In this document: positions 1 through 33,895 of the stretch, in pieces
Numbering within the stretch: the first letter of the stretch is position 1
Layout of the letters: the number at the start of each line of letters is the position of its first letter
Source: Actinomycetota bacterium
GTDB lineage: Bacteria; Actinomycetota; Acidimicrobiia; IMCC26256; VFJJ01
Direction: 5' to 3'
NCBI GenBank assembly: GCA_009886115.1
Contig: VFJJ01000204.1
Coordinates: 1 to 33,895 of the forward strand
Length of the DNA stretch: 33,895 bases
Notes under the pieces: model-generated
Database searches by the model: none
The model's input: only the letters and a program-made list of their open reading frames with translations
What the model was told of the DNA's origin: nothing
Program-made: the position numbers and the translations under genes

Positions 1-1
1 G

Positions 2-454
2 ACACCCGCGAGCCCGGCAGCCGCCCAGCCCGCACCAGCCACCCAGCCCGCAGCCGCCCAGCCCGCAGCCACCCAGCCCGCAGCCACCCAGCCCGCAGCC
101 ACGCAGCCGACGACCACCGAGCCCGTCGAGGTCTCGATCGGCAGCTTCCGCGGCATCGACCACGACGCGACGGGCCAGGCCGCCATCTACCGCCAGCCCG
201 ACGGCTCGTACGTCGTCGGGCTGCTCGAGATCGACATCGAGCCGGGCCCCGACTACGACGTGCTCCTGGTACCCGGCGCCGGCGCCGAGAGCCCGGGCGA
301 CGGTGCCATCCGCCTCGACGATCTCAAGGGGAACAAGGGAACCCAGTACTACCCGGCTCCCACCGGCACGACCTTGTCGGGGGAGTGGACCGTCCTCGTG
401 TGGTGCAACGCCTTCGGCGTCCCCATCGCCGCGGCTCCCCAGTCGATCGCCTGA
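2..454 (+). CDS. DM13-domain protein, 5' end outside the window
   Basis: The frame is open from the left edge, so only the C-terminal 150 residues are seen. The first ~40 residues are a Pro/Ala/Gln/Thr-rich linker (repeated QPAAT), typical of a spacer between a membrane or lipid anchor and a folded domain. The rest matches the DM13 domain: an opening GSFRGIDHDATGQA segment, a central GPDYDVLLVPG strand, LKGNKGTQYY, and a terminal VLVWCNAFGVPIAAA with the conserved Cys. DM13 is proposed to be an extracytoplasmic redox/electron-transfer domain related to DOMON. The substrate is unknown. It converges on the crotonase gene, leaving a 31-bp gap with a hairpin. Signal peptide and start cannot be judged. 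The domain call is firm, the redox role is inference from the family. Confidence 0.8.
   Translation, partial: TPASPAAAQPAPATQPAAAQPAATQPAATQPAATQPTTTEPVEVSIGSFRGIDHDATGQAAIYRQPDGSYVVGLLEIDIEPGPDYDVLLVPGAGAESPGDGAIRLDDLKGNKGTQYYPAPTGTTLSGEWTVLVWCNAFGVPIAAAPQSIA
44..103 (+). repeat. 15-bp in-frame tandem repeat in DM13 linker
   Basis: Four near-identical 15-bp units (cagcccgcagccacc and variants) encode the peptide repeat QPAAT/QPAAA. A longer 18-bp relative sits just upstream at about 26-43. Unit length is a multiple of three, so copy-number change alters linker length without frameshift. Confidence 0.85.
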
Positions 455-465
455 ACGCATCTGAA

Positions 466-484
466 CGCCGCGACATCAGCGGCG
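466..484. terminator. hairpin between convergent genes
   Basis: A 6-bp perfect stem (CGCCGC/GCGGCG) with a 7-nt loop lies between the stop of the DM13 gene (454) and the stop of the crotonase gene (486). Its position suits a bidirectional terminator. There is no T-tract, as is common in actinobacteria, so termination is inferred. Confidence 0.4.
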
Positions 485-485
485 C

Positions 486-1631
486 TCAGGCGGGCACGAT
501 CTCGTCGACCAGGCGCCAACGCAGAGCGGTGCGAGCATCGAGACGGGCGCCGGAGAGCGCCATGTAGGCGGCCCGGTGAGGCCCGATTCGACGGGGGATG
601 CTGACGGTGCCGCCGGCGCCGGGAACCAGGCCCATCCCCACCTCGGGGAGCATGAAGAAAGCGTCCTCGGTCGCCGACACCCGCGCTGCGTACGCGCTGA
701 GCTCAGCGCCGGCGCCCACTGCGGCCCCCTGCACCTCGACGCGCAGCCAGTCGGCGCAGCGCCACATCCACCAGGGCGCCGAGCGCGTGCTGCGGATCAC
801 GTGGGCGTCGCTCGGGTCGGTGGCCGTCCCGAACTCGTCGAGATCGCCTCCGCTGCAGAAGCTGGGACCGTTGCCCCGCACGACGATGAGAGCCGCGGCC
901 CCCGTCGACGCGGCCCGGAGGGCGTCGACGAGCCCGTCGCGCATCGCTGCGTTGTAGGCGTTTCGGACCTGTGGGCGATTGAGCGCGATCGTGCAGACCA
1001 GCCCCTCGTAGTCGACGAGGACGGGCGCCACGGGCTCGTCCCGATCGGCCCGCTCGACCTCGCCCCACGCGTCGAGCCAGCGCCGGAACTCCGAGCCGGC
1101 CTGGAGCAACCCGTACGTGACCGACTCGGCGAACAACCCGGCGGGCACGTCCTCGTAGGCCCGACTCCGTAGTAGCTGCACCATCGCCAGCGACGCCTTG
1201 GGACTCTGCTCGATCGCGTAGAGCACGTCACCCAGCATGCCGTCGATGTTGTCGGCGCCGGGAACCACCCAGCCATCGACGGGATCGGCTGCCGTCGACA
1301 GCACCACGTCGAAGCCAGCCAGCAACGCCAAGGCCTCGGGGCCCACCTCGGCGGTCCGGACTACCGCGATCGTCACACAGGGCAGCGCCCGCAGCGTGGC
1401 GGCCACGGTCTCGTCGCCGCCGATCTGCCACGTGTCGTCGTCGACGACGAACGCCCCGACACCCTCGGGCAACGAGAAGTCCTCGATGGCGAAGGGGCTG
1501 CGGAGCGCGCCGAGCCCCGCCACGATGTCGAAGACCTCGGCCGCGCCGACATCGACCAGGTCGTCGTCGTCGCTGTCGTCGTCGCTGTCGTCGGAACCTG
1601 TGCCGGGCGTGTCGAGGTCGAGACCGTTCAC
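486..1631 (-). CDS. enoyl-CoA hydratase/isomerase family protein, tandem crotonase
   Basis: The C-terminal half (from about residue 205) is a crotonase domain: the oxyanion-hole segment FCSGGDLDEF (258-267), VQGAAVGAGAEL with Glu310, and MLPEVGMGLVPGAGG with Glu330. Both Glu positions used by enoyl-CoA hydratase are kept, so hydratase activity is plausible. The N-terminal ~190 residues look like a worn second crotonase domain (ALPCVTIAVVR, then a region resembling the crotonase C-terminal helices near 145-190) without recognisable catalytic Glu. Residues 12-25 are an acidic Asp/Ser run. At 381 aa it is much longer than the usual ~260 aa. The GTG start lies 11 bp after the acyl-CoA synthetase stop on the same strand, so the two are probably co-transcribed for beta-oxidation-type CoA-ester breakdown. 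Substrate is unknown. Confidence 0.85.
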   Translation of the reverse strand: MNGLDLDTPGTGSDDSDDDSDDDDLVDVGAAEVFDIVAGLGALRSPFAIEDFSLPEGVGAFVVDDDTWQIGGDETVAATLRALPCVTIAVVRTAEVGPEALALLAGFDVVLSTAADPVDGWVVPGADNIDGMLGDVLYAIEQSPKASLAMVQLLRSRAYEDVPAGLFAESVTYGLLQAGSEFRRWLDAWGEVERADRDEPVAPVLVDYEGLVCTIALNRPQVRNAYNAAMRDGLVDALRAASTGAAALIVVRGNGPSFCSGGDLDEFGTATDPSDAHVIRSTRSAPWWMWRCADWLRVEVQGAAVGAGAELSAYAARVSATEDAFFMLPEVGMGLVPGAGGTVSIPRRIGPHRAAYMALSGARLDARTALRWRLVDEIVPA

Positions 1632-1642
1632 CGGTCGCGACG

Positions 1643-3151
1643 CTACGCCTCGCCGAGGAGCTCCGCGCGCACCACCCGTCGCAACAGCTTCCCGGTGTCG
1701 GTGTACGGAAGCTCAGCCCGGAACTCGACGACGTCGGGGGCCTTGGACGAACGCAGGTGCTGCTTCACGAACGCCCGCAACTCATCGCTGGTGACCTCGT
1801 GCCCGTCTCGGACGACGACGACCGCAGCGATCCGCTCGCCCCACTCGACATCGGGGAGGCCGACGACCGCAGCTTCCTCGACGGCGTCGTGGCGCATGAG
1901 CACGTCCTCGATCTCGGCCGGGCTGGTGTTCTCGCCGCCCCGGATGATGAGATCGTCGTTGCGGCCCTCGACGAACAGGTACCCGTCGGCGTCGAGATGC
2001 CCGCGATCCTTGGTGGGGAGCCAGCCGTCGCCCTGAACCGCAGAGGCCCGGCCCCGGTACTCACCCGACACCTGCTCGGCGCGAATGTGGATCTCGCCCG
2101 ACTCGCCGATCGGCAGCAGCGCACCGAGCTCGTCGCGGATCTCGATCTCGACGCCCGGCAACGGCAGCCCCGCCGAGCCGAGTCGGGCCCGGATGGCCGG
2201 GTCGGTCGACACCAGCGCCGTTCGATGATCGTCGGGGCCGAGCACGGCGATCGTCGACGAGGTCTCGGTGAGCCCGTAGGCGTTGACGAAGCCCGTCTCG
2301 GGGAACAGCTCCAGCGCGTGCTCGATGACGGTGACGGGCATCTTCGAGCCGCCATACGCGATGGACCGCAGGCTCGGCACCGAGTACTCCCCTGGATGGG
2401 CCCGCATGGTCTCGACGATCCGGGCCAGCATCGTCGGCACGACCATTGCGTTGGTGACGCCCTCCCAGTTGGCCGTCTCGAGCCAACGCTCGGGAGTGAA
2501 GTCGGGGAGCTGGACGATCCGCCGTCCGGCGTAGGTGTTGCTGACGGTGTTGGCAACCCCGGCGATGTGGTACGGCGGCACGCACACCAGCGTGGCCTCG
2601 TCCTCCATGGCGCCCATGTACTCAACCGAGCCGAGCACGTAGGACGAGATGTGCCGATGGCGCAACACGGCGATCTTCGGAGCAGCGGTGGTGCCGCTCG
2701 TGAACAGGAGCACGGCCTCGTCGTCGGGGTCCATCAGCGCCGCCGGCGCCTCGACGTCGTGGCCCCGATGGCAGGCCTGCAGCCACTCGTAGCGCGACAT
2801 GACCACGGCCGGCCGGGCCGACTTCACGACGTCGAGGTAGGCGTCGCCGGCGATCACCAGGACCGGCGCCAGCTGGGCGAGCTGGTCGGCGAGCTGGTCG
2901 GGCGCCAGGCGGTAGTTGAGCGGCGCGATGGGCACCCCGGCCCAGGCCGCCGCGTACAGAGCCAACGGGAAGGCCTCGGACGCGATGTCGACGAAGGCCA
3001 CACGTTCGACCCCGGCCTCGGCGATCGCCGCCGCTCCCGCGCCCACACGCACCCGGAGGTCGTGGTACGTGAGCCCACCTTCGAGGGGGCCGACGGCGAC
3101 GCGCTCACCGAAGCCGTCGGCGGCCATCTCCAGCAACATGAGGATGTTCAT
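1643..3151 (-). CDS. acyl-CoA synthetase (AMP-dependent ligase)
   Basis: 502 aa, the usual length for the ANL superfamily. It should activate a carboxylic acid with ATP and CoA via an acyl-adenylate. Visible motifs are the phosphate-binding loop LLFTSGTTAAPK (148-159), YGLTETSS (292-299), the hinge region DRGHLDADGYLFVEGR followed by GGENTSP (about 382-411), and the C-terminal catalytic lysine in YTDTGKLLRR (Lys488). The ATG start at 3151 gives a complete N-terminus. It precedes the crotonase gene by 11 bp, and together they could activate and hydrate one acyl substrate. The chain length or ring nature of the substrate cannot be read from the sequence. The 47-bp palindrome lies just upstream of its start. 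Confidence 0.92.
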   Translation of the reverse strand: MNILMLLEMAADGFGERVAVGPLEGGLTYHDLRVRVGAGAAAIAEAGVERVAFVDIASEAFPLALYAAAWAGVPIAPLNYRLAPDQLADQLAQLAPVLVIAGDAYLDVVKSARPAVVMSRYEWLQACHRGHDVEAPAALMDPDDEAVLLFTSGTTAAPKIAVLRHRHISSYVLGSVEYMGAMEDEATLVCVPPYHIAGVANTVSNTYAGRRIVQLPDFTPERWLETANWEGVTNAMVVPTMLARIVETMRAHPGEYSVPSLRSIAYGGSKMPVTVIEHALELFPETGFVNAYGLTETSSTIAVLGPDDHRTALVSTDPAIRARLGSAGLPLPGVEIEIRDELGALLPIGESGEIHIRAEQVSGEYRGRASAVQGDGWLPTKDRGHLDADGYLFVEGRNDDLIIRGGENTSPAEIEDVLMRHDAVEEAAVVGLPDVEWGERIAAVVVVRDGHEVTSDELRAFVKQHLRSSKAPDVVEFRAELPYTDTGKLLRRVVRAELLGEA

Positions 3152-3166
3152 GGGCTCGTCCTCTGC

Positions 3167-3213
3167 TTCTTTGTGTCCAGCACCGCGCCCGGCGCGGTGC
3201 TGGACACAAAGAA
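3167..3213. repeat. 47-bp palindromic element, copy 1 (perfect)
   Basis: Perfect inverted repeat: two 23-nt arms around a single central C, ends TTCTTTG/CAAAGAA. It lies between the stop of the small gene at 3221 and the start of the synthetase at 3151, both on the minus strand. Two further 47-bp relatives occur at 19354-19400 and 31332-31378. It could end transcription of the upstream gene but has no T-tract. It may be a dispersed REP-type repeat. Confidence 0.9.
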
Positions 3214-3220
3214 CGAGTGG

Positions 3221-3526
3221 TCAGTCGGATGCGGGGAGCGGCTTGGCTTCCTTGAGACCGAGCTCGTCACCGTCGCAGGCGAGAGGACCGGCGCCGGGCT
3301 TGGTGCACAGCACCTCGAGGGCACCGTCGGCGTTCACATAGCGCTTGCCCATGGCGGTGCCGGTCCCCGGCGCGGGCGAACCTGCAGCGACGGCCTCGGT
3401 GCTCGCCGGATCGCCCATCGCCGCACCGCCACAGGTGATCGAAACGTCACCCGATGGGGCCTTCACGACGATGATCTCCGTGCTGCACACCGTCGAGCGC
3501 AGGCGTGCTCCGGCCTTGAGGATCAT
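3221..3526 (-). CDS. small conserved actinobacterial protein, function unknown
   Basis: 101 aa. The opening MILKAGARLRSTVCSTEIIV followed by VKAP and ITCGGAAM resembles a small soluble family that I recall from actinobacteria near fatty-acid or steroid genes. No named function is known to me. Cys14, Cys32, Cys74 and Cys84 are spaced as two pairs, so metal or disulfide binding is conceivable but unproven. The start is fixed by a strong GGAGG ribosome-binding site 10 bases upstream of the ATG at 3526, although the frame stays open further upstream. No membrane segment or signal peptide. It is followed after 7 bp by the palindrome and then by the acyl-CoA synthetase on the same strand. Confidence 0.75.
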   Translation of the reverse strand: MILKAGARLRSTVCSTEIIVVKAPSGDVSITCGGAAMGDPASTEAVAAGSPAPGTGTAMGKRYVNADGALEVLCTKPGAGPLACDGDELGLKEAKPLPASD

Positions 3527-3879
3527 GGATGGTCTTCCTCCGCGGTGGTTGCTGACAGGGTGCGGCGTGGTTGAGCGGTGCCACTCGGTCGCCGATACTT
3601 CCATTCTCCGAGCAGCCCGTCGACCCGGTGGGCGTGGTGCTGCCGCTCGGTGAACGGTTCCCATGATGCTGCGCCGGACCCGATCAGAGACGTATCGGCG
3701 TCGTGACGCGTGCCACCCCCCAGGGGGATGCCCGCGGCGTCGAAGTGGACAACCGAGCTCGTGGTTCCGAGGCCATCTCTGACGAGCGGTAGAATTCGTT
3801 CCACTCAGCGCGCCATCTGCCGGCGCGTGAGTACTTCCGGGCACGCGAGGGGCCGGGCCCACCACAGTCGAGGACCACG
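3527..3879. other. divergent intergenic region with no supported gene
   Basis: 353 bp separates the small minus-strand gene from the plus-strand dehydrogenase. Open frames here lack homologous-looking content. It should hold promoters for both directions. The only clear candidate is TAGAAT at 3790-3795. Confidence 0.5.
3790..3795 (+). promoter_or_regulatory. candidate -10 box for fadB2
   Basis: TAGAAT lies about 85 bp upstream of the dehydrogenase ATG. The best -35 candidate (TTCCGA at 3765) is 19 bp away and weak. The gene has its own GAGGA ribosome-binding site, so a leadered transcript fits. Confidence 0.3.
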
Positions 3880-4755
3880 ATGACCGCAGAGACTCTGTTG
3901 TTCGAACGGATCGGCGTGGTCGGTTGTGGGGCCATGGGCTCGGGGATCGCCGAGGTCTGCCTACGCTCGGGCGCCCATGTCATCGCCTGGGATGTCCACG
4001 ACGGTGCAGTCGATGCCGGCCGGCGCCGGCTCGAGACAGCGTTGGCCCGTGCTGCCTCAGCGGGCAAGATCACCGAAGACGAGCGGGCCGCTGCGCTCTC
4101 GCGGGTGTCGTTCACCACCGATCTCAGCGACCTGGCTGACCGCCAGTTCGTCATCGAGGCCGTGCTCGAGGACGAGGATACGAAGCTCGAGGTGTTCCGA
4201 AAGCTCGACTCGATGCTGGCGGCGCCCGACGTCATCCTCGCGTCGAACACGTCGTCGATCCCGATCACCAAGATCGCCGCCGCCACCAAGCGGGGCGAGT
4301 ACGTGGTCGGCATGCACTTCTTCAACCCTCCGGCCGTCATGAAGCTCGTCGAGATCATCCCGTCGGTCCTCACCAGCGACGAGACCGTGGCCCGGGCGTC
4401 GCAGCTCGCCACCGAGCAGCTCGGCAAGGTCGTGGTGAAGGCTCACGACCGGGCCGGCTTCGTGGTCAACGCCCTCCTCGTCCCCTACATCCTCTCCGCC
4501 GTCCGCATGCTCGAAGACGGCGTTGCGACGGCCGAGGACATCGACACGGGCATCGTCGAGGGCTGCCGCCATCCCATGGGCCCCCTGGCGCTCGCCGACC
4601 TCATCGGGCTCGACGTGTGCAAGGGCGTGGCCGACTCGATGTACGACGAGTTCAAGGAGCCGCTCTACGCCGCGCCCCCGCTCCTCAACCGGATGGTCGA
4701 AGCCGGCCGGCTCGGCAAGAAGACCGGCCGGGGGTTCTACACCTACGGGAAGTGA
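3880..4755 (+). CDS. fadB2: 3-hydroxyacyl-CoA (3-hydroxybutyryl-CoA) dehydrogenase
   Basis: 291 aa, the single-function FadB2/Hbd/PaaH type. It oxidises 3-hydroxyacyl-CoA to 3-ketoacyl-CoA with NAD(P). The Rossmann loop is GCGAMGSGIA (15-24). The catalytic His146 lies in MHFFNPP, with Glu158 twelve residues later and Asn197 in GFVVNALL. The C-terminal domain carries HPMGPLALADLIGLD and ends in GKKTGRGFYTY, very like mycobacterial FadB2. A GAGGA ribosome-binding site lies about 6 bases before the ATG. Its stop overlaps the GTG start of the CoA-transferase by 4 bases (GTGA), so the two proteins are translationally coupled. The neighbouring minus-strand crotonase and synthetase would supply the preceding beta-oxidation steps. 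Confidence 0.92.
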   Translation: MTAETLLFERIGVVGCGAMGSGIAEVCLRSGAHVIAWDVHDGAVDAGRRRLETALARAASAGKITEDERAAALSRVSFTTDLSDLADRQFVIEAVLEDEDTKLEVFRKLDSMLAAPDVILASNTSSIPITKIAAATKRGEYVVGMHFFNPPAVMKLVEIIPSVLTSDETVARASQLATEQLGKVVVKAHDRAGFVVNALLVPYILSAVRMLEDGVATAEDIDTGIVEGCRHPMGPLALADLIGLDVCKGVADSMYDEFKEPLYAAPPLLNRMVEAGRLGKKTGRGFYTYGK

Positions 4756-6236
4756 GCGGGGCCGCCGCGTCGGCGTTTCGATCCGGCTCCCGATCGGCCG
4801 GATACGCCACTGGGTACCTCGAGGCGGTCGGCGTCGAGCCACTTGCGACGCTCGACACGTCTGGCCCTGATCCGGCTCCGGTCGATGGCTGGGCCGCCAG
4901 CGGGGCCATGTGGCTCACCGGCGATCCCGCAGGTCCTCCGCTCGCGGCGCCCGGCGACATCGCAGCTCGCCTGTCGGGGTTGTCGCTGGCGTTGGGGTTC
5001 CTCGCCCCGGGTCTGAGCCGACTCGACGCGCCGGCGCTGCTCGGTGAGCGGGCGGCGATCTTCGGCCTGCGCCGCCAGGGCCAGGTGAGCTGCGGAGGTT
5101 CGGCGCGGCTTCTGCCGACGGCCGATGGCTGGCTGTGCCTCAACCTGCCCCGGCCCGACGACTGGGCCCTGATGGCCGCCTGGCTCGAGCGTGACGACCC
5201 GGTGGTCGGCCCCGGCGACTGGACGGGGGTCGCACGCTCGCTGGCCGAGCGATCCGCACCCGAGCTCGTCGAGCGGGCGGCCCTGCTGGGCCTCGCCGCA
5301 TCGTTGGTGGGCGCCGCGGCACCACCATCGGGCGGCACCACCGGCACCGGCACCACCGGCAGCGGCACCACCGGCTTCCGCGACGACGGCGCCGGCTTCG
5401 GCTTCGGCGACGCGCAGGCCCGCACTCGGGCCCAGACCTCGCCGATGCGCTGCCCGATCATCGAGCCATCGGGCGCGAGCGTCACCAGCTCGATGCCCGG
5501 CGCTCGACCGGCGCAACCTGCGCCCCTGGTGATCGACCTGTCATCGCTGTGGGCCGGGCCCCTGTGCGGCTCGCTGCTCGCCGAAGCCGGCTGCCGGGTC
5601 GTCAAGGTCGAAGACCCCGCGCGGCCCGACGGGACCCGGCGCGGCCCACGATCGTTCTTCGACCTCATGCACGCAGGCAAGCAGAGCGTGGCCCTCGACC
5701 TCACGAGCACGAAGGGCCGGGACGCCTTGCGGGAGCTGTGCATTCGGGCCGACGTCGTCATCACCTCCGCCCGTCCCCGGGCCCTCGAGCCGCTCGGCCT
5801 GTTCCCCCCTCCGGCTCCGATCTGGGTGGCCATCACCGGCTACGGCCTCACCGGACCATGGCGCGACCGGGTGGCCTTCGGCGACGACGCGGCAGTGGCC
5901 GCCGGGCTCTGCGCCGTCTCGCCGCCCGACGACCCGCGCCCGAGGTTCTGTGGCGATGCCGTCGCCGATCCCGTAGCTGGCCTGCTGGCCACGCTGGGCG
6001 CCCTGGCGTTGTTGAGGAATCAACGATCGGGAACGGTCGACATCGCGCTCAGGGAAGCCGCCAGCCATCTCATCGGCGACTCACCGGCAGGGCCCACGGA
6101 ACCCACCGATCCGGCGCCGAGCTCGGGGCGCGTCGCTGCCAGCCGGCCCCGCGCACGAACGCCACGAGGTGCCGGCCCCGAGCTCGGCCGTGACACGACC
6201 GCCGTATTCGACGCCCTCGGGATCACCGTTCCCTGA
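4752..6236 (+). CDS. CaiB/BaiF family (class III) CoA-transferase, two-half
   Basis: 494 aa from the GTG that overlaps the fadB2 stop. The frame is open further upstream inside fadB2, but the coupled start is the natural one. The C-terminal half is recognisable class III CoA-transferase: DLSSLWAGPLCGSLLAEAG, VVKVEDPARPDG, FFDLMHAGKQSVALDL, ADVVITSARPRAL, then GYGLTGPWRDR followed by FGDDAAVAAGL, whose Asp matches the region of the catalytic aspartate. The N-terminal ~170 residues have WAASGAMWLTGD and LPTADGWLCLNL, typical of the other lobe. A Gly/Thr-rich linker (GTTGTGTTGSGTTG) built from ~15-bp DNA repeats near 5331-5375 joins them. The lobes appear permuted or compressed relative to the usual ~400 aa enzyme. 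It would move CoA between carboxylic acids. Substrate unknown. Confidence 0.8.
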   Translation: MSGAAASAFRSGSRSAGYATGYLEAVGVEPLATLDTSGPDPAPVDGWAASGAMWLTGDPAGPPLAAPGDIAARLSGLSLALGFLAPGLSRLDAPALLGERAAIFGLRRQGQVSCGGSARLLPTADGWLCLNLPRPDDWALMAAWLERDDPVVGPGDWTGVARSLAERSAPELVERAALLGLAASLVGAAAPPSGGTTGTGTTGSGTTGFRDDGAGFGFGDAQARTRAQTSPMRCPIIEPSGASVTSSMPGARPAQPAPLVIDLSSLWAGPLCGSLLAEAGCRVVKVEDPARPDGTRRGPRSFFDLMHAGKQSVALDLTSTKGRDALRELCIRADVVITSARPRALEPLGLFPPPAPIWVAITGYGLTGPWRDRVAFGDDAAVAAGLCAVSPPDDPRPRFCGDAVADPVAGLLATLGALALLRNQRSGTVDIALREAASHLIGDSPAGPTEPTDPAPSSGRVAASRPRARTPRGAGPELGRDTTAVFDALGITVP

Positions 6237-6306
6237 CCGGTCTCCCCGAGAATCGCGGCGGTCAGCGTGGACGGCAGTGACGGCGCGGCGTCCGTCGCCG
6301 GCCAAC

Positions 6307-6918
6307 TCAGCGGGGCTCGCGCCACATGGGCCACAGCGTCGGACCGGAGGGAACCTCGATGATTGCCTGCTCGACGAAGCCGAAGCGGCGGTAGAGCGGG
6401 AGGTTCGAGACGTTGCTCGACTCGAGGTAGGCGGGCAGGCCGTCGCCATCGAGCCGCTCGGCCATCGACGCGAGGAGGGCTGAGGCATGCCCCCGGCCAC
6501 GATGCCCGGGGTCGGTGCCGACGATCCGGAGATACCAGTGCGGCGGGTGGTGCGGATGAGCCTGTTCCATGAGCGCGCTGAGACGGCGGGCATGCGGGAG
6601 CCGGCGGCCCAGGAAGCGCCACGATCGCCAGGCCGCGGCCAGCGTCGGCCGCTCGGGAGCAGGACGGGGACCGTCAAGCGGAGGCAACCAGAGGGCGACG
6701 GCAGGACCGTGGCACCAGACCTCGCCTCGGGCGAGGTACCCGTGGATCTCGCCCCTCATGACGAGCGTGGCCTTGGCCAGACGCTTCCCGGGGCTCGGGA
6801 ACAGGTGGCACATGACCGGATCGTCGAAGAACGCCCGGGCCAGGAGGTCGGCCCGGGCCCCGACCTCGATCGGCCCCTCGAGTCGCTCGACACCCACGTC
6901 GCTCTCGTGATCGTCCAT
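6307..6918 (-). CDS. GNAT family N-acetyltransferase
   Basis: 203 aa, single domain. The acetyl-CoA binding motif A is GTDPGHRGRGHASALL (134-149), with the R/Q-x-x-G-x-G/A core HRGRGHA. It is followed by the motif B-like LESSNVSNLPLYRRFGF (165-181). Family members transfer an acyl group from acyl-CoA to an amine. The substrate cannot be inferred. The start ATG at 6918 is 32 bp from the divergent dehydratase gene, so the two share a very short promoter region. No partner gene on this strand. Confidence in the fold is high, function is generic. Confidence 0.88.
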   Translation of the reverse strand: MDDHESDVGVERLEGPIEVGARADLLARAFFDDPVMCHLFPSPGKRLAKATLVMRGEIHGYLARGEVWCHGPAVALWLPPLDGPRPAPERPTLAAAWRSWRFLGRRLPHARRLSALMEQAHPHHPPHWYLRIVGTDPGHRGRGHASALLASMAERLDGDGLPAYLESSNVSNLPLYRRFGFVEQAIIEVPSGPTLWPMWREPR

Positions 6919-6950
6919 GCCCCATCTTCATCCGAGACAGACTCACACGC

Positions 6951-7973
6951 ATGAGCGACACGGGAGTGGGCATCTCGGCGGTGACCCGCATCGAGGTCGA
7001 AGCGGCGGCGGCCCGGTTGGGCACCCGGCTGCGGCTCACCCCGGTCATCACGATCGAAGCGGGAACCTTCGGGCCCGGACCGGTGGTGGTGAAGCTCGAG
7101 AACCTCCAGCACACCGGGTCGTTCAAGGCGCGGGGGATGCTCAACGCGATGCTCGAGGCGACGGTCCCGCCGATCGGCGTCGTCGTGGCCTCGGGCGGCA
7201 ACGCCGGGCTGGCCGTGGCCTGGGCCGCTCGTGAGCTCGGCCACCGGGCCACCGTGTTCGTGCCCGTCACCAGCCCAGGGGCCAAGGTCGACCGCCTCCG
7301 GGCGCTGGGAGCGGCCGTGCACCAGCTGGGCGAGCGCTACGACGACGCGCTCGGTGCCAGCCAGACCTTCGCCGCCGAGACGGGGGCCGCGGTGATCCAC
7401 GCCTACGACCAGCGGCCCGTCGTCGCCGGCCAGGGGACGCTCTTCCGCGAGCTCGAGCACCAGACCGCCGGAGCCGCCGGGGCCGCCGGGGCGTCGGGCG
7501 CTGGCGGGCGCTCCGGGGCTGCGGACGGGCGCTCCGGCGCCGACCCCGGGATCGACACCGTGCTCGTGGCCGTCGGCGGCGGCGGGTTGATCGCGGGCGC
7601 GGCGGCCTGGTTCGCCGGACGGGTGAAGGTCGTCGCGGTCGAGCCCGAGACCTCGTGCTGTCTGCACGCGGCGTTCACCGCCGGCCATCCCATCGACGTC
7701 GACGTCAACGGGATCGCCGTCGATTCCTTGGGGGCCCGCCGGGTCGGCGAGGTGTGCTGGGCCGGGCGCGAGCACATCCAGACCACGCTGGTCGTCACCG
7801 ACGCGGCGATCGTCGCCGCTCGGCGGAGCCTCTGGGAGCACCTGCGAGTCGTCGCCGAGCCCGGTGGGGCCGCCGCGCTGGCCGCTCTCACCAGCGGCGT
7901 CTACCGCCCGTCTCCCGGCGAGCGCGTCGCGGTTCTCGTCTGCGGCGCCAACACCGACCCGGCCACGATCTGA
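6951..7973 (+). CDS. PLP-dependent serine/threonine dehydratase-like protein
   Basis: 340 aa, fold type II PLP enzyme. The Schiff-base lysine is Lys59 in HTGSFKARG. The phosphate or substrate loop is SGGNAGLA (81-88), closer to the SSGNAG of serine dehydratase than to the SSGNHAQ of biosynthetic threonine deaminase. The PLP-phosphate glycine loop is VGGGGLIAG (208-216). There is no C-terminal ACT domain, so it is likely catabolic or side-activity type (Ser/Thr to keto acid plus ammonia). Residues about 172-200 are a Gly/Ala/Ser-rich insertion (GAAGAAGASGAGG) coded by short GC-rich repeats, unusual for the family and probably a surface loop. Divergent to the acetyltransferase gene. A racemase or related activity remains possible. 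Confidence 0.85.
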   Translation: MSDTGVGISAVTRIEVEAAAARLGTRLRLTPVITIEAGTFGPGPVVVKLENLQHTGSFKARGMLNAMLEATVPPIGVVVASGGNAGLAVAWAARELGHRATVFVPVTSPGAKVDRLRALGAAVHQLGERYDDALGASQTFAAETGAAVIHAYDQRPVVAGQGTLFRELEHQTAGAAGAAGASGAGGRSGAADGRSGADPGIDTVLVAVGGGGLIAGAAAWFAGRVKVVAVEPETSCCLHAAFTAGHPIDVDVNGIAVDSLGARRVGEVCWAGREHIQTTLVVTDAAIVAARRSLWEHLRVVAEPGGAAALAALTSGVYRPSPGERVAVLVCGANTDPATI

Positions 7974-8113
7974 CGCCCGTTCAGCGACACCGAGGCGCAC
8001 CGAGAGCGCGGGGCGGAACGGGCTGCGCTGCCAGCGACGCCCGGCGAGCCACCCCGGCGCCCCAAGGCGGGAGCCGGCTGCGAGAGCCGCCGCCGGGCTG
8101 GTTGACGCGTTGG

Positions 8114-8119
8114 TAGACT
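8114..8119 (+). promoter_or_regulatory. -10 box of leaderless antitoxin gene
   Basis: TAGACT ends 6 bases before the antitoxin ATG at 8126 and no Shine-Dalgarno sequence is present. This spacing puts the transcription start at or next to the A of ATG, as for leaderless actinobacterial genes. Type II toxin-antitoxin operons usually repress their own promoter, so the DNA around here may also be the operator. Confidence 0.55.
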
Positions 8120-8125
8120 CAGCGC

Positions 8126-8362
8126 ATGACAACGACGCAAGTGGCTGTGCGGCTCCCGAGCGAGCTCCTCGAGAACATCGATGTCCTCGTGGGGATGTCG
8201 TTCGAGTCACGCTCCGACGTCATCCGGCAGGCGATCGAGCAGTTCCTGTACCGCCATGCTTGTGAGCGCGACGCCCGAATCTACGAGTTGACGCCGTTCA
8301 GCGATGCCGAGCTGGCCCTGGGTGAAGATCTCGAGTCGTGGAAGCTCACACCCGCGTGGTGA
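8126..8362 (+). CDS. CopG/ribbon-helix-helix antitoxin
   Basis: 78 aa. The N-terminus TTTQVAVRLPSELLENID is a classic ribbon-helix-helix beta strand plus helix, followed by SRSDVIRQAIEQFLYRH, the second helix. This fold binds operator DNA as a dimer. The C-terminal ~35 residues (ELTPFSDAELALGEDLESW) are acidic and probably wrap and neutralise the toxin. The gene overlaps the MazF-like gene, so the two form a type II toxin-antitoxin module. Likely leaderless and autoregulated. Its toxin partner is basic for the region and lacks any other regulator nearby. Confidence 0.88.
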   Translation: MTTTQVAVRLPSELLENIDVLVGMSFESRSDVIRQAIEQFLYRHACERDARIYELTPFSDAELALGEDLESWKLTPAW

Positions 8363-8667
8363 GGGGTGAGGTCTGGTGGGCCACGGTGCCCGGTGGAGAG
8401 CGGCCGGTGCTCGTCCTCACCCGTGATCCCGTGGCCGACCGGATCGGCGCTGTGGTCGTCGCGGCGTGCACCCGAACGGTCAGGGGTGTGCACAGCGAGC
8501 TCGCGCTGGGGCCCGCCGACGGCATGCCCGAGGCCTGCGTCGCCAACTTCGACAACCTCCACACGGTGCGGCGCAGCGCGTTCCGAGAGCGGATCACCCA
8601 GCTCGGCGTGGAGCGCATGAGCGAGGCGTGTCGCGTCCTCGCCCACGCCCTGGCCTGCGTCGACTGA
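8356..8667 (+). CDS. mazF: MazF/PemK family mRNA interferase toxin
   Basis: About 103 aa. The family opening RGEVWWATVPGGERPVLVLTRD matches the MazF/PemK/Kid SH3-like barrel (split here: RGEVWW then GERPVLVL). The later ACTRTVRG and ANFDNLHTV segments fit the conserved Thr and NFDNL regions, and the helix after RRSAFRERI closes the fold. MazF toxins cut mRNA or tRNA at short sequences. Three GTG codons are possible starts (8338, 8356, 8359). The one at 8359 would give a GTGA overlap with the antitoxin stop and a protein starting MRGEVWW. The start at 8338 would add VEAHTR. I used 8356 as the middle choice with GGAAG upstream. Toxin function is inferred from family and pairing. Confidence 0.88.
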   Translation: MVRGEVWWATVPGGERPVLVLTRDPVADRIGAVVVAACTRTVRGVHSELALGPADGMPEACVANFDNLHTVRRSAFRERITQLGVERMSEACRVLAHALACVD

Positions 8668-8691
8668 CCGACCACCTGATCGTCGATGGTG

Positions 8692-9285
8692 TCAGACCGT
8701 GAGCGCGGCCACGATCTCGTCGAGGACGGCGGCGATGCGCTCGCTGCGCACCTCGACCGTCTCCTCGTAGTAATCGTTGGGGACCACCACGTAGCGCAGA
8801 TCGGGCAGGCCGAGCAGCCGAGCGTTCGCCGCCAACGCCGGCACGAACGGCGGGGTCACCAGCGTGACCGTCGGGATGCCCATGCGCTCCAGGTTCACGG
8901 CGTCGAGCACACTGCCCGACGTGCACGAACCTCATTTGGCGAGGCCGTTTACGACCCCCGAGCAGCTCCGCAGATGGGCGAGCAGCTCGTCGCCGGCGGG
9001 CCGTGACAGCACCGGCTTGCAGATCCGCGGCGAGTCGGCGAGGACGGCCGTCCCGTAGCGGCGCCGCAGCCCAGCCTCGATCTCGATCGTGTAGCCGTAG
9101 AAATCGGGTCCCTGCTGGCGGCTCTGCTCGTTCACCATGAAGCCGATCAGCCCGTCCATGGCGGGCATGCGCGGCGCCAGCCCGATGGAGGACTGCTCGC
9201 GCACCTGGCCTCGGGGATCGACGATCTCCATACGCCCCTTGGGCTCGACGTTCGCCACAACGTTTCGTTCCCCGGCGTCGCTCAT
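8692..9285 (-). CDS. UGSC-family selenoprotein 1 (in-frame TGA = selenocysteine)
   Basis: Read through one TGA at 8932-8934 the frame gives 197 residues with Sec118. The sequence around it is VVNGLAK-U-GSCTSGSV, the hallmark of the UGSC family, in which the first position is Sec or Cys. U118-x-x-C121 looks like a thiol/selenol redox motif. Before the TGA there is a 117-residue conserved-looking domain with MDGLIGFMV. After it comes LDAVNLERMGIPTVTLVT, continuing the same fold. Treated as a stop, the TGA would split the gene into two ORFs with no separate ribosome-binding site for the second. The ATG at 9285 overlaps the stop of the 368-aa partner (ATGA), so the pair is coupled. No membrane or signal segment. 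Function unknown, likely redox. The Sec reading depends on SelA/SelB/SelC/SelD elsewhere in the genome. Confidence 0.85.
8902..8920 (-). promoter_or_regulatory. candidate bacterial SECIS hairpin 1
   Basis: In the mRNA, 11 nt after the UGA, GTCGGGCA pairs with TGCTCGAC (8 bp, one G-U) around a GTG loop. The loop begins 20 nt after UGA and starts with G, matching the usual rule for bacterial SECIS elements (apical loop 16-37 nt downstream, G among its first two bases). An outer GGTTC/GAACC pairing (8931-8927 with 8896-8892) could close it further. Not folded by program. Confidence 0.55.
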
Positions 9286-10388
9286 GGTTCCTCGATCTCC
9301 CTCGTGACGGCGTAACCGCCGAGATGACCCCAACCTGGGCACACGACCGCCCACGGGATGCTGTCGGCGCCGCTGACCATGACGTGGATGGCCTCGGGCC
9401 GCTCGACGCAGGGGACGAGCGTGTCGTCGCTCGACTGGTCGACCCACGCGGGCCACCATTCGTACCACCACCGGGGATCGTTGTCGGGCCGGCGGGGCGA
9501 ACGCGGCCGGAGATCGCCGAGTCGCCGTCGGGCCAGCCGGAACAGCGTGTCCTGCACTGCGGTGCGGTCGAAACCGTGCCGTGCCAGGTGCCGCGCCTCC
9601 GACGGCGAGAACACCACGAGAGCCTCGCCCATGGTGTGGGCGTTGTTGTTGCCGAGCCCGGCGAGATGGTCGGCCACCTGGCCGAGGCGCTGCTCGGGAT
9701 CGTCGCCCACTCCCCAGAACGACACGCTCTGCGGGCTCTCACACGCGAACACCAAGACTGCGCTCCGGCCGGCACCGGCGCCCGCCATCGACGGCCAAGG
9801 CGTGTTGTCGGGCTCCTCGGCGATGCAGAACGCCAGCCGCCCGGGATGGCCGAAGACCTCTTTCACCGGATCGCCCGGCCGAGCACCACCCAGGTTCCAG
9901 AGCACGAGCTTGACCGCCCGACCGATGGCCACGTTGGCCCGGGCACCACCGCCGCTGAACACCGACTCTGTGGTGGCCATCCCAAGCCGGCCGACGGCCG
10001 GCCCCGACACGATCACGAGGGGCCAGCAGCCGTGGGTGGTGCAGGCCACGCCCCTGAGGTTGAAGCGCTCGTCGAGCATGGCCTCGATCGCCGCGACCAC
10101 GACCGGCATGTGCTCGGGCAGGCAGCCGGCCATGGCGGCGTTGGCCGCGACGGCCTCCACGGTGGCAATCCCGTTCCGAGGGGGAACGAGCCCGATCTCG
10201 GCGTGGGCTTCCCGGCCCGTCGCCGCGACCAGTGCATCGACGATGGCCCGGTCGGGCGCGAACGTGGGAAGCCCGTCGGTGAGGCCCAGTCGGTACGAGA
10301 GCTCGGTCCACGCCCCCGGCTCGATCGTCGACGGGAGACCGTCCATGGTTGCTCCCGGTCCCTCGGGCATGACGGTGCGAGTGTCCAT
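9282..10388 (-). CDS. UGSC-partner protein 1, function unknown
   Basis: 368 aa, soluble, no signal peptide. I cannot name the family, but it is clearly paralogous to the protein at 27563-28618: both have an N-terminal [T/G]DGLP motif, NGxxTVEAxAxNAxMAG (here about residues 82-98), a GGxARANxAIGRA-like stretch, FGxPGR, and a C-terminal RPxxxxVMVxG then WG. It sits directly upstream of UGSC selenoprotein 1 with a 4-base ATGA overlap. The GCGAGG ribosome-binding site is about 9 bases before the ATG at 10388. Only 17 bp separate it from the divergent SDR gene, so the promoters lie inside each other's coding sequence. The pairing with a UxxC protein suggests it is the catalytic or substrate-binding partner in a redox reaction. 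This is inference. Confidence 0.8.
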   Translation of the reverse strand: MDTRTVMPEGPGATMDGLPSTIEPGAWTELSYRLGLTDGLPTFAPDRAIVDALVAATGREAHAEIGLVPPRNGIATVEAVAANAAMAGCLPEHMPVVVAAIEAMLDERFNLRGVACTTHGCWPLVIVSGPAVGRLGMATTESVFSGGGARANVAIGRAVKLVLWNLGGARPGDPVKEVFGHPGRLAFCIAEEPDNTPWPSMAGAGAGRSAVLVFACESPQSVSFWGVGDDPEQRLGQVADHLAGLGNNNAHTMGEALVVFSPSEARHLARHGFDRTAVQDTLFRLARRRLGDLRPRSPRRPDNDPRWWYEWWPAWVDQSSDDTLVPCVERPEAIHVMVSGADSIPWAVVCPGWGHLGGYAVTREIEEP

Positions 10389-10392
10389 TGAG

Positions 10393-10398
10393 TAGAAC
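10393..10398 (+). promoter_or_regulatory. possible leaderless -10 box of SDR gene
   Basis: TAGAAC lies 7 bases before the ATG at 10406. There is no ribosome-binding site and no room for a leader. The final base is C rather than the usual T, so this is a weaker match than the other leaderless candidates. Confidence 0.35.
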
Positions 10399-10405
10399 CT
10401 CGCTC

Positions 10406-11230
10406 ATGAGCGCACTGACGGGCAAGACGGCACTGATCACCGGCGGCGCTGGGGGCATCGGACGGGCGACGGCCGAGGTCCTCGCCCGCGATGGGGCCCA
10501 GGTCACCATCGCCTCCCGCAGCGCCGGACACCTCGAGGAGGTCGCCGATCGGCTCGGGCCCAACGTGCGCTGGACGGTGTGCGACGCCACCGTTCCCGAG
10601 CAGGTGCTGGCGGCCATCGCCTTCGCCAGCGAACCCACGGGCCGTCTCGACATGGCGGTCTCGGTGCCCGGCGCCGGGCTCATGAAGCCTCTGTTGATGA
10701 CCGGCGACGACGAGTTCATGGCCGACGTCGACTTCAACGTGCGGGCCCCCTACCTCATGATCAAGCACGCCGGTCGACAGATGGCCCGCGACGGCGGAGG
10801 GGCGATCGTGGCGATCTCGTCGACGGCGGCCGTCCAGCCCGCGCGCTACCTGGCCTCGTACTGCGCAGCGAAAGCCGCCGTCGACATGATGTGCCGCGTC
10901 GCGGCCGACGAGCTGGGCGCGGTCGGGGTGCGCGTGAACGTGGTGCGTCCCGGGCTCACGGCCACCGATGCGCCCGCGGGCATGATCGCCAACCCGCAGA
11001 TCGTGGGCCTCTACATGGAGCAGCAGCCCATCACCCGGGTCGGCGAGCCCGACGACATCGCCCAGGCGTGTCGCTATCTGGTGGGTCCCGAGTCGTCGTG
11101 GGTCACCGGGCAGTGCCTCACGATCGACGGCGGTCACACGCTGCGGGCCTTCCCGCATCTCATCGGGCTCATCGAGTCGCGCTGGGGGGCCGACGCCGTG
11201 GCCCGCGGCATGCGCGGCGAGCTCGACTGA
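10406..11230 (+). CDS. SDR family NAD(P)-dependent oxidoreductase
   Basis: 274 aa, classical short-chain dehydrogenase. The cofactor loop is TGGAGGIG (12-19), then Asn111, Ser138/139, and the Tyr152-x-x-x-Lys156 pair in SYCAAKAAVD. The C-terminal VTGQCLTIDGGHTLR is typical of the FabG-like branch. ATG at 10406 was chosen over an upstream TTG at 10388, because it starts at the normal distance from the Rossmann strand. It is divergent to UGSC-partner 1 with only 17 bp between the two start codons. Substrate unknown. The neighbourhood of CoA-ester and amidohydrolase genes suggests small-molecule catabolism. Confidence 0.9.
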   Translation: MSALTGKTALITGGAGGIGRATAEVLARDGAQVTIASRSAGHLEEVADRLGPNVRWTVCDATVPEQVLAAIAFASEPTGRLDMAVSVPGAGLMKPLLMTGDDEFMADVDFNVRAPYLMIKHAGRQMARDGGGAIVAISSTAAVQPARYLASYCAAKAAVDMMCRVAADELGAVGVRVNVVRPGLTATDAPAGMIANPQIVGLYMEQQPITRVGEPDDIAQACRYLVGPESSWVTGQCLTIDGGHTLRAFPHLIGLIESRWGADAVARGMRGELD

Positions 11231-11245
11231 CCCCAAATTTGCGGA

Positions 11246-11276
11246 GGGGTGGGGGGGTGCGGCTGGGGCGGAGGGG
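11246..11276 (+). other. predicted G-quadruplex motif
   Basis: Four G-runs (GGGG, GGGGGGG, GGGG, GGGG) with loops of 1, 7 and 4 nt sit on the plus strand between the converging SDR (stop 11230) and amidohydrolase (stop 11281) genes. It could slow or end transcription from either side. Confidence 0.5.
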
Positions 11277-11280
11277 CGGC

Positions 11281-13005
11281 TCAGGACGGGCGCACGACCA
11301 CGCCGGGGAGCGCGCCGGTGATCTCGCCGTCGATCACGATGGGCACACCGTTGACGATCGTGGCGTACACACCCATGGGCCACGAGCGCCAGCGGCCTTC
11401 GCCGTTGGGGAAGTCGTGCACGAACTCCTTGCGATCCGGGGCGATGGTCTCCGGGTCGAAGACCATCAGATCGGCAGCGAAGCCCGGCCGGATCTGGCCC
11501 CGGTCGCTGAAACCCGCCAGCGACGCCGGGATCTGGGTCATCAGGCGGACGGCCTCTTCCAGGCTCCAGCCACCCCATTGCCTGACCCAGCGGTCGAAGA
11601 ACCACGACGACCACTCAGCGCCGTCATCGCGGTCGAGGTGGGCTCCACCGTCGGACACGCCGACGATCATGTGCGGATCGCCGCCGGCGGTGCGGGTGCG
11701 CGCTCGCCAGGCGTCGGTCTCGGTGGCCCACAGCCATTCGGTCTCGAGATCATCGGCCAGTGCCAGGTCGAGCATCACGTCGACCGGTGCTCGTCCCTGC
11801 TCGCGTGCGATGTCGGCGACGGTCCGACCGACGAGAGCGGTGTGCTCGTGCCTGGTCACCCGGTTCACGAACAGCATCGACCATCGGGGCGGCGGCAGCG
11901 TCGGCCCGGCGGCAGGGTCACGATTGGGGTTCTCGACATCGGAGCGGATCTCGTCGCGGAAGGCCGGATCGCGCAGCATGGCCATCCGCGCCTCGACGTC
12001 CGAGGCCTCTCTGAACATCCGGTTGAACCGGAGGCACCCTTCGTACAGCGTGGTACCGGCCGCCAACGTGAACGTGCGATTGAACGGCTTGGCCATCAGC
12101 ATCGAGTAGACGGCGGCACCCCGGGCCGAGGCGTCGTCGACGAAGAGCCGGGCGCCGTCCCACGCATCGCCGACGGCGCCGACCTTGGAGCCCGCGCCCA
12201 GGCCCTGGATGATGACGGGCACCCGTCCGGCCAGCGACAGGCGGATCAGCAGCTCCTGGTCGGCATCGTCGAGCCCACCGATCGAAGACAGCGGCAGGTA
12301 GCCGACGCTGCCGGCGTTGGCCCGTCCGGCCGCGACCACGAGCGCTTCGAGCTCGTCGACCGAGGCGAGGCGGCTCGGCACGGGACGGTCGAACGAGTCG
12401 AGGTGGGTGGGCGCGTGGCTCGACGAGAACCCGGCCGCGCCGGCAGCGACGGCGTCGGCGACGATGACCACCATCTCGGCGATCTCGGCCGCGGTCGCCT
12501 CCCGCTGGTAGCAGTCATCGCCCATCACCCAGCGCCGCACCGCCGAATGACCCACGTAGCACGCCAGGTTCACGCCGAGACGGCCCTCCAGCGAGGCCAG
12601 GTACTCGGGGAACGTCTCGAAGCCCCACGGCAGGCCCTGCAACGCCTTGGCCGACATGCCCTCGACCCGGGCGAACATCTGCACGATGAACTCGCGGTCG
12701 GCGGCCCGGGTCGGGGCGATCGAGAAGCCGCAGTTGCCGGCCAGCACCGTCGTGACACCGTGGAAGCACGACGACGTGGCGTAGGGCTCGAAGGTGACCT
12801 GCGGGTCGTAGTGGGTGTGGATGTCGACGATCCCCGGCGCCACACACCGGCCGGTGGCGTCGATCACCTGGTCGGCATCGGCCGGGTCGACGAAGCCGAC
12901 GGTGGCGATGCGCCCGTCCTTCACGCCCACGTCGGCGCGGCGCCGGGGCAACCCCGTCCCGTCGACGACCGTCCCGCCGACCACCGCCAGATCGAACCGC
13001 GACAT
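11281..13005 (-). CDS. N-acyl-D-amino-acid deacylase-like amidohydrolase
   Basis: 574 aa, near the usual size of the D-aminoacylase/dihydroorotase-like branch of the amidohydrolase superfamily. It starts with the flanking beta sandwich (VVGGTVVDGTGLPRRRADVG), then the metal site HTHYDPQ (residues about 63-69). The metal-bridging cysteine is in LAGNCGFSIAP, as in D-aminoacylases. Late HMIVGVSDGGAHLDRDD supplies the catalytic Asp. The C-terminal sandwich ends with VNGVPIVIDGEITGALPG. The reaction is hydrolysis of an N-acyl or cyclic amide bond. The exact substrate cannot be told. A strong GGAGGGGAG ribosome-binding site precedes the ATG. The 166 bp upstream is shared with the divergent SDR at 13172. 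Confidence 0.9.
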   Translation of the reverse strand: MSRFDLAVVGGTVVDGTGLPRRRADVGVKDGRIATVGFVDPADADQVIDATGRCVAPGIVDIHTHYDPQVTFEPYATSSCFHGVTTVLAGNCGFSIAPTRAADREFIVQMFARVEGMSAKALQGLPWGFETFPEYLASLEGRLGVNLACYVGHSAVRRWVMGDDCYQREATAAEIAEMVVIVADAVAAGAAGFSSSHAPTHLDSFDRPVPSRLASVDELEALVVAAGRANAGSVGYLPLSSIGGLDDADQELLIRLSLAGRVPVIIQGLGAGSKVGAVGDAWDGARLFVDDASARGAAVYSMLMAKPFNRTFTLAAGTTLYEGCLRFNRMFREASDVEARMAMLRDPAFRDEIRSDVENPNRDPAAGPTLPPPRWSMLFVNRVTRHEHTALVGRTVADIAREQGRAPVDVMLDLALADDLETEWLWATETDAWRARTRTAGGDPHMIVGVSDGGAHLDRDDGAEWSSWFFDRWVRQWGGWSLEEAVRLMTQIPASLAGFSDRGQIRPGFAADLMVFDPETIAPDRKEFVHDFPNGEGRWRSWPMGVYATIVNGVPIVIDGEITGALPGVVVRPS

Positions 13006-13171
13006 GACCCCGCTCCCCTCCGACGAACCGCCCGCCGAGACCGGCCAAGGGTAACGAGCGGACCAGGTTCGATCATCCTCGCTGCAGCGTCCGGGGCTCT
13101 ACGATGCCCGTCCCTGGGCCGGTACGGCAGCCCCGGGCGATAACGACCGGCGATGACGACAAGGGGATCTC

Positions 13172-13924
13172 ATGCGAGGGTTGAACGGCAAGGTCGCGGC
13201 AGTGACCGGCGCGGCGTCGGGGATCGGCCAGGCGACGGCCATCAGGCTGGCCGAGGAGGGCGCATCGGTGGCCTGCCTCGACCTCAACGTCGACGCCGCC
13301 GGGGCGACCGCAGCGACCATCACCGGCGCCGGGGGACAGGCCCTGGCGGTGCGCTGCAACGTGGCTGACGCTGGCGACGCCGCGGCGGCGATCGCGGCGA
13401 CGGTCGAACGCTTCGGTCACCTCGACGTGCTCTGCAACATCGCCGGCATCGGCCACTTCGCCGACGACCGCACCGAGACCCTCGAGTGGTGGAACCGCAT
13501 CATCGGCGTCAACCTCACCGGCACGTTCATCATGTCGCAGGCCGCGCTCCCCCACCTTCTCGAAACCAAGGGCACCATCGTCAACACGGCCTCGACGGCC
13601 GCCATGAAGGGCCAGCCCTGGAGCTCGGCCTACTCGGCCAGCAAGGGAGGCGTGATCGCGCTCACCCAGACGATGGCCGTCAACTGGGCCAAGCTGGGTG
13701 TGCGCGTGAACTGCGTCGCGCCCGGGGGCGTCACCACACCGATCACCGACCAGTTCACCGACGTGCCCGAGGGCGCCGACCTCGAGCTGATGGCCCGCAT
13801 CATGCCGTTCTCACGCTTCGGCGAGCCCGCCGAGCTGGCGTCGGTGTTCGCCTTCCTGGCCTCCGACGAGGCCTCCTACGTGAACGGCTTCGTCGTGAGG
13901 GTCGACGGCGGCATGCAGATGTGA
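13172..13924 (+). CDS. SDR family oxidoreductase
   Basis: 250 aa, a compact classical SDR. Visible are TGAASGIG (12-19), Asp37-containing LDLNVD (NAD preference likely from an acidic residue after the second strand), NIAG (89-92), Asn114, Ser141, Tyr154-x-x-x-Lys158 in SAYSASKGG, and the C-terminal VNGFVVRVDGG. AAGGGG lies 7 bases before the ATG at 13172. Closest general group is FabG/cyclohexanol or hydroxysteroid-type dehydrogenases. The gene is divergent to the amidohydrolase. It shares overall type but not close sequence with the SDRs at 10406 and 21690. Substrate unknown. Confidence 0.9.
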   Translation: MRGLNGKVAAVTGAASGIGQATAIRLAEEGASVACLDLNVDAAGATAATITGAGGQALAVRCNVADAGDAAAAIAATVERFGHLDVLCNIAGIGHFADDRTETLEWWNRIIGVNLTGTFIMSQAALPHLLETKGTIVNTASTAAMKGQPWSSAYSASKGGVIALTQTMAVNWAKLGVRVNCVAPGGVTTPITDQFTDVPEGADLELMARIMPFSRFGEPAELASVFAFLASDEASYVNGFVVRVDGGMQM

Positions 13925-14049
13925 GCCGAAGGGGACGGGCGCGGTCGCCGGCACGGGATTCGCACGCGACCTGGCACACGGTGATGAGGGGCCCCCACCG
14001 CACCTGGCGGGATGGCCGGAGGCAGGCGTGCCAGAGACCACACGGCGCC

Positions 14050-14688
14050 TCAGCCGATCGTCACCAGGGCCGCCGGTGAGGCCAGGCGGTGACTGATGAG
14101 CGTGTCGATGGCCACGACGCCGATGCCGTGGTCGAATGCGAACCGCTCGAGGCGGGGGCGGCGGGCCGGCGAGCCGTCGTCGTCGAGCACCTCACAGATC
14201 ATCGCTGCGGGGTAGCACCCGGCCAGACGGGCCAGATCGACGGCCGCCTCGGTGTGGCCGGGGCGCTCGAGAACACCGCCGGGACGGGCCCGCAACGGGA
14301 AGACGTGTCCCGGCCGGCTGAACGCGTCGCCGCCGAAGCCCGGATCGGCGACGGCCCGAACGGTCGCGGCGCGGTCGTGCGCCGAGATGCCACTGCCGCC
14401 GTTGCACAGGTCGATCGACACGGTGAACGCCGTCGACATGGCGCAGGTGTTGTCGACGACCATCGGAGCGAGCGCCAGATCGTCGAGCCGCCGACCGTCG
14501 CACGGGAGACAAACCAGCCCGCACGCCTGGCGGATCATGAAGTTCACGGCCTCGGGGGTCACGTGCTCGGCCGCCATCACGAGGTCGCCCTCGTCCTCGC
14601 GGTCCTCGTGATCGACCACCAGGACCATGGCCCCCGCGGCGATGCGTTCCAGGGCGTCCTCGACGCTGATCGTGGTCATGGGCCTCAT
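14050..14688 (-). CDS. ribB: 3,4-dihydroxy-2-butanone 4-phosphate synthase
   Basis: About 212 aa, a stand-alone RibB without a fused GTP cyclohydrolase II. It makes the four-carbon riboflavin precursor from ribulose 5-phosphate. The Mg-binding acidic loop is VDHEDREDEGDL (one His where Asp is usual, Glu residues kept). Then follow GLVCLP, GISAHDRAATVR, the RPGHVFPLRARPGGVLERPG stretch with the catalytic His, and TEAAVDLARLAG with the conserved Glu. ATG at 14688 has GAGAG upstream. The ATG at 14679 is an equally sensible start. It follows the histidine kinase by 75 bp on the same strand, and no other riboflavin gene or FMN riboswitch space is visible. It may be an extra copy under two-component control. 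Confidence 0.9.
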   Translation of the reverse strand: MRPMTTISVEDALERIAAGAMVLVVDHEDREDEGDLVMAAEHVTPEAVNFMIRQACGLVCLPCDGRRLDDLALAPMVVDNTCAMSTAFTVSIDLCNGGSGISAHDRAATVRAVADPGFGGDAFSRPGHVFPLRARPGGVLERPGHTEAAVDLARLAGCYPAAMICEVLDDDGSPARRPRLERFAFDHGIGVVAIDTLISHRLASPAALVTIG

Positions 14689-14763
14689 GGGACTGGCTCT
14701 CTCTCGCTCGGGGCTCGGGCCGCCACGCCCCGCCAAGGGGACGTTCCGTCCGAACCCAGCCGT

Positions 14764-15858
14764 TCAGTGGTGGACCCGCTCCATCGTCCGATGGGCTGCG
14801 GGCAAGCCCACGACCATCCGACAACCCTGCGGGGTGTTGCGTTCAGCACGGATCGAACCGCCGTGGAGATCGACGATCCACCGGGCGATGGCCAAGCCCA
14901 GGCCGGCACCTCCGCTCGCGGAGGCCCGGGCGGCATCGGCGCGATAGAAGCGCTCGAACACCCGGTCGGCGTCGTCGTCGGCGATCCCCGGGCCTTCGTC
15001 GCACACCTCGAAGACCACCGACGATCCCGGCTCGTCGCGCCGGGCCCGGAGGACCACCGGCCGGCCCGACGGCGTGTGCCGGAGTGCATTCTCGAGCAGG
15101 TTGGCCACCACCTGATGGATCCGCTCGGGATCGCCGTCGGTCGCCAGGCCCGTCCCGGCCACCTCGGGGGTGACTTCGAGCGTGACCTCGACGTCGGTCG
15201 TGTGGAGCCTGGCCTCGGCCGCGGCGTCCTCGAGCACGGCCATCAGATCGAAGGCGCAGCGTTGCAGGGGCACGGCGCCCGACTCGAGCTTCGACAGGTC
15301 GAGGAGCTGCCGCACCAGCCGGCCCAGGCGCTCGACCTGCTTGAGCATCGTCCGCAGCGTGTCGGGAGCTGGCGGCTCGACACCGTCGACGAGGTTCTCG
15401 AGCACGACCTGGAGCGCCGAGATCGGCGTGCGCAGCTCGTGCGACACGTTGGCAACCAGGTCGCGCCGCATCCGATCGACCTCGGCGAGCTCGGCGGCCA
15501 TGGCGTTGAACGCCCGGGCCAGCTCGCCCACCTCGTCGCGCGAGGTCGTCTCGACCCGGCGTCCGTAGTCGCCCTTGGCCATGGCCCGGGCGGCCTCAGC
15601 CATGTCGCGCAACGGGGTGGTGACCCCCCGCACGAGCAGCCGCACGAACACCAGCGCCACAACCATCGCCAGCAAGCCAGCCACCGACGGCCACACGTCG
15701 AGCCAGCGGATGGCGGCCCAGAACACGAAGACCGTGCTCGAGGTCGAGGCGAAGACGGCGGCCCCGATCTTCCACTTGAGCGTGGGCAACGGATCGAGCG
15801 GACGATCGCCGATCTCCTTGAGCCGCTCACGGTCGAGCTCAACCCCGCGTACCTTCAC
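14764..15858 (-). CDS. sensor histidine kinase (HAMP-HisKA-HATPase)
   Basis: 364 aa membrane protein. Two transmembrane segments, about 29-52 and 57-77, are joined by only a few residues, so there is no extracytoplasmic sensor domain. A HAMP linker (74-126) leads to the phosphoacceptor His140 in NVSHELRTPISALQ. The ATPase domain shows the N box VVANLLENALRHTP (250-263), the G1 box DEGPGI (287-292), the F box FERFYR (301-306) and GAGLGLAI (317-324). All catalytic boxes are intact. The GTG start overlaps the stop of the response regulator (GTGA), so the two are coupled. It probably senses a membrane state or a partner protein. The signal is unknown. Confidence 0.93.
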   Translation of the reverse strand: MKVRGVELDRERLKEIGDRPLDPLPTLKWKIGAAVFASTSSTVFVFWAAIRWLDVWPSVAGLLAMVVALVFVRLLVRGVTTPLRDMAEAARAMAKGDYGRRVETTSRDEVGELARAFNAMAAELAEVDRMRRDLVANVSHELRTPISALQVVLENLVDGVEPPAPDTLRTMLKQVERLGRLVRQLLDLSKLESGAVPLQRCAFDLMAVLEDAAAEARLHTTDVEVTLEVTPEVAGTGLATDGDPERIHQVVANLLENALRHTPSGRPVVLRARRDEPGSSVVFEVCDEGPGIADDDADRVFERFYRADAARASASGGAGLGLAIARWIVDLHGGSIRAERNTPQGCRMVVGLPAAHRTMERVHH

Positions 15859-16643
15859 CGGCTCGCGTCCTTCGCTGGCGATGCTCCGTCACGAGCCTCG
15901 AGGCGCTGCTCGACGGCGTAGCCGACCCCGTGGACCGTCCGGATCACCATCGCGCCCACCTTGCGGCGGATGGCCTGCACGTGCGAGTCGACGGTGCGGG
16001 CACCCGAACCGTCGCGGTAGCCCCACACCTCGGCGAGCAACTGCTCCCGGGTGTACACGACGCCAGGGCGCCGGGCCAGGAAGTGCAGGAGGTCGAACTC
16101 CAATGGGGTGAGGTGCACCACCTCGCCGGCCTGACGGACCCTCCGGGCGGCCGGGTCGATCTCGACATCGCCGATGCGGCGGACGGGCGCGTGCGGCGTG
16201 GCGTCGAGCCCGTCTGCGGTTCCTGCGGTTGCGCGGTCGGCGTCGAGCCGGGCTCGGGACCGCTCGTCGCGGCGCAGGATCGCCTGCACCCGGGCCACGA
16301 GCTCCCGGGCCCGGAACGGCTTGGTCATGTAGTCGTCGGCGCCGACCGCGAGCCCCACGACCAGATCTGTCTCGCTGTCGCGGGCGGTCAGCATGAGCAC
16401 CGGCACGGGCTGGTCGCGTTGGATGCGCCGGCACACTTCCAGGCCGTCGAAGCCCGGCAGCATCACGTCGAGCACCACGAGATCGGGGTGCAATCGCTCG
16501 CAGGCCGCCACCGCCGACGGCCCGTCACCGGCGATCTCGACGGCGTAACCCTCGCTGCGCAGGCGCGCCGCGACCGCCGAAGCGATCGACGGTTCGTCCT
16601 CGACCACGAGAATCGTCCGCACAGGCGTTTGGAGCGCAGCCAC
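15855..16643 (-). CDS. OmpR/PhoB-family response regulator
   Basis: 262 aa. Receiver domain: acidic pair in VVEDEP (14-18), phosphoacceptor Asp59 in VVLDVMLP, Thr86 and Lys108 in YMTKPF. An unusually long, charged linker (about 125-160) leads to the winged-helix DNA-binding domain with LTPLEFDLLHFLARRPG, REQLLAEVWGY and the recognition-helix region TVDSHVQAIRRKVG. The frame is open 38 codons further upstream, but that part overlaps a perfect palindrome. The GTG at 16643 has TATCCT 6 bases before it, pointing to a leaderless transcript. An alternative GTG is at 16622. It forms an operon with the kinase and probably ribB. Target genes are unknown. Confidence 0.9.
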   Translation of the reverse strand: MAALQTPVRTILVVEDEPSIASAVAARLRSEGYAVEIAGDGPSAVAACERLHPDLVVLDVMLPGFDGLEVCRRIQRDQPVPVLMLTARDSETDLVVGLAVGADDYMTKPFRARELVARVQAILRRDERSRARLDADRATAGTADGLDATPHAPVRRIGDVEIDPAARRVRQAGEVVHLTPLEFDLLHFLARRPGVVYTREQLLAEVWGYRDGSGARTVDSHVQAIRRKVGAMVIRTVHGVGYAVEQRLEARDGASPAKDASR

Positions 16644-16649
16644 ACAGCC

Positions 16650-16655
16650 AGGATA
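16650..16655 (-). promoter_or_regulatory. -10 box of leaderless response-regulator gene
   Basis: TATCCT (minus strand) ends 6 bases before the GTG at 16643 and no ribosome-binding site is present. This supports both the leaderless reading and the choice of start codon. Confidence 0.5.
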
Positions 16656-16718
16656 AGGACGCGATGCGGAGGAGTCCGCTCCAGGATGCGGAGATTTCGC
16701 GGTTTTCTCGGCTCGCAG

Positions 16719-16755
16719 GTCGCAGTTTCCGCGACCTGGTCGCGGAAACTGCGAC
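16719..16755. repeat. perfect 37-bp palindrome
   Basis: Two 18-nt arms (GTCGCAGTTTCCGCGACC and its exact complement) flank a single T. It lies 27 bp after the lipoprotein stop (16782) and 64 bp before the -10 box of the response regulator. It resembles the 47-bp elements in having a single-base centre but has a different sequence. It may terminate the lipoprotein transcript or act as a protein-binding site. Confidence 0.85.
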
Positions 16756-16781
16756 ATGCCCGGGTGGTTGGGACCGAGCCG

Positions 16782-18161
16782 CTACTCCTTGACGAGCGTG
16801 CCGGCCTCGTCGAGCACCCACCACACGTTGCCGACGGCCTGGCCTTTCACGTCGCCACGGACCTGGTCGGCAGCGAAGTAGTACAGCGGCCAGTCGTTGT
16901 AGGTGACCTGGAGCTGGCCGTCGGTGCGCTCGACCGAGCCGATGAGGTCCTGGTCGAGACCGGGACCGGCGAAGACCGCCGGGTCGGTCAGGAACGGGGG
17001 CCAGGTCTCGGCACAGGCGTCGTAGCAGGCCGGCGTGGGCAGGTTGGGCTTCTCGGCCTCGAAGGCGTACACGGTGAGCCCCTGGTAGTCGGTGATGATC
17101 GTGCCCAGCGAGGTCTCGTCGAGCAGGATGCTCGAGTTGGCCGTGGGGACGGCGGTCCCGCCCGGCTGCGACGTGATCACGGGAGCGTTGGGGCCTGCGG
17201 GCTTGCCGGCGCTGTCGACGACGAACCACTTCTGCCCGACGCCCTGACCCGTCGTGTCGCCGGGTGCCTGGTCGCCGCCGAAGAAGTACAGGGGCCACGA
17301 GTTGTAGGTGACCTGCGTGCCGCCGTCGGGATGGGCCACGGTGCCGAGCAGCGACGTGTCGATCCCGGCGCCGGCCGTCGAGGTCTCGGTGTCGCCGCCG
17401 GACGTGGCCAGGAGCAGCGGGGGCCAGTTGACGGCGCAGGTCCCGGTGCAGGTGGGCGTGGGCCGGCCGGCTTCATCACCAAGGAACAGGTAGAGCGTGT
17501 GCCCGTCAGGGGCCCCGGTGAGCACGTCGCCGATCGCGGTGCTGGCCACCGAGACCGTTGCCGCCCCCGCTCCGGGCGCGGCGTCGAGGATCGGCGTGCC
17601 GGCCGGATCGATCACGTGCCAGACCCCGCCGACACCCTGGCCGAGCACATCACCCTTGGCGGCGTCGGCCGCGAAGTGATACAGGGGTCGGCCGAAATAG
17701 GTGACCTGCGTGCCACCGTCGGCCCGGGTGATGGTGGCCAGCTTGGTGGCGTCGATGCTCCCGGCGGCGATCGGCGATCCGGCGGCCAACACAGGCGGCC
17801 AGTTGACCGCACATTGGTCGGCGCAGTTCGACACCCCGTCGGTGTCGTTGTCGAACACGTACAGCGTGCGCCCGTCGCGGTTGGCGACGATCGATCCGAA
17901 CGGCGAGTCGACCGTGGTGATCGTGGCCCCGGCATCGGGGTCGACGGGAACCGTGGCCACCGGCGCCGTGGTATCGACTGCCGCGCCGGCCGGCGGCCCG
18001 GTCGCCGTGGTGGTCGCGTTGTCGGGCTCGTCGGCGGAACCCACGACGCTGTCGCCGCCGCACGCGGCAACGGTCAGCGCCAAGGCGCCGAACAGCGCCA
18101 GGAACTGAAGCTGGAGCCTCGTGCGCCGCTCGGGCATCGATGACTTCAAGGACACTGACAT
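16782..18161 (-). CDS. lipoprotein with three COG4315-type repeats
   Basis: 459 aa. The N-terminus has a basic start, a hydrophobic stretch and the lipobox TVAAC with Cys34, so a membrane-anchored lipoprotein is expected. After a Thr/Ala/Pro-rich spacer come three copies (about 82-195, 205-320, 345-459) of the secreted repeat known from lipoproteins with the Yx(F/W/Y)xxD motif. Each has TLYVF-like, C-x3-C-A-x-x-WPP, GGTQVTY or similar, and PLYYFAAD. The YxFxxD signature is kept in repeats 1 and 2 and is AFEAE in the third. Each repeat has a CxxxC pair that could form a disulfide or bind metal. A GAGGGAG ribosome-binding site precedes the ATG. It follows the DUF6529 gene on the same strand. 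Function of the family is unknown, with redox or copper links suspected. Confidence 0.88.
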   Translation of the reverse strand: MSVSLKSSMPERRTRLQLQFLALFGALALTVAACGGDSVVGSADEPDNATTTATGPPAGAAVDTTAPVATVPVDPDAGATITTVDSPFGSIVANRDGRTLYVFDNDTDGVSNCADQCAVNWPPVLAAGSPIAAGSIDATKLATITRADGGTQVTYFGRPLYHFAADAAKGDVLGQGVGGVWHVIDPAGTPILDAAPGAGAATVSVASTAIGDVLTGAPDGHTLYLFLGDEAGRPTPTCTGTCAVNWPPLLLATSGGDTETSTAGAGIDTSLLGTVAHPDGGTQVTYNSWPLYFFGGDQAPGDTTGQGVGQKWFVVDSAGKPAGPNAPVITSQPGGTAVPTANSSILLDETSLGTIITDYQGLTVYAFEAEKPNLPTPACYDACAETWPPFLTDPAVFAGPGLDQDLIGSVERTDGQLQVTYNDWPLYYFAADQVRGDVKGQAVGNVWWVLDEAGTLVKE

Positions 18162-18210
18162 CGGGCTCTCCCTCGTTTGCGTGATGCCGGGGATACGGAT
18201 CGGGAGCGGT

Positions 18211-18235
18211 CGGCGTTCAATCGGTCAGAACGCCG
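18211..18235 (-). terminator. hairpin over the DUF6529 stop codon
   Basis: CGGCGTTC and GAACGCCG form an 8-bp perfect stem with a 9-nt loop. The loop carries the stop codon of the DUF6529-like gene (18225-18227). It could attenuate read-through into the lipoprotein gene, whose start is 64 bp further on. No T-tract. Confidence 0.35.
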
Positions 18236-18833
18236 GGAACTCGATGTTGGCGAACCACCAGGCCGATGACGTGGCCCAGACCACCACGAGGGTCGTGAAG
18301 GTGATGCTCCCGACGAGCGGCAGCGTCCAGCCCGGGAGTCGCTTGCTGCGCAGCGCCAGCATCTTGGTGGCGAAGACACCGTAGAACAGGCACCCGAACA
18401 CCGAGTGGGCGGCCCGGCGGAGATCGCCCTCGCCGTCGCCGCTCTTGGTGTTGAAGCCGATCGACCAGAGGCAGTGGTACGCCACCGGGATCGAGAGAAC
18501 GAAGGCGACGGTCCCCGACCAGCGGTGCGCGGCCCCGATCCACTTCGGCGCCTTGGCCTTCACGCCGGGGAGCTTGCCCCACATCCACAGGGCCGATGCA
18601 ACCTGGAACAGGGCGGCCAGGAAGGCCAACGTGCCCAACCACACCTTCATGCTCACCATGGCGCTCGTGACGTCGGTGCCCGAGAAGCCCAGCTTGAAGA
18701 TCTCGCGCCCCGACGGGTCGTGGTTGGCGCCCCACACACCGAGCAGGACGGCCAGCGCGGCGCCGATCCCGAAGATCAACAGCATCTCGGTGCTCTTGGG
18801 GGGCGACTGCGGAGTTGCGGTGGGGGCGGCCAT
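18225..18833 (-). CDS. DUF6529-like five-helix membrane protein
   Basis: 202 aa with five predicted transmembrane segments (about 17-36, 62-84, 103-125, 141-161, 171-193). His residues sit at helix ends: His103 in AAHRWSG, His120 in VAYHCLW, His143 in RAAHSVFG. This layout recalls cytochrome b561 or ferric-reductase-like heme proteins, but heme binding is my inference. I recall DUF6529 proteins of actinobacteria beside cupredoxins and Yx(F/W/Y)xxD lipoproteins, as here. AAGGAG lies 7 bases before the ATG at 18833, which fixes the start although the frame is open upstream. It is divergent to the cupredoxin across 136 bp. Confidence 0.8.
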   Translation of the reverse strand: MAAPTATPQSPPKSTEMLLIFGIGAALAVLLGVWGANHDPSGREIFKLGFSGTDVTSAMVSMKVWLGTLAFLAALFQVASALWMWGKLPGVKAKAPKWIGAAHRWSGTVAFVLSIPVAYHCLWSIGFNTKSGDGEGDLRRAAHSVFGCLFYGVFATKMLALRSKRLPGWTLPLVGSITFTTLVVVWATSSAWWFANIEFPAF

Positions 18834-18969
18834 CGAGTGTCTCCTTGCGGTGGGTCCCGGCACGCGGGAGCATGGTCGATCACGGTGTACGGAGCAAGTG
18901 CCGTCGGCGTTCAGCGAAAAACTCCCGGGCCCGATGAACCATGGGGCTCCCCGTTCCGTAGGAAGGTCC

Positions 18970-19341
18970 ATGAAAAAGCTCACGCCGACCCTCGCCATCT
19001 GTTCTACGGCCTTCCTCGTGGCTGTCGTCTCGGCCGGCGTCGGTTGGGGCGCCGGGAAGGGGACGACGGTCTACGGCGGCGCCGACACCATCGGGATCGC
19101 CGGATTCGTCTACGGACCCGACCCCCTGATCGTCACGCCAGGCTTCACCGTGAACGTGAACAACGGTGACGGCGTCCCGCATTCGGTCTCGGCCGACGAC
19201 GGGAGCTTCAACAGCGGGATACTCGGCGCCAACGCGAAGGGCTCGTTCGTAGCCCCCACCGCACCCGGCGCGTACACGTACTTCTGCGAGGTGCACCCCG
19301 GCGACAGCCGGATGCACGGCACGCTCCAGGTCAGCGGCTGA
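18970..19341 (+). CDS. secreted cupredoxin (plastocyanin/amicyanin-like)
   Basis: 123 aa. An N-terminal signal peptide or anchor (MKKLTPT plus hydrophobic core to about 28) exports it. The type 1 copper ligands are His71 (PHSVSADDGS), Cys106 and His109 (YFCEVHPGD) and Met115 (SRMHG), the complete His-Cys-His-Met set. It should be a small blue copper electron carrier outside the membrane. GGAAGG lies 3-4 bases before the ATG at 18970. It is divergent to the DUF6529-like membrane protein and is followed by a 47-bp palindrome. It may pass electrons to or from the lipoprotein or membrane protein next door. The redox partner is unproven. Confidence 0.93.
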   Translation: MKKLTPTLAICSTAFLVAVVSAGVGWGAGKGTTVYGGADTIGIAGFVYGPDPLIVTPGFTVNVNNGDGVPHSVSADDGSFNSGILGANAKGSFVAPTAPGAYTYFCEVHPGDSRMHGTLQVSG

Positions 19342-19353
19342 GCAGACTTCTCG

Positions 19354-19400
19354 TTCTTTGCGTCTCAGACCGCGCCCGGCGCGGTCGTAGACGCAAAGAA
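19354..19400. repeat. 47-bp palindromic element, copy 2
   Basis: Same length and ends as the copy at 3167-3213. The 23-nt arms match except for three internal bases (CAG against ACG). It lies between the convergent cupredoxin (stop 19341) and EthD gene (stop 19415), a position fit for a two-way terminator. Confidence 0.85.
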
Positions 19401-19414
19401 CCGGCTGCGCTTGC

Positions 19415-20140
19415 TCACGTCCTCCAGACGGTCTCCGTGGCGGTCACCGACCAGGTGCCCTTCATCGTGAGGAAGTTGGCGATGTCCTCCTGCACGATGC
19501 CGGGGCTGGTGTCGTTCAGGTACATGCGGTGCTGGAGATCGTCGAGCGACTCGAAGTGCAGCTCGGCGAAGGTGTCGACGGGCGGCGCGTCGGGCGTGAG
19601 ACCCTGGGTGACGAAGTTCTGGCAGTACCGCCACACGCCCACGTGCTGCACCCTGGTCAGGGGGCCGTGGCCGCCCGCATAGTGCCGACGGTGCTCGGCC
19701 GGGCTCTGGCCTTCCAGCCGGGCCACCGCCGACATGCGCTTGTGGCCCGTTGATGGCTGCCCGTCGGGCCAGTCGCGTTGGTAGTCCCAGTGCTCGACCT
19801 CGTCGACGACGTAGGCCTGCATGGCACCGAACAGCCCGGCGGCGTCCTCGGCCAGGGCCCGTCCGGCGGCTGGAGAGCTGAACAGCCGGGCCGGGTCGGT
19901 GAAGTCGGCGAGGTCGTCGAACCACTGGAAGGTGATGGCGTCGGCCCGTGAAGGACGGGGTTCGTTCCCGGTTCCCGCGACCAGGAGGGCGTTGGTCTCG
20001 TCGCATTGGTTCACGACGTATCGCCGCAGGCCGGCCATCCCCTCGAGCGCCAGCGGGACGTGGACGTCGCGGTAGTGGGCGACGAATTCGTCGTGGCTCA
20101 GGGCGGGATTCCGCTTCAGCACCAGCGCGAGCTTGATCAT
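19415..20140 (-). CDS. EthD-domain protein, tandem dimeric alpha-beta barrel
   Basis: 241 aa. Two consecutive EthD/ferredoxin-like halves. The first (about 1-110) opens with IKLALVLKRNPALSHDEF and HYRDVHVPLA. The second (about 135-235) has SPAEHRRHYAGGHGPLTR and VDTFAELHFESLDDL. EthD proteins are small ligand-binding or accessory proteins of P450 ether degradation and of polyketide or catabolic pathways. The usual form is one ~100 aa domain that dimerises, so the fusion may give an internal dimer. The ATG at 20140 has TAGCGT 7 bases upstream and no ribosome-binding site (leaderless). It is divergent to the SnoaL-like gene across 84 bp. Confidence 0.82.
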   Translation of the reverse strand: MIKLALVLKRNPALSHDEFVAHYRDVHVPLALEGMAGLRRYVVNQCDETNALLVAGTGNEPRPSRADAITFQWFDDLADFTDPARLFSSPAAGRALAEDAAGLFGAMQAYVVDEVEHWDYQRDWPDGQPSTGHKRMSAVARLEGQSPAEHRRHYAGGHGPLTRVQHVGVWRYCQNFVTQGLTPDAPPVDTFAELHFESLDDLQHRMYLNDTSPGIVQEDIANFLTMKGTWSVTATETVWRT

Positions 20141-20147
20141 CGCCCGT

Positions 20148-20153
20148 ACGCTA
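20148..20153 (-). promoter_or_regulatory. -10 box of leaderless EthD gene
   Basis: TAGCGT (minus strand) ends 7 bases before the ATG at 20140. No Shine-Dalgarno sequence is seen. Confidence 0.5.
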
Positions 20154-20224
20154 CGACCCGGCTGTCCCGGTGCGCCCGCGGACGGCCGTACCAATGACAC
20201 GACTCGATCCCAGGAGCACCTGCC

Positions 20225-20680
20225 ATGGCCCTCTCGCTGCAAGAGCTCTCAGACCGCATGGAGATCAACGACCTCATCGTCCGGTACTCGACCGCCGTCG
20301 ATCGCCGCGACTGGGACCTCTACGAGACCCTCTTCACCGACGACGCCACCATCGACTACACCGAAGCGGGCGGTATCAAGGGCGACCGTCTGACGGTGAG
20401 GAACTGGCTGGCCGAGGTCATGCCCAACTTCCCGGGTTTCCAGCACATGATCTCGAACTCCGAGGTCACCCTGGCCGGCGACACCGCGTCCGGACGCACG
20501 ATGCTCTTCAACCCCATGGTGCTGGCCAAGCCCGAGGGGGGCACCCACGTGGCGTTCGTCGGGCTCTGGTACAACGACCATTTCGTGCGGACGGCCCAAG
20601 GGTGGAAGTTCGCGTCGCGCTACGAGGAAGTCAGTTGGATGCACAACTGGCCCGAGGACTTCGCCGTCCCCTCGACGTGA
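20225..20680 (+). CDS. SnoaL-like / NTF2-fold protein
   Basis: 151 aa. The opening LQELSDRMEINDLIVRYSTAVDRRDWDLY (helical part IRYxxAxDxRDxxxY) and LFTDDATIDYTE are typical of the SnoaL_4 NTF2-like fold used by polyketide cyclases, steroid isomerases and many uncharacterised hydratases. The later FQHMISNSEVTL and GLWYNDHFV segments continue the cone-shaped fold. GGAG lies 8 bases before the ATG. Its stop overlaps the GTG start of the ADP-ribosylglycohydrolase gene by GTGA. Catalytic role is unknown. A small hydrophobic ligand is likely from the fold. Confidence 0.85.
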   Translation: MALSLQELSDRMEINDLIVRYSTAVDRRDWDLYETLFTDDATIDYTEAGGIKGDRLTVRNWLAEVMPNFPGFQHMISNSEVTLAGDTASGRTMLFNPMVLAKPEGGTHVAFVGLWYNDHFVRTAQGWKFASRYEEVSWMHNWPEDFAVPST

Positions 20681-21600
20681 GCGACCAGGGCTCCTCGCCA
20701 CCAGACACGCCAGACACGCCAGACACACCAGAAATGCCGGACACGCCGGTCACTCCCCCGGTCGTCCCGGCGCCCGCGCCTGCGCCGCGACCTCGTCGTC
20801 ATGATCGAGTGTTCGGGGCCCTCCTCGGTCTGGCGGTCGGCGACTCGTTGGGAGCCACGGTCGAGTTCATGGATCCCGCGGCGATCAGGGCCGTCCACGG
20901 CCTGCACCGCGAGATCATCGGGGGTGGGGTGGCGCTGTGGCCCGCCGGCCTCCCGACCGACGAGACCGCGTTCGTGCTCAACGTGATCAAGGTCTACGGC
21001 GCCGGCTTCTCGATCGACGCCGTGGTCGCGGCCCACCGGGCGTGGGAGAGCGCCGGGCCGCGAGATCCGGGGCGCAGCACCGGCTCGGCTGGCCTGCTTC
21101 GAGCGATCGCCGCCGGCCTGGTCCAGCGCGATCCCGACGAGCGTGCCGGCGACGCGGCCGCGCTGTCGAGGATCTCGCACCCACAACCCGGTGACGTCGA
21201 TGCGGCGGTCGCCATCGCCGATCTGGTGGCCCATCTGGTCGGGGGGGTCGGGGCCGACACGGCCGTCGAGCTCGTGCTCCAAGACTCGCCCATCCGCAAG
21301 CGGGTACGTGATCTCGTGGGTGCGGCGCTGGTCGTCGACCCGGCGCGATTGCCGACCTCGGGCTCGGCTTCCGACACCCTCCAGGTCGGCGTGTGGGCCG
21401 TCGTCCAGGACGCCAGCTTCGAGGACGCCCTGGTGAGGATCGTCAACCGCGGGGGCGACGCCGATGCGTGCGGTGCCGTTGCCGGCTGCCTCATGGGCGC
21501 TCGCGACGGAACGGCGCCCATCCCCCGGCGTTGGCGCGACGCGCTCGACACGACCGTCGTCGACACGTGCACGAAGCTCGCGCTCACCGTCCCAGCCTGA
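20677..21600 (+). CDS. ADP-ribosylglycohydrolase (DraG/ARH) family protein
   Basis: 307 aa. After a Pro/Asp/Thr-rich N-terminal tail (PDT repeats made by 9-bp DNA repeats near 20699-20740), the fold opens with GALLGLAVGDSLGATVEF, the ARH glycine/aspartate signature. The TDDT metal motif is changed to PTDETAF, and the late metal site is NRGGDADACGAVAGCLMG (usual GGDADT, here DAC). Both metal sites are thus slightly altered but keep acidic residues, so activity is possible but not sure. ARH proteins remove ADP-ribose from proteins or small molecules. The GTG start overlaps the SnoaL-like stop, so translation is coupled. No ADP-ribosyltransferase partner is visible. Confidence 0.82.
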   Translation: MSDQGSSPPDTPDTPDTPEMPDTPVTPPVVPAPAPAPRPRRHDRVFGALLGLAVGDSLGATVEFMDPAAIRAVHGLHREIIGGGVALWPAGLPTDETAFVLNVIKVYGAGFSIDAVVAAHRAWESAGPRDPGRSTGSAGLLRAIAAGLVQRDPDERAGDAAALSRISHPQPGDVDAAVAIADLVAHLVGGVGADTAVELVLQDSPIRKRVRDLVGAALVVDPARLPTSGSASDTLQVGVWAVVQDASFEDALVRIVNRGGDADACGAVAGCLMGARDGTAPIPRRWRDALDTTVVDTCTKLALTVPA

Positions 21601-21642
21601 CGGCCGCTCCACCACTCGGCGTCGGGGCCCAGCGACCATGCA

Positions 21643-21688
21643 CCGTGACGAGCACCGTGGGAGCGCCGTGACGAGCGCCGTGGGAGCG
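21643..21688. repeat. two-copy 23-bp tandem repeat
   Basis: Two adjacent 23-bp units (ccgtgacgagcaccgtggg... and its copy) differ at one base. They lie between the convergent hydrolase (stop 21600) and SDR (stop 21690) genes, ending 1 bp before the latter. Role unknown. Confidence 0.7.
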
Positions 21689-21689
21689 A

Positions 21690-22517
21690 CTACTCCCGGG
21701 CCGGCATCGGGATGGCCGAGAGGTCGATCTGGCCCGTCACCATGGCGCCGAGGAAACCGCCGTCGGTATGGAGCGCCTCGCCGTTCACGTAGGACATGTG
21801 CGGGCTGTTGAGCATCACCATGGGCCAGGCCTGCTCGGCCGCGGTCGAACGCCGGGCGATCGGACCGATGAACGCATCGATGAGGGCCGCGCCGTTGGCC
21901 TCCTCGAAGAACGGCATCATCGCGGTCGTGGTCGGCCCGGGGTTGATGCAGTTGATGCGCTTGCCCTCACGGATGAGCGAGGCTCCCCGCCAGGCCACCC
22001 AGGCGTTGATCACCTTCTTCGAGGTTCCGTAGCCATTGCCCGCGTACATCGACGGGTTGGCCTCGAGCCAGGCCTTGGCGGCGTCGAAGCCGTCGGTCGT
22101 GACGAGCGGCATGAGCGTCGCCAACTCCTGCTGCCAGCCCAGGCCGGCGTTGGAGGCCACGAAGCACGCCGCCCCGTTGGCCGCCATGTTGGGCACGATC
22201 GACTCGATGAGATGCCGGCCGCCGGCGAAGTTCACCAGCATCACGTCGAGGTCGGAGAACGGCGGCCCGGGAAGGCCGGCGCAATTGAACACGCCGAGGA
22301 CATCGGCGCCGACCGCCGCGGCCGCCTGCTCGATCGCGGATCGGTCACGCAGGTCGACCTCGAGGCTCTTGGCCCCCGACGTGGTCGTCGCCTTGACGTC
22401 GAGGCCGTAGACCTCGGCCCCGAGGCTCACCAGGATCTCGGTCGCAGCTTGGCCCATCCCCGACGCCGACCCGGTGACGACCACCCGCCGGCCGTCGTAT
22501 CCCAACACGTCGCCCAT
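21690..22517 (-). CDS. SDR family oxidoreductase (3alpha-HSD/CR-like)
   Basis: 275 aa. TGSASGMG (15-22), Leu39-Asp40 after the second strand, NCAG-like FNCAGLPG (78-84), Ser122, and Tyr163-x-x-x-Lys167 in NGYGTSKKV. A long insertion between the Ser and the Tyr (LGWQQELATLMPLV and following) resembles the 3alpha-hydroxysteroid dehydrogenase/carbonyl reductase branch, so a steroid or other bulky alcohol is a fair guess. Starts at 22517 (GAGG 5 bases upstream) and at 22553 (GGGAG 6 bases upstream) are both possible. I chose the former because it gives the usual distance to the first strand. It is divergent to the molybdenum hydroxylase gene. Confidence 0.85.
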   Translation of the reverse strand: MGDVLGYDGRRVVVTGSASGMGQAATEILVSLGAEVYGLDVKATTTSGAKSLEVDLRDRSAIEQAAAAVGADVLGVFNCAGLPGPPFSDLDVMLVNFAGGRHLIESIVPNMAANGAACFVASNAGLGWQQELATLMPLVTTDGFDAAKAWLEANPSMYAGNGYGTSKKVINAWVAWRGASLIREGKRINCINPGPTTTAMMPFFEEANGAALIDAFIGPIARRSTAAEQAWPMVMLNSPHMSYVNGEALHTDGGFLGAMVTGQIDLSAIPMPARE

Positions 22518-22581
22518 GACCGCCTCGCCTTCCCGGCGCACGGAGCGCCGCATCGTCAACTCCCAGAGTGCTCGTGAGACG

Positions 22582-22587
22582 AAACTA
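22582..22587 (-). promoter_or_regulatory. candidate -10 box for the SDR gene at 21690
   Basis: TAGTTT (minus strand) lies 28 bp upstream of the alternative ATG at 22553 and 64 bp upstream of the chosen ATG at 22517. No clear -35 box. Confidence 0.3.
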
Positions 22588-22702
22588 CCCGTGTCGCGTC
22601 GCTCGCCGCTCGCAGGCAACAGCCCGGGGGCGAGCCACCTGCGCGCGCCCCACGAAGACCGCCGCATTGCGCGCACCCGTCCGGGTCGGGCAGCGTGCAG
22701 CC

Positions 22703-25027
22703 ATGGTGTCCACGAGCGATCACGAGACGCACGGCAGCATCCTCGGAACGCGCGTCCTGCGTATCGAGGACCCCCGCTTCATCACCGGCCAGGGCAGCTA
22801 CATCGCCGGCTTGCGGCTCGACGGTGCCGCGCACGTGGTCTACGTGCGCTCGACGATGGCCCATGCCCGGGTGAGCGCCATCGACGTGCGTGCAGCCGCG
22901 GCCGCGCCCGGCGTGGTCGCCGTGTACACCGCTGCCGATATCACCGACCTCCCGCCGGCGCCTCCGACCGTCGGGTTCGCCAACGCGGCCATGAAGCGGC
23001 CGTTCCTGGCCAGTGGCGTGGTGCGCTTCGTCGGCGAGCCGGTGGTGGCCATCGTCGCCGAGACCTACGCGCAGGGGCTCGACGCGGCCGATCTGGTGAT
23101 CGTCGACTACGACGCGCTCCCCGTGGTCGTCGATGTGGGCGATGCCGCTCGCGACGAGGTGCTCCTGTTCCCTGAGGCCGGGACCAACGTGGCGGCCGAC
23201 TTCCCCGCCACGGGCACCCAGGGGCCCGTCGACGACCTGTTCGAGGGCTGCGAGATCGTCGTCGAAGCGCGCATGATCAACAACCGCATGGCCGTGGCGC
23301 CCATCGAGCTGCGGGCGTGCGTGGCGGTGTGGGACGGTACCCGGCTCACGCAGTGGTCGTGCTCCCAGGGCGCCCACAACGCCCGGAACGGCATCGCGGC
23401 CCGGCTGGGTCTCACCCCCGAGCAGGTGCGCGTGATCACGCCCGATGTGGGCGGCAGCTTCGGAGGCAAGCAGGGCACCTACGCCGAGGAGATCCTCGTC
23501 GGATGGCTCGCCATCCGCCTCGGCCGACCGGTGCGCTGGACCGAGTCGCGCAGCGAGCACATGCAGGCCTTCGTGCACGGTCGCGGGCAGGTGCAGCACG
23601 CCAAGCTGGGCGGTACCCGGGCCGGACGGCTGCTCGCCTACCAGCTCCATGCCGTGCAGGACTGCGGCGCGTACCCCTCGAGCTTCGGGGCCTTGATGCC
23701 CATGTTCACCCGGCTCATGGCCAGCGGGTGTTACGACATCGCTCGGATCTCGGCGAGCGGGCAGGCCATCCTCACGAACACCTCGCCCATGGGTGCGTTC
23801 CGAGGGGCGGGCCGTCCCGAGGCGACCGCGGCGATCGAGCGGATGGTCGATCTGTTCGCGGCCGAAGCCGGGCTCGATCCGGTCGACGTGCGGCGGCGCA
23901 ATCTCCTGAAGCCCGACGACTTCCCGTACACGACGCCAACGGGGGCGAGCTACGACTGTGGGGCCTACGAGGCAGCCCTCGACAGCGCTCTCGACGCGGC
24001 CGGCTACGCCGAGCTGCGCGCCGAGCAGGCGCGCCGCCGAGCGTCGAACGCCACCAAGCTGCTCGGGATCGGCCTGGCGAGCTACGTCGAGATCACCAAC
24101 CCCATGGCCGGAGGGGAGTTCGGTGCCGTCGCCGTGCACGCCGACGGCACCGCCACGATCCGCACCGGCGTCTCGCCCCACGGCCAGGGCCACGCCACGG
24201 CGTTCGCCATGATCGTCAGTGACGCCACGGGAATCCCGATGGGATCGATCGATCTCGTGTACGGCGACACCGACACCGTGCCGAGGGGAGGCGGCACCGG
24301 AGGGTCGAGGTCGTTGCAAGCGGGTGGCACGGCGGTGAGCGCGGCGACGATCGCCCTGGTCGAGCTGGCCCGCCAGCGTGCCGCTGAGGTGTTGGAGGCC
24401 AACCTCGACGACGTGGTGCTCGACAGCTCGGTCGTCGGAGGCGCGTTCCACGTCGTCGGGACGCCGACGGTCAACGTGTCGTGGGCAGCGCTGGCGTCGT
24501 CCGACGCGTCGGGCGACGGGTACCTCGAAGCCGAGGCCGACTTCAAACCCGACGGGGCCACGTTCCCCTTCGGGGCCCACGTCGCGGTGGTCGAGGTCGA
24601 TCGCGAGACGGGGGAGGTCGAGCTGATCCGCCTGGTCGCCGTCGACGACGCCGGACGCATCCTCAACCCGTTGCTGTTGGAGGGTCAGATCCACGGCGGC
24701 CTGGCCAGCGGGGTCGCCCAGGCTCTGTACGAGGAGATCCGCTTCGACACCGATGGCAACCCGCTCACGTCGAGCTTCGCCGACTACTCGATCATCTCCG
24801 CGGCCGAGCTCCCCAGCTTCGAGCTCGTCGAGATGGAGACCCCGACGCCCATGAACCCCTTGGGCGCCAAGGGCATCGGGGAGTCAGGAAGTGTCGGGTC
24901 GACGCCGGCCGTCCAGAACGCCGTCATCGATGCCCTGGCGCACCTGGGGATCCGCCATCTCGATCTGCCCCTCACGCCGCAGCGCGTCTGGACGGCCCTG
25001 GCCGCGCTCCCGCCGCCGGCCGGGTGA
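22703..25027 (+). CDS. xanthine dehydrogenase-family molybdopterin subunit, CoxL-like
   Basis: 774 aa, full length for the molybdenum-binding large subunit. The N-terminal domain has GTRVLRIEDPRFITGQGSYI. VGGSFGGKQGTY (about 247-258) and GAFRGAGRPEAT (364-375) are cofactor-binding segments. The latter resembles the AYRGAGR form II type, not the AYxCSFR of true CO dehydrogenase. The catalytic Glu727 lies in GIGESGSVG. It should hydroxylate an aldehyde or N-heterocycle. The FAD (CoxM) and 2Fe-2S (CoxS) subunits are not in the window, so this is an orphan or they are encoded elsewhere. The ATG at 22703 has no good ribosome-binding site. A GTG follows immediately. Confidence 0.9.
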   Translation: MVSTSDHETHGSILGTRVLRIEDPRFITGQGSYIAGLRLDGAAHVVYVRSTMAHARVSAIDVRAAAAAPGVVAVYTAADITDLPPAPPTVGFANAAMKRPFLASGVVRFVGEPVVAIVAETYAQGLDAADLVIVDYDALPVVVDVGDAARDEVLLFPEAGTNVAADFPATGTQGPVDDLFEGCEIVVEARMINNRMAVAPIELRACVAVWDGTRLTQWSCSQGAHNARNGIAARLGLTPEQVRVITPDVGGSFGGKQGTYAEEILVGWLAIRLGRPVRWTESRSEHMQAFVHGRGQVQHAKLGGTRAGRLLAYQLHAVQDCGAYPSSFGALMPMFTRLMASGCYDIARISASGQAILTNTSPMGAFRGAGRPEATAAIERMVDLFAAEAGLDPVDVRRRNLLKPDDFPYTTPTGASYDCGAYEAALDSALDAAGYAELRAEQARRRASNATKLLGIGLASYVEITNPMAGGEFGAVAVHADGTATIRTGVSPHGQGHATAFAMIVSDATGIPMGSIDLVYGDTDTVPRGGGTGGSRSLQAGGTAVSAATIALVELARQRAAEVLEANLDDVVLDSSVVGGAFHVVGTPTVNVSWAALASSDASGDGYLEAEADFKPDGATFPFGAHVAVVEVDRETGEVELIRLVAVDDAGRILNPLLLEGQIHGGLASGVAQALYEEIRFDTDGNPLTSSFADYSIISAAELPSFELVEMETPTPMNPLGAKGIGESGSVGSTPAVQNAVIDALAHLGIRHLDLPLTPQRVWTALAALPPPAG

Positions 25028-25091
25028 GTCCGGCCGCTCCCCGCCCACCAGCCCCCACCACTCGCGAGTACCCACGGTCGGCGAGCGAGGC

Positions 25092-25991
25092 TCAGCGGTC
25101 GTCGAGCACGGCGGCGAGGGTCCGCGCTCCGATCGCGTGCATGGCCGGGTTATCGGCCGAGCTGGCGAGGATGGCCAGCGCGATCGCCAGCGCCGAGGCT
25201 CTGGAGCGGGCCCAGGTGTCGTCGTCGATCGGGTCGGAGGCGTTCGCCGCGGCACGGCGGAAGCTCGGTCTGGCCTCGGGCGGAAGCATCATCCACGCCA
25301 CAGAAAGGTCAGACGCCGGATCACCCGCGCACACGTCACCGAAGTCGATCACACCCGACACCCGTCCCTCATCGACGAGGATGTTCATCGGGTGCATGTC
25401 GCCGTGCAGCCACACCGCTGGCCCCGACCACGGCGCCACCCCGACGAGCTCGTCCCATGCGGCGAGCACCGCCGGCCCGTCGACGAGATCGCCAAGCTGC
25501 TCAATCCGTTGGCGAGCAGCGGCGGCGCGCTCCGTCAGGGGCACACCGCGGTAGGGGTTCGTGGGGGCGTCGGCGGGTGCCGGCTGGTGCATCGCTGAGA
25601 GGAAGCCACCCAGCGCTAGGGCGGCGGCCACCGGATCGTTGGGCGGGGTGAGGGCCGCCGGGGACCCGGGGAGCCATGGGCAGATGCTCCACGACCAGGG
25701 GTAGCCATAACCGGGCCGGCCGATCCTGACCGGGACGGGCGTCGGCAGCGGCAGCCTCGGCGCCAGGACCGGGAGCCAACGCTGCTCGTCCTCGACGAGC
25801 GGCGCGGCCAGCGCCCGGCGCGGCAGACGCACCGCGAGCTCATCACCCAGGCGGAACATCACGTTGTCCCAACCCGACGCCACCTCGACCAGCGCCAGCC
25901 CGGCCAGGTCGGGATGCTGCTCCGCCAGCAGAGCCCGGACCAGCGCCCCGTCGATGTCGACCTCAGCAGCGGGCGTCGGGGCGGTCGTCAT
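25092..25991 (-). CDS. APH-family phosphotransferase
   Basis: 299 aa, protein-kinase-like fold of aminoglycoside phosphotransferase/choline kinase type. The catalytic loop is WLHGDMHPMNILV with Asp198 and Asn203. The metal-binding Asp is in VIDFGDVCAGDP (214-225). The N-lobe has VASGWDNVMFRLGDELAVRLPRR, where LAVRLP supplies the nucleotide lysine/arginine position. Such proteins phosphorylate small molecules or only resemble drug-resistance enzymes. There is no reason in the context to call it a resistance gene. TAGCCT 9 bases before the ATG at 25991 suggests a nearly leaderless transcript. Converges on the molybdenum hydroxylase gene. Confidence 0.9.
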   Translation of the reverse strand: MTTAPTPAAEVDIDGALVRALLAEQHPDLAGLALVEVASGWDNVMFRLGDELAVRLPRRALAAPLVEDEQRWLPVLAPRLPLPTPVPVRIGRPGYGYPWSWSICPWLPGSPAALTPPNDPVAAALALGGFLSAMHQPAPADAPTNPYRGVPLTERAAAARQRIEQLGDLVDGPAVLAAWDELVGVAPWSGPAVWLHGDMHPMNILVDEGRVSGVIDFGDVCAGDPASDLSVAWMMLPPEARPSFRRAAANASDPIDDDTWARSRASALAIALAILASSADNPAMHAIGARTLAAVLDDR

Positions 25992-26000
25992 CGGTCGATC

Positions 26001-26006
26001 AGGCTA
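26001..26006 (-). promoter_or_regulatory. -10 box of the phosphotransferase gene
   Basis: TAGCCT (minus strand) ends 9 bases before the ATG at 25991 and no ribosome-binding site is seen. The spacing is a little longer than for the other leaderless candidates. Confidence 0.4.
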
Positions 26007-26069
26007 GGCCGAAGTTGAGTAGGCGTCGCGTTGCCGGTCGACGGCCCGCCGCGTGAGGCGGCGCGTCGC

Positions 26070-27323
26070 CTATCCCTGTCTGCTGGGCGGCCGCCAGAGC
26101 GTGCTGATGGGAAGGGCCCAGATTCGGTCGTCGATCTCGAAGGGCAGCCCCCCGCTGTAGAGCAGCGCTCCGAACCTGAAGGTGTCTCCGATCCGGTCGC
26201 GGAGCCACATCAGCCCTCTGGCATCGCCCCGATCGACGCTGGTGGATGACTTGACCTCGACGCCGACGATCGCACCTGGGCGCTCGAGAACGATGTCAAC
26301 CTCTTTCCCGTCACGATCGCGAAGGTGAAAAAGGGCGGTGTTGACGGCGACGGTTTCGATGTACGTGAGCAGCTCTGACACAACGAACGTCTCGAAGAGT
26401 TGCCCCACGAGCGCGACGTCGCGTCCCAGTGTCTGGTCGTCGACGTTGAGGAGGTGCGCTGCCATTCCGGGATCGACCACATGAATCTTCGGGGACCGCG
26501 TGAGACGGTGAAGGCGTGTGGTGTGCCAGGCCGGCACACGTGCGATGACCGACAGGTCTTCCAGCAACCCGAGATAGGCGTCCGCGGTACGGAAATCGAC
26601 GGACGCGTCATTGGCTGTCGCTTGCTTGTTGAGCTCCTGACCTGTCCGCGCGACGCTCGATTCGAGAACTGCTCGCAGCTTCGTCCCCGCGATCGTTCGC
26701 CCAGAGATCTGCGATGCATCGCGTTCGATGAGCTGTTCGACGTAGGCCCCGAACCACCGGCCGCGGTTGCGCCCACGCAGCTTCTGCACCGCGGGAAACC
26801 GTCCGGCAACGATCATCGAGAGGTAATCGTTGCGACGATATTCCGACTGCTGAAAACGCTGACGACCCGGCTCGAAGATGGCATCGATGGGGTTGTAGTC
26901 GTCGCGCCGTTCTCGCTCGGCCTGGGTCAGGCCGAGCATGCGGACCCGAATGAGGCGACCGGTGCCCGGCCAGGTTGCTGCCTGGTGGGCGGCGCGAACG
27001 GAACCCGTGACGATGAACCGTCCAACCCGGCCCGCCCGGTCGCCATCCACGGCGCGCTTGATCGCGCCGAGGATCTCCGGGACCTCCTGCCACTCGTCCA
27101 CCAGAACGGTGCCCTTCGACGTAGCCAGAATCCCGTCGGGGTCTTCCGACGCGGCGAGGCGAGTCCCAGGTTCGGAGAGATCGATCACGGTGTCAGCGAA
27201 CTGGGTCATCGAGGTCGACTTCCCGCAGCCGCGAGGGCCGACGACCATGATCGCCGGGAAAGCCGGCAGGAGCTCGTTGGCGATCAACCGATCGATGCTG
27301 CGGGGATAGAGCTTCTCAGGCAT
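26070..27323 (-). CDS. AAA ATPase with DUF4143 C-terminal domain
   Basis: 417 aa. The Walker A loop is GPRGCGKST (29-37) and Walker B is VLVDEWQEVPE. The arginine-rich middle follows the AAA_14 fold. The C-terminal part is the DUF4143 domain with DGKEVDIVLERPG and VGVEVKSS, a D-x(n)-E-x-K arrangement like PD-(D/E)xK nucleases. Members are common accessory-genome ATPases whose cellular role is unclear. Start codon choice is open: ATG at 27323, or GTG at 27329, and no good ribosome-binding site. Base composition is somewhat lower in GC than the neighbours, and the upstream region has three 23-bp direct repeats. Transfer into this genome is likely. Confidence 0.88.
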   Translation of the reverse strand: MPEKLYPRSIDRLIANELLPAFPAIMVVGPRGCGKSTSMTQFADTVIDLSEPGTRLAASEDPDGILATSKGTVLVDEWQEVPEILGAIKRAVDGDRAGRVGRFIVTGSVRAAHQAATWPGTGRLIRVRMLGLTQAERERRDDYNPIDAIFEPGRQRFQQSEYRRNDYLSMIVAGRFPAVQKLRGRNRGRWFGAYVEQLIERDASQISGRTIAGTKLRAVLESSVARTGQELNKQATANDASVDFRTADAYLGLLEDLSVIARVPAWHTTRLHRLTRSPKIHVVDPGMAAHLLNVDDQTLGRDVALVGQLFETFVVSELLTYIETVAVNTALFHLRDRDGKEVDIVLERPGAIVGVEVKSSTSVDRGDARGLMWLRDRIGDTFRFGALLYSGGLPFEIDDRIWALPISTLWRPPSRQG

Positions 27324-27413
27324 CGACACACCACGGCGATGGCGCGATGAGGGTGCGACAGTTACGAATCATCGTCACCCTCGATCAACGAGCACGCTCT
27401 GGTACATGATCTG

Positions 27414-27482
27414 CCGAGCATACAAGCCAGTGATTGTCGGACTATGAATCCAGTGATTGCCGGACCTCGAATCCAGTGATTG
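27414..27482. repeat. three 23-bp direct repeats upstream of the ATPase gene
   Basis: Three adjacent 23-bp units (27414-27436, 27437-27459, 27460-27482) share the core CCAGTGATTG and a CCGAGC/TCGGAC/CCGGAC start. The second and third copies also share GAATCCAGTGATTG. A partial fourth start (CCGAGC) follows. They lie 91 bp upstream of the ATPase start. They look like operator or binding-site iterons. Confidence 0.8.
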
Positions 27483-27562
27483 CCGAGCGTGAGAACTCGC
27501 CAGCTTCCAACGCCTCACCCCCGAACGCGCCCCCGACGCCTTGAGCCGTCAGGGGCGGTGCA

Positions 27563-28618
27563 TCAGAACCCTCGAGTGACGGCTTGGGTGTTGCCCCAGC
27601 TGTGGATGGCGGCCGAGTGGAGGTTCCCGAGACCGCCGCACACCATCACCAGCACCGAGGCCGGGCGTTGGGCCAGGTGCACACGACCGTCGGTCGCGAC
27701 CCGGCCGGCGTCGGTGAGCGCCCGCTGATGGGCCGGCGGCCACCACTCGAGCGGGAGGCTGGCGTGTCGGTGGAGCAGCTCCTGCACATCGTCGATCGCG
27801 GGGACGTCGCGCCCGATGATCTCGGCCCACATCGGGTTGATGCAGACCAGGAACTCACTGTCGGGGCAGGCGACGAGGTAGCCGTTGGTGCCCATGGAAG
27901 CGACGGACTTCCCGATGATCTCCAGCAACTCGGTTCCGGTGGTGGCCACGGTGTCGCAGATGTTGGCCGTCCCCATGGCGCCGAACACGGTGACGGCGTC
28001 GCCGCGCACACCGCGTCGAACGGCGAGCGGTGCCCAGGGCGACCGGTCCTCCCATTCGCCGACCACGACGCCCGTCACCCGGCCGGGCTGGCCGAACACC
28101 GACTGCGATGTCGTCCCCACCACGTGCCCGGCGACGTTGCGCATCACGAGTCGCAGCGCTCGCCCGATCGCCGGCGCGGGGCCGGCCACGCCACCGAAGC
28201 AGCCGGCCCGGTACGGGACCCCCAGCCGGTCGCGGACCGGCCCGTTGACGAACACCGCTGGTACGACCGATCCCGTGGTGGCGTTGAGCCCGGCCAGGTC
28301 AAAGGTCGGCTCGACCATGGCTTCGAGCGCCGCGCACAGCAACGGCATGGCGTCGGAAGGCGCGCCGGCCATCACCGCATTGACGGCGAGGGCCTCGACG
28401 GTGCACACCCCGTTCGCCGGTGGGAGCACGGCCACGACGTCGTCGGACCGGCGTGTGGAGCCGGCCAGCATCGCCAGCACCCGCTCCTGCGTCGGGGGCA
28501 CCAGCGGCAGCCCGTCGCCCCAGCCCTGCTCGGCCGCGAACTCGGTGAACCCGACGACGTCGAGATCGACCTCGACCCGCTCGGCGCGGAGCACCGCGTC
28601 GGCCGCGGAGTCGGTCAC
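27563..28618 (-). CDS. UGSC-partner protein 2, function unknown
   Basis: 351 aa, soluble. Paralogue of the protein at 9282-10388. Shared features: WGDGLPLVPPT near residue 32, NGVCTVEALAVNAVMAG (about 69-85), a segment PAPAIGRALRLVMRN, FGQPGR, and a C-terminal RPASVLVMVCGG followed by WG. Local differences are large, so the copies are old. The GTG start overlaps the stop of UGSC selenoprotein 2 (GTGA), so this gene is second in its cassette, whereas partner 1 is first. No known domain could be named. Cysteines occur but no CxxC. An enzyme reduced by the adjacent UxxC protein is a working idea only. Confidence 0.8.
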   Translation of the reverse strand: MTDSAADAVLRAERVEVDLDVVGFTEFAAEQGWGDGLPLVPPTQERVLAMLAGSTRRSDDVVAVLPPANGVCTVEALAVNAVMAGAPSDAMPLLCAALEAMVEPTFDLAGLNATTGSVVPAVFVNGPVRDRLGVPYRAGCFGGVAGPAPAIGRALRLVMRNVAGHVVGTTSQSVFGQPGRVTGVVVGEWEDRSPWAPLAVRRGVRGDAVTVFGAMGTANICDTVATTGTELLEIIGKSVASMGTNGYLVACPDSEFLVCINPMWAEIIGRDVPAIDDVQELLHRHASLPLEWWPPAHQRALTDAGRVATDGRVHLAQRPASVLVMVCGGLGNLHSAAIHSWGNTQAVTRGF

Positions 28619-29169
28619 GGTGTCACTCCCAGGCTGCGCAAGAGCTCGGGCAGGAACCTCGCGGCGATCATGCGCACCTCGGTCTCGGGCTGGGTGTCGA
28701 GGGGATACGGCAAGATGACCAAGGGCAGCTGCGCTCGTCCGGCGCTGGCCGCCAGGGTCTCGCCCAGAGCCCGGAACTGCTCCGTGCAGACGGCGACCGC
28801 CGCCTTGTGCCCGTCGACCACGGCGAGAGCGTCGTGGATCGTCCAGGCCGTGCAGGAGCCTCAGTTGGCCAGGCCCACCACGGCCAGGTCGACGCCGGCC
28901 ACGAACTCGACGAGCTCACGCTCCATGCGCCGACCCTCGTCGCCGCTGCGCGACCCGGTCCGCCAGCGGACGATCTCGGCGCCCCGGGCCTCGAGCTCGG
29001 CCGACCAGACCTCGCCGATCCAGTCCCACGACCGCCACATGTGGTCGAGCCTGAGCCCGACCTTCAGGCCCGACAGGTCGACGCCGACGGTCGACGTTGG
29101 TGCCGCGGCGCCGGCGGGAGCGACCGATCGAGTAGCGGCTACCGGGCTGAGGATGAGACCTCTCGTCAT
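28615..29169 (-). CDS. UGSC-family selenoprotein 2 (in-frame TGA = selenocysteine)
   Basis: Reading through the TGA at 28861-28863 gives 184 residues with Sec103: VVGLAN-U-GSCTAWTIHDAL. This is the same place and motif as in the first copy, with U103 and Cys106 forming UxxC. The N-terminal half (VGVDLSGLKVGLRLDHMWRS) differs strongly from copy 1, so the two are old paralogues. The start is fixed by GAGGGAG upstream of the ATG at 29169. The partner gene follows by GTGA overlap. Split as ordinary ORFs it would yield a 102-residue and a 68-residue fragment (the second with no ribosome-binding site at its first ATG). No membrane or signal segment. Redox function is likely, exact role unknown. It is divergent to a luciferase-like oxidoreductase. 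Confidence 0.85.
28835..28845 (-). promoter_or_regulatory. candidate bacterial SECIS hairpin 2
   Basis: After the UGA, TGGA (16-19 nt downstream) pairs with TCCA around a CGA loop that starts 20 nt after UGA, with G in its second position. The loop is at the same distance as in copy 1. The stem is only 4 bp, and an outer CACGGC/GCCGTG pairing (28852-28847 with 28824-28819) may stabilise it. A competing fold (CCACG with CGTGG) exists, so this call is weaker than copy 1. Confidence 0.4.
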
Positions 29170-29241
29170 CGCGCACTCCCTCGTTGGGGACCCCGACACC
29201 TGCCGAGGCCGTACAGAGCGTATCGGCCCTGATCGGACGAA

Positions 29242-29256
29242 CTCCCGGTGCGGGAG
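29242..29256. promoter_or_regulatory. small inverted repeat in divergent promoter region
   Basis: CTCCCG and CGGGAG flank GTG in the 167-bp region between the divergent UGSC selenoprotein 2 and luciferase-like gene. It could be an operator. It is short and may be chance. Confidence 0.25.
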
Positions 29257-29336
29257 CGGCAGCGGGTGGTGTGGAACCATGGGGCGTCCCCCCACGAGCC
29301 CAGTCGTTCCCACGCGACCGTCGACGGAGCACTCCC

Positions 29337-30563
29337 ATGGAATTCGGCATCTTCCTCAACGGCTACATCCCGGGGCCGGGGGCCCACGACACCGAGTGGG
29401 AGCACACCAAGCTCATGCGCGAGGCGAAGTACACGATCTTCGCCGACAAGCACAACTGGAAGTATGCCTGGTTCGGTGAGCACCACGCCCTCGTCGAATA
29501 CAGCCACATGTCGGCCCCTGAAGTCGTGATGGGCTATGTCGCGGGCCACACCGATTACATCCACCTCTCGTCAGGGATCAACAGCCTTTCTCCCCGCAAG
29601 GAGCACCCGGTTCGCTACGCCGAGCGGGCCGCCATGCTCGACCACGTCACGAACCGACGGTACGAGTGGGGAACCGGGCGCGGGGCCGGGAGCCACGAGA
29701 TGGCCAGCTTCAACATCATGGACAAGGACTCGACCAAGCCCGAATGGGAAGAGGTCGTCCGCGAGATCCCGCGGATGTGGGAGCAGGTCGACTACACCCA
29801 CCACGGCAAGCACTTCACGGTTCCGACGCCCCACAACATCCTCCCCAAGCCCTACGGCCCCGGCCATCCCCCGATCTGGGTCGCGTGCGGGAACCCGCCC
29901 ACGTTCGCCCGGGCCGGCGAGCTCGGCATCGGCGCCATCGCGTTCAACTTCGAACCCATCTACAACCTGCGGGGTCGGGTCGAGGCCTACAAGGAAGCCA
30001 TTGCCAACTGCACCGAGCCGCTCGGGCAGTTCATCAACGACAACCTGATGATGACCAACGGCGTTATCTGCCTGGAAGATCGCGAGCGGGCGCGTGCACT
30101 CGCGTTCGATCGGGTGAGTGGTTACCTCGTCACGATGGTGAACCTCTACCACGACACGATGCCGAAGTCACCCGATGCGATCACCTGGCCGAGCGCCCCG
30201 ATCCGCCTGCGCGACCTCGCTGGCAACGACCCCGACGCCTTCCTCGACTCGCTCATCGAGGGCGGCTACATGATGGTCGGCAACCCGGAAGAGGTCTCGA
30301 AGCAGCTCGAGAGCTACAAGACGGTCGGCTGCGACCAGCTCGTGTTCGGCATCCCGGGCGACCTCCACGACGACGAGGTGCTCGAGATGATCGAGCTCTT
30401 CGGCGACCGGGTCATCCCCGAGCACGACCCCGACCGGGTGCACTCCACCGACCGCTACCGGGCCACCGCCAAGCCCAAGTACGACAGGTTCTCGGCTCCG
30501 CTGCCCGAAGGCGTCGAATGGCCGACCGTCCTCCCCGTCACCGCCACCGGTGCCACCCCCTGA
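29337..30563 (+). CDS. LLM class flavin-dependent oxidoreductase 1
   Basis: 408 aa, luciferase-like (alpha/beta) barrel using FMN or F420. Starts EFGIFLNGYIPGPG, carries the active-region WFGEHHALVEYSHMSAPE, HLSSGINSLSPRKEHPVRYAE and WGTGRGAGSHEM, and the substrate or cofactor segment PPIWVACGNPPTFARAGE. Length exceeds the usual ~330 aa by a C-terminal tail (PEHDPDRVHSTDRYR and following). GGAGC lies 7 bases before the ATG at 29337, and the frame is open upstream without support. It is divergent to UGSC selenoprotein 2. Such enzymes oxidise alkanals, alkanesulfonates or catabolic intermediates. Substrate unknown. Confidence 0.88.
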   Translation: MEFGIFLNGYIPGPGAHDTEWEHTKLMREAKYTIFADKHNWKYAWFGEHHALVEYSHMSAPEVVMGYVAGHTDYIHLSSGINSLSPRKEHPVRYAERAAMLDHVTNRRYEWGTGRGAGSHEMASFNIMDKDSTKPEWEEVVREIPRMWEQVDYTHHGKHFTVPTPHNILPKPYGPGHPPIWVACGNPPTFARAGELGIGAIAFNFEPIYNLRGRVEAYKEAIANCTEPLGQFINDNLMMTNGVICLEDRERARALAFDRVSGYLVTMVNLYHDTMPKSPDAITWPSAPIRLRDLAGNDPDAFLDSLIEGGYMMVGNPEEVSKQLESYKTVGCDQLVFGIPGDLHDDEVLEMIELFGDRVIPEHDPDRVHSTDRYRATAKPKYDRFSAPLPEGVEWPTVLPVTATGATP

Positions 30564-30685
30564 GCTACCTCATGGTCGGCCAGGACGGCGGCATCTTCTC
30601 CTTCTCCAACAAGACCTTCGCCGGCAGCCTCGGCGCCAACCCGCCCCCCAACCCCATCACCGCTGTCGCCGTCCTCGACGGGTGA
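30563..30685 (+). pseudogene. relic of a secreted DGGIF-repeat protein
   Basis: Right after the luciferase-like stop, in another frame, 40 codons read SYLMVGQDGGIFSFSNKTF, AGSLGANPPPNPITAVAVLDG and stop. This is one unit of the actinobacterial secreted repeat YWLVxxDGGIFxFGDAxFxGSxG...VVGMAxTPDG. Full proteins have many units and a signal peptide, both absent here. It may be a remnant of a lost gene or a recombination scar. A stand-alone 37-aa peptide from the ATG at 30572 is possible but unlikely. Confidence 0.6.
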
Positions 30686-30714
30686 ACCGACACGACCTCG
30701 ATGTCACCTCAGCG

Positions 30715-31299
30715 TCACCCCGGATCGGAACCGGCACGGGCACCGTCGCCGGCAGCGTCGTCGAGGCCCAGCACGGCCGAGAAGCGACCCATCAGGCTCA
30801 TGGTGCACACGAGCGCGAGCTCGACGATCTGTCGATTGTCGAAGTGCGCCCGCAGGGTGGCGCTGTCGGCGGCGTCGATGGAGAGGTGGTCGGTTCCGAA
30901 CTTCAAGGCGAAGCGCACGGCGGCCGTCTCGGCATCGCTCATGCCCGCAGGGTCAGCGCCGACCCCGCCATCGCCGAGCACGGAGGGGATGGCGCACACC
31001 ATGGTCTCGTCCATGCCCTCGGCGACCGCCCCAGGGAAGCGGCCGGCCATGCACACCCGACACCTGGTGGTGTTGGCGATCGCCAAGCGCACGAGCTCGG
31101 TGACACGGGCCCCGAGGTGGTTCGAAAAGCGCGACGCGGTGTAGGCGGCGTTGTAGAGGTCGAAGATCGGCTCGGCGTGGGCCATCACGGCCACGAACCC
31201 CGCCAGCCCCGGTCGTCCGGCTGCCAGCGCCCCGTCGAACTGCGTCCGCAGCGCCGGTGAGAGGTGCTCGGGGTTCATCGGCGTGACGAGTGGCTCCAT
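30715..31299 (-). CDS. carboxymuconolactone decarboxylase/AhpD-like protein
   Basis: 194 aa. All-alpha AhpD-like fold with TELVRLAIANTTRCRVCMAGR: Glu68, Cys80 and Cys83 in CRVC. The His usually three residues after the second Cys is Arg87 here, so peroxidase-reductase activity of AhpD type may be changed. The flanking helices (FDLYNAAYTASRFSNHLG) fit the family. TAGGCT 8 bases before the ATG at 31299 and no ribosome-binding site suggest a nearly leaderless transcript. It is divergent to a SnoaL-like gene across a region holding the third palindrome. Function is likely thiol redox or a decarboxylase-like role in catabolism. Confidence 0.82.
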   Translation of the reverse strand: MEPLVTPMNPEHLSPALRTQFDGALAAGRPGLAGFVAVMAHAEPIFDLYNAAYTASRFSNHLGARVTELVRLAIANTTRCRVCMAGRFPGAVAEGMDETMVCAIPSVLGDGGVGADPAGMSDAETAAVRFALKFGTDHLSIDAADSATLRAHFDNRQIVELALVCTMSLMGRFSAVLGLDDAAGDGARAGSDPG

Positions 31300-31307
31300 G
31301 ACATCCG

Positions 31308-31313
31308 AGCCTA
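31308..31313 (-). promoter_or_regulatory. -10 box of leaderless AhpD-like gene
   Basis: TAGGCT (minus strand) ends 8 bases before the ATG at 31299. No Shine-Dalgarno sequence. Confidence 0.45.
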
Positions 31314-31331
31314 CGCACCACCACCCCCCGC

Positions 31332-31378
31332 TTCTTTGCGTCTGCGACCGCGCCGGGAGTGACCCCAGCCACAAAGAA
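31332..31378. repeat. 47-bp palindromic element, copy 3 (degenerate)
   Basis: Same 47-bp length and TTCTTTG...CAAAGAA ends as copies 1 and 2. The left arm keeps the GACCGCGCC core, but the right arm has diverged, so 8 of 23 positions do not pair. Runs of C and G outside (CCCCCC left, GGGGGGGG right) extend the inverted symmetry. It lies between divergent genes, which argues against a simple terminator role. Confidence 0.75.
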
Positions 31379-31460
31379 CGGGGGGGGTACCGGTTTTCTG
31401 GCCTGACGCCGGGCGCGAGCGCGAGGCTCGTGCCGATGGCGACGACGAACAGGAGCGGCC

Positions 31461-31871
31461 ATGACCGACGAGCAGCGCCGCCGCAACCTCGACGCCGTGC
31501 ACCGGGCCTTCGCGGCGATCGCCGAGGGCGATGCCGACGCAATGATGGAGAACTACACCGACGACATCGTCTTCGAGTTCCCGTTCTCCGACCCGCCGGC
31601 GCGCATCGAGGGTCGCGACGTGATGCGCGAGTACCTCAGGGGCGCGTTCGCAGGCCTGCGCTTGCGCCTGGAGATCACCGAGATCCATGAGACCATCGAC
31701 CCCGACCGCGTGGTGATCGAGATGGTCAGCTCAGGCCGGATCCTCAGCAACGCCAACCCCTACGCCAACCGGTACATCAGTGTGTACTGGTTCCGCGACG
31801 GCGCCATCAGCCACGTGCGGGAGTTCCTCGACCCGACGCTGTACGCCAAGACCCTCGCCGGAAACGGCTGA
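31461..31871 (+). CDS. SnoaL-like / NTF2-fold protein
   Basis: 136 aa. NTF2-like fold: RRNLDAVHRAFAAIAEGDADAMM (first helix), YTDDIVFEFPFSDPP, GRDVMREYLRGAF and a terminal HVREFLDPTLYAK. This branch (nuclear transport factor 2 family, SnoaL-like) includes ketosteroid isomerase-like and unknown proteins. AGGAG lies 5 bases before the ATG at 31461. It is 20 bp upstream of the F420-type luciferase-like gene on the same strand, so they probably share a transcript. Substrate unknown. Confidence 0.85.
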   Translation: MTDEQRRRNLDAVHRAFAAIAEGDADAMMENYTDDIVFEFPFSDPPARIEGRDVMREYLRGAFAGLRLRLEITEIHETIDPDRVVIEMVSSGRILSNANPYANRYISVYWFRDGAISHVREFLDPTLYAKTLAGNG

Positions 31872-31891
31872 GCGAGCGACGACAGCCGATC

Positions 31892-32764
31892 GTGCCCATC
31901 GAAGCCTGGCAGAACCTGGGGTTCACCGATCCGGCGATGCTGGGGCCACTGGCGCGCCTGGCCGAGGAGCTGGGCTTCGCCGGTGTGAGCCTGCCCGAGC
32001 ATCTCGCGACGCCCGAGACGATCGTCACGCCCAACCCGTACGTTCCCGGCGGCGGTTCGGGGTATGCGCCCGACACCCCGTTCCCCGACCCCTGGGTCAC
32101 CTTCGGGGCGTTGGCCGCGGTCACCGAGCGCCTTCGCTTCGTTGCCAACGTGTCGATACTGGCGCTGCGGCCGCTCGTGGTGGCGGCCAAGGCCATCTCG
32201 ACGGCGGCCGTCCTCTCGCAGAACCGGGTCGTGCTCGGCGTGGGTGTCGGCTGGCTGCGCGAGGAGTTCGAGGCCCTGGGCGTCGACTTCCGCACCCGGG
32301 GCAGACGCACCGACGAGATGCTCATGTTGTTGCCCCGCTTGCTCCGCGGCGAGATCGTGAGTGCCGACGACGAGTTCCACCGGTTCGCGGCGCTGTCGAT
32401 CTCGCCCGTCCCCGACCGAGCCCTGCCCGTGCTGGTGGGCGGGGTCAGTGACGCCGCGCTGGCCCGGGCCGCCCGGGTCGACGGGTGGATCGGTGTGAAC
32501 TTCGAGCCTGAGGTGCTCCTGCCCATCCTCGACCGGCTCGCAAGCGCCCGCAACGAGGCCGGGACGGCGGCGCGCCCGTTCACGATCATGGTCTCGCGTC
32601 CGCCCACGTTCTCGAACAAGGTGGCCCGGGCCTACGAGGCAGCCGGCGTCACCGCGATCGTCAACCGTCCCACGGGTTTCAGTGTCGGAACCGATGTCGA
32701 TATCGACGCCAGCCTCGACGCCCACCGGCGCGTCATGGAGGAGTTCCAGACCCTGCTCGCGTGA
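31892..32764 (+). CDS. LLM class flavin (probably F420)-dependent oxidoreductase 2
   Basis: 290 aa, close to the family standard. WVTFGALAAVTERLRF, NVSILALRPLVVAAKA and the signature VLGVGVGWLREEFEALGV are typical of the F420-dependent LLM branch. RGRRTDEMLMLLPRLLRGE and LPVLVGGVSDAALARAAR follow in the expected order. The start is the GTG at 31892, which gives the N-terminal PIEAWQNLGF strand. It is downstream of the SnoaL-like gene by 20 bp and converges on a third LLM gene. It probably oxidises or reduces a catabolic intermediate with F420. The cofactor is inferred from the branch. Confidence 0.87.
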   Translation: MPIEAWQNLGFTDPAMLGPLARLAEELGFAGVSLPEHLATPETIVTPNPYVPGGGSGYAPDTPFPDPWVTFGALAAVTERLRFVANVSILALRPLVVAAKAISTAAVLSQNRVVLGVGVGWLREEFEALGVDFRTRGRRTDEMLMLLPRLLRGEIVSADDEFHRFAALSISPVPDRALPVLVGGVSDAALARAARVDGWIGVNFEPEVLLPILDRLASARNEAGTAARPFTIMVSRPPTFSNKVARAYEAAGVTAIVNRPTGFSVGTDVDIDASLDAHRRVMEEFQTLLA

Positions 32765-32775
32765 GGGCAACCCGG

Positions 32776-32789
32776 CGTCGCGGGCGACG
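32776..32789. terminator. hairpin between convergent LLM genes
   Basis: CGTCG pairs with CGACG around a CGGG loop, 12 bp after the stop of the plus-strand gene (32764) and just before the stop of the minus-strand gene (32792). Short, no T-tract. Confidence 0.3.
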
Positions 32790-32791
32790 GG

Positions 32792-33778
32792 TCAAGCGCC
32801 GAGCACCGCAGGACGGACGACCGAGTCGAAGAGCTCGAGGCTCTCCCAGGCCAGCTCGGGTGACAGGCCGCCCATGAGCGGATGGAAGATCAGGTTGGCG
32901 TCGTCGGGCAGGGAGCGCCACAGCTCGATGCACGCCTCCGGCGTGACGACCGCGTGCATGCCGTAGGCGCGCAGGGCGTCGGCGTCGGTCATCGGCACGA
33001 AGCCCGTCTCGGTGCCGGACTCGGCCGCCCAGCGCCCGTACTCGTTCATCTCGTGCAGCGCGTGGGGCGCGATGCGCGCCCAGGCCGCGTCGGGGTCGTT
33101 GGCCACGTGCACGAAGAGCGGACCCGACGGGTTGTCGTAACGGGGGGTCTTGCCCAGCCGGGCGCACTCGTCCTCGTACACCTGCCTGATGGCGGGCTCG
33201 GGCGTCATGGCCATGAATCCGTCGGCCAGACGAGCTGCTCGGCGGGCGGTGGCCGCGGCGCCCCCGCCCACCAACACCGGCGGACGGGGTTGCTGCACGG
33301 GGGCCGGGGTCACCCGGAACGTGGCTCCCCGATAGGTGACCGGCTCACCGGTGAGCGCCGCCGTGTACACCGGGATCTTCTCCTCGATGAGCGCCACGCG
33401 GTCGGCCATGTCGAGGCCCAGCATGGCGAACTCGGCTGGCACGTACCCGAGGCCGATCGCGACTTCGACCCGTCCGTTCGAGATCTGATCGACGATCAGC
33501 GTGTCTTCGGCAGCGCGGATGGGATCGAGCAGCGGGAGGATCAACGCCCCGACACGGATGCGGGTTCGTTCGGTACGCGCCGCGACCGCAGCAGCCAAGA
33601 CCAGCGCGGACGGGAGGTAGCCGTCGGCCGAGCCGTGGTGCTCGGAGATCGTGATGCTGTCGACGCCTCGAGCGTCGGCCCACGCGCACTGCTCCAGCGC
33701 AGCCCGATACAGCGCCGGGGCCGGCGGACCGAACGCCGGCGCCCGCATGTCGTACCGCACGATCCACCGCTTCGACAT
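32792..33778 (-). CDS. LLM class flavin-dependent oxidoreductase 3
   Basis: 328 aa, full length. TISEHHGSADGYLPSALVLA, RIRVGALILPLLDPIRAAED, QISNGRVEVAIGLGYVPAEF and PPVLVGGGAAATARRAARLADG are the expected LLM segments. GGGAGAGAG lies a few bases before the ATG at 33778 and fixes the start. The frame runs a little further upstream, to 33832 inside a 7-bp tandem repeat, without support. The repeat begins 43 bp upstream of the start, so repeat length could affect its promoter. Cofactor and substrate unknown. Confidence 0.87.
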   Translation of the reverse strand: MSKRWIVRYDMRAPAFGPPAPALYRAALEQCAWADARGVDSITISEHHGSADGYLPSALVLAAAVAARTERTRIRVGALILPLLDPIRAAEDTLIVDQISNGRVEVAIGLGYVPAEFAMLGLDMADRVALIEEKIPVYTAALTGEPVTYRGATFRVTPAPVQQPRPPVLVGGGAAATARRAARLADGFMAMTPEPAIRQVYEDECARLGKTPRYDNPSGPLFVHVANDPDAAWARIAPHALHEMNEYGRWAAESGTETGFVPMTDADALRAYGMHAVVTPEACIELWRSLPDDANLIFHPLMGGLSPELAWESLELFDSVVRPAVLGA

Positions 33779-33820
33779 GATCTCTCTCCCGCTCACTCTC
33801 GGTTCCGACCGGCACTGCCG

Positions 33821-33895
33821 CTCACTGCTCACTGCTCACTGCTCACTGCTCACTGCTCACTGCTCACTGCTCACTGCTCACTGCTCACTGCTCAC
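33821..33895. repeat. 7-bp tandem repeat at the right edge
   Basis: About 10.7 perfect copies of CTCACTG, running off the end of the window, so the true array is longer. A single extra CTCAC and a CACTG lie just before. On the minus strand every frame meets TGA, so it is not coding for the gene at 32792-33778. A 7-bp unit changes spacing and frame with every slip. Confidence 0.95.

Follow-up and report, generated by a model that had tools for sequence, protein, structure and literature searches.

UGSC selenoproteins and their near-obligate partner family: a proposed two-subunit reductase with a GrdB-like selenocysteine domain

In GrdB and PrdB, remote relatives of one of the proteins investigated here, selenocysteine (Sec) attacks carbon as a nucleophile; Sec domains of the GrdB type carry out reductive chemistry, and GrdE is the pyruvoyl subunit that activates the substrate. 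The gene pair we investigated resembles these enzymes (PF07355) in that one of its products appears to have a homologous Sec-bearing C-terminal domain, with Sec aligned to Sec, in that both systems would consist of two subunits, and in that a thioredoxin system is encoded nearby in some lineages. However, the UGSC protein has only about half the length of GrdB, and its partner is unrelated to GrdE.

The UGSC proteins themselves are a named selenoprotein family that was reported in 2008 (PMC2398784) and is represented by the entries PF24696 in Pfam and NF041046 in NCBIfam. The motif of this family and its exchange of Sec and Cys are identical in the two UGSC proteins described below, whereas the family entries that we searched name no partner, which is a feature of the present loci. 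Figure S1A of the 2008 paper mentions a UGSC/Unknown_1 fusion in which UGSC is joined to another conserved domain, as it is in two of the fusions reported here (C193 and L146); as far as this figure goes, Unknown_1 may be the partner family. The first-pass annotation of this DNA had called the pair a candidate undescribed system, which holds for the partner family and for the system, but not for UGSC, given its names in the databases and the fusion shown in that figure. In the literature searched, mostly papers free of subscription, we found none that names the partner or reports the near-obligate linkage or the kinship with GrdB. The near-obligate partner family and the GrdB-type kinship of the UGSC Sec domain are thus what we consider new.

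Two UGSC cassettes and their probable selenocysteine codons

The window, the whole stretch of 33,895 nt analysed here, contains two pairs of a UGSC gene and a partner gene, cassettes A and B (Table 1). In cassette A the partner lies 5' of the UGSC gene and the coordinates confirm the ATGA overlap described earlier; the overlap is real, but the phrase "fused by overlap" was loose, as there is no fusion at cassette A. Cassette B spans 27563-29169 and has the opposite order, UGSC first and partner second. The two partners are 34% identical along the length of partner B, in agreement with the earlier assignment of both to one unnamed family. Directly adjoining cassette A, and convergent with it, are two plus-strand genes (8127-8667): the first is ribbon-helix-helix-like, and the second encodes a toxin of the PemK/MazF type (PF02452).

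Table 1. Features of cassettes A and B, given as positions in the window
Feature	Position	Strand	Details
Partner protein A	9282..10388	-	ATG start, 368 aa, unnamed family
UGSC selenoprotein A	8692..9285	-	ATG start, 197 aa, Sec at residue 118; PF24696 E=1.9e-30
In-frame TGA of UGSC A, codon 118	8932..8934	-	interpreted as Sec, in the UGSC motif
ATGA shared by the end of partner A and the beginning of UGSC A	9282..9285	-	
Candidate bacterial SECIS stem-loop, begins at TGA of UGSC A	8890..8934	-	MFE -23.4 kcal/mol, z=-2.9
UGSC selenoprotein B, upstream gene of the cassette B pair	28615..29169	-	
In-frame TGA (Sec) of UGSC B	28861..28863	-	
Partner protein B	27563..28618	-	GTG start, 351 aa, family of partner A
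GTGA overlap of UGSC B and partner B	28615..28618	-	

UGSC A belongs to the Pfam family, which it matches with 106.7 bits (gathering score 25) and whose [U/C]GSC motif it contains. Its score against NF041046, 71.2 bits, is below the cut-off of 125, which places it outside that equivalog as a divergent member. UGSC B was matched as UGSC with 92.7 bits in the search of the whole genome. The single internal TGA of UGSC A is found in the context AKUGSCTSGS, in which UGSC occupies residues 118-121. Of 79 homologous loci, 52 encode Cys here and 27 have TGA, in every case inside [U/C]GSC. The source genome encodes a tRNA-Sec with the anticodon TCA, SelB and SelD, and each of its eight UGSC genes contains one TGA. 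UGSC A thus has both attributes by which bacterial selenoproteins are recognized, a TGA where homologues have Cys and the Sec machinery in the genome, and because of the exchange of Cys and TGA at one position, together with this machinery, its TGA very probably encodes selenocysteine. The stem-loop that follows in cassette A, compared with dinucleotide shuffles in Table 1, is a probable SECIS; cassette B (z=+0.4 in the same test) and several other UGSC genes have no clear hairpin. As a group, UGSC genes fold more stably after the motif position than CGSC genes do (p=0.002), a modest signal, several of these UGSC genes being close kin. Two partner genes (in G010 and G020) had been flagged with an in-frame TGA, but when the regions matched by the HMM were read again they contained no TGA, which leaves no evidence of a second selenoprotein among the partners.

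Linkage, fusion and co-divergence of the two genes

The source genome contains eight UGSC genes and eight partner genes, and all eight are adjacent, one to one. Across 61 genomes, this one and 60 relatives, partner and UGSC stand side by side on one strand in 93 cases, out of 97 genes of each family; the partner comes first in 51 of these pairs and UGSC in 42. Coordinates and re-reading place all four unpaired partners at contig ends, and one seemingly unpaired UGSC gene (G004) is accompanied by the start of a partner, 28 residues long, which the contig end cuts off. A search of genome contigs with the partner only retrieved 80 loci, which belong to Pseudomonadota, Actinomycetota, Myxococcota and Acidobacteriota, a sample biased to cassette-B-like partners by its query, an alignment of three members; UGSC lies alongside in 79 of them, and the 80th starts at a contig end. 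We also searched 295 further genomes of the phylum: both genes are present in 21, only the partner in one, only UGSC in none (leaving out two matches below threshold) and neither in 273; 30 of the 33 UGSC matches are paired, and these counts are lower bounds because few candidates were scored per genome. Plasmid records extend the pair to haloarchaea and to further bacteria. On several plasmids RefSeq lists the partner as "hypothetical protein" beside a gene named "UGSC family (seleno)protein"; the UGSC profile matches at 10 of the 12 plasmid loci, the other two (Vibrio and Sporomusa) being fusions with a divergent UGSC domain.

In all, the pair was found at far more than a hundred loci. The first-pass annotation had proposed that the partner is linked to UGSC, and had named a partner family that usually occurs without UGSC genes as the observation that would speak against it; with 93 of 97 and 79 of 80 partners paired, the opposite is found, and the linkage is near-obligate. 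One genome (L147; G336, contig C272) has tandem repeats of the partner family and no detected UGSC gene, the only such case seen. On plasmids of Halorientalis and Halalkalicoccus (L108 and L109) two partners flank a single CGSC gene, an order that hints at a heteromeric partner.

Natural fusions also support the pair. On contig C193 of the source genome, UGSC, with its TGA, and partner are found in one frame of 571 codons; a Cys version of the fusion is present in another genome (L146, genome G045) and a CSTC version in Neorhizobium. In the fused proteins of Vibrio and Sporomusa the UxxC motif is gone, with MGTS in its place, so that Sec/Cys chemistry is impossible for some members; these two genes (L116, 5374-7059; L117, 5308-7032) lie near genes for aconitase X and DUF126. 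Across the eight paralogous pairs the distances between partners correlate with those between UGSC proteins (r=0.75, exact permutation P=0.0005). Judged by these congruent distances, the cassettes are inherited as units, although co-divergence alone is no proof of contact.

Relatives of the UGSC protein and of its partner

The C-terminal half of UGSC can be aligned, Sec on Sec, to the C-terminal domain that bears Sec in GrdB and in PrdB-like proteins. The profile of 74 UGSC sequences was compared by hhalign with GrdB/PrdB-like sequences taken from the same class, few of which are GrdB, and gave a probability of 94% (1.3e-7), or 87.5% (3.6e-6) with the motif masked. A reversed control stayed below 1%, and reversed and unrelated alignments together reached 11% or less. 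By profile comparison, this half of UGSC is homologous to the GrdB/PrdB Sec domain, the match being remote and the GrdB sequences few; no match of UGSC to PF07355, which covers full-length GrdB, exceeded the Pfam cut-off. The earlier proposal of a redox role for UGSC, based on its UxxC motif, is supported, but it had missed this kinship.

Genomes of the same class were also surveyed for GrdB/PrdB-like genes (L130-L134, in G072, G075, G166, G120 and G162, and L135-L143). They contain GrdB with the motif UGT[GS]TR[CS]G and an adjacent GrdE-like gene, as well as many short UPxC selenoproteins resembling PrdB; the source genome has one UPLC gene (on C178). The matches of PF07355 end just before Sec, and because they stop there the annotation is probably truncated.

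In the AlphaFold model of UGSC (pLDDT 78) the beta-alpha units run parallel, and Sec sits where a helix begins. Its best Foldseek matches, all of them weak, are flavodoxin-like (lumazine synthase, azoreductase), with no thioredoxin among them. A thioredoxin-like fold was presumed in 2008 (PMC2398784), whereas the weak matches of our model point rather to a flavodoxin-like one.

Searches of Pfam and NCBIfam with 50 and with 8 partner members returned nothing at meaningful E-values, and the partner matched no PDB family either; by its sequence, the partner is a new family. Among 77 members D38, G39, P45, G88, G129, G156, R157 and E191 are invariant and N83 and W198 nearly so, whereas no cysteine is invariant. 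In a fold search with the partner model (pLDDT 81, pTM 0.85), class I fumarate hydratases (PDB 5l2r and relatives) took 18 of the 18 top places and matched along the whole model, but weakly (E between about 1e-3 and 1e-2, highest probability 0.87, TM-score 0.2-0.3). As the partner shares neither profile similarity nor conserved cluster cysteines with these enzymes, we rejected its assignment as a class I fumarase. We also rejected a pyruvoyl subunit of the GrdE kind, which hhalign gave a probability of 0.1-0.3% against the GrdE-like proteins beside GrdB in this class, and a relative of GrdB, with which there is no profile similarity. One partner (contig C179; L018, 2367-3830) has an N-terminal CPTC extension that is weakly thioredoxin-like (E 0.03) and has no Pfam match.

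A proposed reductase and its alternatives

Thioredoxin genes accompany the pair in some lineages: the gene order is trxB-trxA-partner-UGSC in Arthrobacter and partner-UGSC-trxB in Roseovarius, and trxB lies near the pair in Variovorax and Neorhizobium and further off in Paracoccus. We found no trxB within 6 kb of the pair in the 80 cassette-B-like loci, and none in the window. Genes for SDR proteins, enoyl-CoA hydratase, luciferase-like monooxygenase and CoA transferase are common around the pairs, and transporter genes also occur. These neighbours point to a probable catabolic substrate, either a carboxylate or a compound linked to CoA, which may differ between paralogues; since the neighbouring pathway genes vary widely, they imply no single substrate, and no one pathway emerged from the survey. 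A phosphosulfolactate synthase gene precedes the Arthrobacter cassette (L112, 3698-5977), which may hint at a sulfonate as substrate in that lineage.

The near-obligate adjacency and the occasional fusion suggest that UGSC and partner probably form one enzyme. Were their adjacency due to operon coincidence or shared inheritance, with the two proteins acting separately, the few orphan genes of either kind would be accounted for; however, adjacency of about 95% or more across Actinomycetota, Pseudomonadota, Myxococcota, Acidobacteriota and Halobacteria, with either gene first and sometimes as a natural fusion, makes this very improbable. A dedicated pair would also be expected if UGSC were a thioredoxin-like thiol/selenol-disulfide oxidoreductase that keeps the cysteines of its client, the partner, reduced, and both the UxxC motif and the fold assumed in 2008 (PMC2398784) agree with this idea. 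We consider it improbable, as the partner offers no invariant Cys as a target, the UGSC model resembles flavodoxin-like proteins, if weakly, and not thioredoxin, and the profile homology is with GrdB/PrdB.

An alternative explanation is that the pair is a non-reductive enzyme, such as a lyase, hydratase, isomerase or racemase, in which Sec or Cys serves as nucleophile or base, with the partner providing the catalytic scaffold. The fumarate hydratase matches of the partner fold, low as their TM-scores are, point in this direction, as do a weak match of one UGSC member to Asp/Glu racemase, aconitase X near the Cys-less fused forms, and the very existence of members without Cys. Nevertheless, the partner has neither the profile nor the cluster cysteines of a class I fumarase, thioredoxin reductase neighbours argue for reducing turnover, and GrdB-type Sec domains are reductive, which leaves this explanation unlikely. 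We favour a reductase because of the trxB and trxA neighbours in some lineages and the kinship with GrdB. That UGSC and partner are the two subunits of a Sec/Cys reductase which thioredoxin recharges, the partner being a new subunit for substrate binding, seems moderately probable to us. Of the two-component redox enzyme in the first-pass annotation, the near-obligate pairing, the fusions and a redox role for UGSC are supported, whereas we infer the complex and its activity, the division of labour, the chemistry and the substrate class.

The kinship of UGSC with the GrdB/PrdB Sec domain suggests a mechanism for the proposed reductase. The two genes would encode two subunits of one enzyme, or a single chain in the fused forms. 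The UGSC subunit would provide a Rossmann-like domain of the GrdB/PrdB type with Sec118 (Cys in many relatives) at a helix start, and the partner, with its invariant acidic residues and Arg, its near-invariant Trp and no conserved thiol, would bind and activate a small substrate, probably one linked to a carboxylate or to CoA. Sec118 would then attack this substrate, with reductive cleavage of a C-X bond, and a selenenyl-sulfide between Sec118 and Cys121 would form and be reset by thioredoxin and thioredoxin reductase. The nucleophilic role of Sec is carried over here by analogy with GrdB and PrdB; the Schiff-base step cannot be transferred in the same way, since no relationship between partner and GrdE was detected.

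Tentatively, the pair may represent an uncharacterised class of selenium-dependent, thioredoxin-recharged reductase that pairs a Sec domain of the GrdB type with a new subunit for substrate binding, is present as eight paralogous pairs in one genome, and would cleave C-X bonds in the catabolism of carboxylates or CoA-linked compounds in largely aerobic bacteria and in haloarchaea. For annotation, nearly every UGSC gene now has a neighbour whose family can be named. One near-obligate partner and the kinship with GrdB/PrdB turn an "unknown redox protein" into a defined, if proposed, two-subunit enzyme that can be expressed and assayed, and the Cys (CGSC) forms of the pair make this workable without selenium.

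Follow-up and report, generated by a model that had tools for sequence, protein, structure and literature searches.

The DNA analysed here (the window) is a stretch of 33,895 nucleotides, contig C101 of an Actinomycetota genome of 5.45 Mb in 224 contigs. The window holds two cassettes, A and B, in each of which a gene of the UGSC selenoprotein family lies next to the gene of a partner protein. The gene order in A is the reverse of that in B. The question raised by the locus is why the same pair is kept twice, in two orders, and what the two proteins may do together. The features of the cassettes and of their neighbours are the following.

Cassette B
28615..29169, minus strand: gene 1, UGSC-family selenoprotein (PF24696 match), 184 aa if the UGA is read as selenocysteine (Sec)
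28861..28863, minus strand: in-frame UGA, codon 103, Sec position of the U-G-S-C motif (LANUGSCTAW)
28831..28849, minus strand: weak candidate bSECIS hairpin, 6/8 pairs, -3.7 kcal/mol
28615..28618, minus strand: 4-base overlap GTGA, UGSC stop and partner start
27563..28618, minus strand: gene 2, partner, 351 aa, GTG start
29337..30563, plus strand: luciferase-like monooxygenase (PF00296, E 8e-39), divergent, outside the unit

Cassette A
9282..10388, minus strand: gene 1, partner, 368 aa
8692..9285, minus strand: gene 2, UGSC-family selenoprotein (PF24696 match), 197 aa
8932..8934, minus strand: in-frame UGA, codon 118
8902..8920, minus strand: bSECIS-like hairpin, 8-bp stem, loop GUG, 19 nt past the UGA, 8/8 pairs, -13.7 kcal/mol
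10406..11230, plus strand: SDR (PF13561, E 1.3e-51), divergent, outside the unit

The sequence-only reading had placed cassette B at 27563-29169, with the selenoprotein first, the partner second and a 4-base overlap, and had named a luciferase-like gene as the neighbour of B and an SDR as that of A. All of this was borne out, with cassette B on the minus strand and its GTGA at 28618-28615. The UGSC frame of B contains one in-frame TGA, stays open through to the partner overlap and ends at a terminal TGA (28617-28615). In cassette A the partner comes before the UGSC gene and the two overlap by ATGA. The gene beside cassette B belongs to a cluster of three luciferase-like monooxygenases (29337-30563, 31892-32764 and 32792-33778). 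Within the window, Rfam at gathering thresholds detected no RNA.

The two cassettes had also been described as diverged copies of the same two families, which agrees with the profile searches. Both selenoproteins match PF24696 (B, E 1.8e-28, 100.2 bits; A, E 1.9e-30, 106.7 bits; gathering cut-off 25) and share 28% identity, and the partners are 33% identical over 349 aa (E 2e-30). The UGSC equivalog NF041046 gives 58.4 bits for B and 71.2 bits for A, below its 125-bit cut-off. By these scores, the A and B selenoproteins are members of the UGSC family outside the NCBI equivalog core.

The host genome contains eight UGSC genes, all of which have a single in-frame TGA, and eight partner genes, and all eight pairs are adjacent, so the pairing is more than chance. 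The pairing had been recognized from the two cassettes of the window, though their number was understated. The partner precedes the UGSC gene in five cassettes (C1, C179, C154, C44 and A) and follows it in three (C193, C149 and B); in C193 the two are fused in one continuous gene. The neighbours of the eight cassettes are catabolic and include SDRs, luciferase-like enzymes (five luciferase-like monooxygenases), alcohol dehydrogenases, acyl-CoA ligases, CoA-transferases and P450s. Many of the closest named loci of the C179 partner are from Acidimicrobiia, which makes this the probable class of the host.

The same association extends through the phylum. The UGSC family is above the cut-off in 27 of 396 genomes, all 27 of which also carry the partner (Fisher 8e-40), and the partner is found without UGSC in 2/396, one of them a weak match. 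Many genomes with only one of the two genes, the case that would have spoken against a kept pair, are thus not what the phylum contains. The partner is adjacent and on the same strand at 47 of 50 UGSC loci; the remaining three include a fragment and a locus cut by a contig end. A genome-wide scan recovered more than 500 partner relatives, and among the best 80, which the neighbourhood counts cover, 72 have an adjacent UGSC gene on the same strand. Three of the other eight have a divergent UGSC motif nearby and two are cut by contig ends. Wherever the UGSC motif of these best 80 relatives is readable it carries UGA (74/74). Three loci listed as partners without an adjacent UGSC (L088, L096 and L103) were rejected as such, having the UGSC motif on the opposite strand. 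The internal TGAs of two partners (G362) were likewise discarded, being terminal stops read through.

Plasmid records with the pair come from haloarchaea, Roseovarius, Variovorax, Neorhizobium, Vibrio, Arthrobacter and Sporomusa, and annotate the partner as ‘hypothetical protein’. Fusions of UGSC and partner occur in Variovorax boronicumulans and Neorhizobium galegae as well as in C193. In terms of gene content and order, UGSC and the partner are co-inherited, adjacent and at times fused, and the pair travels together through bacteria and archaea.

Several loci show other arrangements. One genome (G183, locus L081) has partner genes only, as tandem and divergent duplicates on one contig, with a tRNA-Sec present and no UGSC gene found. 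In two haloarchaeal loci (L166 and L177) a single UGSC gene, of the Cys type in L166, apparently forms a partner-UGSC-partner triad, near CoA-transferase and TAXI-TRAP genes; L177 also has CoA ester lyase and luciferase-like genes. In the annotation of Paracoccus ferrooxidans the UGSC gene (L172:6411-6980) is broken at its Sec UGA into two hypothetical proteins, and selB lies ~3.3 kb downstream of the partner. An Arthrobacter UGSC protein (L171:9027-9842) ends, as judged by eye, in a NifU-like tail that contains a CSDC motif.

The history of the pair was followed in partner and UGSC trees of 46 cassettes. The trees have 20 of 43 splits in common, and the strongly supported splits of each are mostly recovered in the other (12/13 and 8/8), with no strong conflict. 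The patristic distances correlate with a Mantel value of 0.77, compared with a permutation maximum of 0.41. When only the eight paralogs of the host are used, which removes the species tree from the correlation, r is 0.75 and is matched by 70 of 40,320 permutations. The comparison of the two phylogenies, suggested as a check of co-evolution, therefore yields matching trees. Both place cassettes B and C149 as sisters (100 and 93).

Gene order is clustered by clade, with 3 and 5 changes on the two trees against ~10.8 expected. Since order follows the clades and B shares its order with its sister C149, the difference between A and B is old and not a local rearrangement. The earlier proposal that selection had kept the pairing thus stands, but local rearrangement or recent acquisitions as the cause of the swapped order do not. 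On the evidence of the trees, A and B are old paralogous cassettes.

The reading of the in-frame UGA as Sec can be assessed across the family. In the alignment of the UGSC motif, the UGA of cassette B falls on UGA in 40 Actinobacteriota copies and on Cys codons in five. The 40 Sec-type copies have an 8-bp hairpin, typically with G in its triloop, that starts ~11 nt after the UGA. Stem pairing averages 7.2/8 in these copies, compared with 3.4/8 in the five Cys homologs. The stem shows 16 double changes versus 5.9 after shuffling, a value reached by none of 500 shuffles, and its covariation also exceeds that of all slid registers. In the clearest case, a change from TGC to TGG is matched on the other arm by a silent third-base change in a Val codon. 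The hairpin of cassette B has a 4-bp inner stem (UGGA/UCCA), a CGA loop and a flanking C.C mismatch. The published bSECIS limits (PMC13188914) are passed by A and by 39 of the 40 Sec copies, B being the only failure. The limits are unspecific because 58% of random TGA contexts also pass, and they were rejected as evidence for Sec when taken alone.

The host genome contains selB, one tRNA-Sec above the Rfam cut-off and a thioredoxin reductase. A tRNA-Sec of at least 60 bits is present in 23/23 genomes with a Sec-type UGSC; at the lower bar of 57 bits it is found in one of four genomes whose UGSC forms are all non-Sec (58.7 bits) and in 6/20 without UGSC. SelA or SelB genes recur among the immediate cassette neighbours in the broad clade, and in G313 and G123 the tRNA-Sec gene lies ~0.5 kb from the cassette. 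The UGSC family hence displays a Sec-coding context, and the reading of UGA as Sec is supported because genomic selB and tRNA-Sec occur together with a covarying hairpin that has no counterpart in the Cys homologs. Gene 1 of cassette B probably encodes a selenium-containing protein.

The AlphaFold2 model of the UGSC protein (pLDDT 88.5) is a (beta-alpha)5 domain with flavodoxin/Rossmann-like matches and with Sec at the start of a helix. A Trx fold does not appear in this predicted model, which alternates strands and helices. The UGSC domain aligns with the Sec domain of GrdB, Sec to Sec, at an hhalign probability of 52% (E 1.5e-4; reversed control 0.3%), a value obtained with the full domain, and no signal remains when the sequences are cut at the motif. 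The homology of the two domains is borderline. In the Pfam scan the A and B UGSC proteins have no match to PF07355 (GrdB), and the partner has no detectable similarity to GrdB (hhalign 0.4%). The GrdB/PrdB reductases also have a pro-protein subunit that forms a pyruvoyl group (GrdE/PrdA). In the partner alignment no Cys is invariant. Some Actinobacteriota GrdB-family genes (L183-L189) have an in-frame UGA in a UGTGTR motif.

The partner proteins are linked to thioredoxin in two ways. An N-terminal Trx-like domain of ~117 residues is present on 78 of 80 partners of a clade spread over many phyla. It contains a CxTC motif, a VPT motif of the cis-proline type and a third invariant Cys (RPGCGS), and its profile matches PDB thioredoxins (E 1.3e-6) and Pfam thioredoxin-like families. 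In the host this domain is present on the C179 partner and absent from those of A and B. In addition, trxB or TrxB-like genes lie beside the pair at 6 of 14 plasmid loci: trxB, joined once by trxA, is beside or near it in Arthrobacter, Variovorax SRS16 and Roseovarius, and TrxB-like neighbours occur at three more. Near Sec-type cassettes TrxB-like genes are rare.

The reading preferred here, with a probability of roughly 0.55, is that cassette B is one of eight copies of a two-protein, thioredoxin-fed Sec/Cys redox unit, in which the partner would bind the substrate in a GrdB/PrdB-like manner. We infer a reductase mechanism and a substrate role along these lines. The Sec at the head of a helix in the Rossmann/flavodoxin-like UGSC domain would attack, as the nucleophile, a bond of the substrate that the partner holds. 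A selenenylsulfide would then form within the UGxC pair, and thioredoxin would reduce it, restoring the selenol. Thioredoxin would be built into some partners, and cassettes A and B would receive it in trans. Such a mechanism would resemble that of the GrdB/PrdB reductases. The substrate, set by the partner, would vary among the eight paralogs, which would serve different catabolic gene neighbourhoods, and it is plausible that A and B act on different putative substrates. Taken as a whole, the pair may tentatively be seen as a previously undescribed class, a two-protein thioredoxin-fed Sec reductase of many phyla, with Cys forms in haloarchaea, a partner-set substrate and eight paralogs in one genome.

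Several observations count against the preferred reading. The hairpin of cassette B is weak and the only one in 40 to fall outside the bSECIS limits, neither window cassette has the Trx domain, the relation to GrdB is borderline and TrxB-like genes are rare near Sec-type cassettes. Cassette B also lacks two partner residues, Cys87 and Cys186, that nearly all partner-first copies conserve. Moreover, in some fusions UGSC is replaced by DMGTSS or DMGTSV (L169, Sporomusa termitida; L173, Vibrio europaeus; L082, one Actinobacteriota genome). With both Sec and Cys missing from the motif, these members of the family cannot use Sec/Cys chemistry. The Sporomusa and Vibrio fusions lie near aconitase X and DUF126 genes, and a related FAD oxidoreductase follows the fusion in Sporomusa and L082.

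The partner itself gives few clues. No Pfam or NCBIfam family is above cut-off for A or B, Pfam finds only weak and scattered matches on 65 partners, and in sequence searches of the PDB neither the partner profile nor the UGSC profile had a match. The AlphaFold2 model of the partner (pLDDT 90.6) has no convincing structural relative (best VIA-align Z 5.0). The partner thus resembles no characterised enzyme, and its role as a substrate binder is a guess. It could instead be a stand-alone hydrolase or lyase, similar to Toblerone hydrolases or class I fumarases, with UGSC only protecting or activating it by redox control. Foldseek does report a weak similarity to class I fumarate hydratase (E 4e-5) and to cyclic amide hydrolases (E ~6e-3), but with TM-scores of 0.2-0.3 and VIA-align Z of at most 5, and a partner that worked alone fits poorly with its near-absence from genomes without UGSC (2/396, one weak). 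This alternative is considered improbable. A chorismate mutase-like half, class I fumarase and Toblerone hydrolases were each rejected as the partner fold, their matches being too weak (VIA-align Z <=5).

A true stop at the UGA of cassette B, in a decaying gene whose partner alone is made, would account for a hairpin that is weak and a family outlier. On the other hand, the frame beyond the UGA is open and conserved up to the 4-base overlap with the partner, the divergence of B and C149 runs parallel in the two trees, and the UGA is kept in all eight copies of a genome with selB and tRNA-Sec, which makes decay very unlikely. The pair might also be a repair or detoxification system that reduces, for example, peroxides, selenoxides or disulfides and in which the partner is a scaffold rather than a substrate-specific enzyme. 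A thioredoxin-fed Sec in a UxxC motif is typical of Prx/Msr-like selenoproteins too, and many copies per genome would suit such a task. Nevertheless, the cassettes lie among catabolic genes (SDR, luciferase-like, acyl-CoA ligase, CoA-transferase, P450), other copies lie beside TRAP/TTT transporter genes, and both kinds of neighbour point to specific substrates. Nor does the predicted UGSC fold resemble that of Trx or Prx, and a repair role is judged unlikely.

The UGSC selenoprotein family, now in Pfam (PF24696) and NCBIfam (NF041046), was described in a 2008 ocean survey (Zhang and Gladyshev, PMC2398784), whose passages on UGSC rank it with the most abundant selenoproteins of ocean and freshwater metagenomes. 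They also report a fusion with an ‘Unknown_1’ domain, which may be the present partner. In a 2026 review UGSC is listed without a function, and the passages on selenoprotein operons do not include it. The literature found contains no description of the partner family, of its Trx fusion or of an obligate pairing in two orders. With its obligate partner, the built-in thioredoxin and the natural fusions, this abundant family offers a concrete complex to purify and assay. In public records the partner is a ‘hypothetical protein’ and the UGSC gene is in some cases split at the UGA.

The pair resembles the thioredoxin and thioredoxin reductase system in that many partners carry a fused Trx-like domain with a CxTC motif, and some pairs have trxB or TrxB-like genes next to them. 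The domain differs from thioredoxin by its extra invariant Cys (RPGCGS), and cassettes A and B lack it. GrdB and PrdB are two-component, thioredoxin-linked reductases. UGSC shares with GrdB (PF07355) and PrdB a Sec-bearing U-G-x-x motif, which is preceded by a strand and followed by a helix and LERxGIP; unlike GrdB, UGSC is a stand-alone domain and its partner has no GrdB similarity. The A and B selenoproteins are members of the family of the 2008 survey (PMC2398784) by PF24696, and whereas its passages on UGSC propose a Trx-like fold, the fold predicted here is flavodoxin/Rossmann-like.
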